A stretch of DNA of 53,829 nucleotides from Candidatus Polarisedimenticolia bacterium (GTDB lineage: Bacteria > Acidobacteriota > Polarisedimenticolia > Gp22-AA2), in assembly GCA_036001465.1 (NCBI GenBank), contig DASYUH010000033.1:1-53829 (forward strand), given 5' to 3'. This document shows, piece after piece, positions 1 to 53,829 of this stretch (position 1 is its first letter; each line of letters starts with the position of its first letter). The translations under genes and the position numbers were made by a program. Below the pieces are notes generated by a model, which made no database searches, had not been told where the DNA came from, and saw only the letters and a program-made list of their open reading frames with translations.

Positions 1-1489
<1,489 letters not shown>

Positions 1490-1623
1490 CGGCTGGGGCT
1501 CCTTTGCAAGGCTTCAATATAGACCGAAACCGTCCGCCTTTCAATCCATGGATCGGGGGTCCACCCCCGCCGAGCGGGCACGGGACGCGGCGCGCCCGGG
1601 GCCGGCAGCCGGTCCAAAGGCTC

Positions 1624-2151
1624 CTAGTCGACGTACGTCAGGTACGGGAGGTTCCTGTACTTTCCCTGGTAGTCGAGCCCGTATCCGACCACGTGCCGAT
1701 CGGGGACCTTGAAACCGACGAAATCCGGGCTGAAATCGACCTTGCGGCGGTGCGGCTTGTCGAGCAGCGTGCAGACCCGCAGCGATCGGGGACCGTAGAG
1801 CTGGATCTGCTCGCACAGGTAGGCCAGGGTCACGCCGGTGTCGAGGATGTCCTCCACGAGCAGGAGGTGCATCCCCTCGATGCGGAAGGACGAGGTGAAC
1901 CGCAGGGACGTCGAGAAGACGATCTCGGTCAAGCTGTCGGAGCGGCGGGAGGCGACGCTCTCGACGAAGCCGACCTCCATCGGCAGCTGGATCTGGCGCG
2001 TCAGATCGGCCAGGAAGACGAACGCTCCCTTGAGGACGCCGAGGACGGAGATCTCCTGGCCCGCATAGGCCTCGGTGATCTCCTTGCCGATCTGCTGGAC
2101 GCGCTCGGCGATCTCGGCCTCGGAACGCAGGATCTCTCGTGACAGCTTCAT
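1624..2151 (-). CDS. hpt: Hypoxanthine phosphoribosyltransferase
   Basis: Purine salvage enzyme that joins hypoxanthine or guanine to PRPP, giving IMP or GMP in the cytoplasm. The 175-aa length is normal. The LKGAFVFLADL segment (about 40-50) and the PRPP-binding loop VEDILDTGVT (about 99-108) are typical, and the C-terminal VGYGLDYQGKYRNLPYL is the classic bacterial Hpt ending. The start ATG overlaps the tilS stop as ATGA, so the two are probably translationally coupled. ftsH follows after a 134-nt gap. The TAG stop begins with the same ten bases (TAGGAGCCTT differs after base 9) as the 3'-end repeat found elsewhere in this window, but the match then decays. Confidence 0.95.
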   Translation of the reverse strand: MKLSREILRSEAEIAERVQQIGKEITEAYAGQEISVLGVLKGAFVFLADLTRQIQLPMEVGFVESVASRRSDSLTEIVFSTSLRFTSSFRIEGMHLLLVEDILDTGVTLAYLCEQIQLYGPRSLRVCTLLDKPHRRKVDFSPDFVGFKVPDRHVVGYGLDYQGKYRNLPYLTYVD

Positions 2152-3590
2152 CCGGATGTCTTCTCCAGGACCAGGACGCGCCTGGTCGTCTCGGTGATCT
2201 TGAAGCGATCGTCGATTTCGTGTTCCATGACCCAGGCGATGCGATCGCCCGACAGCACCAGGGGGATGCGGCCGCGCTCGTCCACCGGCACCTTGCGATC
2301 GATCAGGAACGCCTTGACCTTGCGCGTCCCCGGCGACCCCAGCGGCACGAACCGATCGCCCGGGCGCCGCGGCCGGATGAGGAGCGGCCCGGGCATCAGA
2401 TCGGCGTCCAGGTAGGCGCGCTCGCGGCCGGCGGTCCGGAAGTCCAGGCGCAACTGCTCGCGCGGCACGACCGAGGCCTTGAGCCCCAGGCCGAAGCCGG
2501 GCAGGACCACCTCGCCGGGCACCGGACAGAGAGCCTCGCGGGGGGAGGCCCCCCCGCCCGAAGGCGTGTCGCCGCTTTCCGCAGGGCGCCGGGCGATGCG
2601 CAGCTGGTCCCCTTGCATGTCGACGGCGGTGCCGCCGGGCAACGACACGTGGCCGCGCCGCCGTCTTTCCTCGAGAAGGCTCAGCGACCGCTCGACGTGC
2701 TGCAGGGCGATCCGGCGCAGATCGCCTCGGGCCTCGGCGAGGGCCAGCCTCAGGATGCGCCGCCTGATGGGCACCGGCAGCTCCTGCAGGGCCCGGCCCT
2801 CCAGGACCACGCTCTCGCCCCGCCGCGTGGCGATCTCGCGGTACTTGTTCGCGGCCAGCTCTCCCAGGAAGCCATCCTCGTCGCGCAGGAGATCGGCGGC
2901 GTGCGCCAGCGCTTCGACGACGTTCGGGTTGAATTCCCGCTCCAGGAGCGGGATCAGGCGCCGCCGCGCGCGGTTGCGCGCCAGGGACAGGTCGCGGTTG
3001 GTGGCATCCACGCGGTAGGACAGGCGCCGTTCCCGAAGGTAGGCGAGAATATCCCGGCGCCTGACGTCGATGAGCGGCCGGACGATCACGCCATCGACGA
3101 CCGGGTACGTCCCGGCGAGTCCCCGCGGCCCCGATCCGCGCAGCAGGCGCAGCAGCAGGCTTTCCGCCTGATCGTCGCGGGTGTGGCCCAGCGCCACCTT
3201 TTGCGCCCCGATCTCGCGCGCCGTCTCGAGCAGGAAGCTCTGCCGCAGCTCGCGAGCCCGCGCCTCGCGCGACGACTGCCGTCCCTCGCGCGTCTGCCAG
3301 ACCCGGGTCCCCAGGTGGCCGACGGTCACCGGCAGGCGCATGCGGGTCGCCATGCGCCGGACGAATTCGGCGTCCCGCGCCGACGCGCGTCCGCGCCAGC
3401 CGTGGTCCAGATGGGCGACGTGCAGATCGAGCTTCATCTCGGGCGCCAGGCGGCGCAGCACCGACAGCAGGGCCGTCGAGTCGGGGCCGCCCGACACGGC
3501 GACCAGCACCCGCTCGCGCGGGCGCAGCATGTCGTAGCGGGCGATGGTCCGGCGTGCCTGGCGCTCGACCGTACCGGTGACGTTCTTCAT
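2148..3590 (-). CDS. tilS: tRNA(Ile)-lysidine synthetase TilS
   Basis: Modifies C34 of tRNA-Ile(CAU) to lysidine, so that the tRNA reads AUA and is charged with isoleucine. The PP-loop SGGPDS is at residues 33-38, followed by the LDHGWRG segment; the C-terminal TilS substrate-binding domain (LIRPRRPGDRF, KVKAFLIDRKVP) occupies about 385-460. Its 480 aa are within the family range. It lies 79 nt downstream of a tRNA with CAU anticodon on the same strand and overlaps hpt by 4 nt. No separate promoter was obvious between the tRNA and this gene, so cotranscription from the tRNA promoter is possible. Confidence 0.95.
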   Translation of the reverse strand: MKNVTGTVERQARRTIARYDMLRPRERVLVAVSGGPDSTALLSVLRRLAPEMKLDLHVAHLDHGWRGRASARDAEFVRRMATRMRLPVTVGHLGTRVWQTREGRQSSREARARELRQSFLLETAREIGAQKVALGHTRDDQAESLLLRLLRGSGPRGLAGTYPVVDGVIVRPLIDVRRRDILAYLRERRLSYRVDATNRDLSLARNRARRRLIPLLEREFNPNVVEALAHAADLLRDEDGFLGELAANKYREIATRRGESVVLEGRALQELPVPIRRRILRLALAEARGDLRRIALQHVERSLSLLEERRRRGHVSLPGGTAVDMQGDQLRIARRPAESGDTPSGGGASPREALCPVPGEVVLPGFGLGLKASVVPREQLRLDFRTAGRERAYLDADLMPGPLLIRPRRPGDRFVPLGSPGTRKVKAFLIDRKVPVDERGRIPLVLSGDRIAWVMEHEIDDRFKITETTRRVLVLEKTSG

Positions 3591-3668
3591 CGTGTCCCGA
3601 TCATAGAGCGGCTCTCCGTCGCCGGCCAGGAGTACGCGAAGCCCGCGGGAGATCCATCAAGGGGCGTC

Positions 3669-3745
3669 TGGTAGCGGTGCAGGGATTCGAACCCCGGACT
3701 CCGCGGATATGAGCCGCGTGCTCTAACCATCTGAGCTACACCGCC
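3669..3745 (-). tRNA. tRNA-CAU, most likely elongator tRNA-Met (tRNA-Ile2 not excluded)
   Basis: A 77-nt cloverleaf is readable on the minus strand. The acceptor stem GGCGGTG pairs with CACCGCT (G1-U72 wobble), the D arm is GCTCAGATGGTTAGAGC, the anticodon stem CGCGG/CCGCG holds the loop CTCATAT with anticodon CAT, the T arm is GGGGTTCGAATCCCT, and ACCA is encoded. It is not an initiator: acceptor position 1 is paired, and the GGG/CCC anticodon-stem run is absent. The GGCGG start resembles elongator Met genes. Loop position 38 is T instead of the common A. Its closeness to tilS makes the Ile2 reading worth testing. Confidence 0.93.
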
Positions 3746-3762
3746 TTGCAGCGTGACCGATG

Positions 3763-3791
3763 ATTCTAGGGGAGGGTCACAACCCTGTCAA
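3763..3791 (-). promoter_or_regulatory. Sigma70-type promoter for the tRNA (and perhaps tilS-hpt-ftsH)
   Basis: On the minus strand a perfect -35 TTGACA (3786-3791) and a -10 TAGAAT (3763-3768) are separated by exactly 17 nt. The predicted start lies about 10 nt upstream of the mature tRNA 5' end. This is one of the best promoter matches in the window. Confidence 0.8.
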
Positions 3792-3820
3792 CTGCGGCAA
3801 AAGCCAACCCCTCTCCAGTC

Positions 3821-3956
3821 GCGGGTGGCGGGGCGCAGCGCGGCGCGCCTCATGCTCACTCGCGAAGGCTGCTGACAGGCCATGCGCATTGGAAGGATAT
3901 CGAATGCGCTTCGCGTGCGAGCATGAGGCACACCCCGGCACCCCGCCCCGTCCCGC
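3821..3956. repeat. Long imperfect inverted repeat between divergent promoters
   Basis: The arms CCTCATGCTCACTCGCGAAG (3848-3867) and CTTCGCGTGCGAGCATGAGG (3909-3928) are inverted copies with two mismatches. An inner pair GCGCATT/AATGCGC (3884-3890, 3903-3909) lies in the loop, and looser GC-rich complementarity continues outward from both arms to about 3821 and 3956. No reading frame in it looks coding. It could be a small non-autonomous element or a structured intergenic RNA or terminator. It separates the minus-strand tRNA promoter from the plus-strand hem cluster. Confidence 0.7.
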
Positions 3957-4000
3957 AACTCGATGCAGGTGTTTCCCGTACGGTGGATCGAGGGGTGGCC

Positions 4001-4006
4001 TATAAT
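4001..4006 (+). promoter_or_regulatory. -10 element before the 56-aa zinc protein and hem genes
   Basis: A perfect TATAAT ends 26 nt before the GTG start at 4033. No convincing -35 is visible. The predicted leader is about 20 nt and contains GAGGGG as a ribosome binding site. Confidence 0.55.
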
Positions 4007-4032
4007 TAGTTCGGTCTGCGAGGGGCTGCGGC

Positions 4033-4203
4033 GTGAAGCAATGCAAGGAGTGCTCCGTCGGCGAGGACGACGCCTACCTGCACAAGTGTCCCATCTGTCA
4101 CAAGATGATCTGCGACGAGCACAAGTTCATGCGCAGCGGGCGGATCTTCTGCAGCGACTTCTGCGCCGCCTATTTTTTCCACGAGGGGGACGATGACGAC
4201 TGA
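4033..4203 (+). CDS. Small Cys-rich (zinc-binding) protein, 56 aa
   Basis: I do not recognise the family. Starting at GTG 4033, 7 nt after GAGGGG, the frame encodes 56 residues with Cys at 4, 7, 19, 22, 27, 40 and 44 plus His17, His23, His30 and His50. The pairs CxxC (4-7), CPIC (19-22), CxxH (27-30) and CxxxC (40-44) suggest one or two zinc sites of the treble-clef or B-box kind. The C-terminus is acidic (GDDDD). It is the first gene after a TATAAT and precedes hemB by 69 nt, so it probably shares the hem transcript. The ordered Cys/His spacing, the ribosome site and the promoter are the evidence that it is real. A role in metal handling for the zinc enzyme HemB is possible but only a guess. 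Confidence 0.72.
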   Translation: MKQCKECSVGEDDAYLHKCPICHKMICDEHKFMRSGRIFCSDFCAAYFFHEGDDDD

Positions 4204-4272
4204 CGGCCGCCCGGAGCGCGTCGCGCCACCCCGCCGAATTCTCGGGCGGGCTCCCGGGCAGGAAGCCGGCTG

Positions 4273-5247
4273 ATGGCGTTCCCCGCGCAGCGCCCGAGGC
4301 GCCTGAGGCGGACCGGGGCGATCCGGTCGCTGGTCCGCGAGACCGACCTGTCGGCCGGGGACCTCATCCATCCGCTGTTCGTCTGCCCGGGGAAGCGGGT
4401 GCGGCGGGAGATCGGCTCGATGCCGGGGCAGTTCAATCTCTCGGTGGACGAGGCGGTGGCCGAGGCGCAGGAGGCGCGGTCGCTCGGAGTGCCGGCGGTC
4501 ATCCTGTTCGGCATCCCGCCGTCGAAGGACGCGAAGGCCTCCGGGGCCTACGATCCGCACGGCGTGGTCCAGGAGGCGACCGCGGCGATCAGGAAAGGCG
4601 CCGAAGGGATGCTGGTGATCGCCGACGTCTGCCTCTGCGAGTACACGGACCACGGGCACTGCGGCGTCGTGCAGGGGGACGACATCCTCAACGACCCGTC
4701 GCTCGAGCTGCTGGCGAAAACCGCGGTTTCCCAGGCGCGCGCCGGCGCCGATATCGTGGCCCCGTCGGACATGATGGACGGCCGGGTGGCGGCGATCCGC
4801 CGGGCGCTCGACGCCGCGGGGTTCGACCAGGTGCCGATCCTGTCGTATGCCGCGAAGTACGCTTCGGCGTTCTATGGACCCTTCCGCGAGGCGGCGCAAT
4901 CGACGCCGAAATTCGGCGATCGCCGCAGCCACCAGATGGACCCGGCGAACGTGCGCGAGGCCCTGAGGGAAGTGCGGCTCGACATCGAGGAAGGCGCCGA
5001 CATGGTCATGGTGAAGCCGGCCCTTCCGTACCTCGACGTCATCCACCGCGTGCGGCAGGCGGTCGACGTGCCTGTGGCGGCGTATCACGTCTCGGGCGAG
5101 TACGCGATGCTGGTCGCCGCGGCGCGGAACGGCTGGATCGATCACGATCGCGCCGTCCTGGAATCGCTCGTCGCCATCCGGCGTGCGGGGGCCGACCTGA
5201 TCGTCACCTACTTCGCCAAGGAGGCCGCGCGCCTGCTCGCGAAATGA
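4273..5247 (+). CDS. hemB: Delta-aminolevulinic acid dehydratase (porphobilinogen synthase)
   Basis: Condenses two 5-aminolevulinate molecules to porphobilinogen in the tetrapyrrole pathway. Its 324 aa are a full-length HemB. The zinc-type metal site [14 protein letters not shown] gives Cys120, Cys122 and Cys130; the Schiff-base lysines are Lys195 ([12 protein letters not shown]) and Lys248 ([10 protein letters not shown]). It is followed 40 nt later by hemL, so two enzymes of the C5 route are together, but hemA is not in the window. The start ATG 4273 leads directly into the conserved [17 protein letters not shown] block. Confidence 0.97.
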
Positions 5248-5287
5248 ACGCCCGTCCGGGCGCTCCCTTCAGGCCGTCACAAGGATC

Positions 5288-6583
<1,296 letters not shown>

Positions 6584-6586
<3 letters not shown>

Positions 6587-6615
6587 GAGCCTGTCCGAGT
6601 ATTCGTGCGCGCTCC
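6584..6615 (+). repeat. 3'-end repeat, copy 1 (after hemL)
   Basis: Contains TAGGAGCCTGTCCGAGTATT and begins with the hemL stop codon. It can fold: GGAGC pairs with GCTCC, and CGA pairs with TCG around a GTAT loop. It is on the sense strand of the gene it follows, as in the other copies. Confidence 0.8.
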
Positions 6616-6636
6616 TGATCCGCGGCCGCAGGCGGC

Positions 6637-6642
6637 TATAAT
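6637..6642 (+). promoter_or_regulatory. -10 element giving a likely leaderless mRNA
   Basis: A perfect TATAAT ends 7 nt before the GTG at 6650. Transcription would start at or next to the start codon. No Shine-Dalgarno precedes this GTG, which fits leaderless translation. No good -35 was seen. Confidence 0.6.
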
Positions 6643-6649
6643 CCCGCGC

Positions 6650-6897
6650 GTGCTGGAGCTCTATCAGTTCGAAGGATGCCCGTTCTGCGAGAGGGTCCGC
6701 GTCGTCCTCGACGACCTGGGACTCGACTACGTCGTGCGGACCGTTCCCAGCCGCCATGCCCGGCGCGACCGGGTGGTCGCCGTCTCGGGCCAGACGCTCG
6801 TTCCGGTCCTGGTGGACGCGGATCGGGGCCAGGTCGTGGTCGAGTCGGACGCCATCGTGGACTACCTTAGAGAACACTACGGTCGAAAGGACGGTTG

Positions 6898-6898
<1 letters not shown>
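6650..6898 (+). CDS. Glutaredoxin / GST N-terminal-domain protein, 82 aa
   Basis: Small thioredoxin-fold protein, probably a glutaredoxin-like thiol oxidoreductase. It has the redox motif CPFC at residues 10-13, the cis-proline segment TLVPVLVD (about 49-56), and the [14 protein letters not shown] helix typical of GST N-terminal and glutaredoxin domains. There is no C-terminal GST helical domain. I chose GTG 6650 because the protein then begins with the beta strand LELYQF and because of the TATAAT just before; an upstream GTG at 6605 would lie inside the 3'-end repeat. Its TGA overlaps the ettA start (TGATG), so the two are coupled. Confidence 0.85.
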
Positions 6899-8574
<1,676 letters not shown>

Positions 8575-8615
8575 TCCGGGTCCCGGCCCCCCCGCGCCGC
8601 GCGGACCTCCCTGGG

Positions 8616-8861
8616 CTACTGCGTCGGCGCCGGATGCCCCAGGACGACGCCCACCACCACGAGGGCCAGCCCGGCGACCTGGATGAAGAACGACTTCTTG
8701 TTCTCCTGCCAGTTCTTCACCAGGAAGACCAGGCCGACCGGCGCCAGGAAGAGCACGCCCAGGCCCCAGACGACGCTCACCTTGAAGGCGTTGATGATGA
8801 GCATCACGCCCCCGACCAGCATCAGCACCCCTCCGAGCAGCAACAGGACGGCCGTCAGCAT
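8616..8861 (-). CDS. Small integral membrane protein, 81 aa
   Basis: Function unknown. Three hydrophobic segments are visible (about 2-24, 30-47 and 56-73), with a short polar KNWQENKKS stretch between the second and third and a short tail GHPAPTQ. I chose ATG 8861 because GGGGGA lies just upstream; a longer reading to 8909 would add a polar stretch in front of the first membrane segment. It converges with ettA (41 nt between the stops). Confidence 0.65.
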   Translation of the reverse strand: MLTAVLLLLGGVLMLVGGVMLIINAFKVSVVWGLGVLFLAPVGLVFLVKNWQENKKSFFIQVAGLALVVVGVVLGHPAPTQ

Positions 8862-9068
8862 GGCGATTCCCCCATTCGAGCCTGCGATCACTGCCTGTGC
8901 GCGAACCACCCCCCGCGCGGAGGCTCAATCTTGTGATGGGGGAAGGGGAAGGCAACCGCCTGACGATCTTGTAACCTGCAAGTCGGCGTACGCCGGAACG
9001 CAGGGGTCGTGCGGGCAGGTCATGACGGCCGACGGGAGGTGTTCAGGGCTCCGTCCCCGGCCCGGTTC

Positions 9069-9734
9069 TCAGCTCAACGGCTCCAGCTCGACGCGGCGGT
9101 TCTCGGCACGGCCCGCCCGCGTGTCGTTGTCCGCTATCGGCTGCCTCGATCCATACGCCCTGGTCTCGAGGCGGGAGGCCGACACGCCCTTGCTGATCAG
9201 GTAGGCGCGCACCGCGTCGGCGCGCGCCTTCGAGAGCTGCCGGTTGAAGGCGGCCGCGCCGGTCGAGTCGGAATGGCCGGAGATCCCGATCACGACGCGG
9301 GGATTCGCCTTGAGAGATCGGGCGACCTGGTCGAGAACCCGCAAGGACTCGCCGTCCAGCCGGGCGCTGCCGGTGTCGAAATAGACCCCCTTCAGGACGA
9401 GAGCCCCGCCGCCGGTCGCCCGCCCGTGCTGCAGGAGCTGCGTCAGGGTCTCGCCGTCGACCCGCCCCGTCGGCCTCAAGGTGTGAGTGCGCTGAAACTC
9501 CATGAGGGCATCGCGCGTCGAGGCATCGACGACTCCACGCTCGTACGCCCCCGCCCTGAGGTGCCCGAGGCGCTTCAGAATCCCCTGCGCCTCCTCGATC
9601 GTCGCGGGCGAGGTGTAGACAAAGTCCGGCTCCACGGTGCTCGCGGCCGTGGCCCGGGCCGTCGCCCCGATGAAGCCGGCCGCCATGAAGCACAGGATGG
9701 TGCCGAGCAGCGCGCCTGGATTTTTCGGGTTCAC
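9069..9734 (-). CDS. Secreted peptidoglycan-binding-like / OmpA-domain protein
   Basis: Likely periplasmic or outer-membrane-associated cell-wall anchor. From GTG 9734 (AAGGAG 7 nt upstream) the 221-aa protein has a signal peptide (hydrophobic 9-27, ending near ARATAA), a PG_binding_1-like helical domain (about 45-95, ALMEFQRTHTLRPTGRVD), and a C-terminal OmpA domain (about 105-221) with YFDTGSARL, GHSDSTGAAAFN and LSKARADAVRAYL, ending NRRVELEPL. The Asp and Arg that contact diaminopimelate in OmpA domains appear kept (the SDSTG and RRVE regions). No lipobox Cys was found at the usual place. An ATG at 9794 is upstream but lacks a ribosome site. Confidence 0.87.
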   Translation of the reverse strand: MNPKNPGALLGTILCFMAAGFIGATARATAASTVEPDFVYTSPATIEEAQGILKRLGHLRAGAYERGVVDASTRDALMEFQRTHTLRPTGRVDGETLTQLLQHGRATGGGALVLKGVYFDTGSARLDGESLRVLDQVARSLKANPRVVIGISGHSDSTGAAAFNRQLSKARADAVRAYLISKGVSASRLETRAYGSRQPIADNDTRAGRAENRRVELEPLS

Positions 9735-9834
9735 CGGCGATCTCCTTGGTGTTGAGCCACGGCCCGGTGGCGCCTTGCGGCCCCTCGTCGCCACGTCGCC
9801 CGGGAGAACGAATTATAGACCGATCACCCCCGGC

Positions 9835-12060
9835 TCAGAGCTTCTCGAGCTGGGCGTAGCGCGGCAGGAGCTTCTTGGAGCCGTAGATCGAGAACGACAC
9901 GGTCAGCTTCAGGCGCTCGCCGCTCCCCTCGACCCCGATCACCGTGCCGACACCGTATTCGGGGTGCTGCACCCGCGATCCCAGGCTGAACTGCGAGGCG
10001 GTCCCGGCCGCCGGAGCGGCTCCGGCGTCCTCCGGCAGAAGCTGCGACTCGTCGTCGCGGGTCCGCGCCGCGGCGCGGCGCCTGCCGATCGCCTCGGCGG
10101 CCCCCAGGATGCGGGCGGCATAGGGGGCGGCCTGGGCGTCCTCGTCCAGGGCGCTCTCGCGGAGCAGGCGGGACGGGATCTCCCGGAGGAAGCGGGACGC
10201 TTCGGCGGGCTTCGGCTCGCCGTACAAGCGGCGGGTGAGCGCCCGGGTCAGGATGAGGCGCGTCCGGGCGCGCGTCATGCCGACGTAGAACAGGCGGCGC
10301 TCCTCCTCGATGTCGTCGTGCTCCTCGCCGGATCGCGCGTGCGGGAAGAGGTTCTCCTGCAGGCCCGCGATGAACACGACGGGGAACTCGAGCCCCTTGG
10401 CCGAATGCAGCGTCATCAGCCGCACGCCCGAGGTTCCCTGCACGTTCTCGGTCTCGGACAGGAGCGCGGTGCGATCGAGGAAGGCCTTGAGGCCATCCTC
10501 GACACCGTCCCAGGCGGAGACGGCGGTGACCAGCTCCCGCAGGTTCTCGACGCGCGAGGCGGCGTCCCCGGGCGCGGTCTTCTCGAGATACGCCTCGAAC
10601 CCGGTGCGCTCGATGATCGCCGCCGCCAGGCGCCCAGGGGTGTTCGTGGCGATCGAGGCGCGCAGGCCGCCCATCAGGTCCAGGAACGATTGAAGCGCCC
10701 TGGCGGCGCGCCCCGCGACGCGTCCCGCCTCCAGCGTCCTGCGCATCGCCCCCTCGAACGGCGCCGACGCCTCCCGGGCCACCTCGGCGACCACGTCGAG
10801 CGTCGTCCGGCCGATGTCCCGAGCCGGCACGTTGGCGATGCGGCGCAGGCTGACGTCGTCGCGCGGGTTCAGGAGGGCGCGCAGGTAGGCCAGGACGTCC
10901 TTCACCTCCTTGCGATCGTAGAAGCGCGTGCCGCCGACGATGATGTAGGGCACGCGGTGGCGCGCCAGGGTCTCTTCCAGCGCGCGCGACTGGGCGTTCG
11001 TCCGGTACAGCACGGCGATCTCCTCCAGTCCGTGCTCGCGCCGCAGCCCCTGGATCCGGCCGACGATGCGCTCCGCCTCGTGCCGTTCGTCCACGGCAGC
11101 CAGGAGCTCGAGCGGCGCGCCGGCGGGCGCGTCGCACCACAGGGCCTTGTCGATGCGGCTCCGGTTGTGGCGCACCACGGCGGTCGCCGCCTCGAGGATG
11201 TTGCCGGTGGAGCGGTAGTTCTGCTCCAGCCTGATGATGCGGGTGCCGTGGAAGTCCTCCTCGAACGACAGGATGTTGTTGATGTCGGCGAAGCGGAAAC
11301 GGTAGATCGACTGGTCGGGATCGCCCACGGCGCACACGTTGCCGTGCGCCGCGGCCAGGTGGCGGATCAGCCGGTACTGGGGCCGGTTGGTGTCCTGGTA
11401 TTCGTCCACCATCAGGTAGCGCACCTGCTCGGCGGCGGCGCGCGCCAGGTCGTCGCGCGCGGCGAACAGCTCGAGGGCCTTGCCGATCAGGTCGTCGAAG
11501 TCCATGGCGTCGCAGGCCTTGAGCCGCTTCTGGTAGAGCGCGTAGACCTTCGAGACCAGGTCGTCCTGCAGCCCCTCCTTGGCGCGCTCGAACGCCTCGG
11601 GGTCGAGCCCCTGGTTCTTGGCGCTGCTGATGCGGTTGCGGAACATCCGCGGGGTGAACGAGGCGTCGTCGATCGACAGCTCGGCCAGGCATTCCTTGAC
11701 GAGCGCCGCCTGGTCGGACTCGTCGTAGACCAGGAAATCGTTCGAGAAGCCGAGCCGATCGGCGTGCCGGCGCAGGTACCGCAGGCACCAGGAATGGAAG
11801 GTGGACACCTGCGCGCCCCCCCGGTCGGCGCCGACCAGGCGCTCGACGCGCTCCTTCATCTCGCCGGCCGCCTTGTTGGTGAAGGTCACCGCCACGACCT
11901 GGTGCGGCGGGGCGAGGCCCCGGGCCAGGATATGGGCGAGGCGGTGCACGATGACCCGGGTCTTGCCCGACCCGGCCCCGGCCACGATGAGCAGCGGCCC
12001 CTCGGCGTGCTCCACCGCCTCCCGCTGCTGCGGGTTGAGCGGATCGAGAAGTGGATCCAT
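9835..12060 (-). CDS. pcrA: UvrD/PcrA-type superfamily 1 DNA helicase
   Basis: 3'-5' DNA helicase for nucleotide excision and mismatch repair and for clearing replication roadblocks. The 741-aa protein starts MDPLLDPLNPQQREAV with Walker A GAGSGKT at 28-34, motif II DEYQDTN, motif III GDPDQSIYRFR, motif V/VI TLHSAKGLEFPVVF and VGMTRARTRL. The C-terminus (about 690-741) has the Tudor-like domain GSRVQHPEYGVGTV that binds RNA polymerase in PcrA. ATG 12060 matches family starts; an extension upstream to 12204 is not supported. PcrA and UvrD are hard to separate by sequence, so the symbol is a best choice. Confidence 0.94.
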   Translation of the reverse strand: MDPLLDPLNPQQREAVEHAEGPLLIVAGAGSGKTRVIVHRLAHILARGLAPPHQVVAVTFTNKAAGEMKERVERLVGADRGGAQVSTFHSWCLRYLRRHADRLGFSNDFLVYDESDQAALVKECLAELSIDDASFTPRMFRNRISSAKNQGLDPEAFERAKEGLQDDLVSKVYALYQKRLKACDAMDFDDLIGKALELFAARDDLARAAAEQVRYLMVDEYQDTNRPQYRLIRHLAAAHGNVCAVGDPDQSIYRFRFADINNILSFEEDFHGTRIIRLEQNYRSTGNILEAATAVVRHNRSRIDKALWCDAPAGAPLELLAAVDERHEAERIVGRIQGLRREHGLEEIAVLYRTNAQSRALEETLARHRVPYIIVGGTRFYDRKEVKDVLAYLRALLNPRDDVSLRRIANVPARDIGRTTLDVVAEVAREASAPFEGAMRRTLEAGRVAGRAARALQSFLDLMGGLRASIATNTPGRLAAAIIERTGFEAYLEKTAPGDAASRVENLRELVTAVSAWDGVEDGLKAFLDRTALLSETENVQGTSGVRLMTLHSAKGLEFPVVFIAGLQENLFPHARSGEEHDDIEEERRLFYVGMTRARTRLILTRALTRRLYGEPKPAEASRFLREIPSRLLRESALDEDAQAAPYAARILGAAEAIGRRRAAARTRDDESQLLPEDAGAAPAAGTASQFSLGSRVQHPEYGVGTVIGVEGSGERLKLTVSFSIYGSKKLLPRYAQLEKL

Positions 12061-12213
12061 GCGCGGATTATCGCACACCGCCGGGACGCGCCTGCGGCGT
12101 CCCCGGGGCGGCTCGCGCGCCTGACGCCTCCGTAAGCGAATGCGGGTTGACTGGTGTCGGGTCCGCGGATAGCCTCCGGGTGGACGGGTCCTCCCGGGAG
12201 ACACGAGGTGACC

Positions 12214-13308
12214 ATGCGCCGGATCGGGCTGCCATCGCTGGTGCTGCTGTCGCTGTTCTCCCTCGGGCTCCCGTCGGACGTTCCTCCCGGACGGGCGCAG
12301 CCGACCCTGAGAAAGCTGACCTATCCCGGACGATCATGGTCCCTGGTCGTCGATCTGCCCGGATTCGAGTTCGAGGAGCGGGCCACCCGAAAGGATCTGA
12401 CGGGGATCCGCGTTTTCGGCGAGAACAAGCGAACGGGTGTGGTGCTCTCCATTTTTCTGGAGAAGGCCGAAGGCAAAGGGGGCGCAGAGACGTGCCGCGC
12501 CTTCTACTGGAGCCGCGCAAAACGAGCGACGCCTCGTCCGCAGGACGTTCGCTTCACCGAGCGGAAGAACATGGCCCTCGTCGAATACACCACCTCAGGA
12601 TCGCCGGGCGAGGCGGTCCGGATGGACAACGTGAGCACTTACATGTCACACGACGGAGTGTGGATCGAGACCCATCTGTCGAAGGACGGCCGCATGGCCA
12701 GGGACCGTGTGGTCTTCGACACCATCGTGGATTCGGCGCGCATCGTGGAGATGGGCCGGGACTCGCGGGCGGGATCCATCGCTGTCTCCGCCCCTATCCC
12801 TCCGCCGGAGCCGTTCTTTTTTCAGGCTCCGGGGAAGGAGTGGGGCGTCCTCATCGAGGCTCCCGGTGCTGTTTTCGAGATGACGCCGCTCTACGAATTC
12901 GACAGAACGGGTCACGAGATCACGCAGCAGCGAGTCACGGGGAATCAATGGAATGGGCGGATCGAGAAGACCGGCCTGGTCCTCTGGGTCGCCCTCGCGA
13001 CGGTCGATCGCATCGACGCGAACCAAGCCAGGGACCTCCTGTGGGAAACCTTCAAGCGCGGTGAGGCGGGCCAGATGACCGACATCACGCGCTTCGAGCG
13101 GGGCGAGTGGCCCATCGTGGAGTACCGAGTTCCGCTCGTCGACGGCAAGAGGGTGGATATCAAGAACACGCTCGCCTTCCTGGGGCGCGATGGAGTTGCA
13201 GGCATCATCATGATCTCCAAGGTGGACTATAGGCCGGAGGACGCCTCCGCCTTCGAGACGGTGATCGGATCCATCCGGATCGCGGAGCGCGCCCCTACTC
13301 CACCGTGA
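12214..13308 (+). CDS. Secreted protein of unknown function with two tandem related domains
   Basis: I do not recognise a family. It has 364 aa with a signal peptide (hydrophobic 7-19, cleavage near GRAQ). Residues 34-178 and 205-357 look like two copies of one domain: [11 protein letters not shown] matches [20 protein letters not shown] matches PIVEYRVPL; and the end [11 protein letters not shown] matches [11 protein letters not shown]. Both copies have a conserved hydrophobic beta pattern. ATG 12214 has GAGGTG 3 nt upstream. Its last 14 bases overlap the 3' end of the convergent glmS. Likely periplasmic or outer-membrane attached; function open. Confidence 0.8.
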
Positions 13309-15133
13309 CGGACTTGGCCAGGTTGCGCGGCTGATCGACGTCGCAGCCGCGCCGCAGGGCGATGTGGTAGGCGAGGAGCTGGAGCGGGAGGACGGCCAGG
13401 ATCGGCGTCAGGAGGTCCGAGGTCCGCGGCACGGTGATGGTGCGATCGGCGCGGCGCGGCACCTCGTCGTTCCCTTCGTGGGTGACGGCGATGATCGCGC
13501 CGTCGCGCGCCCGGGCCTCCTCGAGGTTCGTCATCATCTTCTCGTAGAGCGTGTCGCCGAAGACCAGGGCGACCACCGGCAGGCTGCGATCGATGAGGGC
13601 GATCGGGCCGTGCTTCATCTCGCCGGCCGGGTACCCCTCGGCGTGGATGTAGGAGATCTCCTTCATCTTCAGGGCGCCTTCGAGGGCGATCGGGTAGTTG
13701 ATGCCGCGCCCGAGGTAGAGGAAGTCCGACGCCCGGTGGTAGTCCTTGGCGATCTCCTCGATCTCGGCGTCCTTCGCCAGGACCTGCTCGATCTGCGTCG
13801 GCAGGTGGAGCAGGTTCTTGATGTGCTCCTTCGATTCCTCGAGGGTGAGGGCGCCGCGGGCCACCCCCAGGTGCAGGGCCTGCAGGAACAGGGCCGCGAT
13901 CTGCCCCGTGAAGGCCTTGGTGGAGGCGACGCCGATCTCGGGGCCGGCGTGCGTGTAGATCACGCCCTGCGCCTCGCGGGTGATCATCGAGCCCACGACG
14001 TTGCAGATGGCGATCGTCTTGACGCCCCGGCCGCGCGCCTCGCGCTGGGCCGCCAGCGTGTCGGCCGTCTCGCCCGACTGGCTGATCACCTCGACCAGGT
14101 GGTCCTTCTCGAGGATCGGGTTCCGGTAGCGGAACTCGGAGGCGATGTCCACCTCCACGGGGAGCCGCGCCAGCCGCTCGATCAGGAACTTGCCGATCAG
14201 CGCCGCGTGCCAGGAGGTGCCGCAGGCGACCAGGTGGAGCTTCCGGCAGTTGCGGAACTCCTCCAGGGTGATCTCCATCTCGTCCAGGAAAATCTGGCCC
14301 GTGTCCTGCGAAACGCGGCCCAGAAGGGTATCGCGGATGGCGCGCGGCTGCTCGTAGATCTCCTTCAGCATGAAATGCTTGAAGCCGGCCTTCTCGGCCA
14401 TGATCGGGTCCCAGGTGATGCGCTGCACCCGCTTGCTGATCGGCTGGCCGGCCGGGTCGGTGATCACGATCCCCTGTTCGGTGATCACCGCGACCTCGTG
14501 GTCGTCGAGGAAGAAGACGTCGCGCGTGTGGTGCAGGATCGCCGGGACGTCGGAGGCGACGAAGTACTCGTCCTTGCCGAGGCCCACGACCAGGGGCGGC
14601 CCGTTGCGCACCGCCACGATCTTCATCGGGTCGTGCGCCGAGACCACGCAGAAGGCGTAGCTGCCCCCCAGGCGCGCGACGGCGCGCCGCACGCCGTCCT
14701 CCAGCGACACGTCGCCGCCCTTGCGGTACTCCTCGATCAGGTGGGCGATCACTTCGGTGTCGGTCTCGGTCTTGAGGTGGTGGCCCTGGGCCGCGAGCTC
14801 CCGTTTCAGGTCCTTGTAATTCTCGATGATGCCGTTGTGCACCACCACGAGGTTGCCGGTGCAGTCGCGATGCGGGTGGGCGTTCTCCTCGGTCGGACGG
14901 CCATGGGTGGCCCATCGGGTGTGGCCGATACCGAAGGATCCCTCCAGGTTGACCAGGCGGAGGTTCTCCTCGAGGTCGCGGAGCTTCCCCGCGCTGCGCA
15001 CGACCTGGATGGCGCCGTGGTTGATGACGGCGATGCCGGCGGAGTCGTAGCCCCGGTATTCGAGCCGCCGCAAACCGTCCAGAAGGACGGTGCTGACCTT
15101 CTTCTGCCCGACGTACCCGACGATGCCGCACAT
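13295..15133 (-). CDS. glmS: Glutamine-fructose-6-phosphate aminotransferase (isomerizing)
   Basis: Makes glucosamine-6-phosphate from fructose-6-phosphate and glutamine, the entry to UDP-GlcNAc for wall and LPS. The 612-aa protein begins MCGIVGYVG, with the catalytic Cys2 of the Ntn amidotransferase domain (1-~240), then two SIS sugar-isomerase domains (about 290-430 and 460-600) with [21 protein letters not shown] and the C-terminal [13 protein letters not shown] characteristic of GlmS. It lies 91 nt downstream of glmU on the same strand but has its own promoter close to the ATG. The leader is far too short for a glmS ribozyme. Confidence 0.97.
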
Positions 15134-15143
15134 GACGGGCTCG

Positions 15144-15173
15144 AATATACGGCATCCGGAGCCCGGACGCCAA
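15144..15173 (-). promoter_or_regulatory. Promoter for glmS with almost no leader
   Basis: On the minus strand -35 TTGGCG (15168-15173) and -10 TATATT (15144-15149) are 18 nt apart. The predicted start is about 4 nt before the glmS ATG, and no Shine-Dalgarno is visible, so the mRNA is probably leaderless or nearly so. Confidence 0.55.
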
Positions 15174-15224
15174 ACGGGGGGTGAATGGGGCGGCGGGACG
15201 GCCTGGGGACCGGCTCCCGGAAGG

Positions 15225-17084
15225 CTAGTCCGATCGCCCGCCCTTGCTCTTGTGGCCCTTCCGCCGCGCCTGGGGGCCGAACCTCTTCACCCAGTCCTCC
15301 TTCACCACCTGCTCGGCGCGCGAGACGGCCAGGGCATACGGGGGGACGTCTTTCGTGATGGTCGAACCGGCGCCGATGAAGGCGCCCTTGCGGATTCGCA
15401 CCGGGGCGACGAGCTGCGTGTCGCTGCCGACGAACACCTCGTCCTCGATGACGGTGCGCAGCTTCGAGACCCCGTCGAAATTGCAGGTGATCGTTCCGGC
15501 GCCGATGTTGGCCTTGCGGCCGACCTCGGCGTCCCCCAGATAGGTGAGGTGGTTGGCCTTGCTCCCGGTCGCCATGCGGGTCTTCTTGATCTCCACGAAG
15601 TTGCCGACGCGCACGTCCTCCTCGAGCTGGGTCTCGGGACGGAGGTGGGCGAACGGGCCGATCCGGCAGCCGCGCCCGATTCTCGACTGGGCGATGACGC
15701 AGTACGGAAGGATCGCGGTGCCGTCGCCGACGACCGAATCGGCGATGCGCGTGCCGGTTCCGATCACCACACCGCGCCCGATCTCCGTGGCCCCCAGGAG
15801 CATGACCCCGGGCTCGATGATCGTGTCCGGGCCCACTTTGACCTCCACGTCGATGTAGGCGGTCACGGGATCGAGGATGGTCACCCCCTCCTGCATCAGG
15901 GCGGCCGACTTGCGCCGGTGCAGGGCCCGGACGGCCGCCGCCAGCTCGCGCCGATCATTGACCCCCAGCACCTCTTCGGGATCGGGATGGCGGTAGGCGG
16001 CCACCTTGTGGCCGTCGCGCCGCAGGATCTCGACGAGGTCGGTCAGGTAGATCTCCTTCTTCGCATTGTCGGCCCGCGCGCGCTTCAACGGGTCCCACAG
16101 CCACTGGGCGTCGGAGCAGTAGATGCCGCAGTTGATCTCCCGCGTGGCCTTCTCCTCCGTCGTGGCGTCCGACTCCTCCACGATGCGCGACACGTCCCCG
16201 CTGTAGGTGCGCATGACCCGTCCGTACCCCTTCGGGTCGGAGACGACGGTGGTCAAAAGGCTCAGCGGCGCTCCGGAGGCGCGATGGAAGTCGAGGAACC
16301 CTTTCAGCGTGTCGGGGCGGAGGGCCGGCAGGTCGCCGTTGAGGATCAGGACGTCCCCTTCGTAACCGAGAAGCTGCGATTCCGCCGACAGGACGGCGTG
16401 CCCGGTGCCGAGCTGCGCGTTCTGATAGGCGAAGCCGATCCGCTTGTCCCCCTCGCCCACGGCGCGCCGCACCTCGTCCGCCTGGTTGCCCACGACGACG
16501 ACGGTGCGCGCCATGCCCGCCGCCTTCGCCGCCTCGACCACGTGCCGGACCATGGGCCGGCCGGCCACGGCGTGGACGAGCTTGGAGGACTCCGACAGCA
16601 TGCGCTTCCCGAGCCCGGCGGCGAGAACCATGGCGCACACGTCGCGACGGCGCGCGGCAACGGCCGGCCGGCGCACGTGGCGCCCCGTCAGAGCGGCCGC
16701 GCCGCCGGCGGCCGCGGCGCCGCGAAGAAAGGCCGAGCCCTGGATCGGCTTCCCCGGCACGCCGCCGGGCGCGGCGGCCGGACGGACCGCGTTCATGCTG
16801 TTCCGGATGGAGCCCGAGGGCCCATTTCCCTGGCTCCCGGGGTGCAGGGGACGGACCCCGGCAGGCAACGGTCTTGCCGACACGGAGGCAGGGAGGATGA
16901 CCTGGCCGGGCCTCGGCGCCGACGCCCGCAGGGAGGTGACCAGGATTGCGGCGGGGCCGGGGGCTGCCGCGGGTCGTTTGCTGCGGGCCGATTTCCGGGA
17001 GGGGCGCGCCGCCCGGGACCGCCGACGTGACGGCGGCCGCGCCTTCTTCCGGCCGGGCCGTGCTTTCCTGCGCTTCATACCCAT
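15225..17084 (-). CDS. glmU: Bifunctional GlmU (GlcNAc-1-P uridylyltransferase / GlcN-1-P acetyltransferase) with long basic N-terminal extension
   Basis: Last two steps of UDP-GlcNAc synthesis. The uridylyltransferase domain starts near residue 150 with [13 protein letters not shown] (family motif LAAGxGTRM), continues with [10 protein letters not shown], and is followed by a left-handed beta-helix of hexapeptide repeats (about 390-590) with [19 protein letters not shown] and [13 protein letters not shown]. The core has the usual size of about 460 aa. In front are about 150 extra residues: a Lys/Arg/Pro/Ala-rich stretch (1-45), then a low-complexity linker. No ribosome site was seen at inner starts (ATG near 16797, GTG near 16640), and the ATG 17084 is 26 nt after the TPR gene stop, so I keep the long form with caution. 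Confidence 0.88.
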
Positions 17085-17110
17085 CCCTGGCCTGCGTCCC
17101 CCGGGGACCG

Positions 17111-17662
17111 CTACATCTCTTCCGGATGGATCAGGTTCTGGAAGTTCTCATCGTCACGCAACTGCTCGAAATCCGGATCGTTGCGCGCGTGGATGCGGTT
17201 CGTGATGTTCAGCTCGATCGCCTCTTTCAGGTGCTCCAGGGCCTCACGGCGCTCCCCTTTCTGCGCGAGCGTGGAGGCCAGGACGTAGTGCACCTTCTCG
17301 TCCTTGGGGCTGGTCTGCAGGGCGCGCTCCAGGAGCTTCACCGCCTCCTCGTAATTCGCCTCGTTCGCCTTCATGACTCCGTAATAGAAGTAATCCTCCG
17401 GCTTGCGCGGCTGCGGCTCTCGCCGGTCGGCCATGCCGTTGCAGATCCGGACGTACACCTGGGCCCGGTCGGTGAGCTCCTTCTCCTGCGGGAAGCCGGT
17501 GACCACCGCCTGGAAGTGCTCCAGCGCCTCGGGGTAGCTCTGCTTCTGCAGAAGGGAGACGCCCCGCTCGAACTCCTTGATCGCCTTCTCATGGATCATC
17601 CACGTGTTCGTGGGGGTCGTCCCCGCCGCCTTGTTGCTCTTCTTCGCTGCTGCCTTCTTCAT
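17111..17662 (-). CDS. Tetratricopeptide-repeat protein, 183 aa
   Basis: Cytoplasmic scaffold-type protein; partner unknown. After a Lys/Ala-rich start (MKKAAAKKSNKAAG) there are TPR-like helical pairs at about 25-58 (FERGVSLLQKQSYPEALEHF), 87-121 (YYGVMKANEANYEEAVKLLE) and 122-155 (VHYVLASTLAQKGERREALE). The C-terminus DPDFEQLRDDENFQNLI resembles the closing helix seen in many bacterial TPR proteins. No signal peptide. It is probably the first gene of a TPR-glmU-glmS transcript (26 nt to glmU) and is divergent from folK. Confidence 0.85.
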   Translation of the reverse strand: MKKAAAKKSNKAAGTTPTNTWMIHEKAIKEFERGVSLLQKQSYPEALEHFQAVVTGFPQEKELTDRAQVYVRICNGMADRREPQPRKPEDYFYYGVMKANEANYEEAVKLLERALQTSPKDEKVHYVLASTLAQKGERREALEHLKEAIELNITNRIHARNDPDFEQLRDDENFQNLIHPEEM

Positions 17663-17823
17663 CGTGTTGCCCCGCCCCTCCCGGGATCGTCCCGGATGGA
17701 AGGCCGCAAGTGGTTCGCGGCCGGTGGAAAAAAGATGTCCTCGAATGAGGGAAAAATGATTGGCGAAATAGGGATGCTAGCAAATGCTATCTTTATGTGT
17801 CAACGCACGTTCGGAGCCCGCGC

Positions 17824-18315
17824 ATGGCCGCAAGGGGTGTGTTCATCGGGTTGGGGTCGAATATCGGCGATCGCCGTGCCCACCTGGACCGGGCCCGGAA
17901 TGCCCTGGGGAAGGCGGGACTCAAGGTTTCGCAGCAGTCCTCGCTCTATCGCACGGATCCAGTGGAAGTTGTTGACCAGGAAGAGTTTATCAATCAAGTG
18001 GTCGGATGCGAAACGGGCCTGGGGCCGGAGGCCATCCTGGAGGTCTGCCTGGCAGTCGAGCGATCGATGGGGCGGGTCCGGACCCGGGACAAGGGGCCGC
18101 GGGTGATCGACCTTGACCTTCTCCTCTCCGGGAACGATATCCGATCCGGGGTGGCCCTTCAGGTGCCCCACCCCCGGATGCACCTGCGGCGTTTCGTTCT
18201 CGTGCCGCTGGCGGAGATCTCCCCGGGGGCCTGGCACCCCGTCCTCAACCTGACGGCGGCGGAATTGCTCGCGAAGTGCCCCGATCGATCCCGCGTGGAA
18301 CGGGTGCTGCTATAA
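17824..18315 (+). CDS. folK: 2-amino-4-hydroxy-6-hydroxymethyldihydropteridine pyrophosphokinase
   Basis: Transfers pyrophosphate from ATP to the pterin in folate synthesis. 163 aa with FIGLGSNIGDR (about 6-16), YRTDPVEV...FINQV and the RxKGPRVIDLDLLL metal/ATP motif, then VPHPRMHLRRFVLVPLAEI. I chose ATG 17824 with GGAG 7 nt upstream; a GTG at 17797 in frame would add nine residues. Its stop codon TAA lies inside the TATAAT promoter of the next gene. folK next to a deoxynucleoside kinase is a recurring pairing, in some bacteria as a fusion. Confidence 0.95.
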   Translation: MAARGVFIGLGSNIGDRRAHLDRARNALGKAGLKVSQQSSLYRTDPVEVVDQEEFINQVVGCETGLGPEAILEVCLAVERSMGRVRTRDKGPRVIDLDLLLSGNDIRSGVALQVPHPRMHLRRFVLVPLAEISPGAWHPVLNLTAAELLAKCPDRSRVERVLL

Positions 18316-18316
18316 T
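18311..18316 (+). promoter_or_regulatory. -10 element overlapping the folK stop codon
   Basis: A perfect TATAAT contains the folK TAA stop. It would drive the deoxynucleoside kinase from a start near 18323, with TAAGG just before the ATG at 18343. No clear -35. Confidence 0.5.
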
Positions 18317-18342
18317 GCGCGGCTCTCTTCGGAAGATTAAGG

Positions 18343-19002
18343 ATGAATTTCAAGTTCATCGCGGTCGAGGGCCCGATCGGCGTCGGCAAGACGAGTCTTG
18401 TCGATCTGCTGGTGGAGCGCTTCGAGGCGGCCCGCATCCTGGAGAAGGTCGAGAACCCGTTTCTCAACGACTTCTACCAGGATCGCCCGGGCGCCGCCTT
18501 CCAATGCCAGCTCTTCTTTCTCCTGAATCGCTTCCGCCAGCAGCAGGAGCTGGCGCAGGGGAGCCTGTTCCAGAAGACCCTGATCTGCGACTACATCTTC
18601 GCCAAGGACAAGATCTTCGCCTACCTCAACCTGGACGACTCGGAGCTGATGCTGTACGAGAAGCTCTACGGCGTCCTCGAGCCGCAGGTGCCGCACCCCG
18701 ACCTGGTGATCTACCTGCAGGCCCGGGATGCCGTGCTGATGGAGCGCATCCGCTCCCGGCACCGGAACTACGAACGGGAGATCTCGGAGACCTACGTCGC
18801 CGAGCTGAATCGCGCGTACAATTACTTCTTCTTTCACTACAACAGGACCCCGCTCCTGGTCATCGACACGTCGGAGATCGACTTCGTGAAGAGCCGGGAG
18901 GACCTGGAGGAGCTGTTCCGGCAGATCGACACGATGCAGAAGGGCGTGCAGTACTACATCCCGCTCGGATCCGCGAAAGGACCGGGACTGGCACGCGCGT
19001 AG
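18343..19002 (+). CDS. Deoxynucleoside kinase (dGK/dAK family)
   Basis: Phosphorylates deoxynucleosides in the salvage pathway. 219 aa with the P-loop GPIGVGKT at 10-17, the CDYIFAKDKIF segment that in this family carries the DRS-like catalytic region (here CDYIFAKD), the LID arginines RIRSRHRNYE (about 145-155), and the YNYFFFHYNRTPLLVIDTSEIDF ending. Substrate choice between dG, dA and dC cannot be read from sequence by eye. It follows folK with a 27-nt gap. Confidence 0.9.
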   Translation: MNFKFIAVEGPIGVGKTSLVDLLVERFEAARILEKVENPFLNDFYQDRPGAAFQCQLFFLLNRFRQQQELAQGSLFQKTLICDYIFAKDKIFAYLNLDDSELMLYEKLYGVLEPQVPHPDLVIYLQARDAVLMERIRSRHRNYEREISETYVAELNRAYNYFFFHYNRTPLLVIDTSEIDFVKSREDLEELFRQIDTMQKGVQYYIPLGSAKGPGLARA

Positions 19003-19084
19003 GACCGCGCGTCCTTCTGATCGCAGGCGCTTAACCCGTTCCCTCTACCGGCCGTGTCCGTGCCGGAGGGGAGAAGGAGGTCCG

Positions 19085-19993
19085 ATGAACCGCCCGCCCA
19101 GGGCCCCGGCCATGCAGGGGCCGTCCGCGTCTTCCGAAAAAAAAGTGACCGTGCCGGAGCTGCGCGCCGCCAGGAGCGCCGGCCGCCGCATCGTCATGCT
19201 GACCGCCTACGACTACCCGACCGCCCGGATCCTCGAGGCCGCCGGCGTCGACATCCTCCTGGTAGGGGACAGCCTGGGGAACAACGTCCTCGGGTACGAA
19301 AGCACCCTGCCGGTCACCATGGAGGAGATGCTGCACCATACGCGCGCGGTGACGCGGGCGGCGCGGCGCGCCCTGGTCGTCTCCGACATGCCGTACCTGT
19401 CGTTCCAGACCGGCCGGCGGGACGCCATCAGGAACGCCGGCCGCTTCCTGAAGGAGGGGGGGGCGGCGGCCGTCAAGATCGAAGGCGGCCGCAGGCGCGC
19501 CCCCCTGGTCAGGGCTTTCCTCGACGCCGAAATCCCCGTCATGGGGCACATCGGCCTCACCCCTCAGTCGGTCCATCTGATGGGGGGCTACCGGGTGCAG
19601 GGGAAGAAGGCCGACCAGGCCCGCGCCCTCGTGGAGGACGCCGTGGCGCTCGAGGAGGCGGGGGCCTTCTCCCTGGTCCTCGAGGGGATGCCCGAATCGG
19701 TGGGCCGCATGGTGACCGAGGCGGTCGGCATCCCGACGATCGGAATCGGCGCGGGGCGCTTCTGCGACGGCCAGGTCCTGGTGATTCACGACATGCTCGG
19801 ACTGGGAGAGGCGCCTCCGCCCCGGTTCGCGCGCCGTTACGCGGAGATCGGGCGGGAGATCGAAGATGCGGCGCGCCGCTTCATCGCGGACGTCCGGGCG
19901 GGCTCGTTTCCATCCGAGGCGGAGATCTACACCTCCCCGGAGGCCCTGGCGTCGGCGCGCGGGGCGGGACCCGGCACCCGGACAGGCTCCTAG
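19085..19993 (+). CDS. panB: 3-methyl-2-oxobutanoate hydroxymethyltransferase
   Basis: First committed step of pantothenate synthesis, using methylene-THF. 302 aa, slightly longer than usual because of a 20-residue Pro/Ala N-terminus and a Gly-rich tail. Conserved blocks: MLTAYDYPTARILEAAGVDILLVGDSLG (metal Asp), the catalytic Lys/Glu region VKIEGG, GHIGLTPQSV, and EGMPE with the catalytic Glu. GGAGAAGGAGG lies before ATG 19085. panC follows 4 nt after the TAG. The last codons and stop (19978-19993) read, on the minus strand, like the first half of the 3'-end repeat. Confidence 0.96.
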   Translation: MNRPPRAPAMQGPSASSEKKVTVPELRAARSAGRRIVMLTAYDYPTARILEAAGVDILLVGDSLGNNVLGYESTLPVTMEEMLHHTRAVTRAARRALVVSDMPYLSFQTGRRDAIRNAGRFLKEGGAAAVKIEGGRRRAPLVRAFLDAEIPVMGHIGLTPQSVHLMGGYRVQGKKADQARALVEDAVALEEAGAFSLVLEGMPESVGRMVTEAVGIPTIGIGAGRFCDGQVLVIHDMLGLGEAPPPRFARRYAEIGREIEDAARRFIADVRAGSFPSEAEIYTSPEALASARGAGPGTRTGS

Positions 19994-19997
19994 GCCG

Positions 19998-20837
19998 ATG
20001 CAGGTGATCGTCACCGCGCAGGCGATGCAGGCCTGGTCGCGCGCCGCGCGCGGGGCCGGGAAGCGGATCGGCCTGGTGCCGACCATGGGTGCTCTTCACC
20101 GGGGGCACCTGTCGCTCATCGAAAGGGCCCGGGCCGAATGCGGCGCCGTCGTCGTGTCGATCTACGTCAACCCGTTCCAGTTCGGCCCGGGGGAAGACTT
20201 CCGGGCCTACCCGCGCGATCCGGAGAAGGACGCCGCGATGGCGAGAACGGCCGGATGCGACGCCCTGTTCATTCCGCCGGACGAGGAGGTCCATCCTCCC
20301 GGCCACCGGACGTTCGTGGAGGTCCAGGGGATGCAGGACGTTCTCTGCGGCCGCAGCCGCCCCGGGCACTTCCGCGGCGTGGCGACGGTGGTGGCCAAGC
20401 TGTTCGCCATCGTGCGGCCGGACGCCGCCTACTTCGGTGAAAAGGATGCGCAGCAGGTGCGCATCCTCCGGAGGATGGAGCGCGATCTTAAAATGGGGGT
20501 CGAGATCGTCTCGTGCCCCATCGTGCGGGAAGAGGACGGCCTGGCCCTGTCGTCCCGCAACGCCTATCTGACCCTCGCCGAGCGCCGGGCCGCGCCGGTG
20601 CTCTATCGGGCGCTTCGCGCCGCGGCCGATCGCGCCCGCGCCGGCGAGACCGACGCCGCGCGCCTCGTCGCCCTGGTGCGCGACACCATCTCCTCCGAGC
20701 CGCTCGCCCGCCTCGACTACGCCGAGGCCGTGGACGGCGAGACGTTGGAACCGGCGACGGCCGCCGTCCCGGGCACGCTCCTGGCCGTCGCGGCCTGGTT
20801 CGGCCACGCCCGGCTGATCGACAACATCAGTTTCTAA
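19998..20837 (+). CDS. panC: Pantothenate synthetase
   Basis: ATP-dependent ligation of pantoate and beta-alanine. 279 aa from ATG 19998. It shows the nucleotidyltransferase HIGH-type motif HRGH in PTMGALHRGHLSLIERA (about 26-42), GPGEDFRAYPRD, GEKDAQQ and the KMSKS-like ALSSRNAYL. The gene is 4 nt after panB, so the pair is one transcript. A start in another register upstream (19866) is inside panB and not supported. Confidence 0.96.
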   Translation: MQVIVTAQAMQAWSRAARGAGKRIGLVPTMGALHRGHLSLIERARAECGAVVVSIYVNPFQFGPGEDFRAYPRDPEKDAAMARTAGCDALFIPPDEEVHPPGHRTFVEVQGMQDVLCGRSRPGHFRGVATVVAKLFAIVRPDAAYFGEKDAQQVRILRRMERDLKMGVEIVSCPIVREEDGLALSSRNAYLTLAERRAAPVLYRALRAAADRARAGETDAARLVALVRDTISSEPLARLDYAEAVDGETLEPATAAVPGTLLAVAAWFGHARLIDNISF

Positions 20838-20852
20838 ACGCCCGTTCAGTCG

Positions 20853-20887
20853 TTGACAGGTTCCCTGGATCGTCGTACGTTCCAGGG
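20853..20887 (+). promoter_or_regulatory. Promoter with overlapping palindrome before the lysyl-oxidase gene
   Basis: -35 TTGACA (20853-20858), 17-nt spacer, -10 TACGTT (20876-20881). A perfect inverted repeat CCCTGGA (20863-20869) / TCCAGGG (20881-20887) spans the spacer and start region, the position expected for a repressor site. The gene also has GAGGAG before its ATG. Confidence 0.65.
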
Positions 20888-20933
20888 CATCGCCGCATTC
20901 CTGCGCCGTCGCGCGCCCTCGAGGAGTGTTCCC

Positions 20934-21809
20934 ATGCCCGCTCAACGTCGTTGTTCTGTTCGGGACATCCATCGCCTGCTTTTCGCCGCCGTCGTGATTG
21001 GCGCCACGGTCCTGGCCGCGGCTGCCGCTCTGGCCCAGAACTGCACCCCGCAGAACACCTGCACCGATCCGCGCGGCTGCCCCGACTTCCGCGTCGATCC
21101 CGGGGCGCTGCTGTACGTCCTCACCTTGGGGAATACTGCCATCGACAAGCGCACTTACGCACCGACCGACTGCTCGGTCGTCGAGGGGGAGGTCCCGGCC
21201 GGCACCAACGACTTCCTCTTGTTCAGCACCGCGATTACCAACTTCGGCCCGGGTGCGTTGACTCTCGGAAACCCTGCCGACCATCCGGAATGGTTCGACC
21301 TGGTCACCTGTCACGGGCATCCGCACATCAAGGAATACGCCGACTACCGACTCTGGACCGCCGACGGCTACAACCAGTGGATCGCCCTGCGCGCCGCCAA
21401 TCCAGGGGCGTGCGCCCAGGACCTGCTCGACGCCAACCCGGCGATCGCGGCCCAGATGATCAAGGGGGGGAAGCGCGGATTCTGTCTCTACGACGTCCTG
21501 GCGCACAACGACCTGAGCACGGTGTCGAGAACCTGCACCGCCCCGCTCGACCCGCAGACTTATCTCGACTGCAATAACTCGGGCCTCAGTGTCTGCTGGC
21601 TGGACATCTACGAGCCGATACCCGGCATCGACGGCCAGTCGCTTCCCATCACCGATCTTCCGAACGGGAACTATGTCCTCGAGAACGAGGCGAACGCGCG
21701 CCACTTCTTCACGGAGACCGAGTACATCAACAACTCCGCGGCGGTCAGTTTCCGTTTGCACCAGGGCAAGATCGCCAAGAAACCGAAGCCTGCGATCCTG
21801 ACGCCCTAG
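20934..21809 (+). CDS. Secreted lysyl oxidase-like copper amine oxidase
   Basis: Predicted copper/quinone enzyme that oxidises primary amines such as lysine side chains. 291 aa with a signal peptide (hydrophobic 15-33, cleavage near ALAQ). The copper motif CHGHPH at 126-131 corresponds to the human LOX motif CHQHYH with its three His ligands, followed by EYADYRLW. Lys180 in GGKRGFCLYD and Tyr226 in SVCWLDIY align with human Lys320 and Tyr355, which form the LTQ cofactor. The C-terminal ITDLPNGNYVLENEAN and ETEYINN also match LOX. Eight Cys outside the signal region suggest disulfides and an exported protein. GC and codon use are like the neighbours. Substrate is unknown. Confidence 0.85.
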   Translation: MPAQRRCSVRDIHRLLFAAVVIGATVLAAAAALAQNCTPQNTCTDPRGCPDFRVDPGALLYVLTLGNTAIDKRTYAPTDCSVVEGEVPAGTNDFLLFSTAITNFGPGALTLGNPADHPEWFDLVTCHGHPHIKEYADYRLWTADGYNQWIALRAANPGACAQDLLDANPAIAAQMIKGGKRGFCLYDVLAHNDLSTVSRTCTAPLDPQTYLDCNNSGLSVCWLDIYEPIPGIDGQSLPITDLPNGNYVLENEANARHFFTETEYINNSAAVSFRLHQGKIAKKPKPAILTP

Positions 21810-21826
21810 GCCTCGGACACTCTCCT

Positions 21827-21853
21827 GGGCCCCGGGCGACCACGAGGGGGCCC
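21827..21853. terminator. Hairpin between convergent genes
   Basis: GGGCCCC (21827-21833) and GGGGCCC (21847-21853) form a 7-bp GC-only stem between the lysyl-oxidase stop and the barrel-protein stop. No T-run follows on either side, so it is a weak intrinsic-terminator candidate that could act in both directions. Confidence 0.4.
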
Positions 21854-21861
21854 GGACGGTC

Positions 21862-23007
21862 CTAGTGCCTGATCTCCTGTTGCGTCGGCTCGAACCCGAG
21901 GCTCGAGACCGCGGGGGCGGCCGTGCCGCCGAAACGGTAGGAGTAGCCGGCCACCACGACGTAATCGGGGAAGGTCGCGTCGCCGGCGTTGCCGCTGTAA
22001 GGGTTCGGCAGCCGGTTGCGGAGAAGACCAATCGGCACGTTCACCGAATAGCTCGAGCGGCCGTGCGTGTACACGATGCCGGGCTCGACATAGGTCTCGT
22101 AGCCGGGGCGTCTCCAGCCATGGCTGGCGCCGACCAGGTCGTAGCGCGGCACGCCTTCGATCCGGAAGCCGATCGACACGGTCAGGGTCTCCTTGATGAC
22201 GGGGAAGGAGGCCCCGGCCCGCGCCAGATACTGGTCGGGAACGGAGTTGTCGAGCAGGTCGGCGAAGGCCGGGTTGGCTCCCAGTCCGAGCCCGACGATG
22301 ATCGATGGCGTGCCGTTGGTGTCGCGCGGGTTCGCCAGGTAGAAGCCCGAGCCGTAGAACGACACGTGCTTGAGGCTCTTGTAGGCCTGCGTCTCGAAGA
22401 TGATTCCCCAGCCGCCGTCCCCGGGTTGAATCGACTGGTCCACGGCCTTGAGGGTGTCGTTCGTGGCGGTGATGTCGGGATACTCGTCCTTGGCATCGTG
22501 CTCGCCGGTGGGGGCCTTGATTCCGAGCGCGACGGACCAGTTGCCGCGCGGGTGCCTGACCGGATCGAGCAGCCAGTAGCGCGCCTGCGCGCTGACATCG
22601 CCGAGGCCGCCGGCATTCTGCTCGCGGCGCGGGCCGAGCGTCCCCATGGCCGGCGTCGGCAGCGACCAGGTCGCATTGACCACCGGGATCAGGCCGGAGA
22701 CGGTGAAGCGCCGGGTGACGTTGTACGAGGCGCCCAGGTCGTAGATCTGCTGTGTGTTGGACACATAGTTGTTGGCCGACTGGCGCTGGTACTGGAACTT
22801 GGTCCCGTTGTAATGGTCGGTCGATTTCGCGCCGCGGTAGTTGAAGAAGAACTGCCATTCACCCGGCGCGAACACCACCTGATCCGCGGCGCCGAACACC
22901 GGTTCGTTGTTTCTGATGGCAATGCACCCCTGCGCGCTGGCCGTCCGCGCCGTCAGCAGCGCCGCCGACGCCAGCGCCAGGACGGCCGCGATTCGTATCG
23001 TTCGCAT
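21862..23007 (-). CDS. Outer-membrane beta-barrel protein candidate
   Basis: 381 aa with a clear signal peptide (hydrophobic 5-20, cleavage near ASAQ). The mature part consists of alternating hydrophobic/polar strands rich in Tyr, Trp and Gly (for example GEWQFFFNYRG, LGASYNVTRRFTVSGLIPV, VSAQARYWLL, HVSFYGSGFYLANP, YVVVAGYSYRFGG), as in transporter-like barrels of the MetA/phenol-degradation type. The protein does not end in the usual Phe; it ends EPTQQEIRH after a last strand. Function not assigned. It is convergent with the lysyl-oxidase gene; no link between them is shown. Confidence 0.72.
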   Translation of the reverse strand: MRTIRIAAVLALASAALLTARTASAQGCIAIRNNEPVFGAADQVVFAPGEWQFFFNYRGAKSTDHYNGTKFQYQRQSANNYVSNTQQIYDLGASYNVTRRFTVSGLIPVVNATWSLPTPAMGTLGPRREQNAGGLGDVSAQARYWLLDPVRHPRGNWSVALGIKAPTGEHDAKDEYPDITATNDTLKAVDQSIQPGDGGWGIIFETQAYKSLKHVSFYGSGFYLANPRDTNGTPSIIVGLGLGANPAFADLLDNSVPDQYLARAGASFPVIKETLTVSIGFRIEGVPRYDLVGASHGWRRPGYETYVEPGIVYTHGRSSYSVNVPIGLLRNRLPNPYSGNAGDATFPDYVVVAGYSYRFGGTAAPAVSSLGFEPTQQEIRH

Positions 23008-23309
23008 GAAAGGCTCCCGGGACGTCGTCCCTGTTCGTTAGTTCGCTTGCGTCGCTTCGACCGCCCGGACGGCGGTCGTTTCGCGAGGTGTCGGGGAGTG
23101 CAAGGCTCGGGCCAGGATCCCTCTCGCCGGTGCGGCGGGGCGCAGCAGCCGCGAGGCAATCAGCCGCAAACCACTGATGTGCCAAGGTGTCCAGCGATGT
23201 CGAGGGAGCCCGTCCGAGGGAAGCCGGCGGGCGATGGGCGGGCGCCTCGCATCATTTTTATGTGGCGCCCGGCGGGGGAGTCGTAACGGCTATGGGAAGC
23301 AGGTCCCCA
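23008..23309. other. Gene-free intergenic region with two strong palindromes
   Basis: No supported gene. A perfect 8-bp stem CGACCGCC/GGCGGTCG (23058-23065, 23071-23078) lies in the presumed 5' leader of the barrel protein. A second perfect 8-bp stem CGGGCGCC/GGCGCCCG (23239-23246, 23264-23271) encloses an AT-rich loop; it is downstream of coaE and may end that transcript. No clear promoter for the barrel gene was found. Confidence 0.5.
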
Positions 23310-23340
23310 GGAGCCGGTCGAATACTCGGCCAGGCTCCTA
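23310..23340 (-). repeat. 3'-end repeat, copy 2 (after coaE)
   Basis: Minus-strand copy starting with the coaE stop TAG. This copy folds best: GGAGCC pairs with GGCTCC, then GGCCGA with TCGACC (one mismatch) around a GTAT loop. Confidence 0.8.
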
Positions 23341-24048
23341 GGACACGTCGGAGAGGGCCTGCAGGTCCTGCTGGAGATGGCGGAAGACTGCGCGTGCGCG
23401 CGCCTCGGTGGCCGACATGCCGGGGGTGGTGTCGATGGCGTAGTGGGCGACCTTCAGCTTCTCGCGGCTGTCCATCTGGGCGCCGATGCGCGCCCGGGCC
23501 TCCTCCTCGGACAGGCCGTCCCGCCGGACGATGCGGTCGAGCTGGGTCCCCGGCGCGCAGTGCACCACGATGACCCGGTGGTAGTCGCGGTAGATCCCGG
23601 TCTCGATCAGGAGGGCGGCGTTGGAGACGGCAATCCTCCCCTGGCCGGTGTCGGCGAGCAGCTCGACGAGGTTGGCTTCCTCCTTGCGGATGAGCGGGTG
23701 CAGGATCGCTTCGAGGGCGGCGCGCCGCTGCGGATCGGAAAAAATGAGCCGCGCCAGCCTCGGGCGGCTGATCGAGCGGTCCGGGTTCAGGATCTCCTCG
23801 CCGAACGCCTGGATCACCGGCTGGTAGGCTGGGGCTTCCTTCTCCACCAGCCGGTGGGCGATCTCGTCGGCGTCGAGGATGGTCGCCCCGAGGGAGGCGA
23901 AGATGCGGGCCACGGTCGTCTTGCCGGCGGCGATCCCTCCGGTCAGGCCGACGCGCAGGACAAACGGCTTGCCGCGACCGTCGAGCGGCCCGGCCCGGGG
24001 AATTAGCGGCAAGGTCGTGCCGGAAGCGCGGTCGCGCCCCTGGGTCAT
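23338..24048 (-). CDS. coaE: Dephospho-CoA kinase
   Basis: Last step of CoA synthesis. 236 aa with P-loop GGIAAGKTT (about 37-45), DADEIAHRLVEKEAPAYQPV, HPLIRKEEAN and RDGLSEEEARARIGAQM. The first 30 residues are an extra tail compared with most CoaE, which begin just before LRVGLTGG; the ATG overlaps the folD stop as ATGA, which supports this start. panB and panC, the start of the same pathway, are 3 kb away on the other strand. Confidence 0.94.
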   Translation of the reverse strand: MTQGRDRASGTTLPLIPRAGPLDGRGKPFVLRVGLTGGIAAGKTTVARIFASLGATILDADEIAHRLVEKEAPAYQPVIQAFGEEILNPDRSISRPRLARLIFSDPQRRAALEAILHPLIRKEEANLVELLADTGQGRIAVSNAALLIETGIYRDYHRVIVVHCAPGTQLDRIVRRDGLSEEEARARIGAQMDSREKLKVAHYAIDTTPGMSATEARARAVFRHLQQDLQALSDVS

Positions 24049-24977
24049 TGCGCCACCAGCCGGCGGCGCAGCCGTGCAGCGCGCAGCGTGTTGCGCAGCA
24101 GGCAGGCGATGGTCAAGGGGCCGATGCCGCCGGGGACCGGTGTGAGATGTCCGGCCATGGCGGCCGCTTCGCCCGGGTGGACGTCGCCCACGAGGGTGTA
24201 GCCGCGCTCGCGCACCTGGCTCACGCGCGGCGAGTCGTTCCCGAAGAGGGCCGCCGCCGCGGCGGGATCGGCCACGCGGTTCACTCCGACGTCGATGACC
24301 GTCGCCCCCGCGCGGATGTGGTCGCGCCCCAGGAAAGCGGGGCGGCCGACGGCCGCGACGAGAATGTCCCCCTGGCGCGTGATGGCCGGCAGATCCCGGG
24401 TCTTCGAGTGGCAGACCGTGACCGTCGCGTCACGCTGCATCATGAGGATCGACAGCGGCCGGCCGACGATTTCGCTCCGGCCGACGATGACCGCGTGCTG
24501 TCCGGCGATCGGCAGGCGGTAGCGCTCGAGCAGGTCGACGATGCCGGCGGGCGTGCACGGGATCGGGGCGTCGAGCTTCATCAGGAGGCGCCCCGCGTTC
24601 AGGGGGTGCAGGCCGTCCACGTCCTTGGCCGGGTCGAGCGCCAGGATGACGGACACCCTGTCCAGGGCGCGCGGCAGCGGCAGCTGCACCAGGATACCGT
24701 CGAGGTCGGGGTCCTCGTTGAGCTGCCGGATGCGGGCCATGAGCCGCTCCTGGGGGGTGCCGGCCGGCAGCCGGACTTCCTCCGAGCGCATGCCCACCTC
24801 GAGGCAGGCGGAGACCTTGTTCCGGACATAGACCTGGGAGGCTGGATCGTCTCCGACGAGCACCGCGGCGAGGCGCGGCGCGGTGCCGGTCCGCTTCACC
24901 AGCTCGGCGACCTCCCGGGCGACTTCCCCCCGGATTGCCCGGGCCACCGCGGCCCCGTCGAGCAGTTCGGCTGCCAC
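24045..24977 (-). CDS. folD: Methylenetetrahydrofolate dehydrogenase / cyclohydrolase
   Basis: Bifunctional one-carbon enzyme using NADP. 310 aa, a little longer than usual by a basic C-terminal tail (RAARLRRRLVAQ). Motifs: YVRNKVSACLEVG with the catalytic Lys, DGILVQLPLP, KDVDGLHPLNAGRL, VIVGRSEIVGRPLS (Rossmann loop), and PVPGGIGPLTIACLLRNT. It overlaps coaE by 4 nt and is 7 nt downstream of the unknown secreted gene, so these three are probably one transcript. Confidence 0.96.
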   Translation of the reverse strand: MAAELLDGAAVARAIRGEVAREVAELVKRTGTAPRLAAVLVGDDPASQVYVRNKVSACLEVGMRSEEVRLPAGTPQERLMARIRQLNEDPDLDGILVQLPLPRALDRVSVILALDPAKDVDGLHPLNAGRLLMKLDAPIPCTPAGIVDLLERYRLPIAGQHAVIVGRSEIVGRPLSILMMQRDATVTVCHSKTRDLPAITRQGDILVAAVGRPAFLGRDHIRAGATVIDVGVNRVADPAAAAALFGNDSPRVSQVRERGYTLVGDVHPGEAAAMAGHLTPVPGGIGPLTIACLLRNTLRAARLRRRLVAQ

Positions 24978-24983
24978 GCGATC

Positions 24984-25625
24984 TCACCCTCCCAGCGGCT
25001 GCCGGTGGAACAGGAACGACACGGAGTGCGTCTCGGAGCCGATCTGCAGGTACGAGAAGTTCAGCCGCAGCTCCTTCCACCTCGTTCGAAGCGGGCCGAA
25101 GACCAGAAGCCGCTCGATCGTCCGGCCCTTCGGGATCTCGGTGCTGCTGTCGAAGATCGCGGGGGCCAGCTGGTCGAAGACCCCTTCCGGGTCGCCGTCG
25201 CCGCGCGCGGCGGCGCGGTAGAGGTCGGTCAGGTCGATGGCGTACTCGGGCTCCTTCCTGTCGGTGAGCAGGACGACGTTGCCGGCCTGGAAGATCACGT
25301 CGGCCTTCGACTGGTTGTCGAAGGCCACCCGGACGGCGTGATAGATCTGCGGCCGTCCCGGAGGGACGGCGAACGGATCGGACGCTCCGGACGCGGCCTT
25401 GCGCAGGAAGGAGGCGCGGCTCTCGGGCTCGAGGAACTCCACGGTGATCGTCAGCCCCTTGATGGTGAAGCGGCTGGTGGCGGCCCCGGAGCCGGAGCCG
25501 ACCGCCTTCCTCGAGTACGGTCCGGCCAGGATGCGGAATGGCCCGGTGTCCTTGGCGGCCGCCGGGGAGAAGCAGGCGACGCACACGATGAAGCCGGCGA
25601 GGATGGAATGCAGAGCGCGTCGCAT
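24984..25625 (-). CDS. Secreted protein of unknown function, 213 aa
   Basis: No family recognised. Signal peptide at 1-24 (hydrophobic 6-20, cleavage near PAAA). The mature part looks all-beta, with FTIKGLTITVEFLEPESRASFL, YHAVRVAFDNQSKADVIFQ and TIERLLVFGPL; the pattern (a soluble domain with NQSKADVIF and LVFGPLRTRWKELRL) recalls immunoglobulin-like stress or assembly domains, but that is only an impression. I chose ATG 25625 because an extension to 25676 would run through the 3'-end repeat copy. No ribosome site is visible before it. Confidence 0.75.
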   Translation of the reverse strand: MRRALHSILAGFIVCVACFSPAAAKDTGPFRILAGPYSRKAVGSGSGAATSRFTIKGLTITVEFLEPESRASFLRKAASGASDPFAVPPGRPQIYHAVRVAFDNQSKADVIFQAGNVVLLTDRKEPEYAIDLTDLYRAAARGDGDPEGVFDQLAPAIFDSSTEIPKGRTIERLLVFGPLRTRWKELRLNFSYLQIGSETHSVSFLFHRQPLGG

Positions 25626-25652
25626 GATGGCTACGTTAGCACATGCCCGAGA

Positions 25653-25682
25653 GCCCGGCCGAATGCACGGACACACTCCGAG
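25653..25682 (-). repeat. 3'-end repeat, copy 3 (diverged)
   Basis: On the minus strand GGAGTGTGTCCGTGCATTCG then GCCGGGC, very close to copy 4 after the thiolase gene. It lies about 55 nt after the stop of the 72-aa gene on the same strand. Confidence 0.65.
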
Positions 25683-25736
25683 CGCGAAGCGGTTTTCGGG
25701 TGGCGTGCGGTGGCCGGTGTCCGCGGGCCGCGGACC

Positions 25737-25955
25737 TCAGTGATTGGTCTCGATGATTTTCGGCGAGGCCTTGATGATGAAGACCTCTTCGCTGCCGTCG
25801 GGATTGATCTTCACGACGCGGTGCAGGAGGATTCTCTTGTTGTCCTTCACGGCCACGATGCTGTTGACGAAGATGTCTTCCGCGAGAGGCTCGTCCTTGG
25901 CCGACGGGGAAACCCGGGGCCTCAGGGGCTTGACGTTCCAACCATGCAGTTTCAT
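25737..25955 (-). CDS. Small protein of unknown function, 72 aa
   Basis: Soluble, basic, no signal peptide or membrane segment. It contains a beta-rich core DIFVNSIVAVKDNKRILLHRVVKINPDGSEEVFIIKA. I chose ATG 25955 because the strong promoter just upstream places the transcript start near 26010, inside the longer frame that would begin at 26012. It has its own promoter, which supports that it is expressed. Confidence 0.6.
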   Translation of the reverse strand: MKLHGWNVKPLRPRVSPSAKDEPLAEDIFVNSIVAVKDNKRILLHRVVKINPDGSEEVFIIKASPKIIETNH

Positions 25956-26016
25956 CGAGGCGCCTCGCTCCGCGGCAACCGCCGCCACCTGACCCCCGCA
26001 TCCACGAACCACTGTC

Positions 26017-26045
26017 TATATACTGGAATCACCCCGGCCAGTCAA
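26017..26045 (-). promoter_or_regulatory. Strong sigma70-type promoter for the 72-aa gene
   Basis: Minus strand: -35 TTGACT (26040-26045), 17-nt spacer, -10 TATATA (26017-26022). The leader to ATG 25955 is about 55 nt. Confidence 0.7.
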
Positions 26046-26144
26046 GCACGCAATTCGTAAACAAATCCTTACACTTCTGTCGCTTGGAAATTGTCAAGCG
26101 GCGGGATGGAAGCCGTGTCGGGAGCCCCCGGACCGCCGCTTTGT

Positions 26145-26153
26145 TGGTATACT
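26145..26153 (+). promoter_or_regulatory. Extended -10 promoter for the thiolase gene
   Basis: TGG followed by TATACT (26148-26153) is an extended -10 element. No -35 is needed for this type and none is obvious. GGGGAGG precedes the ATG at 26182. Confidence 0.55.
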
Positions 26154-26181
26154 TTGAAATCGTTCCACGGGGAGGCCTCGG

Positions 26182-27363
26182 ATGAAGAAGGCGGTCATCG
26201 TCAGCGCCTGCAGGACGCCCGTCGGCAAGTTTCTTGGTGCTCTCAAGGGATTCCAGGCGACCGATCTCGGTGCCCTCGCCGTCAAGGAGGCGGTGCGCCG
26301 CGCCGACCTCCGTCCCGAGCAGGTGGACGAGGTGATCATGGGGAACGTGCTGTCGGCCGGTCTCGGTCAGAATCCCGCCCGCCAGGCCGCCCTGAGAGGG
26401 GGCCTGCCGGTGACGGTCCCCGCCCTGACGGTCAACAAGGTCTGCGGATCCGGCCTGAAGGCGGTGGCCCTGGCGGCGCAGTCGATCCGGGCGGAAGACC
26501 ACGAAGTCATCGTGGCCGGGGGCATGGAGTCGATGAGCAACGCTCCGTTCCTGGTGCGCGGCGCCCGTGAGGGGCTGCGGCTCGGGCACGGCGAGCTGGT
26601 CGATTCGATGGTCCACGACGGGCTCTGGGACGTTTACGAGAACTTCCACATGGGCTGCTGCGGCGAGGCGGTGGCTGAGCAATACGACATTCCGAGGCAG
26701 GCGCAGGACGAATATGCCCTGGGCAGCCACCGGAAGGCGATCGCGGCCATCGACGCCGGCAAGTTCAAGGCGGAGATCATGCCGGTCCCGGTGCCCCAGA
26801 GGAAGGGGCCGGCGGTCCTGTTCGACACCGACGAGTCGCCGCGGCGCGACTCCTCGATTGAGGCCCTGGCCAGGCTGAAGCCGGCCTTCAAGGAGGGCGG
26901 GACGGTCACGGCCGGCAACGCCCCCGGGGTGAACGACGGGGCGGCGGCCCTGGTCGTCATGTCCGGGGATCGGGCCGCGGGGGCCGGCAGGAAACCGCTC
27001 GGGGAGATCGTGGCGTACGCCAGCAGCGGGATCGAGCCGAAGATGGTGATGATGGCGCCGGTTGCGGCGGTGACCCGCGTGCTCGAAAAGGCGGGATGGC
27101 GGACCGACGAGGTCGACCTGTTCGAGCTGAACGAGGCCTTCTCGGTGCAGGCGGTGGCGCTCCTGCGCGAGCTGAAGCTGAAGCCCGAGCGGGTCAACGT
27201 GAACGGTGGGGCCGTCGCGCTGGGGCACCCGATCGGCTGCAGCGGGGCCCGCGTCCTGACGACGCTCCTGTATGCCCTCGCCGATCGCAAGGCGAAGCGC
27301 GGCGTGGCCGCTCTCTGCCTCGGTGGCGGGAACGCCGTGGCGATGGCGATCCGCGCCCTATGA
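26182..27363 (+). CDS. Acetyl-CoA acetyltransferase (thiolase)
   Basis: Condenses or cleaves acyl-CoA; 393 aa. Catalytic residues are Cys88 ([12 protein letters not shown]), His349 ([16 protein letters not shown]) and Cys379 ([12 protein letters not shown]). The last motif is CLGGGNAVA where most thiolases have C-GGGQGIA; the catalytic Cys is kept. The next gene encodes a 3-hydroxyacyl-CoA dehydrogenase, so the two form a butyryl-CoA-type or beta-oxidation module. Whether it works in synthesis (thlA/phaA) or breakdown (fadA) cannot be told. Confidence 0.95.
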
Positions 27364-27366
27364 CCC

Positions 27367-27400
27367 AGGAGTGTGTCCGAGTATTCGGCTGGGCCGCGCG
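27367..27400 (+). repeat. 3'-end repeat, copy 4 (after thiolase)
   Basis: AGGAGTGTGTCCGAGTATTC followed by GGCTGGGCCGCGCG, three bases after the thiolase TGA, sense orientation. The rest of the gap to 27496 holds no recognised gene. Confidence 0.8.
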
Positions 27401-27496
27401 CATGGGGCTTGCGGTTCGGCGGGTTCATCGCCGACGACGAGCGACGCGGTACGCGGCCGCAATCCCCATGCTCCCAGGCTCCCGGCAGGGGGGAAG

Positions 27497-28368
<872 letters not shown>

Positions 28369-28372
<4 letters not shown>

Positions 28373-31300
28373 CGCCGGACGCCCCGGTCGCGGCCCGGTC
28401 TCTCCGGGAACCGTCCGTTCCATCCGGCGTCCTTCCCGGCCCGATACCCTCCTTCATCGAGCGGATCCTGAGGTCCGAGAAGCTGGGCGACGACGTGGTG
28501 CACGTCGCATCGATCGCGGCGCAGGAGGCGTCCCACGCCCTCCTGTCGGCCCCCCTCCCCGTCCCGCTGCAGCAGGCGCTCTGCGATCTGGGGATCGACC
28601 GGCTCTTCAGCCACCAGGCCGAGGCGATCGACGCCGCGCGCTCGGGACGCGACGTGCTCACCGTCACTCCGACGGCGAGCGGCAAGAGCCTGGTCTACCT
28701 GCTCCCCACGCTCGAGGCCGCGCTCACCCGGCCCGGAGCGCGCGCGCTGTACCTGTTCCCGTACAAGGCCCTGGCGCAGGATCAGCTCCAGGGAATCGTG
28801 GAGCTGGCGGGCGCGACCGCGCGGCACGGGGGTGTCGTGCGGGGAGGTCACGGCCTGCCGGGCACCGGCCGGCCGGTCAGCGCCGCCATCTACGACGGCG
28901 ACACGCCCGACTCGCGGAGGCGGAAGATCAAGGCCGAGCCTCCGGACATCCTGATCACCAACCCCGACATGCTGCACCTCGGCATCCTGGCGCACCATCA
29001 GGACTGGCGGGCCCTGTTCGAGAACCTGGACGCGGTGGTGGTGGACGAGCTGCACGTCTACCGCGGAATCTTCGGCTCGCACCTGCACCACGTCCTGAAG
29101 CGCCTTCTGCGCATCGCCGCGAACTACGGCAGCCGGCCTCGCTTCATCGCCTCCTCCGCCACGATCGCCAATCCCGGGGGCCTCGGGGAGGCGCTGTTCG
29201 GGCGCCCCTTCCTGGTCGTGGACAGGACCGGCGCGCCGCGCGCCGGGAGGCACCTGATGTTCGTCAACCCGCTCGGCGGCAGCCCGTACACCGCCGCCAC
29301 CCAGCTGTTCGCCTGGGCGCTCGACGCGGGGTTCAGGACCATCGCCTTCACCAAGGCCCGGAAGATCACCGAGCTCCTGCACTCGTGGCTTCTGCAGTCG
29401 GCGCCGCGCTATGCCTCGCGGGTGAGCGCCTATCGCTCCGGCTACCTCCCCGAGGAGCGGCGGGAGATCGAGAGGCGCCTGCACGACGGCTCGCTGCAGG
29501 GCGTGATCTCGACCAGCGCGCTGGAGCTGGGGGTCGACATCGGCGGCCTCGACGTCTGCATCCTGGTCGGCTACCCCGGGAGCGTCGTCTCCACGTGGCA
29601 GAGGATCGGCCGCGTCGGCCGGGAGGACCGCCCGTCCCTGACCGTGCTCGTCGGCATGCCCGATGCTCTCGATCAGTACTTCATGGCGAACCCGGACGAG
29701 CTCCTGAACCGGGGGTTCGAAGAGGTCGTGTTCGATCCGGGCAACCGGGTGATCGCCCGGGCCCACATGCTGTGCGCGGGGGCGGAGCTCGGCCTGGAGC
29801 AGCCGCGGGACCGCGAGCTCTACGGGGAGATGTTCGGGCTGGTGGAGGAGCTCGAGCGCGAGGGGGCGCTGGCGCGGGACGCCGGCGGCGAGCGCTGGTA
29901 CACCCTGCGCCGCCGCCCCCAGCGCGACGTATCGTTGCGCACGATCGGCGCGACCTACACGATCGTCGACGTCGGGGCCGACCGCGTCATCGGCACGCTC
30001 GACGCGGTGCGCGCCTTCCACGAGACGCACGCCGGGGCGATCTACCTGCACCACGCCCAGCAGTACCTGGTGCGCGACCTCGACATCGAGGCGCGCCGCG
30101 TGAGCGTGGTCCCCGTCGACGTGGACTACTACACCGAGGTCCGCGGCGAGAAGGAAACGGAAGTCCTGGAGGTCCTCGACCGGAAGCAGGAAGGCGCCCT
30201 CGCCGCCAGCCTGGGGCGGCTCGAGGTGACCGAGGAGCTGAGCGGCTTCGAGAAGCGGCGGCTGTTCGGCCGCGATCGCCTCGGGCTGTTCGACCTGTCT
30301 CTTCCGCCCCTGACCTTCGAGACCGTCGGACTGTGGATCACGCTGCCGGACGCCATCCGTGACAGCGTGGTCGAGAGCGAGGGCCACTTCATGGGCGGCA
30401 TCCACGCCCTGGAGCACGCGCTGATCTCGCTCTTTCCCCTGATGGCGATCTGCGACCGCGGCGACATCGGCGGCATCTCGTACCCCCTGCATCCGCAGAT
30501 CGGCCGGTCGGCCATCTTCATCTACGACGGGTATCCCGGCGGGTGCGGGCTGGCGGCCAAGGGGTTCGCAGGACTCGGAGACCTCCTGAAGAAGACCGCC
30601 GCCCTCCTGCGGGACTGCGCGTGCCCGTCGGGGTGCCCCTCCTGCATCCAGTCGCCGAAGTGCGGCAACGGCAACCATCCGCTCGACAAGGCAGCCGCGC
30701 TCCAGATTGCCGTGGCCCTGGGCGATCGGGCGGCGGGAACGGAGATGCAGGCCGCCGGGCCGATCCTCCCGGCGCGGCCGCGCCCGGAACCCCTGCCGCC
30801 GCGACCGCCCCTGCGGCTCATGGGCGGCGGATTCGACCACGAGCCACTGCCCACCCCGGTGCGGCGCGGGTCGTCGGGGGGCTCGCCCGCCGGCGAGCTG
30901 ACCCTGTTCCTCGACGTGGAGACGCAGAGGAGCGCCGAAGAGGTCGGCGGCTGGCAGAACATCCCCGACATGAAGCTGGCGCTGGCGGTGACCTACAACC
31001 AGGTCAACTCCGAGTTCAAGACCCACTTCGAGAAGGACGTGGACCGCCTGCTGCTCGATCTCGCCATGGCGGACAAGGTGATCGGCTACAACATCGATCG
31101 GTTCGATCTCCTGGTCCTGAAGGGATACACACCATGGAACTTGACGCGCATCCGCACGTTCGACATGCTCGCCGACATCTACCGCAAGCTCGGCTTCCGC
31201 CTCAAGCTGGGAGACCTCGCCGAGGCCACCCTGGGGGTCGGCAAGAGCGGTGACGGCCTGCAGTCGCTCAAGTGGTGGAAGGAAGGCCGCCTCGACCTCA

Positions 31301-31428
31301 TCGAGCAGTACTGCCGGCACGACGTGGAGGTGACGCGTGACGTCTATGTGTTCGGCCAGAGAAACGGCTACGTCCTGTATCGCGACCGTGACGGCAGGCC
31401 GCTCCGCCTTCCGGTGGAATGGAAATAG
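28369..31428 (+). CDS. MrfA-like DEAD/DEAH helicase fused to MrfB/YprB-like 3'-5' exonuclease
   Basis: 1019 aa in three parts. Residues 60-500: superfamily 2 helicase with GKS at 105-107 (TPTASGKSLVY), DELH at 226-229, and motif VI STWQRIGRVGRED. Residues 500-800: DUF1998/MZB-type domain ending in a Cys cluster 750, 752, 756, 759, 765 (CPSGCPSC), as in MrfA (YprA) and Hrq1. A Pro/Arg-rich linker (780-840) follows. Residues 845-1019: RNase-H-like DEDD exonuclease with DVE (Asp849, Glu851), N908xxxFD913, and YCRHD (Tyr981, Asp985), matching the YprB/MrfB family. In Bacillus subtilis MrfA and MrfB are separate proteins that repair mitomycin C damage; here they share one chain. The start overlaps the preceding gene's stop, so it is coupled to it. 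The frame is open throughout, so the fusion is not an error of a single stop. Confidence 0.9.
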
Positions 31429-31449
31429 GGCGGCGGCCGGAACGGTTTC

Positions 31450-31487
31450 TTGATTAGCCCGCGCGAACGTGATAGAAAACGCGGGCT
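31450..31487 (+). promoter_or_regulatory. HU promoter with overlapping inverted repeat
   Basis: -35 TTGATT (31450-31455), 17-nt spacer, -10 TAGAAA (31473-31478). An inverted repeat AGCCCGCG (31456-31463) / CGCGGGCT (31480-31487) brackets the -10. It could be an operator or an early-transcript hairpin. Confidence 0.6.
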
Positions 31488-31548
31488 TGCGAACATCTCG
31501 TCCCCTCGAGAGCCGAGTCTTTTCACCGACCCAAAGGGAGATCCAGGG

Positions 31549-31824
31549 ATGACGCGCACCGATTTGATTGAAGCGATCGCGCAGGAAACCGGCGGTGACC
31601 GCCAGCAGGCCAAGGGCTTCCTCGAAGGCTTCACCCGCATCATCGAGCGGGAGATGAAGAACGAAGGGGAAGTGCCGCTCGCCGGGCTGGGCAAGTTCAA
31701 AGTCGTGAAGCGCCAGGCCCGCACCGGCCGGAATCCGATGACCGGGGAATCGATCCAGATCCCCGCCAAGACGGTGGTGAAGTTCACCGTCGCGAAGGTC
31801 CTCAAGGACTCGATCAAGAAATAG
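31549..31824 (+). CDS. HU/IHF-family DNA-binding protein
   Basis: Nucleoid protein that bends DNA; 91 aa, the usual length. MTRTDLIEAIAQETG, the dimer core, GLGKFKVVKRQARTGRNPMTG with the DNA-intercalating arm Arg-Asn-Pro, and KFTVAKVLKDSI. ATG 31549 has AAGGGAG 9 nt upstream. Own promoter seen. HU and IHF subunits cannot be fully separated by eye; a single homodimeric HU is more likely. Confidence 0.94.
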   Translation: MTRTDLIEAIAQETGGDRQQAKGFLEGFTRIIEREMKNEGEVPLAGLGKFKVVKRQARTGRNPMTGESIQIPAKTVVKFTVAKVLKDSIKK

Positions 31825-31827
31825 ACG

Positions 31828-32319
31828 ATGCCGGCCGGCCCGGGAGCCGCGGTCCGCCTCCTCCTTCAAGACGTCTACCTGCAGGAGATGGTCCTCTCCC
31901 TGTACCGCGTCTACGCCCGGAGGCTGCGCGATGCAGGGGGAGAGCGGCTGATCGAGGCCTACCTAGGGGCCGAGGGGGAAAGGCGGAAACGGGTCCTCGC
32001 CTATCTTTCCGCGCAGGGTGTCTCCGCGTCCCCCGCCGTGCGCTCCGTGTTCGCCGCCCTGGGAAGCGCCTACGGCCGCGCCACGTCGATGCTCGGCACG
32101 CGCGTCATGCTCCGCATCGCGCTCTCCGCCAGCCGGAGCGCATCGAAGCAGGCGTGCGCCCGCCTCGGCGATCCGGCCGGCCCGGACATCGTCTACCTGT
32201 CGACCCTCCGCGCCCGCAACGAGGGGGAGCTCCTCGACGGGCTCACGCAGCACCTGATCGACACGGCGCCCCGTCGCCGCGCGGCCCGGCCTCATACCCG
32301 GTCGGGCCCGGAGTCCTAG
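31828..32319 (+). CDS. Protein of unknown function, 163 aa
   Basis: Starts 3 nt after the HU stop, so it depends on HU translation or transcript. It is mainly helical and Arg/Ala-rich: VYLQEMVLSLYRVYARRLRDAGG, GERRKRVLAYLSAQGV, VRSVFAALGSAYGRATSMLGTRVMLRIALSASRSASKQACARL. The middle could form a membrane-surface or ferritin-like helix bundle (COQ7-type impression) but the metal ligands are not evident. The stop overlaps the convergent mtaB stop by 4 nt. Confidence 0.65.
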   Translation: MPAGPGAAVRLLLQDVYLQEMVLSLYRVYARRLRDAGGERLIEAYLGAEGERRKRVLAYLSAQGVSASPAVRSVFAALGSAYGRATSMLGTRVMLRIALSASRSASKQACARLGDPAGPDIVYLSTLRARNEGELLDGLTQHLIDTAPRRRAARPHTRSGPES

Positions 32320-33659
32320 TCGAGAATCACGCCCCGGGTGCCGGTTTCGATCGCCTCGTCGATCCGCACGCGCACCAGGCGGTTCATCCAGGCGGCGGCG
32401 TCGCGTCCTTCGAGATCGCATCCGAGATCGATGAAATTGTCGGTCAGCGCCCGCAGGCGACCATCCGGGCGGACCTCGTTGAGGGTCAGGGCGGTCCGGG
32501 TCCCCCCGACCAAGGAGCGGCGGAACCGAAGCGAGAGATCCTGCGCGAGACACCGCAGCCGGGCGCTCCGCTCCCTGATCACCTCCGGGCGGACGGGCGC
32601 CGGCAGCGCAGCGGCCGGCGTGCCGGGGCGCGCCGAGTACGAGAAGACGTGCAGGTAATTGAGCGGGGACGACTCGATGAAGCGGCACGTGCTCTCGAAC
32701 TCGCCGTCGGTCTCGCCAGGGAAGCCGACGATGACGTCGGCCCCGAGGGCCATCCCGGGGATCCTCAGACGCAGGGACTCGACGACGCGGGCATAGTCGG
32801 AAGAGCGGTACGGGCGGCGCATGCGGAGCAGGACCGGATCGGAGCCGCTTTGCAGAGGGATCTGGAGGTGCGGGGCGAGGCGCCCGCCGCCTCCCGCCAG
32901 GAGCGCCACCAGGTCCGCGGTCACGGTCCTCGGCTCGAGCGAGTTGAGGCGCAGGCGACCCAGCCCCTGGATTTCGATCGCCCGCGCCAGAAGGTGATCG
33001 AGACGGGTGGGCGGGTCGAGGTCCCTGCCGTAGTCGCCGGTGTTCACGCCGGTGAACACGATCTCGCGGTAGCCGGCGTCGGTCAGGCGCCCGATGCGGC
33101 CGAGGACGTCGGCCGGCGGCAGGCTCCGGCTGGCGCCGCGGACCGACGGGATGATGCAGTAGGAGCAGCGCAGGTTGCACCCCTCCTGCACCTTGAGCAG
33201 GGCGCGCGTGCGGTCGCCCGGGCCGGGCGCAGGGTCGCATCCGGCGGTGGCGCCGAACGGGCCGAGGTCGAGGGCCTGGGAGGAGTGGTCCAGGAGTCCG
33301 AACGCCCTCGCGGCCAGGGCGGGGACCGTTTCGATCTGCTCGCGCAGGGGCACCACGTGGTCGACGCCCGCGACGGAGCGCAGGCCCGCCGGATCGCGCT
33401 CGGCGTAGCAGCCGGTTGCGATCAGGACCGCGCGCGGGTTGTCACCGCGCAGGCGCCGGGCGATCTGGCGCGCCTCGCGGTCGGCGCGGGCGGTCACCGT
33501 GCAGGTGTTCAGGACGACGAGGTCGGCGCGGTCCCCGGGGCGGTGGTCCGCGCCGCCGGCGGCCCGATCGAAGCCCAGGGCGCGCAGGCGCGTCTCGAGC
33601 GCGGACGAGTCGGCCTGGTTCAGCTTGCAGCCGAGAGTGACGATCCGGTAGGTCGGCAC
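32316..33659 (-). CDS. mtaB: tRNA (N6-threonylcarbamoyl-A37-C2)-methylthiotransferase MtaB
   Basis: Radical-SAM enzyme that adds a methylthio group to t6A37 of tRNAs. 447 aa: N-terminal UPF0004 domain with the auxiliary cluster Cys11 (LGCKLNQAD), Cys53 (LNTCTVT) and Cys84 (TGCYAE); radical-SAM motif Cys161, Cys165, Cys168 (CNLRCSYC); C-terminal TRAM-like part (about 385-447). GCKLNQAD and LPPADVL favour MtaB over MiaB and RimO. The GTG start at 33659 overlaps the purE stop (TAGTG). Confidence 0.92.
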   Translation of the reverse strand: MPTYRIVTLGCKLNQADSSALETRLRALGFDRAAGGADHRPGDRADLVVLNTCTVTARADREARQIARRLRGDNPRAVLIATGCYAERDPAGLRSVAGVDHVVPLREQIETVPALAARAFGLLDHSSQALDLGPFGATAGCDPAPGPGDRTRALLKVQEGCNLRCSYCIIPSVRGASRSLPPADVLGRIGRLTDAGYREIVFTGVNTGDYGRDLDPPTRLDHLLARAIEIQGLGRLRLNSLEPRTVTADLVALLAGGGGRLAPHLQIPLQSGSDPVLLRMRRPYRSSDYARVVESLRLRIPGMALGADVIVGFPGETDGEFESTCRFIESSPLNYLHVFSYSARPGTPAAALPAPVRPEVIRERSARLRCLAQDLSLRFRRSLVGGTRTALTLNEVRPDGRLRALTDNFIDLGCDLEGRDAAAWMNRLVRVRIDEAIETGTRGVILD

Positions 33660-34207
33660 TAGTCCTTGCGACCGGCCTTGAGGGCGCGGTTCTTCTCCGT
33701 CACCTTGGCGGCCAGCCGCTCCTTGAATCGGCGCAGGCGGTGGCGCAGGCCCGGGTCGCGCGTCGCCAGGATCTGGACCGCGAAGATCCCGGCGTTGAGG
33801 GCGCCGGATTTGCCGATGGCCATCGACGCCACCGGCACGCCCCCCGGCATCTGCACGGTCGAGAGCAGGGCATCGAGGCCCTGCAGGGAGGAGGACGCCA
33901 GGGGCACGCCGATGACCGGCAGGGTCGTGTGCGCCGCCACCACTCCGGCCAGATGGGCCGCGTGGCCCGCCCCCAGGATGATCGCCCCGAAGCCCCGCTC
34001 CTCGGCGTGCCTTGCCAGATCGGCGGTCACGTCCGGCGTGCGGTGGGCCGAGGTGATATCGACCTCGTAGGGGACGCCGAAATCCTTCAGGACCTTGACC
34101 GCCTCTTCCATCACCGGGTAGTCGCTGTCGCTCCCCATGGCGATCCATACTTTGAGCTGCGGTGCCCCCGAGGATTCGGATGCCTTGCCCTTGCGCGCTC
34201 TGGCCAC
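33659..34207 (-). CDS. purE: N5-carboxyaminoimidazole ribonucleotide mutase
   Basis: Rearranges N5-CAIR to CAIR in purine synthesis. The 182-aa protein has MGSDSDYPVMEEA, the ITSAHRTPD catalytic segment and the GAGHAAHLAGVVAAHT loop typical of class I PurE; the C-terminal LRRFKERLAAKV helix is present. The first 17 residues (MARARKGKASESSGAPQ) are an added basic tail. purD is 3.7 kb away on the same strand, purK is not in the window. Confidence 0.95.
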   Translation of the reverse strand: MARARKGKASESSGAPQLKVWIAMGSDSDYPVMEEAVKVLKDFGVPYEVDITSAHRTPDVTADLARHAEERGFGAIILGAGHAAHLAGVVAAHTTLPVIGVPLASSSLQGLDALLSTVQMPGGVPVASMAIGKSGALNAGIFAVQILATRDPGLRHRLRRFKERLAAKVTEKNRALKAGRKD

Positions 34208-34270
34208 GGAAGTCCCCCCCGGTTCGCAGGGTGATGCGTCGCCGAGGGCGGGATTCTAGCAGAGACGGGG

Positions 34271-34303
34271 CGCGGCCCGGCCGAATACTCGGACAGGCTC
34301 CTA
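34271..34303 (-). repeat. 3'-end repeat, copy 5 (after the small Cys protein)
   Basis: Minus-strand TAGGAGCCTGTCCGAGTATT followed by CGGCCGGGCCGCG. The TAG is the stop of the gene at 34301-34555. Confidence 0.82.
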
Positions 34304-34555
34304 CGCGGCGGTGTGCGGGGTCCGGCTGCGGATCGGCTCGGCGCAGTGGCAGCGCTCGAGCCGGCGGTTGCAGGCGAAGCAGAAGCCGTTTTGGGCGAAA
34401 AAGTCGGCCATCTCCTCCTGCCAGGCGTCGATGAAACCCATCCGCTCGTAATCGCTCATGCTGCTCAGCTCGAGGAGGATCCGGATGTTCTCGCGAGACT
34501 GGTGGTACGCCCTGAGGATCTCGAAAATCCTTCTCGTGTCTGCGGCGTTCTCCAT
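34301..34555 (-). CDS. Small Cys-containing protein of unknown function, 84 aa
   Basis: Helical first half (RRIFEILRAYHQSRENIRILLELSSM, FIDAWQEEMADFF) then FCFACNRRLERCHC, a CxxC...CxC set that may bind zinc or iron. ATG 34555 has GGAG 6 nt upstream; a longer frame to 34588 lacks this. No homologous family recognised. Its TAG stop starts a 3'-end repeat copy. Confidence 0.65.
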   Translation of the reverse strand: MENAADTRRIFEILRAYHQSRENIRILLELSSMSDYERMGFIDAWQEEMADFFAQNGFCFACNRRLERCHCAEPIRSRTPHTAA

Positions 34556-34655
34556 CACGTTCTCCGTGTGATGCAGAAAGGATACCACGCGCCTCGCGGG
34601 AGTCCAGCGCGGCCCCCAAGGCCGCGCGGAGCGGGCGCAGCAGGAAGCGGGTCGG

Positions 34656-35885
34656 CTACTCGTGCCGCAGGGCCTCGATGGGATCCAGGCGCGCCGCCTT
34701 GCGCGCCGGATACCAGCCGAAGAACACCCCCACGAAGGCGGCGAAGCCGAAGGCGACGGCGACGGACGGGACGGTCACCGCCACGGGCCAGCCCGCGATC
34801 GCGGCGATCAGCCGGGACGCGGCGACGCCCAGGGCCACGCCGATCGCCCCGCCGACGATCGACAGGACGATCGCCTCCAGCAGGAACTGGCCGAGGACGT
34901 GGCGGGCCTTGGCTCCAACCGCCATCCGGATGCCGATCTCGCGCGTGCGCTCGCTCACCGAGACGAGCATGATGTTCATGATGCCGATGCCGCCCACGAG
35001 GAGGGAGATGGCGGCGACCGATCCGAGGAGGAGCGACAGCGTCCGCGTCGTCTCCTGGGCGGTCGCGGCGATCTCCTCCTGCGATCGCATCATGAAGTCG
35101 TCGTCCTCGCCCCGCGCGATGCGGTGACGCTGGCGCAGGAGCGTCCCGATCTCCTGCATGGCCTCGCCGATGCGATCGGGGGATCGCGCGGTCACCTGGA
35201 TGAGGTTCAGCCGGTCACGGCCCAGGACCCGCTTCATGAGGGTCGTGTACGGCACCACGACCTGGTCGTCCTGGTCCTGGCCCATGGTGCTCCCCCCCTT
35301 GCGCTCGAGCACGCCGACGACCTTGAACGGGACGTTGCGGATGCGGATGATCGCGCCCAGCGGATCGTCGCCGGGAAAGAGATTGTCCGCGACCGAGTCG
35401 CCCAGAACCGCGACCTTGGTGCCCGCACGGACCTCCGCCTCGCTGAAGAACACCCCCCGATCGAGGTTCCAGGCCCGGATGTAGGGCCAGTCGACGTCGG
35501 CGCCGTTGACCTCGGTGGACCAGTTGTATTCGCCCGCGACGATCGGGGCCGCCATCCGCACGCCGGGAGAGACGTACGCCACCGAAGCGCACTCCGCCTT
35601 GATCGCGGCGGCGTCATCGGGCGTCAGGGAGGGGCGGGAGGCGAAGACGCGCGCCCCGCCCTGGGTCACGGCGCCGGGATAGACCATGATGAAGTTGGCT
35701 CCGAGCGACGAGATGTTCGACTGGATCGATTGCGACGCGCCGCTCCCGACCGCGCCCATGGCGATGACGCACCCCACGCCGATCACGATGCCCAGGATGG
35801 TGAGGGCCGAACGCATCGGGTTGCGGAGAATGGCGCGCAGTCCGACCTTGAGGATGCTGGTGGCGCGGATCAGGCCGATCTTCAT
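34656..35885 (-). CDS. MacB-type ABC transporter permease
   Basis: 409 aa, inner-membrane mechanotransmission permease. N-terminal cytoplasmic/TM1 segment NPMRSALTILGIVIGVGCVIAMGAVGSGAS, a large periplasmic MacB_PCD domain (about 60-260), and three C-terminal membrane segments of the FtsX type (about 285-310, 335-365, 370-395) with VSERTREIGIRMAVGA. It forms a set with the ATPase and the adaptor; each overlaps the next by 4 nt. The ATPase is a separate gene here, unlike E. coli MacB, where it is fused. Substrate unknown. Confidence 0.92.
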   Translation of the reverse strand: MKIGLIRATSILKVGLRAILRNPMRSALTILGIVIGVGCVIAMGAVGSGASQSIQSNISSLGANFIMVYPGAVTQGGARVFASRPSLTPDDAAAIKAECASVAYVSPGVRMAAPIVAGEYNWSTEVNGADVDWPYIRAWNLDRGVFFSEAEVRAGTKVAVLGDSVADNLFPGDDPLGAIIRIRNVPFKVVGVLERKGGSTMGQDQDDQVVVPYTTLMKRVLGRDRLNLIQVTARSPDRIGEAMQEIGTLLRQRHRIARGEDDDFMMRSQEEIAATAQETTRTLSLLLGSVAAISLLVGGIGIMNIMLVSVSERTREIGIRMAVGAKARHVLGQFLLEAIVLSIVGGAIGVALGVAASRLIAAIAGWPVAVTVPSVAVAFGFAAFVGVFFGWYPARKAARLDPIEALRHE

Positions 35886-36580
35886 GCGCTCTTCGACGCG
35901 GCGGTCCGCTCGTCGCTCAGGACCCGGCCGTCCCTGAGATGGATGACGCGGGCGGCGTGCCGGGCGACATCCGGCTCGTGCGTGATCAGGAGGATCGTCT
36001 TGCCCGCACGGTTGAGCTCATGGAAGATCGACAGCACCTCCTCGGAGGTGCGGGAGTCGAGGTTCCCCGTCGGCTCGTCCGCGAGCAGGACGGGCGGGTC
36101 CGTCATGAGCGCGCGGGCGATCGCCACGCGCTGCTGCTGTCCTCCCGAGAGCTGCGACGGGTGGTGCTCCTCCCGACCCGCCAGCCCGACGCGCTGAAGC
36201 GCGGCGCGCGCCCGGGCGCGCCGGCCGGAGGCGTCCAGCGTGGCGTTGCCGTAAAGGAGCGGCAGCTCCACGTTTTCCAGCGCCGACGTGCGCGGCAGGA
36301 GGTTGAAGTTCTGGAAGACGAAGCCGATCTTGGCGTTGCGAATCTCCGCCAGGGAGTCGGGCGACAGGCGTGAGACGTCCACGCCGTCGAGCAGGTACCG
36401 CCCGGACGTCGGCCGGTCCAGGCACCCCAGGAGGTTCATCAGCGTCGACTTGCCGGACCCGGAAGGCCCCATGATGGCGACCGATTCTCCGGCGCCGACC
36501 GCGAGCGACACGCCGTCCAGGGCCCGCACCTCGATCTCGCCCAGCCGGTAGACTCTCACCAGATCGACGATCTCGATCAA
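35882..36580 (-). CDS. ABC transporter ATP-binding protein (MacB/LolD type)
   Basis: 232 aa with Walker A GPSGSGKS (about 38-45), Q-loop FVFQNFNLLPRTSALENVELPL, signature LSGGQQQRVAIARAL and Walker B LLADEPTGNLDS. It powers the permease encoded next. ATGA overlaps at both ends show one translation unit. Confidence 0.95.
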   Translation of the reverse strand: MIEIVDLVRVYRLGEIEVRALDGVSLAVGAGESVAIMGPSGSGKSTLMNLLGCLDRPTSGRYLLDGVDVSRLSPDSLAEIRNAKIGFVFQNFNLLPRTSALENVELPLLYGNATLDASGRRARARAALQRVGLAGREEHHPSQLSGGQQQRVAIARALMTDPPVLLADEPTGNLDSRTSEEVLSIFHELNRAGKTILLITHEPDVARHAARVIHLRDGRVLSDERTAASKSA

Positions 36581-37827
36581 AACGGCCGCCTTCCCCCCCG
36601 TGCGGCGCCCTGGCCCACGCCCGGGAAGGAGCCGCCGCCCGCGGATTTCGAGGTGGCCAGTCCCACCGCGACGCGGTCCCCCTCGCGGAGATCCCCTTCG
36701 AGGATCTGGGTGAATCGCCCGTCGGTGAGGCCGGCCCTGACCGGAACCGGTCGCAGGACGCCATGCGGGCCGACGACGTGCACCGTCTGCTGGCGGGGAT
36801 CGCGGGCCGGGGTCCCCGTCAGGGCCGCTGCCGCCCGATCGAGACCGGCCCCGCTCCGGGTGCCCTCAGCGGGCGCGGCCTCGGGAGTGCTGCGGCCGCC
36901 GGTGCGCTCCGTCTCGATCGGCTGGAACCGGAGGGCGGCGTTGGGCACCCTCAGGACGTCAGGGACGCTCGACACTTCGATGGTCACGTCGGCGGTCATC
37001 AGCGGCCTCAGCTTGCGATCCGGATTGGCGACGTCGACGATGACCGGGTAGGTCACCACGTTCTGGTTCTGCGTGGCGTTGAGGCGGATCTGGGAGATCT
37101 GCCCGGAGAAGGTCTCCTCGGGGTAGGCATCGACCGTGAAGCGCGCGGTCTGGCCGACCGCCGTCCGGCCGATGTCGGACTGGTCGACGTCGACCAGCAC
37201 CCGCATCTTGGTCAGATCCTCGGCGATGGTGAACAGGGTCGGCGCCTGGAAGGAGGCCGCCACGGTCTGTCCGATGTCGTACTGCCGGGCGACGACGACT
37301 CCGTCGATCGGCGAGAAGATCCGGGCGTAGGACAGGCTGGTCTTCGCCTGGCGCAGGCCCGCGGCGGCCAGGTCCACCTGCGCCTGCGCCGAATCGAAAG
37401 CCGCCCGGGCCGCGTCGAACTCCGCGTCCGCTTCGAGCCCTTCCTCCTTGAGCCGCTCGCTCCGATGGAAGGCGATTTCGGCGTTCCGCTTCTGGACCTC
37501 CGCCTGCGCCAGTTCGGCGGTCCGCTGCTCGACCTGGGCCTGGAAGGGGGTCGGGTCGAGCTCGGCCAGGAGCTGGCCGCGTTTCACGGGGCTGTTGTAG
37601 TCGGCATGCAGCCGGGAGATGATGCCGGACACCTGGCTGCCGACCTGCACCGTCGTCACGGCGGAGATGGTGCCGGTCGCGGTCACGGTCTCGCTCACCG
37701 TGCCGCGGTCGACGCGCATCATCCGGTAGCCCCCGTCCTCGTCCTTGTCCCCCCGCTCCAGGTAGATGGCCGCGAGCGTCGCGACCGCGACGGCGGCGAT
37801 CGATCCGATGATCAGGAGGCGGCGCAT
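36577..37827 (-). CDS. Periplasmic adaptor subunit (MacA/HlyD family)
   Basis: 416 aa, first gene of the efflux set. One membrane anchor (about 4-20), then barrel-sandwich half-motifs GTISAVTTVQVGSQVSGIISRL and SYARIFSPIDGVVVARQYDIGQTV, a coiled-coil hairpin (about 85-140, ELAQAEVQKRNAEIAFHRSERLKEEGLEADAEF), and a beta-barrel domain with VLVDVDQSDIGRTAVGQ. A proline/threonine-rich stretch interrupts the last domain near 305-345. It links the inner-membrane pump to an outer-membrane channel, which is not encoded nearby. Confidence 0.93.
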   Translation of the reverse strand: MRRLLIIGSIAAVAVATLAAIYLERGDKDEDGGYRMMRVDRGTVSETVTATGTISAVTTVQVGSQVSGIISRLHADYNSPVKRGQLLAELDPTPFQAQVEQRTAELAQAEVQKRNAEIAFHRSERLKEEGLEADAEFDAARAAFDSAQAQVDLAAAGLRQAKTSLSYARIFSPIDGVVVARQYDIGQTVAASFQAPTLFTIAEDLTKMRVLVDVDQSDIGRTAVGQTARFTVDAYPEETFSGQISQIRLNATQNQNVVTYPVIVDVANPDRKLRPLMTADVTIEVSSVPDVLRVPNAALRFQPIETERTGGRSTPEAAPAEGTRSGAGLDRAAAALTGTPARDPRQQTVHVVGPHGVLRPVPVRAGLTDGRFTQILEGDLREGDRVAVGLATSKSAGGGSFPGVGQGAARGGRRPF

Positions 37828-37935
37828 GCTGTGACCTCGGTCCCGATTGTGCGCCTGAGCGCGAGGCGAGGCAAGTCGGACCGGCGGGTCCCGGGGTGAC
37901 GCCGGGAGCCCCCCGCGGCCGGAGGCGCGTGCCGC

Positions 37936-39219
37936 TCAACCGCCGGATTCGGCGGCGTCGCGGGCGACGTCGGTGCGGACCTGGCGGCCGTCGAAGTGGA
38001 TCGCCTCGACGCCGCGGTAGCAGCGCTCCCGCGCCTGCGCGAAGGTGGCGCCCAGCGCCGTCACAGTCAGGACGCGGCCTCCGGCGCTGATGAACTTCCC
38101 ATCCTTGACGGCGGTGCCGGCGTGGAACACCTCGACCCCCTCCAGGGCCTCGGCCGCCTCGATGCCGCTGATCGGCCGGCCGGTCTCGGCCTGCTCCGGA
38201 TAGCCGCGCGACGCCAGGACGGCGCACACCGATCGGGCCTTCATCCACTCGATGGAGATCTCCTCCAGGCGGCCGTCGAGGGTCGCCTGCAGGACAGGAA
38301 TCAGGTCGCTCTTCATGCGCCCGACGATCAGCTCGGCCTCGGGATCGCCGAAGCGGGCGTTGTATTCCAGGACGCGCGGCCCCTTCTTGGTCAGCATCAG
38401 CCCGACGTACAGGATGCCGCGGTACGGCCGGCCTTCTTCGGCCAGGCCGGCCACGGTCGGCACGAGGATGTCGTCCCGGATGGCGCGGAAGGTGTCGGCA
38501 TCGATGTGCACGGAGGGGGAGTACCCTCCCATGCCGCCGGTGTTCGGGCCGGAGTCGTCGTCGCCCAGCCGCTTGTAGTCCTGGCAGGTGACGAGCGGCA
38601 GGACGCGCTCTCCGTCGGACAGGGCGAAGAACGACGCCTCGTGTCCCTCCAGGAACTCCTCGATCACCAGGCGGTCGCCGGCCACCCCGAAGCGCCTCTC
38701 GACCTGGATCATCTCGATGGCGGCCTCGGCCTCCTTCTTGTCCGCGGCGATGACGACCCCCTTGCCGCCGGCCAGGCCGTCGGCCTTGAACACCAGGGGA
38801 AAGTCGTCCTTGCGCTTCTTGAGGAGGGAGCGCGTCTCTTCGGCCGACATGGACACGTCGAACTTCGCCGTGGGGATCTTGTGCTTCTTCATGAAGTCCT
38901 TGGCGAACGCCTTGCTCGATTCGATCTCGGCGGCCGCCCGGGTGGCGCCGAAGATGCGCAGATCGCGCTTCTGGAACTCGTCGACGATTCCCAGCGTCAG
39001 CGGCAGCTCCGGGCCGACGACCGTGAGGTCGATGCGGATCTTCTCCGCGAAATCGGCCAGCTCGACGATGGAGGAGGGATCGATCGGGACCCGGTCGGCG
39101 AGCTTGGCCATGCCGACGTTCCCCGGCGCGCAGTAGAGCTCCTTGACCAGGGGGCTGCTGCGGATCTTCCAGGCGAGGGCGTGCTCGCGGGCTCCGCTTC
39201 CGACGACAAGAACCTTCAT
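37936..39219 (-). CDS. purD: Phosphoribosylamine-glycine ligase
   Basis: ATP-grasp enzyme of purine synthesis. 427 aa: MKVLVVGSGAREHALAWK, APGNVGMA, VVGPELPLTLGIVDEF, KADGLAGGKGVVIA, GPNTGGMGGYSP, LEYNARFGDPEAE. Full length and intact. It has its own promoter upstream; the gene after it (macA) starts 109 nt further on. Confidence 0.97.
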   Translation of the reverse strand: MKVLVVGSGAREHALAWKIRSSPLVKELYCAPGNVGMAKLADRVPIDPSSIVELADFAEKIRIDLTVVGPELPLTLGIVDEFQKRDLRIFGATRAAAEIESSKAFAKDFMKKHKIPTAKFDVSMSAEETRSLLKKRKDDFPLVFKADGLAGGKGVVIAADKKEAEAAIEMIQVERRFGVAGDRLVIEEFLEGHEASFFALSDGERVLPLVTCQDYKRLGDDDSGPNTGGMGGYSPSVHIDADTFRAIRDDILVPTVAGLAEEGRPYRGILYVGLMLTKKGPRVLEYNARFGDPEAELIVGRMKSDLIPVLQATLDGRLEEISIEWMKARSVCAVLASRGYPEQAETGRPISGIEAAEALEGVEVFHAGTAVKDGKFISAGGRVLTVTALGATFAQARERCYRGVEAIHFDGRQVRTDVARDAAESGG

Positions 39220-39298
39220 CGGGCCGTGCGTCCTCGGCGAAGGAAACCGCGGGGGAAACGACAGGCTCCGCGCACCGCTCCGCGCGGCAGAACATCAA

Positions 39299-39328
39299 AT
39301 TATTCCACAGCGCTTTCCGCCGCGTCAA
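39299..39328 (-). promoter_or_regulatory. Promoter for purD
   Basis: Minus strand: -35 TTGACG (39323-39328), 18-nt spacer, -10 AATAAT (39299-39304). The region is locally AT-rich. Leader about 70 nt. Confidence 0.6.
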
Positions 39329-39395
39329 CCTTGCCCGAATGGAGGTAGGGTCGGTTGACCCACTAGCGGCAGTTCTCGGGCAGTTCTCCGGGCTG

Positions 39396-40408
39396 TTGTT
39401 GACAAGTGAGTTGACCGCTCGCGTTTGACAAGTGATCTGTCCGCTTTTCTCTGGTTGACCTTCCTTTCAGGGAGAGACCGTAGCGGTGGCCTGGTGGGAG
39501 CTGTGGACGCCTGCGGGGTTCAGCAGGCGTCCAAGGCTCCTGTGGGCGCGTTTTCCAGCGTCCACAGGGCCGGCAGCTTCCACAGGCCGAACCCTGCGCG
39601 CTTTTCCTTCTGCGGTGAATCGGCCGAAACATTGTGGCCCTCGCCACACCGAATGCGTGCCGTCCAGATGCCGGCGAACCAGCACGCGCAGGGCGGCGCA
39701 GGTCCGGCGCCCGGTCTGCTTGTCCAACTGCAACCGCAGCTTGCCGAAGACGATGGTGTTGTCCTGGCCGACGACACGTTCCTCTTCGATGCAGAGGATC
39801 TGATCCAGGTCCACCCGGCCCAGGGGCACAAAAGCCGAACGGCGATCAACGTCTGACGTTCATCCGGAACCTGAGCCAGCCAGGCGTGCGGGCTGCCGTC
39901 CAAGTGCAACAGCTCGCCCCGGCACGGCCGCGGCTCCCGGCGTCGTCGGTGCCGCCCGCAGGACTTGTACTTCTTCACCAGCCCCGCTTCCTGCAGCGCC
40001 TTCTTCACGAAGCTATAGGACAGCTTGACCCCGTGCTCCCGTCTCGCGATCTCGTGGAAGTGCCGCACGTTGAATCCCGTGTAGCGCTCGCGGTACAACG
40101 ACAGAACCCGCTCCACCGCCTCCAGCGGAGCCCGCTTCGGTGATGGCGTCTGCCGCCGTCGATCAAACAGCCCTCTGTAGCCGCTCTTCTGCCACCACCG
40201 CCGCCAGCGCCGCACCGTCCGAGGACTCACGTTCAGGATCTCCGCCACCTGCCACCACGTGTACTTCCCGCTCATCCCCTGCAAAATGACTTCCTGCCGT
40301 CTCATCGCTCGCTCCACGGCCTCCGCCGCGTACCCCATGGCCTCGCCCTCCAGGCCATGACGTATCACCGAGGTCCATCTCTGCGAGCGGCCAACTCATG
40401 TGCTACAA
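39396..40408. mobile_element. Internally deleted insertion sequence (ISNCY-like)
   Basis: A unit of about 1.0 kb bounded by inverted copies of TGAGTTGACCGCTCGC (39407-39422) and GCGAGCGGCCAACTCA (40383-40398), 15 of 16 matching; similarity continues outward through TTGTTGACAAG on the left and the complement of CTACAA on the right. The left end has a second TTGACAAGTGA copy just inside. It holds only a broken transposase. No target duplication was recognised. Confidence 0.7.
39467..40368 (-). pseudogene. Transposase remnant lacking the DDE core
   Basis: The N-terminal helix-turn-helix (TWWQVAEILNVSPRTVRRWRRWW, about 38-60 counted from 40368) and the first catalytic segment HLDGSPHAWL are in one frame; the C-terminal part LDQILCIEEERVVGQDNTIVF with its downstream beta domain is in another frame (39467-39829). 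The part between, which carries the other acidic catalytic residues in ISNCY transposases, is missing near 39830. One deletion that also shifts the frame explains this. It cannot move itself. Confidence 0.75.
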
Positions 40409-40439
40409 AAAACGGTCAAAGCATGAACTCTCTACAAGG

Positions 40440-40464
40440 CAGCAAGTATTCAGCAAGTATTCAG
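40440..40464 (+). repeat. Tandem 11-bp duplication
   Basis: AGCAAGTATTC occurs twice in direct succession after the IS right end and just before the -35 of the next promoter. Too short for a CRISPR. Confidence 0.6.
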
Positions 40465-40493
40465 TTGACAGGAGTTCAGTCAGAGTGTATTAG
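40465..40493 (+). promoter_or_regulatory. Promoter for the beta-helix surface protein
   Basis: -35 TTGACA (40465-40470), 17-nt spacer, -10 TATTAG (40488-40493). It starts a leader of about 190 nt. Confidence 0.65.
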
Positions 40494-40499
40494 ACGAGC

Positions 40500-40688
40500 A
40501 CACCACCCCCGCACTTGGGACCCGGGAAAAATCCAAGGATAGGGGAAACCGCAGTTGCTGGCTGCGGCACAAGGTTGAAGCCTAACCTCTTAAGACCCGC
40601 TCGGCGGTCCGCGGGAGGGTTGTGGCCAGCATCCGGAATCCTGAATCACTCATTCCACCGATCCTAAACCTTTGAAGGAGGCCACTCT
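40500..40688 (+). promoter_or_regulatory. Structured 5' leader of unknown class
   Basis: Between the promoter and ATG 40689 three small hairpins can form: CCGCAG/CTGCGG (40549-40554, 40562-40567), AGGTT/AACCT (40572-40576, 40584-40588) and CCCGC/GCGGG (40596-40600, 40611-40615). The leader ends in a perfect AAGGAGG 7 nt before the ATG. No known riboswitch core was recognised. No gene is seen here. Confidence 0.45.
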
Positions 40689-43600
40689 ATGCCATGCCCT
40701 TCTTCCCGGCTTGGGCTCTTGGTCCCGATTCTTTGCGTCATCGCATCCTTCGGAGTAGCTGAAGCGGCGGAGTATTTTGCCGACCCCAATCCACAAGTCC
40801 CCGCGTGCGCCTGCAATGATACCAATCCTGACTGCGGCACCTCGGATCTGCCTTACCGCTGCCTCGCCGACGCAGTAAATCGGACGCTAGCCGGAGATAC
40901 GGTGACAGCCCGTACCGGCATTTATCCTGAGTGTCTGTCCATCAGCAAGAACGGAAGTGAATCGGAACGAATCACAATCCGGGCCGAGGTCACCGGCGAA
41001 GCCACAATCTCTTGGCCGGCCACCTGTATGCAGGGGGAGACGGTCGTTCTCGTGAATTCAACCTATGTGACTCTCCGGGGATTTAGAATCACGAATTCCG
41101 CTACAAACCTCATTGGACGAGGCTTGAGCATTCAGGGCGGCACTGACACACACAACGAGATTGACCAATGTACGATTCTCGATGCAACACGTGGAATAGA
41201 GTTCCTTTCCAGCGGTAATACTCTGACCAACGTTGCCGTGCGAAATAGCCAAGAGGCTGGGATCTATGTTTATGGAGGAACCAACAACAATACAGTCCAA
41301 GGCGGAGAGATCGCGTATAGCGGTTATGCCGGCATCTATGTTGGGTCTGCCACGCCTCCCACGCCTCAGGCAGCCAACAATCTGTTCAAAGGCATCGATA
41401 TTCATGGGTCTGCTACAGGTTCTGGGATCGTCCTCAGCGGCGGAAATGCGACACAATTTGACGCGTGCCACATTCACAACAACGTCGGGAATGGCATCTT
41501 GGAAGGTTATTTCGCGGAAGGGACGATTATTCAGTTTTCGGAAATTGATCACAACCGGACAGGCGGCGGGCCGTCTGGCGGGACTCACGGCATGTACATG
41601 AAAGGTATGAAGGGTGCAATCAGGGGTAATTCGGTCCATCACAACGAATCGTGGGGAATCCAGCTCTGGGCGGCGCCGCAAGGTACGCCCACGCAGCACT
41701 ACATCGTAGAGAACAACGACGTGTATGCGAACTGGGGAGGAATTGTTCTGGGAGGCGAATATGTCACGCCGCCCACCGGCACGTCGTGCCGTGACGTCCC
41801 TCAGTACACCGAGGTCCGCCATAATCTCGTACACGACAACATCGGCTTCGGCATGTGGTACTTGCTGGGCGCTTGCGGCCCGACTGGAGAATGCGTCGGC
41901 AATGACATCGGCAATGCCTTCCACCACAACACCGTGTATGCGAACCAGGAAGTCCAAGTCCTCGCAAGCTTTGCCAAAGACGACAGGGTTTCCATGCGTA
42001 ATAACATCGTGATCGGGAGCTCGACGACCTCTCTCGTGCACGTCGAGAATTCGAACATCGATGCCAATTTTCTGGATGGAAACGCCTATTACAGGCCCGG
42101 AAGCGGATCGGGTGACAACTTGTTGTTCTCGTGGAACTCTTCGAGCTATTCTTTCGACCAGATTCACGCGTCGGGCGTACCACGGAACCCGGCGGGAACG
42201 TGCGTGGATGCAGGCGACCCTGCGACCATTCCGATGGAGTCTCATTCGATTTGGAGCGGCCTGGTCTCGATGGTCGACGCGACCGCGAAAGCGTGGGGCG
42301 CCCCGTATAAGAGCATGTGTCCTCCCGGGGGCGGGCTATGTGCCCATGATCGCCAGGGGGATTATCACTTGATCGTCGGTTCCGCGGGGATTACGGGCGG
42401 CGTGTGCTGTGGTGGCAGCAACGGCGGTCCGGACATCGACGACGAGACGGCGCCGGTGTGCACGCCATTGCCCGACTGCTCAGGCACTGGGGATGGTGTT
42501 GGCGCGGACTTCTATCCCGACGATGATTCGGACGGAGTAGCCAACCTGTTCGATTGCCCATCCGGTCCTGGCATCTGCGATGGCGATCCCTTCGAGCCGT
42601 CCACGCAGGAGTCGGCCTGCAGTGCATACCTTGGGGCCGGGTATGACCCTGGCGTCTATCCCGGCGCCCCCGAGGTATGCGACGGCAAGGATTCGAACTG
42701 TGACCTTAAGTTCAGTTCGACGGAAGAGCTGGATCTGGACCAGGACGGTCACCGCAATTCGTGCGGCGGTGACTGCGACGACAACGATCCCCAGGTGTAT
42801 CCAGGAGCCGAACTCTGCGACGGGAAAAACAACGATTGCGACGACCCGAGCTATCCGGCCATCGGCGATGACGAGAAGGACCTCGATAACGATGGGCTTC
42901 TGAACTGCCGGTTCAATGAGTACGATGTCGACAACGACGGCATCCTTAACGATGCCGATGCCGACGATGATGGGGACAGTTTCGCCGACGCGGTCGATTG
43001 CGCACCGTACAATCCCCAGATCTACCCCGGGGCCGCCGAGACGTGCGATGGCCGCGATAACAACTGTGATGGATCGGTCGACGAGACGTTCTTGGATGCC
43101 GATGCCGACGGCCGGAAGGACTGCGTGGACAACTGCCCCAACGCCTCCAACCCAACGCAGAAGAACAGCGATTGCAGGGCTGACAACCTCCTGCACGTCT
43201 GCCTCGATCTCACGGGGGACGCCTGCGACACGTGCACCGACACCGACAGCGATGGCTTCGGCAATCCGGGGTTCCCGCTCAACACGTGTCCGCTCGACAA
43301 CTGTCCGGCGACGAGCAATGCGTCCCAGACGGACACCGATGGCGATGGTTTCGGCGATGCCTGCGATCTCGACGACGACAACGACGCCGATCCCGACGCC
43401 ACGGACTGCCAGCCCCTCAACGCCGCCGTCTCCCACAATGCGCTCGAGGATCTGGCGCACCTGGCGCTCTGCAAGAACCGTATCGACGACGACTGCGACG
43501 GTGTCATTGACTTCGACTGCGCCGTTCCCGTGACCACCCAGCTCGTGGAGCCTGGGGAGGGGAGTATCGTCGAGCAGGGCCAGGCGGATCTCGGACCCAA

Positions 43601-44012
43601 CCCGGACGGGGACAACTACGAGAGGTTCCAGGAGACGCGGTCCTCGCCCAGCAAGCCGTACAAGCTCTCCGTCCTCTTCGTGATCGATGTTCCCACGAGC
43701 TTGATCAACGTCGCTCTTGATCTTCGCGTTGAGGCGCTACGGGCGAGCGGCTCGGGGGATCAGTTCCTGCTGCACTACGCCAAGAAGTCCTCGACCCAGA
43801 GCTGTCCGAGCCTGACAAACAACAATGGCTGGACCTCGACCGGGCTGACCATCACCGGGACGACCGAGCCCGCTCCACTGTTGCAGTCGAACCTGGGGAC
43901 CTCCAGCACGACGCGCTGGTGCATCCGCCTGCAGGACGATTTGAGGACGAGCGACTCGACCCAGAACCAGGTTTGGGTCGACAGGTTGTTCCTGACGCCC
44001 CATCCTTCTTAA
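40689..44012 (+). CDS. Large secreted beta-helix protein with MopE-like metal-binding and thrombospondin-3-type calcium repeats
   Basis: 1107 aa. Signal peptide 1-26 (cleavage near GVAEA). Residues about 50-480 form a right-handed beta-helix (pectate-lyase/NosD style: NTLTNVAVRNSQEAGIYVYG, GIDIHGSATGSGIVLSGGN, NNDVYANWGGIVLGG). Residues about 600-900 carry MopE-type motifs (CDGKDSNCD, CDDNDPQVYPGAELCDGKNNDCD, CDGRDNNCDGSVDE) and TSP3-type calcium loops (TDTDGDGFGDACDLDDDND). A C-terminal beta-sandwich (about 945-1107) closes the chain. No LPxTG, PEP-CTERM or type IX tail. The first half is clearly lower in GC than its neighbours (31 of 60 bases at 41281-41340), a sign of transfer. Likely extracellular; whether it binds polysaccharide or has lyase activity is unknown. 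Confidence 0.88.
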   Translation: MPCPSSRLGLLVPILCVIASFGVAEAAEYFADPNPQVPACACNDTNPDCGTSDLPYRCLADAVNRTLAGDTVTARTGIYPECLSISKNGSESERITIRAEVTGEATISWPATCMQGETVVLVNSTYVTLRGFRITNSATNLIGRGLSIQGGTDTHNEIDQCTILDATRGIEFLSSGNTLTNVAVRNSQEAGIYVYGGTNNNTVQGGEIAYSGYAGIYVGSATPPTPQAANNLFKGIDIHGSATGSGIVLSGGNATQFDACHIHNNVGNGILEGYFAEGTIIQFSEIDHNRTGGGPSGGTHGMYMKGMKGAIRGNSVHHNESWGIQLWAAPQGTPTQHYIVENNDVYANWGGIVLGGEYVTPPTGTSCRDVPQYTEVRHNLVHDNIGFGMWYLLGACGPTGECVGNDIGNAFHHNTVYANQEVQVLASFAKDDRVSMRNNIVIGSSTTSLVHVENSNIDANFLDGNAYYRPGSGSGDNLLFSWNSSSYSFDQIHASGVPRNPAGTCVDAGDPATIPMESHSIWSGLVSMVDATAKAWGAPYKSMCPPGGGLCAHDRQGDYHLIVGSAGITGGVCCGGSNGGPDIDDETAPVCTPLPDCSGTGDGVGADFYPDDDSDGVANLFDCPSGPGICDGDPFEPSTQESACSAYLGAGYDPGVYPGAPEVCDGKDSNCDLKFSSTEELDLDQDGHRNSCGGDCDDNDPQVYPGAELCDGKNNDCDDPSYPAIGDDEKDLDNDGLLNCRFNEYDVDNDGILNDADADDDGDSFADAVDCAPYNPQIYPGAAETCDGRDNNCDGSVDETFLDADADGRKDCVDNCPNASNPTQKNSDCRADNLLHVCLDLTGDACDTCTDTDSDGFGNPGFPLNTCPLDNCPATSNASQTDTDGDGFGDACDLDDDNDADPDATDCQPLNAAVSHNALEDLAHLALCKNRIDDDCDGVIDFDCAVPVTTQLVEPGEGSIVEQGQADLGPNPDGDNYERFQETRSSPSKPYKLSVLFVIDVPTSLINVALDLRVEALRASGSGDQFLLHYAKKSSTQSCPSLTNNNGWTSTGLTITGTTEPAPLLQSNLGTSSTTRWCIRLQDDLRTSDSTQNQVWVDRLFLTPHPS

Positions 44013-44019
44013 AGGCAGC

Positions 44020-44054
44020 GCCGTCGGGCCCGTCGCGGCGGAGGGCCCGGCGGC
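44020..44054 (+). terminator. Strong hairpin after the beta-helix gene
   Basis: GCCGTCGGGCCC (44020-44031) and GGGCCCGGCGGC (44043-44054) pair over all 12 positions (one G-T) with an 11-nt loop, 8 nt after the stop. A short T-containing stretch follows but no real T-run. Confidence 0.6.
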
Positions 44055-44263
44055 TGACTTTCGTCCGGTTTTGAATCTCGGGGCGTTCCCGGACATCAAC
44101 GGCACGGGGCAGGCTCCCGGCGGCGTCGTCGACGCCTGCGGGCCACACTGGCTTTGGGAAGGTGAACGCCCCACCATTCGCGCCGCCTACCCACCTTCGA
44201 CCGGGACGATATCCCCGCGGGCAAGGCCTCGGCAGCAGGCCATTCGCGTGGTATCGTGCCCAT

Positions 44264-45082
44264 ATGCCCCAGATCTCCGAAGCCTGCCGCGCGTTCCGTC
44301 GGCTGCACGAGTCGGGCTGCTTCGTCGTCCCGAATCCCTGGGATCTCGGCAGCGCGCGGCTCCTGGTCAACCTCGGTTTCAAGGCGCTGGCCACGACCAG
44401 CGCCGGGTTCGCCTGGACGCAGGGACTGCCGGACCACCACCTGTCGCTCGAGCAGGCGCTGCAGCATCTTCGCGTCATGGCCGCGGGAGTCAGCGTGCCG
44501 ATCAGCGCCGACTTCGAGGGGGGCTTCGCCGTCGAGCCCGAGGCGGTCGGTCGCCATGTCGCCGCCGCGGCCCGGACCGGCATCGCCGGTCTCTCCATCG
44601 AGGATTCGACTCACGACGCGGCCCGGCCGCTCTTCGAGTTCACGCTCGCGGTCTAAAGGATCAGGGCCGCCCGGCGGGCGATCGACGCCAGCGGGACCGG
44701 CGTCCTGCTCACCGGTCGATCCGAGGGGTTCATCGCCGAGCGCCCGGATCTCGCGGAGACGCTACACCGTCTCGTCGCCTATGCCGAGGCGGGGGCCGAC
44801 TGTCTCTACACGCCCGGCATCAGGAGCCGGGACGAGATCGCGGCGGTGGTGAGAGCGGTCGCGCCGAAGCCGGTCAACGTGCTGGCAGCGGGGGACTACA
44901 CGACAGTGGCCGACCTCGCGGCCCTCGGCGTCCGTCGCATTAGCGTGGGTGGCGCGCTCGCGAGGGCGGCTTGGGCCGGCTTCTTCGGGGCGGCGAAGGA
45001 GATCGCCGAGCGCGGCACCTTCGAAGCGCTGGCGCGTGCCGTCCCCTCCACCGAGCTCAACGGGCCGTTCGGCAAAGCCTGA
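44264..45082 (+). pseudogene. Isocitrate lyase/PEP mutase-family gene interrupted by one in-frame TAA
   Basis: The frame from ATG 44264 encodes VVPNPWDLGSARLLVNLGFKALATTSAGFAW and VPISADFEGGFAVEPEAV, typical of the PEP_mutase family, up to FTLAV. A TAA at 44654-44656 stops it, but the same frame continues without shift as RIRAARRAIDASG, GADCLYTPGIRSRDEIAAVV and VLAAGDYTTVADLAALGVRRISVGGALARAAW to TGA 45080-45082. Together 272 codons, the full family length. The stop sits where relatives have Glu (AVERIRAAR), so a single G-to-T change is the simplest cause. It may be a true pseudogene, a polymorphism or a sequencing error. Confidence 0.75.
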
Positions 45083-45104
45083 TCGTCGTCTCATCCCGGT
45101 CCCC

Positions 45105-45258
45105 GGCGCGCGGCCTACAGTGGGTCGGCTCATTGCCGCGCGGCCCGCACGGCCGCGTGCGCCAGCACTGGGTGACCTCCGACGACGGCGGCCGCACCTG
45201 GAAGACGGCGTTCGACGGCACTTACTCGCCGCACCGATCCTCGAGGATTATGATGTAA
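45105..45258 (+). pseudogene. Remnant of an unrelated gene's 3' end
   Basis: In one frame the sequence reads LPRGPHGRVRQHWVTSDDGG followed by RTWKTAFDGTYS and a stop at 45256-45258. This looks like the C-terminal piece of a small secreted/DUF1579-like family (DGRVRQ-W-S-DGGKTW-VAFDG-Y pattern), without any 5' part. It suggests loss of a gene between the PEP-mutase and oxidoreductase genes. Confidence 0.4.
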
Positions 45259-45282
45259 GGGAAACACGAAAAGGAGACGAAC

Positions 45283-45927
45283 ATGAAGGTCGGAGTCATC
45301 GGTTCCGGCGACGTCGCGAAGACATTGGCGGGCGGGTTCCTGAGGCACGGCCACGACGTGATGATCGGGTCGCGGGAGCCGGCCAAGCTGGCGGCATGGG
45401 CCGGCGAGCATCGCGGCGCGCGCGCCGGGAACTTCGCCGACACGGCGCATCACGGTGAGGTCGTCGTGCTGGCGGTCAAGGGAGCGGCCGCCCTGGAGGC
45501 GCTGCGCGGCGCCACGCGCGCCCACCTCGCCGGGAAGACGGTCATCGACGCCACGAACCCGATCGCCGACGCCCCCGCGGCGAACGGCGTCCTTAAGTTT
45601 TTCACGAGCCTGGACGACTCCCTGATGGAGCGCCTGCAGCGGGAATTCCCCGACGCGCGCTTCGTCAAGGCGTTCAACTCGGTCGGCGCCGCGCTCATGG
45701 TCGATCCGAAGCTCCCCGGCGGCAGGCCGAGCATGTTCATCTGCGGCAACGACGAAACCGCGAAACGCACGGTGCGCGGCATTCTCGAACAGTTCGGCTG
45801 GGAGACCGAGGACATGGGGCAGGCCGAAGCGGCGCGCGCCATCGAGCCGCTCTGCATCCTCTGGTGCATTCCCGGCTTCCTCCGGAACGACTGGACGCAC
45901 GCCTTCAAGCTGCTGCATCAGCGGTAG
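45283..45927 (+). CDS. NAD(P)-binding oxidoreductase, F420-dependent NADP reductase-like
   Basis: 214 aa Rossmann protein of the F420_oxidored type: MKVGVIGSGDVAKTLAGGFLRHGHDVMIGSR with GxGxxA at 7-12, then VVVLAVKGAA, DATNPIAD, FVKAFNSVGAALMVDP, FICGNDETAKRTVRGIL and MGQAEAARAIEPL. AAAGGAGACGAAC precedes the ATG. In organisms without F420 such proteins act on NADP(H) or unknown substrates, so the exact reaction is open. Confidence 0.85.
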   Translation: MKVGVIGSGDVAKTLAGGFLRHGHDVMIGSREPAKLAAWAGEHRGARAGNFADTAHHGEVVVLAVKGAAALEALRGATRAHLAGKTVIDATNPIADAPAANGVLKFFTSLDDSLMERLQREFPDARFVKAFNSVGAALMVDPKLPGGRPSMFICGNDETAKRTVRGILEQFGWETEDMGQAEAARAIEPLCILWCIPGFLRNDWTHAFKLLHQR

Positions 45928-45997
45928 TCGGTCCCCCGCAACTCGAGGATGGGAAAGTCTCCGCAGCGCGGCTCCGAGGGCCGTCGAGGAATCCAGA

Positions 45998-46003
45998 TAT
46001 AAT
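45998..46003 (+). promoter_or_regulatory. -10 element for the DUF885-M48 pair
   Basis: A perfect TATAAT 22 nt before ATG 46026; the leader carries GGAGCGGGG. No clear -35. Confidence 0.5.
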
Positions 46004-46025
46004 CGGCTGCTCGGAGCGGGGATCC

Positions 46026-47672
46026 ATGGACGCACGGCTGGCGGCCCTCATCGACGAGATCCTGCGCTCCCTCTGGAGTGACAACCCGACCGCGGCGACG
46101 GCGGCCGGCGTCCACGAACACGATCATCGCCTCGTCGACTGCGCCCCCGAAGCCATCGAGGTCCGGCTCAAGCGCCTGGCGGCGCATCGGCGCGACCTGC
46201 AGCGGCTGGCCGGCTCGATTCCCGATCTCCGGCCGGACGAGGCGCTCGATGTCCGGGTTCTCCTGGACTCTCTCGAGGTCGACGAACGGCTCCAGCGCGA
46301 GGTGCGGGCGCCGTTCCGCGATCCGACCTACTATCTGGAAGAGATCCTCTACGGCATCTACCTCCTCGTCGAACGCCAGTTCGCGCCGCTGCCGGAGAGG
46401 GCGCAGTCGGCGGCCCGGCGCGCCCGGGAGGTGCCGGGCCTCCTGCGCCAGGCGCGCGCCAACCTGTCGGCCCCGGATGCGATTCCCCGGGAGTGGGTGA
46501 TCGCCGCGCTGCAGCAGGTCGAGGGAGGGCTGGCGTTCTTCGAGGGGGCGAAGCGGGAGCTGGCCCCCCGGGCGGGGCCGTCGGGCGCCGAGCTGGACGG
46601 GGCGCTGTCCGCCGCGGCGGAGGCCATGCGCGAGTTCGGCGAGCACCTGCGCGCGCGCCTGCTTCCCGAGGCGTCCGGCCGGTTCGCCGTCGGCCGCAAC
46701 CTGTTCGAGTTCCTTCTGCGCGCGCAGCACGGCATCGACCTGGACGCGGACGCCCTGCACGACTTCGGCACGGAGCAGGTGGCCCGCTGCCGGGAGCTCC
46801 TCGAGGACGCGGCGAAGTCCGTCGATCCAGCGCGCTCGTGGCAGGACCTGGTGGCCCAATGGAAGCACGATCATCCGACCGAGCAGGAATTCCTGGCGGA
46901 GTATGGCCAGGAGGTGGAGCGCGCCCGGGAGTTCGTCCGGTCCCGCCGCCTGGCCACGCTGCCCGAGGGGGAGCTCCTGCGCGTGGTGGAAACGCCGTCC
47001 TTTCAGAGGACGGTCACCCCGTTTGCGGCCTACATGGCGCCGGCCCCCTTCGAGAGCGCGAAGGAAGGGTTCCTCTGGGTCACGCCGCCCCCCGCGGCCG
47101 CCCCGCCCGAGGTGCGGTTGCGCATGCTGCAGGATCACCTGCGGCCCTCCATCCCGGCGACGGTCGTGCACGAGACGTATCCGGGGCACCACCTGCAGCT
47201 GTCGGTGGCGTGCCGCATCCCCTCGAGGGTCCGGCGCTTCTTCGGCACCTCGGTCCTGATCGAAGGCTGGGCGTTCTATTGCGAGCAGATGATGGCGGAG
47301 CAGTCGTACTACCAGGACCCGCGCAGCCGCGTGCTGCAGTTCAAGGACCAGCTGTGGCGCTCCTGCCGGGTGGTGATCGACGTCGGCATGCACACGCGCG
47401 GCATGACGACCGACGGGGCCGCGGACATGCTTCATGACGTCGCGCGGCTCGAGTCCCCGAGCGCGCGCGCCGAGGCGCTGCGCTACACCCGATCGCCCAC
47501 GCAGCCGATGTCCTACGCGGTGGGGAAGCAGGCGATCCTGGATCTTCGGGAGGAGGTCAGGCGGCGGCTCGGCCCGGCCTTCGATCTCGGCGCCTTCCAC
47601 GACGGCCTGCTGTCCTTCGGCTCGATTCCGATCGCGCTGATCCGCAGCCGGATGATCGGCGCGCCGGCTTGA
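46026..47672 (+). CDS. DUF885 family protein (predicted metallopeptidase-like)
   Basis: 548 aa, the normal size. The DUF885 signature HETYPGHH at 382-389 (HE with HH) is the putative zinc site, with EGWAFYCEQMM downstream as the second part; RLRMLQDHLRPSIPATVV precedes it. No signal peptide, so likely cytoplasmic. The stop overlaps the TTG start of the M48 protease, so the two proteases are made together. The start ATG 46026 gives MDARLAALIDEIL, as usual for this family. Confidence 0.9.
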   Translation: MDARLAALIDEILRSLWSDNPTAATAAGVHEHDHRLVDCAPEAIEVRLKRLAAHRRDLQRLAGSIPDLRPDEALDVRVLLDSLEVDERLQREVRAPFRDPTYYLEEILYGIYLLVERQFAPLPERAQSAARRAREVPGLLRQARANLSAPDAIPREWVIAALQQVEGGLAFFEGAKRELAPRAGPSGAELDGALSAAAEAMREFGEHLRARLLPEASGRFAVGRNLFEFLLRAQHGIDLDADALHDFGTEQVARCRELLEDAAKSVDPARSWQDLVAQWKHDHPTEQEFLAEYGQEVERAREFVRSRRLATLPEGELLRVVETPSFQRTVTPFAAYMAPAPFESAKEGFLWVTPPPAAAPPEVRLRMLQDHLRPSIPATVVHETYPGHHLQLSVACRIPSRVRRFFGTSVLIEGWAFYCEQMMAEQSYYQDPRSRVLQFKDQLWRSCRVVIDVGMHTRGMTTDGAADMLHDVARLESPSARAEALRYTRSPTQPMSYAVGKQAILDLREEVRRRLGPAFDLGAFHDGLLSFGSIPIALIRSRMIGAPA

Positions 47673-48916
47673 GACCGATCGGGCTCGGCCTGGCGGCCCT
47701 GCTTTTCTGCGCGACGTCTGCGGCGGGCCAGCCCGTCATGGAACCCCATCCCCTGGGGGACGTGCCGCCGGACGATCCGCGCATGGAGTCGTACTCGCAC
47801 GGCAACTACGTCCTGCGTGTCGCCGACTTCCTCTGGACGGCGGGCCTCCTGGCGGGGATCGCCTTCTCGGGGCTCGGCGCGACTCTGCAACGATGGGCGG
47901 AGGCGGTCACGCAGTCGCCCAACCTCAAAGTGGGGCTGTACGTGGTGCTGTTCACCCTCGTGATGTTCGCGGGGTCCCTGCCGCTCGCCCTCTACAGCGG
48001 CTTCGTCCGCGAGAAGAGCTACGGCTTCGCCAACCAGAGCCTGGCCGGCTGGCTCGGGGATTGGGGGAAGGCGCTCGCGGTCACCGCGGTCCTGCAGGCG
48101 CTCTTCTTCATCGTCGTCTACGCGGCCATCCGGGGGCTCGGCCGGAACGGCTGGGTGGCCGCTGCCTGCCTGGCGGTCGTCTTCCTCATCGTCACGCTCG
48201 CCGCGGCGCCGGTCTTCATCGCCCCCCTGTTCAACCGCTTCGAGCCGCTCAAGGACGCGACCCTGCGCTCGGACATCCTGGCATTGGCCCGGTCCCAGGG
48301 GATTCCGGCGGACGAGGTGTACGAGATGGACGCCAGCCGCCAGTCCAGCCACAACAATGCCTACGTCGCGGGCCTTCTCGGCACCGAGCGGATCGTGCTG
48401 CACGACACGCTCCTGCGCCGGTTCACGCCGCGCGAGATCCGCGCCGTGATGGGGCACGAGATGGGGCATTACGTCCAAAACCACATCTGGAGGTTCGTGG
48501 CCTTCCTGACGGTCTTCGTCTTCCCGGGGCTCTACCTGGTCGATCGCGTGTCGCGTCGCATCATCGAGCGCCGTCCGGCGCTGGGCATCCCGGCCCTGTC
48601 GGAGCCGTCGTCGCTTCCGGTCATTCTCCTGGTCCTGGCGATGCTGGTGCTTCTCGTCAGTCCTGCCCTCTCGGCCTTCAGCCGGATGCAGGAGCGCCAG
48701 GCCGACCTGTTCGGGCTCGAGGCGACCGGGGACCCGGCCGCCGCCGCGTCGGTCTTCCTGAAATTCGGGCGCTTCGACCTGTCGGAGTACCGCGTCCATC
48801 CCTGGATCGAGGCGCTCCTGTTCAGCCATCCGAGCCTCGAAAGACGGGTGGATCGTGCCCGGGAGTTCGCCCGCAAGCGGGGCATCACGGACGACGGTCC
48901 CTCAGTTGCCCCGTGA
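47669..48916 (+). CDS. M48 family metallopeptidase (Ste24/CAAX protease-like)
   Basis: 415-aa membrane zinc protease. Membrane segments at about 5-20 (may be a signal), 55-70, 90-110, 135-155, 168-190, 277-292 and 312-333; catalytic HEMGH at 263-267 and the third ligand in SRMQERQADLFGLEA. DASRQSSHNNAYVAGLLGTERIVLHDTLL is the Ste24-type segment. TTG 47669 overlaps the DUF885 stop (TTGA). The last 15 bases overlap the convergent amidase gene. Confidence 0.92.
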   Translation: MRPIGLGLAALLFCATSAAGQPVMEPHPLGDVPPDDPRMESYSHGNYVLRVADFLWTAGLLAGIAFSGLGATLQRWAEAVTQSPNLKVGLYVVLFTLVMFAGSLPLALYSGFVREKSYGFANQSLAGWLGDWGKALAVTAVLQALFFIVVYAAIRGLGRNGWVAAACLAVVFLIVTLAAAPVFIAPLFNRFEPLKDATLRSDILALARSQGIPADEVYEMDASRQSSHNNAYVAGLLGTERIVLHDTLLRRFTPREIRAVMGHEMGHYVQNHIWRFVAFLTVFVFPGLYLVDRVSRRIIERRPALGIPALSEPSSLPVILLVLAMLVLLVSPALSAFSRMQERQADLFGLEATGDPAAAASVFLKFGRFDLSEYRVHPWIEALLFSHPSLERRVDRAREFARKRGITDDGPSVAP

Positions 48917-50854
48917 TGTGACCATGCGGGTCGTCGGCGGGCGGGAACCCGCCCCGCCGTAGTAGAGGCTCAGCGCGTCGACGTAGGCGTCGGCGACGTT
49001 CTGCCGGTAGACCGGATCCGACAGCTGTCGGCTGTCGGCCAGGTTGCTCAGATTGCTGACCTCCACGAGGACCTCGACCGGGACCTCGCTGCAGCGCAGG
49101 ACGGCCGGTACCCACGACCGGCGCCGTCGCACGATTCGCTCGCGCACCGGGTCGTACGGATGCACCGAAACGCCCGCCCGACGGAACGATTTCACCAGGG
49201 CGATGGCGAACTGGCGGGACAGGCCCTCCGACCGCTCCCGCTCGGCACGCGTGAACGACACGTAGGGGGCGTCCCGCGACTCGCGGGTGCGCGCATAGAT
49301 CGGGCCGGTGTATCCGTAGCGGCCGCGACGGTACTGCTCGCCCGGGACGTAGACCATCGCCCCGCCGAGGCCAGGATGGCGGGCGTCGGCATGCAGGCTC
49401 GTGAACACCACCTTGAGGGGATCGCTTCCCTCCGCCACCAGGCGGCGGAAATAGGAGTTCGTCAGGTACCACCTCAGATTGACGCCGGCGTAAGGGTCCG
49501 ACAGGGGAAACGGCGGATCGGTCAGGAGGACCTCCGCGCCGTTGCGGGTCAGCTGGACCGATTCCCGGATGCGATACCCTTCCACGCGATCCTTGATCGT
49601 CGTGAGCACGCGCGCCGCGGTGTCCTCCTCCAGCCGCGCCTTGATGCGGCAGAGAATGTCGTAGACGTACTCGTGCTCCGAGACGCCGTTGTGCGCGGCG
49701 CCGCGATCGCGGCCTCCGTGCCCTGCGTCCAGGATCACGGTGACGCCTTCCAGATTCCGGCTGCGCGTCTGGTTGATGTACCGGGCGGCCTTCTGCTGGC
49801 CCTTCTCCCAGGCTTGGCGCCGGGGGTCCTGTCCGGGCAGGTACTCGGGGAGCAGATCGTCGAGGGGGAGCTTCACCCGATGGCCGATCGGGATCCCGGT
49901 GAGATCCCTGATACCGCTCCGCGCCGCGATGGCCTGCGCCAGCTCGTTCACCTCCTGGCTGTCGACCCGCCCCGTGAAGCGCATCACGACCGAATAGAGC
50001 GCCTCGCCGCGTTTCAGCCGGTACGCTCCGAAGGCCCCGCCCTCGTCGGCGCCGTACGTGAGCTGTCCGCTGGCATCGGTCGCCGGCCCCCGCGGCGGCA
50101 GGGCAGGTGGTGCCGGCCCCGGCTCGGCCTCCGAAGGGACCTCGGTGAAATCGTCGCTGGACACTTCCCCCTCGGTGGACGGAGCGGCCTGGCCCGCGGA
50201 GGCCTGCGCCGCAGCCAGCCGGGCGAAGGGGGGCAGGAGCAGCCCGGCCGGCACGACGATCTCCTGGCCGCTGGAGGGGATCAGGCCGGGAATCCCGTTC
50301 CGGTCGGCGAGAGCCCCGAAGTTCTCCCCGCGGCCCGTCAGCCAGAGCGACAGGCTCCACAGGCTCTCCTCGGACCCCTCCTGCCGCCCCGCCCCCACGC
50401 GGTGGACCCAGTTTCCGTCTCGCGGGCCGTCTTCCGGGTAGAGATCCAGGAGGGCCTTCACCTTGTGCTCGTCGTTCAGGGACGCGTACGGGAGGATCAC
50501 GGTCGCCCCGGCGGGGGGCAGGCGATCGCCGTTCCGGGAGCGGATCGACGCGAGCTCGCGCAGGTCCGCCAGGTACCTCTGCCCGATCGACGCGTAGGTG
50601 TCGCCGGGCCGGACGGGAACCTCCAGCGAGAGATCCCGCCCGTTCTGCAGGACCGCGCGCTCCTTCGGAAGCCCGGGCGCCGCTCCCGCGGCGCGCCCAT
50701 TGGGGGCATCGAGCCGCTGCGCCCGCTGCGCCGCGGAGGGAGGCGCCGTGCCCGCCGCCGCTCCGGTCTCGGCGGCGGCCAGGCAGGCCGCGCACGCCGC
50801 GGCCAGGGCGAGCCGGACGCGCCGGTGCGGTCGAAGCGGCCGGTCCGGGCTCAC
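48902..50854 (-). CDS. N-acetylmuramoyl-L-alanine amidase (Amidase_3) with LysM-like N-terminus
   Basis: 650 aa periplasmic wall hydrolase. Signal region about 12-35. Three LysM-like or SafA-like stretches (about 75-125 [14 protein letters not shown], 150-210 [20 protein letters not shown], 275-335 [14 protein letters not shown]), then Amidase_3 (about 372-640): [15 protein letters not shown] with His379, SLHADA, and [10 protein letters not shown] as the Glu-containing end. The linker is Pro/Ala-rich. It is the last gene of gatC-gatA-amidase, overlapping gatA by 4 nt, an odd partner for an amidotransferase. Confidence 0.88.
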
Positions 50855-52326
50855 GGGTTCCCTTCGAGAGGCGGCACGTGCCGTTGAAATTTCAGCTCTC
50901 CCTCGAGCGCGGCCGCGAGGCGCAGGACGGTCTCCTCGTCGAAGCGGCGCCCGATGATCTGGAGCCCGATCGGCAGGCGCTCGCGCGTCAGCCCGCAGGG
51001 GATCGAGATCCCGGGCAGGCCCGCGAGATTGATCGTGACCGTGTAGATGTCCGAAAGGTACATCGCTAGGGGGTCGTCGGTCTTGTCGCCGAAGCGGAAG
51101 GCCGGGGTCGGCGTGGTCGGCGTCAGGATGGCGTCCACCTTCTCGAAGGCCCGCTCGAAGTCACGGCGGATCAGCGTCCGCACCTTCTGCCCCTTGAGGT
51201 AGTAGGCATCGTAGTACCCGGAGGAGAGGACGTACGTGCCGAGCATGATGCGCCGCTTCACCTCGGCGCCGAACCCCTCCGTGCGCGTGCGGACGTACAG
51301 GGGACCGAGCTGCCGCGCGCCCGGGGCGCGGTGCCCGTAGCGCACGCCGTCGTATCGCGCCAGGTTGCTGCTCGCCTCGGCGGTCGCGATGATGTAATAG
51401 GTCGGTATGGCGTACTCCGTGTGCGGCAGGGAGATCTCCTCCAGGCGCGCGCCCAGGCCTTCGGCGAGGTGGAGAGCCGACCGCACCGAGGCGTCCACCT
51501 CCTTGTCCATGCCCCCTTTGAAGTACTCGGCCGGCACGCCGAGGCGCAGTCCCGAAGCGCCGCGCCGCAGGCCCGCCAGGTAGTCGGGGACATCCACGTC
51601 CGCCGAGGTCGAGTCGTGGGGGTCGTGTCCGGCGATGACCTGCAGGACGCGCGCCACGTCCTCGACCGTCCGCCCGAACGGTCCGGCCTGATCGAGCGAC
51701 GACGCGAACGCCACCAGTCCGTAGCGCGACACGCGGCCGTAGGTCGGCTTCATGCCGGGGACGCCGCAGAACGCCGCGGGCTGGCGGATGGACCCACCGG
51801 TGTCGGTGCCGAGCGCCGCCGGGACCTCGCGCGCGGCCACCGCCGCAGCCGACCCGCCGCTCGATCCGCCCGGCACGCGGTCCGGCGCCCAGGGGTTCGA
51901 GGTCTTCTCGAACGCCGAGTTCTCGGTGGAGGATCCCATCGCGAACTCGTCCATGTTGGTCTTGCCGAGGAGGACCGCGCCCGCGCCCCGCAGGCGCGCC
52001 ACGCATGTGGCGTCGTAGATCGGGACATGGTTCTGGAGAATGCGGGAGCCGCATGTGGCGGGCGCTCCGCGGGCGCACAGGACGTCCTTGACGGCGATCG
52101 GCACGCCGGCGAGAGGCCCTGGCGTGCGCCCCTCCGCCCGCTCACGGTCGACGCGCGCGGCCTCCCGCAGGGCCTCCTCCTCGAGGAGAATGCGGAACGC
52201 CTTGAGACGCGGCTCGAGGGCGCGGGCCCGCTCGAGGTGGGCGCGGCACACCTCGACGGCGCTCGCTTCTCCCGAGGCGACGAGGGAGCGGATCTCGCCG
52301 ATCGTCCGGCCGGTGAGCCCGCTCAA
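50851..52326 (-). CDS. gatA: Asp-tRNA(Asn)/Glu-tRNA(Gln) amidotransferase subunit A
   Basis: 491 aa amidase-signature protein that supplies ammonia for tRNA-dependent Gln/Asn formation. Catalytic Lys80 (AVKDVL), cis-Ser155 (GGSSGGSA) and nucleophile Ser179 ([11 protein letters not shown]). The C-terminal [14 protein letters not shown] and [15 protein letters not shown] fit GatA. It overlaps gatC by 4 nt; gatB is not in the window. Confidence 0.96.
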
Positions 52327-52610
52327 CCGATCACCTTCGGGACCTTGAAATGGACGCCGTCCGACTCCGGGGCGTTCGCCAGCGCCTCCATGCGCGGAAT
52401 CGAGGGAACCAGGACATCGTCGCGCAGCGCCAGCGCGCCGCTCTCGATCGAGGTGGTCGGCTCGATGGCCGAGGTGTCGAGCTCGTTCAGTCGAGCCACG
52501 TAGTCGAGGATCGAGCTGATCTGGCGGGTGAAGCGGTCGATCTCCTCCTCGTTGAATTCGAGGTTGGCCAGCTTCGCGAGATGCAGGACTTCGTTCCGGG
52601 TGATCGCCAT
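52323..52610 (-). CDS. gatC: Asp-tRNA(Asn)/Glu-tRNA(Gln) amidotransferase subunit C
   Basis: 95 aa. [43 protein letters not shown] and the [12 protein letters not shown] tail are the standard GatC pattern. It stabilises the GatAB complex. First gene of the gatCA-amidase unit. Confidence 0.95.
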
Positions 52611-52631
52611 GGCGGGGGAGCCCCGCCGGCG

Positions 52632-52637
52632 ATTATA
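52632..52637 (-). promoter_or_regulatory. -10 element for gatC-gatA-amidase
   Basis: A perfect TATAAT on the minus strand 21 nt before the gatC ATG, predicting a leader of about 15 nt. No good -35. Confidence 0.5.
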
Positions 52638-52665
52638 CCCGAGTCATTGTGGTAGCCTTCCGGCC

Positions 52666-53634
52666 ATGAGCCGAACGATTGCGGTGAATGAGGCGCGCGC
52701 CGACACCCGAGGCATGGTCCGGGCCGCGGCGGCGGTCCTGGTCCTCCTCGGCGCGGCCCCCGTAGCGAAGCCCGCCGTGGAGCCCGAGGCGCCCGTCGGC
52801 GCGGTGCGGATCACCATCGAGACGATCGCCGTCGACCGCCGGGGCACTCAGTCCCTCGGCACGGACGTGGCCGATGTCTTCTCGGGCAGCTCCGGGGTGC
52901 TGAAGAAATCGGCCACCCTCATCAGCCGCACCGGGGGCGAGGCGCGCGAAATGGTGGAGCTGACGGCCCGCCTGAGCCCCACCCTGTCCCCGGAAGGAGG
53001 CTGCGCCCTCCACATCGAGACCGAGACGCGCAGCGTCCTGGCCGGAGCGAGAGCCGGCGCCCGGCCGCGCCCGCCCGACCGGGTGCGCGCCGCGGTGGTC
53101 CTGAAGCCCTTCGAGGAGAAGATGGTCGAAGCGTATTCGTCCACCGTCACCCAGGGCAGGCTCGCCTTCCGGGTGCGCTGCGGGACGCCCGATGCGGATC
53201 AGGGGCCCGAGTCGCAGTTCGCCGAGTTCGTGCTGTCCGTGTCCCGGGGCGAAGGGGACCAGGAGCCGAAGCCGATGAAGAGCAACCGGCTGCGGGCGCT
53301 GATCGGTCACGAAGCGGGCAACCATTTCTCCTTCAACGTGACCCTCGATCCGGACGCCTCCGGCGCCCGGCGATACCGCAAGGAAGAGGTGGACGTGAGC
53401 CTGACACCGGTCCTCATCTCGGGCGGCCGCATCCAGGTCGAGGTCACCCTCCACGGCGAGCTGGCCACGGTGAGCGCCGCCGCCCCGCCCGCCGCCCACC
53501 CCTTCTCCCACACCGACACGCTGGTCCTCTCCCCGGGTCAGACCCAGAGCCTCGACATCGACGTCCATTCGTCGACGGATGAGGAGGGGTGGTCGCGCGT
53601 GCGGTATCGGCTGGGAGTCACGGCCGCCTTCTAG
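52666..53634 (+). CDS. Secreted protein of unknown function
   Basis: 322 aa from ATG 52666, or 306 from ATG 52714 (GMVRAAAAVLVLLGAAPVAKPA is the signal). The mature part is beta-rich: AVRITIETIAVDRRGTQSL, FVLSVSRGEG, HFSFNVTLDPDASG, RIQVEVTLHGEL, SLDIDVHSS; it looks like a periplasmic adhesion/secretin-type or curli-like sandwich but no family was recognised. Divergent from gatC. Its TAG stop starts the last 3'-end repeat copy. Confidence 0.75.
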   Translation: MSRTIAVNEARADTRGMVRAAAAVLVLLGAAPVAKPAVEPEAPVGAVRITIETIAVDRRGTQSLGTDVADVFSGSSGVLKKSATLISRTGGEAREMVELTARLSPTLSPEGGCALHIETETRSVLAGARAGARPRPPDRVRAAVVLKPFEEKMVEAYSSTVTQGRLAFRVRCGTPDADQGPESQFAEFVLSVSRGEGDQEPKPMKSNRLRALIGHEAGNHFSFNVTLDPDASGARRYRKEEVDVSLTPVLISGGRIQVEVTLHGELATVSAAAPPAAHPFSHTDTLVLSPGQTQSLDIDVHSSTDEEGWSRVRYRLGVTAAF

Positions 53635-53666
53635 GAGCCTGTCCGAGCAGTCGGCCGGGCCGCGCG
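53632..53666 (+). repeat. 3'-end repeat, copy 6 (after the last gene)
   Basis: TAGGAGCCTGTCCGAG, then CAGTCGGCCGGGCCGCGCG. The inner stem bases differ (AGCAGTC instead of AGTATTC), but the outer parts match copies 1, 4 and 5. Sense orientation. Confidence 0.75.
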
Positions 53667-53829
53667 TCCGCAGGGTGTTGTTCCTTTGGAAAATGCCCGA
53701 CGACCGTGGAGGCGCCTGATCGGGGATGAGGCGCTGGATCGGGCCTGAGTCCGTGGGCGGACAGTTCGAGGGCCTGGTCGAGGCGGAGGCTTCGGCGGAC
53801 TCGCCGATCGGGCGGCCCGTTGGCTCGCT
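53667..53829. other. Unassigned right edge
   Basis: No gene, RNA or repeat recognised in the last 163 bases. Confidence 0.4.

Follow-up and report, generated by a model that had tools for sequence, protein, structure and literature searches.

A lysyl oxidase gene between panC and coaE

The window, the whole 53,829-nucleotide stretch of DNA that was analysed, carries a gene of the lysyl oxidase (LOX) family together with an oppositely oriented neighbor between panC and coaE. The features of this locus are as follows.

20838..23337, no strand: panC-coaE segment holding the LOX gene plus a convergent barrel-like gene, absent at the same junction in five relatives
20921..20926, plus strand: GAGGAG, likely ribosome-binding site, 7 nt 5' of the ATG
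20934..21809, plus strand: lysyl oxidase (PF01186) gene, 291 aa, ATG to TAG, from the ORF and from Pfam and LOXL2 matches
20934..21035, plus strand: likely signal peptide, residues 1-34, cleavage between ALA and Q, deduced from hydrophobicity
21060..21086, plus strand: CTDPRGCPD, N-terminal motif, residues 43-51, kept across the LOX subfamily in alignments
21309..21326, plus strand: CHGHPH copper motif, residues 126-131 (His127, His129, His131), aligned with CHRHYH of LOXL2
21378..21467, plus strand: extra stretch of about 30 residues (WIALRAANP...AQMIKG) from the copper motif to the Lys, from alignments
21471..21473, plus strand: Lys180 codon, position of the lysine of lysine tyrosylquinone (LTQ), from LOXL2 alignments
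21609..21611, plus strand: Tyr226 codon, position of the LTQ tyrosine, from LOXL2 alignments
21636..21653, plus strand: QSLPIT at residues 235-240, replacing Q[WF]xDxT with loss of the W/F and D, from alignments
21862-23007, minus strand: exported-looking gene that reads like an outer-membrane barrel

The GC content of the LOX ORF at the three codon positions is 0.60, 0.47 and 0.84 in a window of 68.5% GC, which is typical for a genuine gene. The residues that the original prediction had placed in this ORF were found where it put them: CHGHPH at 126-131, Lys180 in GGKRGFCLYD and Tyr226 in CWLDIY. The signal peptide that it proposed also agrees with the sequence, since the N-terminus contains the hydrophobic stretch LLFAAVVIGATVLAA (mean Kyte-Doolittle value 2.6) followed by ALA and then Q, a pattern that fits a signal peptide as predicted from hydrophobicity. 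The mature protein has ten cysteines, an even number that fits an oxidising, exported location.

The gene order in the window is panB-panC-LOX, with the LOX gene starting 96 nt after panC, and panC and coaE are 2.5 kb apart. In contrast, panC is followed by convergent coaE and folD within 0-0.3 kb in five relatives (G001, G003, G004, G005 and G006). Because the 2.5-kb segment is absent from their panC-coaE junction, which is itself conserved, the LOX gene is classed as accessory, and five absences against one presence favor a gain in the lineage of the window over loss elsewhere. No conserved neighborhood of the LOX gene was found, and the LOX gene of G006 has other neighbors. The product of the barrel-like gene has no Pfam match; G003 and G006 have copies with 69% identity, in both cases on a different contig from panC. 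Flanking repeats were considered as marks of a mobile insertion and set aside, as there were no more than short, imperfect repeats that resemble chance matches.

Family membership and active-site residues

In animals, lysyl oxidase is a copper enzyme that cross-links collagen, and a lysine and a tyrosine of the enzyme form the LTQ cofactor. We take Lys180 to correspond to Lys653 of LOXL2 and Lys320 of LOX, and Tyr226 to Tyr689 of LOXL2 and Tyr355 of LOX.

The ORF matched PF01186 with an E-value of 2.9e-10 and 40.6 bits against a Pfam gathering cut-off of 20.4, and with 32.5 bits in the whole-genome search. Because the Pfam alignment starts at residue 163, the Lys and Tyr fall within it and the His motif does not. 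A profile built from the window LOX and five relatives, with no animal sequence among them, found human LOXL2 (PDB 5ZE3) with an E-value of 1e-18, and its alignment placed CHdHyH on CHRHYH of LOXL2 and the Lys and Tyr on the Lys and Tyr of LOXL2. The profile thus sets CHGHPH on the copper motif of LOXL2, Lys180 on Lys653 and Tyr226 on Tyr689. A single-sequence phmmer search of the PDB found LOXL2 weakly (E 0.1), and hand-counting along this alignment put Lys180 on chain residue 336, which is Lys653, and Tyr226 on residue 372, which is Tyr689. The further match that had been claimed also holds, as ITDLPNGNYVLE of the window protein corresponds to ITDVPPGDYLFQ. WIDIT of LOX resembles WLDIY of the window protein, which raised the possibility that the Tyr355 position was misaligned; this was dismissed because relatives with QWIDVT retain DIY upstream of it, and the counterpart of DGQSLPITDLPNGNY is DCQWVDITDVPPGDY. 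On these sequence comparisons the protein is a member of the PF01186 lysyl oxidases and not a chance match.

Bacterial LOX proteins with conserved copper and LTQ residues were reported in 2015 in five clades (Grau-Bove et al., PMC4448552), and bacterial LOX generally lack the extra first His of the animal signature WEWHSCHQHYH (PMC4448552). The window protein reads DLVTCHGHPH and likewise lacks the extra His before the triad, which makes it bacterial-type and not animal-type. It shares with the proteins of that survey the conserved catalytic residues and a simple architecture with or without a signal peptide, but Acidobacteria are not among the five bacterial clades named there (PMC4448552). 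A literature search for 'lysyl oxidase' with 'Acidobacteria' found no paper, although such papers may exist.

A subfamily with a divergent member in the window

Three PF01186 genes are present in the genome (4.58 Mb, 114 contigs), one each on C33 (the contig of the window), C50 and C114. Contig C114 also carries, about 12 kb from one of the LOX paralogs, a gene for a PEGA-collagen-glycine-rich protein (L021:1183-2241). As an observation that would speak against it, the original prediction had named close relatives without the His triad. The five full-length close relatives (41-53% identity) include the two same-genome paralogs and a protein from an archaeal metagenome-assembled genome (MAG), and every one of them keeps the three His, the Lys and the Tyr. 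The nearest full-length relative is that of the Acidobacteria MAG CR_Sed_300A_bin.1 (G006, the same as L018), with 53-57% identity (57% over 243 columns), and a LOX fragment from G004, located at the end of a contig, is also close. Tree support for the grouping of the window LOX with G006 and G004 is modest (85/88), and the deeper branching order is unsafe because of long branches. The G002 protein is identical to L019.

All members of the subfamily have C-x-DP-x-GCP near the mature N-terminus, and the extra stretch of about 30 residues is present in the subfamily but absent from LOXL2 and from the Gemmatirosa-type LOX. The copy in the window departs from its relatives at two sites. It alone has QSLPIT, where the relatives have QWIDVT, QWLDIT, QWIDIT or QFVDVT, and the residue before the third His is Pro in its CHGHPH but Tyr or Phe in the close relatives (CHGHYH, CHDHYH, CHGHFH). 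At the codon level these are plain substitutions, with no frameshift. The G006 protein shares the subfamily motifs but keeps CHGHYH and QWIDVT, and its gene neighborhood differs. The QSLPIT departure could affect folding or activity.

In the phylum sample the LOX family is rare: matches occurred in 7 of 297 genomes, and within the own family in 4 of 8. A first scan of the genome contigs with the single LOX protein as query gave no match. Spread by viruses or plasmids was considered and rejected, as no relative was found among viral contigs and phages, and one distant relative (25.7% identity) was on a Gemmatirosa replicon. A LOX of the same subfamily lies at L020:5875-6657 in a groundwater MAG titled Euryarchaeota, with a gene in its vicinity that by eye reads like ribosomal protein L24e; the presence of this LOX in an archaeal MAG suggests transfer between bacteria and archaea. 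In another family of the phylum, G108 encodes two LOX-like proteins (L009 and L011) that lack the CHxHxH motif; aligned by eye, they retain DKPIICTID where the Lys is expected and GWxDDY where the Tyr is expected, and they are LOX-fold proteins that have no copper site.

Structure model and comparison with known enzymes

The AlphaFold2 model of the window protein was built from four sequences and is weak (mean pLDDT 59.7, pTM 0.62); pLDDT is under 50 for residues 180-182 and 184-233 and about 30-40 around Lys180 and Tyr226. A second model of the mature protein, without the signal peptide, was likewise low in this stretch. A Foldseek search with the low-confidence model returned 5ze3 (E 5.1e-7) as the sole entry with E below 0.001, and comparison of this model with 5ze3 gave Z 12.8 over 185 residues at an rmsd of 3.8, whereas the next fold match, an unrelated CARDB domain, had Z 6.7. 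As modelled, the protein has the LOX fold. Because Lys and Tyr are 16.6 A apart in the Zn-bound LOXL2 precursor (PMC9659206, PMC9180022), their distance in a predicted precursor is no test of LTQ formation, and a long Lys180-Tyr226 distance, which the original prediction had named as a refutation, would not be a valid one.

Besides the fold, the protein resembles LOXL2 (PDB 5ZE3) in the His-x-His-x-His motif, the Lys653 and Tyr689 positions and an ITD-PxGxY strand. The two differ in that identity is 23%, LOXL2 has SRCR domains and QWVDIT, and the window protein has QSLPIT and the extra stretch before the Lys. The one biochemically characterised prokaryotic example in the papers found is archaeal: the LOX of Haloterrigena turkmenica (HTU-LOX) became an active amine oxidase of broad specificity when refolded with Cu2+ (PMC6452851). 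By description, it is like the window protein in being prokaryotic and in having the copper His triad and both LTQ residues, and it has a signal peptide, as is predicted for the window protein; it differs in an activity-limiting stretch before the catalytic domain (PMC6452851). In Haloterrigena cells themselves LOX activity was not detected (PMC6452851), and the LOX of prokaryotes may therefore be cryptic.

A probable exported amine oxidase and its alternatives

Taken together, the gene probably encodes an exported Cu/LTQ amine oxidase and is an accessory gene. The enzyme, once exported through its predicted signal peptide, would bind Cu(II) at His127, His129 and His131; Tyr226 would then be oxidised and coupled to Lys180 to give LTQ, and the LTQ enzyme would deaminate primary amines, either small ones or lysines exposed on proteins, giving aldehydes, ammonia and hydrogen peroxide. 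This likely activity is drawn by analogy from the chemistry of animal LOX and the activity of HTU-LOX. The accessory gene lies between panC and coaE in this lineage and stands outside pantothenate synthesis. The original prediction of an active exported amine oxidase stands in its family identity, its conserved copper and LTQ residues and its predicted export signal; the word 'active' goes further and is something that we infer from sequence, and the departure from QWxDxT or QFxDxT had been overlooked. Points against the amine oxidase reading are QSLPIT in place of Q[WF]xDxT, Pro in CHGHPH, the poorly modelled active-site stretch and the lack of LOX activity in Haloterrigena cells.

The main alternative, which we regard as unlikely yet serious, is a LOX-fold paralog that has lost all or much of its activity and is drifting in QWxDxT. 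The same-genome paralogs keep QWIDVT and QWLDIT and only the window copy has QSLPIT, and the two G108 proteins without the His motif show that catalytically altered members exist. However, at 53% identity to the nearest full-length relative the protein still has the His triad, the Lys, the Tyr, most of the cysteines and an unbroken frame, which is not the expected outcome of free drift. A role in supplying beta-alanine from polyamines to pantothenate synthesis, prompted by the panB-panC-LOX order, the 96-nt spacing and the lack of a PF02261 (PanD) match in the genome, is largely refuted and hardly credible: PanD is missing from 8 of 8 genomes of the family, including four without a LOX match, and so is missing with or without LOX. 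In addition, panC is followed by coaE and not LOX in five relatives, the LOX gene of the nearest relative G006 is elsewhere in its genome, and the window protein looks exported. It is also improbable, if less so, that the protein is a matrix enzyme that cross-links a collagen-like protein of the organism itself, as animal LOX does with collagen. The one Pfam collagen match in the genome is the exported-looking PEGA-collagen-glycine-rich protein, which has several Gly-X-Lys triplets, and collagen matches occurred in 6 of 7 LOX-bearing genomes, compared with 129 among all 297 (Fisher test, one-sided: p 0.028, rising to 0.063 if only collagen matches over the cut-off are counted). On the other hand, a single family contributes four of the seven LOX genomes, and the test thus overstates their independence; in the phylum sample, 123 genomes with a collagen match have none for LOX; and the LOX and collagen genes are on separate contigs in G004 and G006, as are the window LOX gene and the collagen gene. 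The association is suggestive and weakly supported. A broader version, in which the subfamily of Acidobacteria and archaea with the CxDPxGCP N-terminus and the extra stretch matures its own collagen-like surface protein as a prokaryotic LOX-collagen pair, is a long shot, and less probable still.

In the preferred reading as an exported amine oxidase, the protein is one more bacterial LOX of a kind described since 2015, ordinary for its family and not a new type of system. New in this analysis are the loss of W/F and D in Q[WF]xDxT, the placement between panC and coaE, and the rarity of the family in the phylum. With its three divergent LOX genes and one collagen-like protein, the genome would be a sensible choice for studying the role of bacterial LOX, and it also suits the question of whether LTQ formation needs QWxDxT.

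PF02261 matches were present in 0 of 8 own-family genomes, while in a sample of 60 they were found for 42 of the other relatives; since PanD is missing while panC is present in most genomes of the family, beta-alanine is probably made by another route. In G236, the LOX protein L007/L010 (C101:29525-30790) lies in a 672-codon frame with about 200 residues of repeats (YDPASGTFFLKNSN...) within the LOX domain, and these repeats separate the copper motif from the LTQ lysine.
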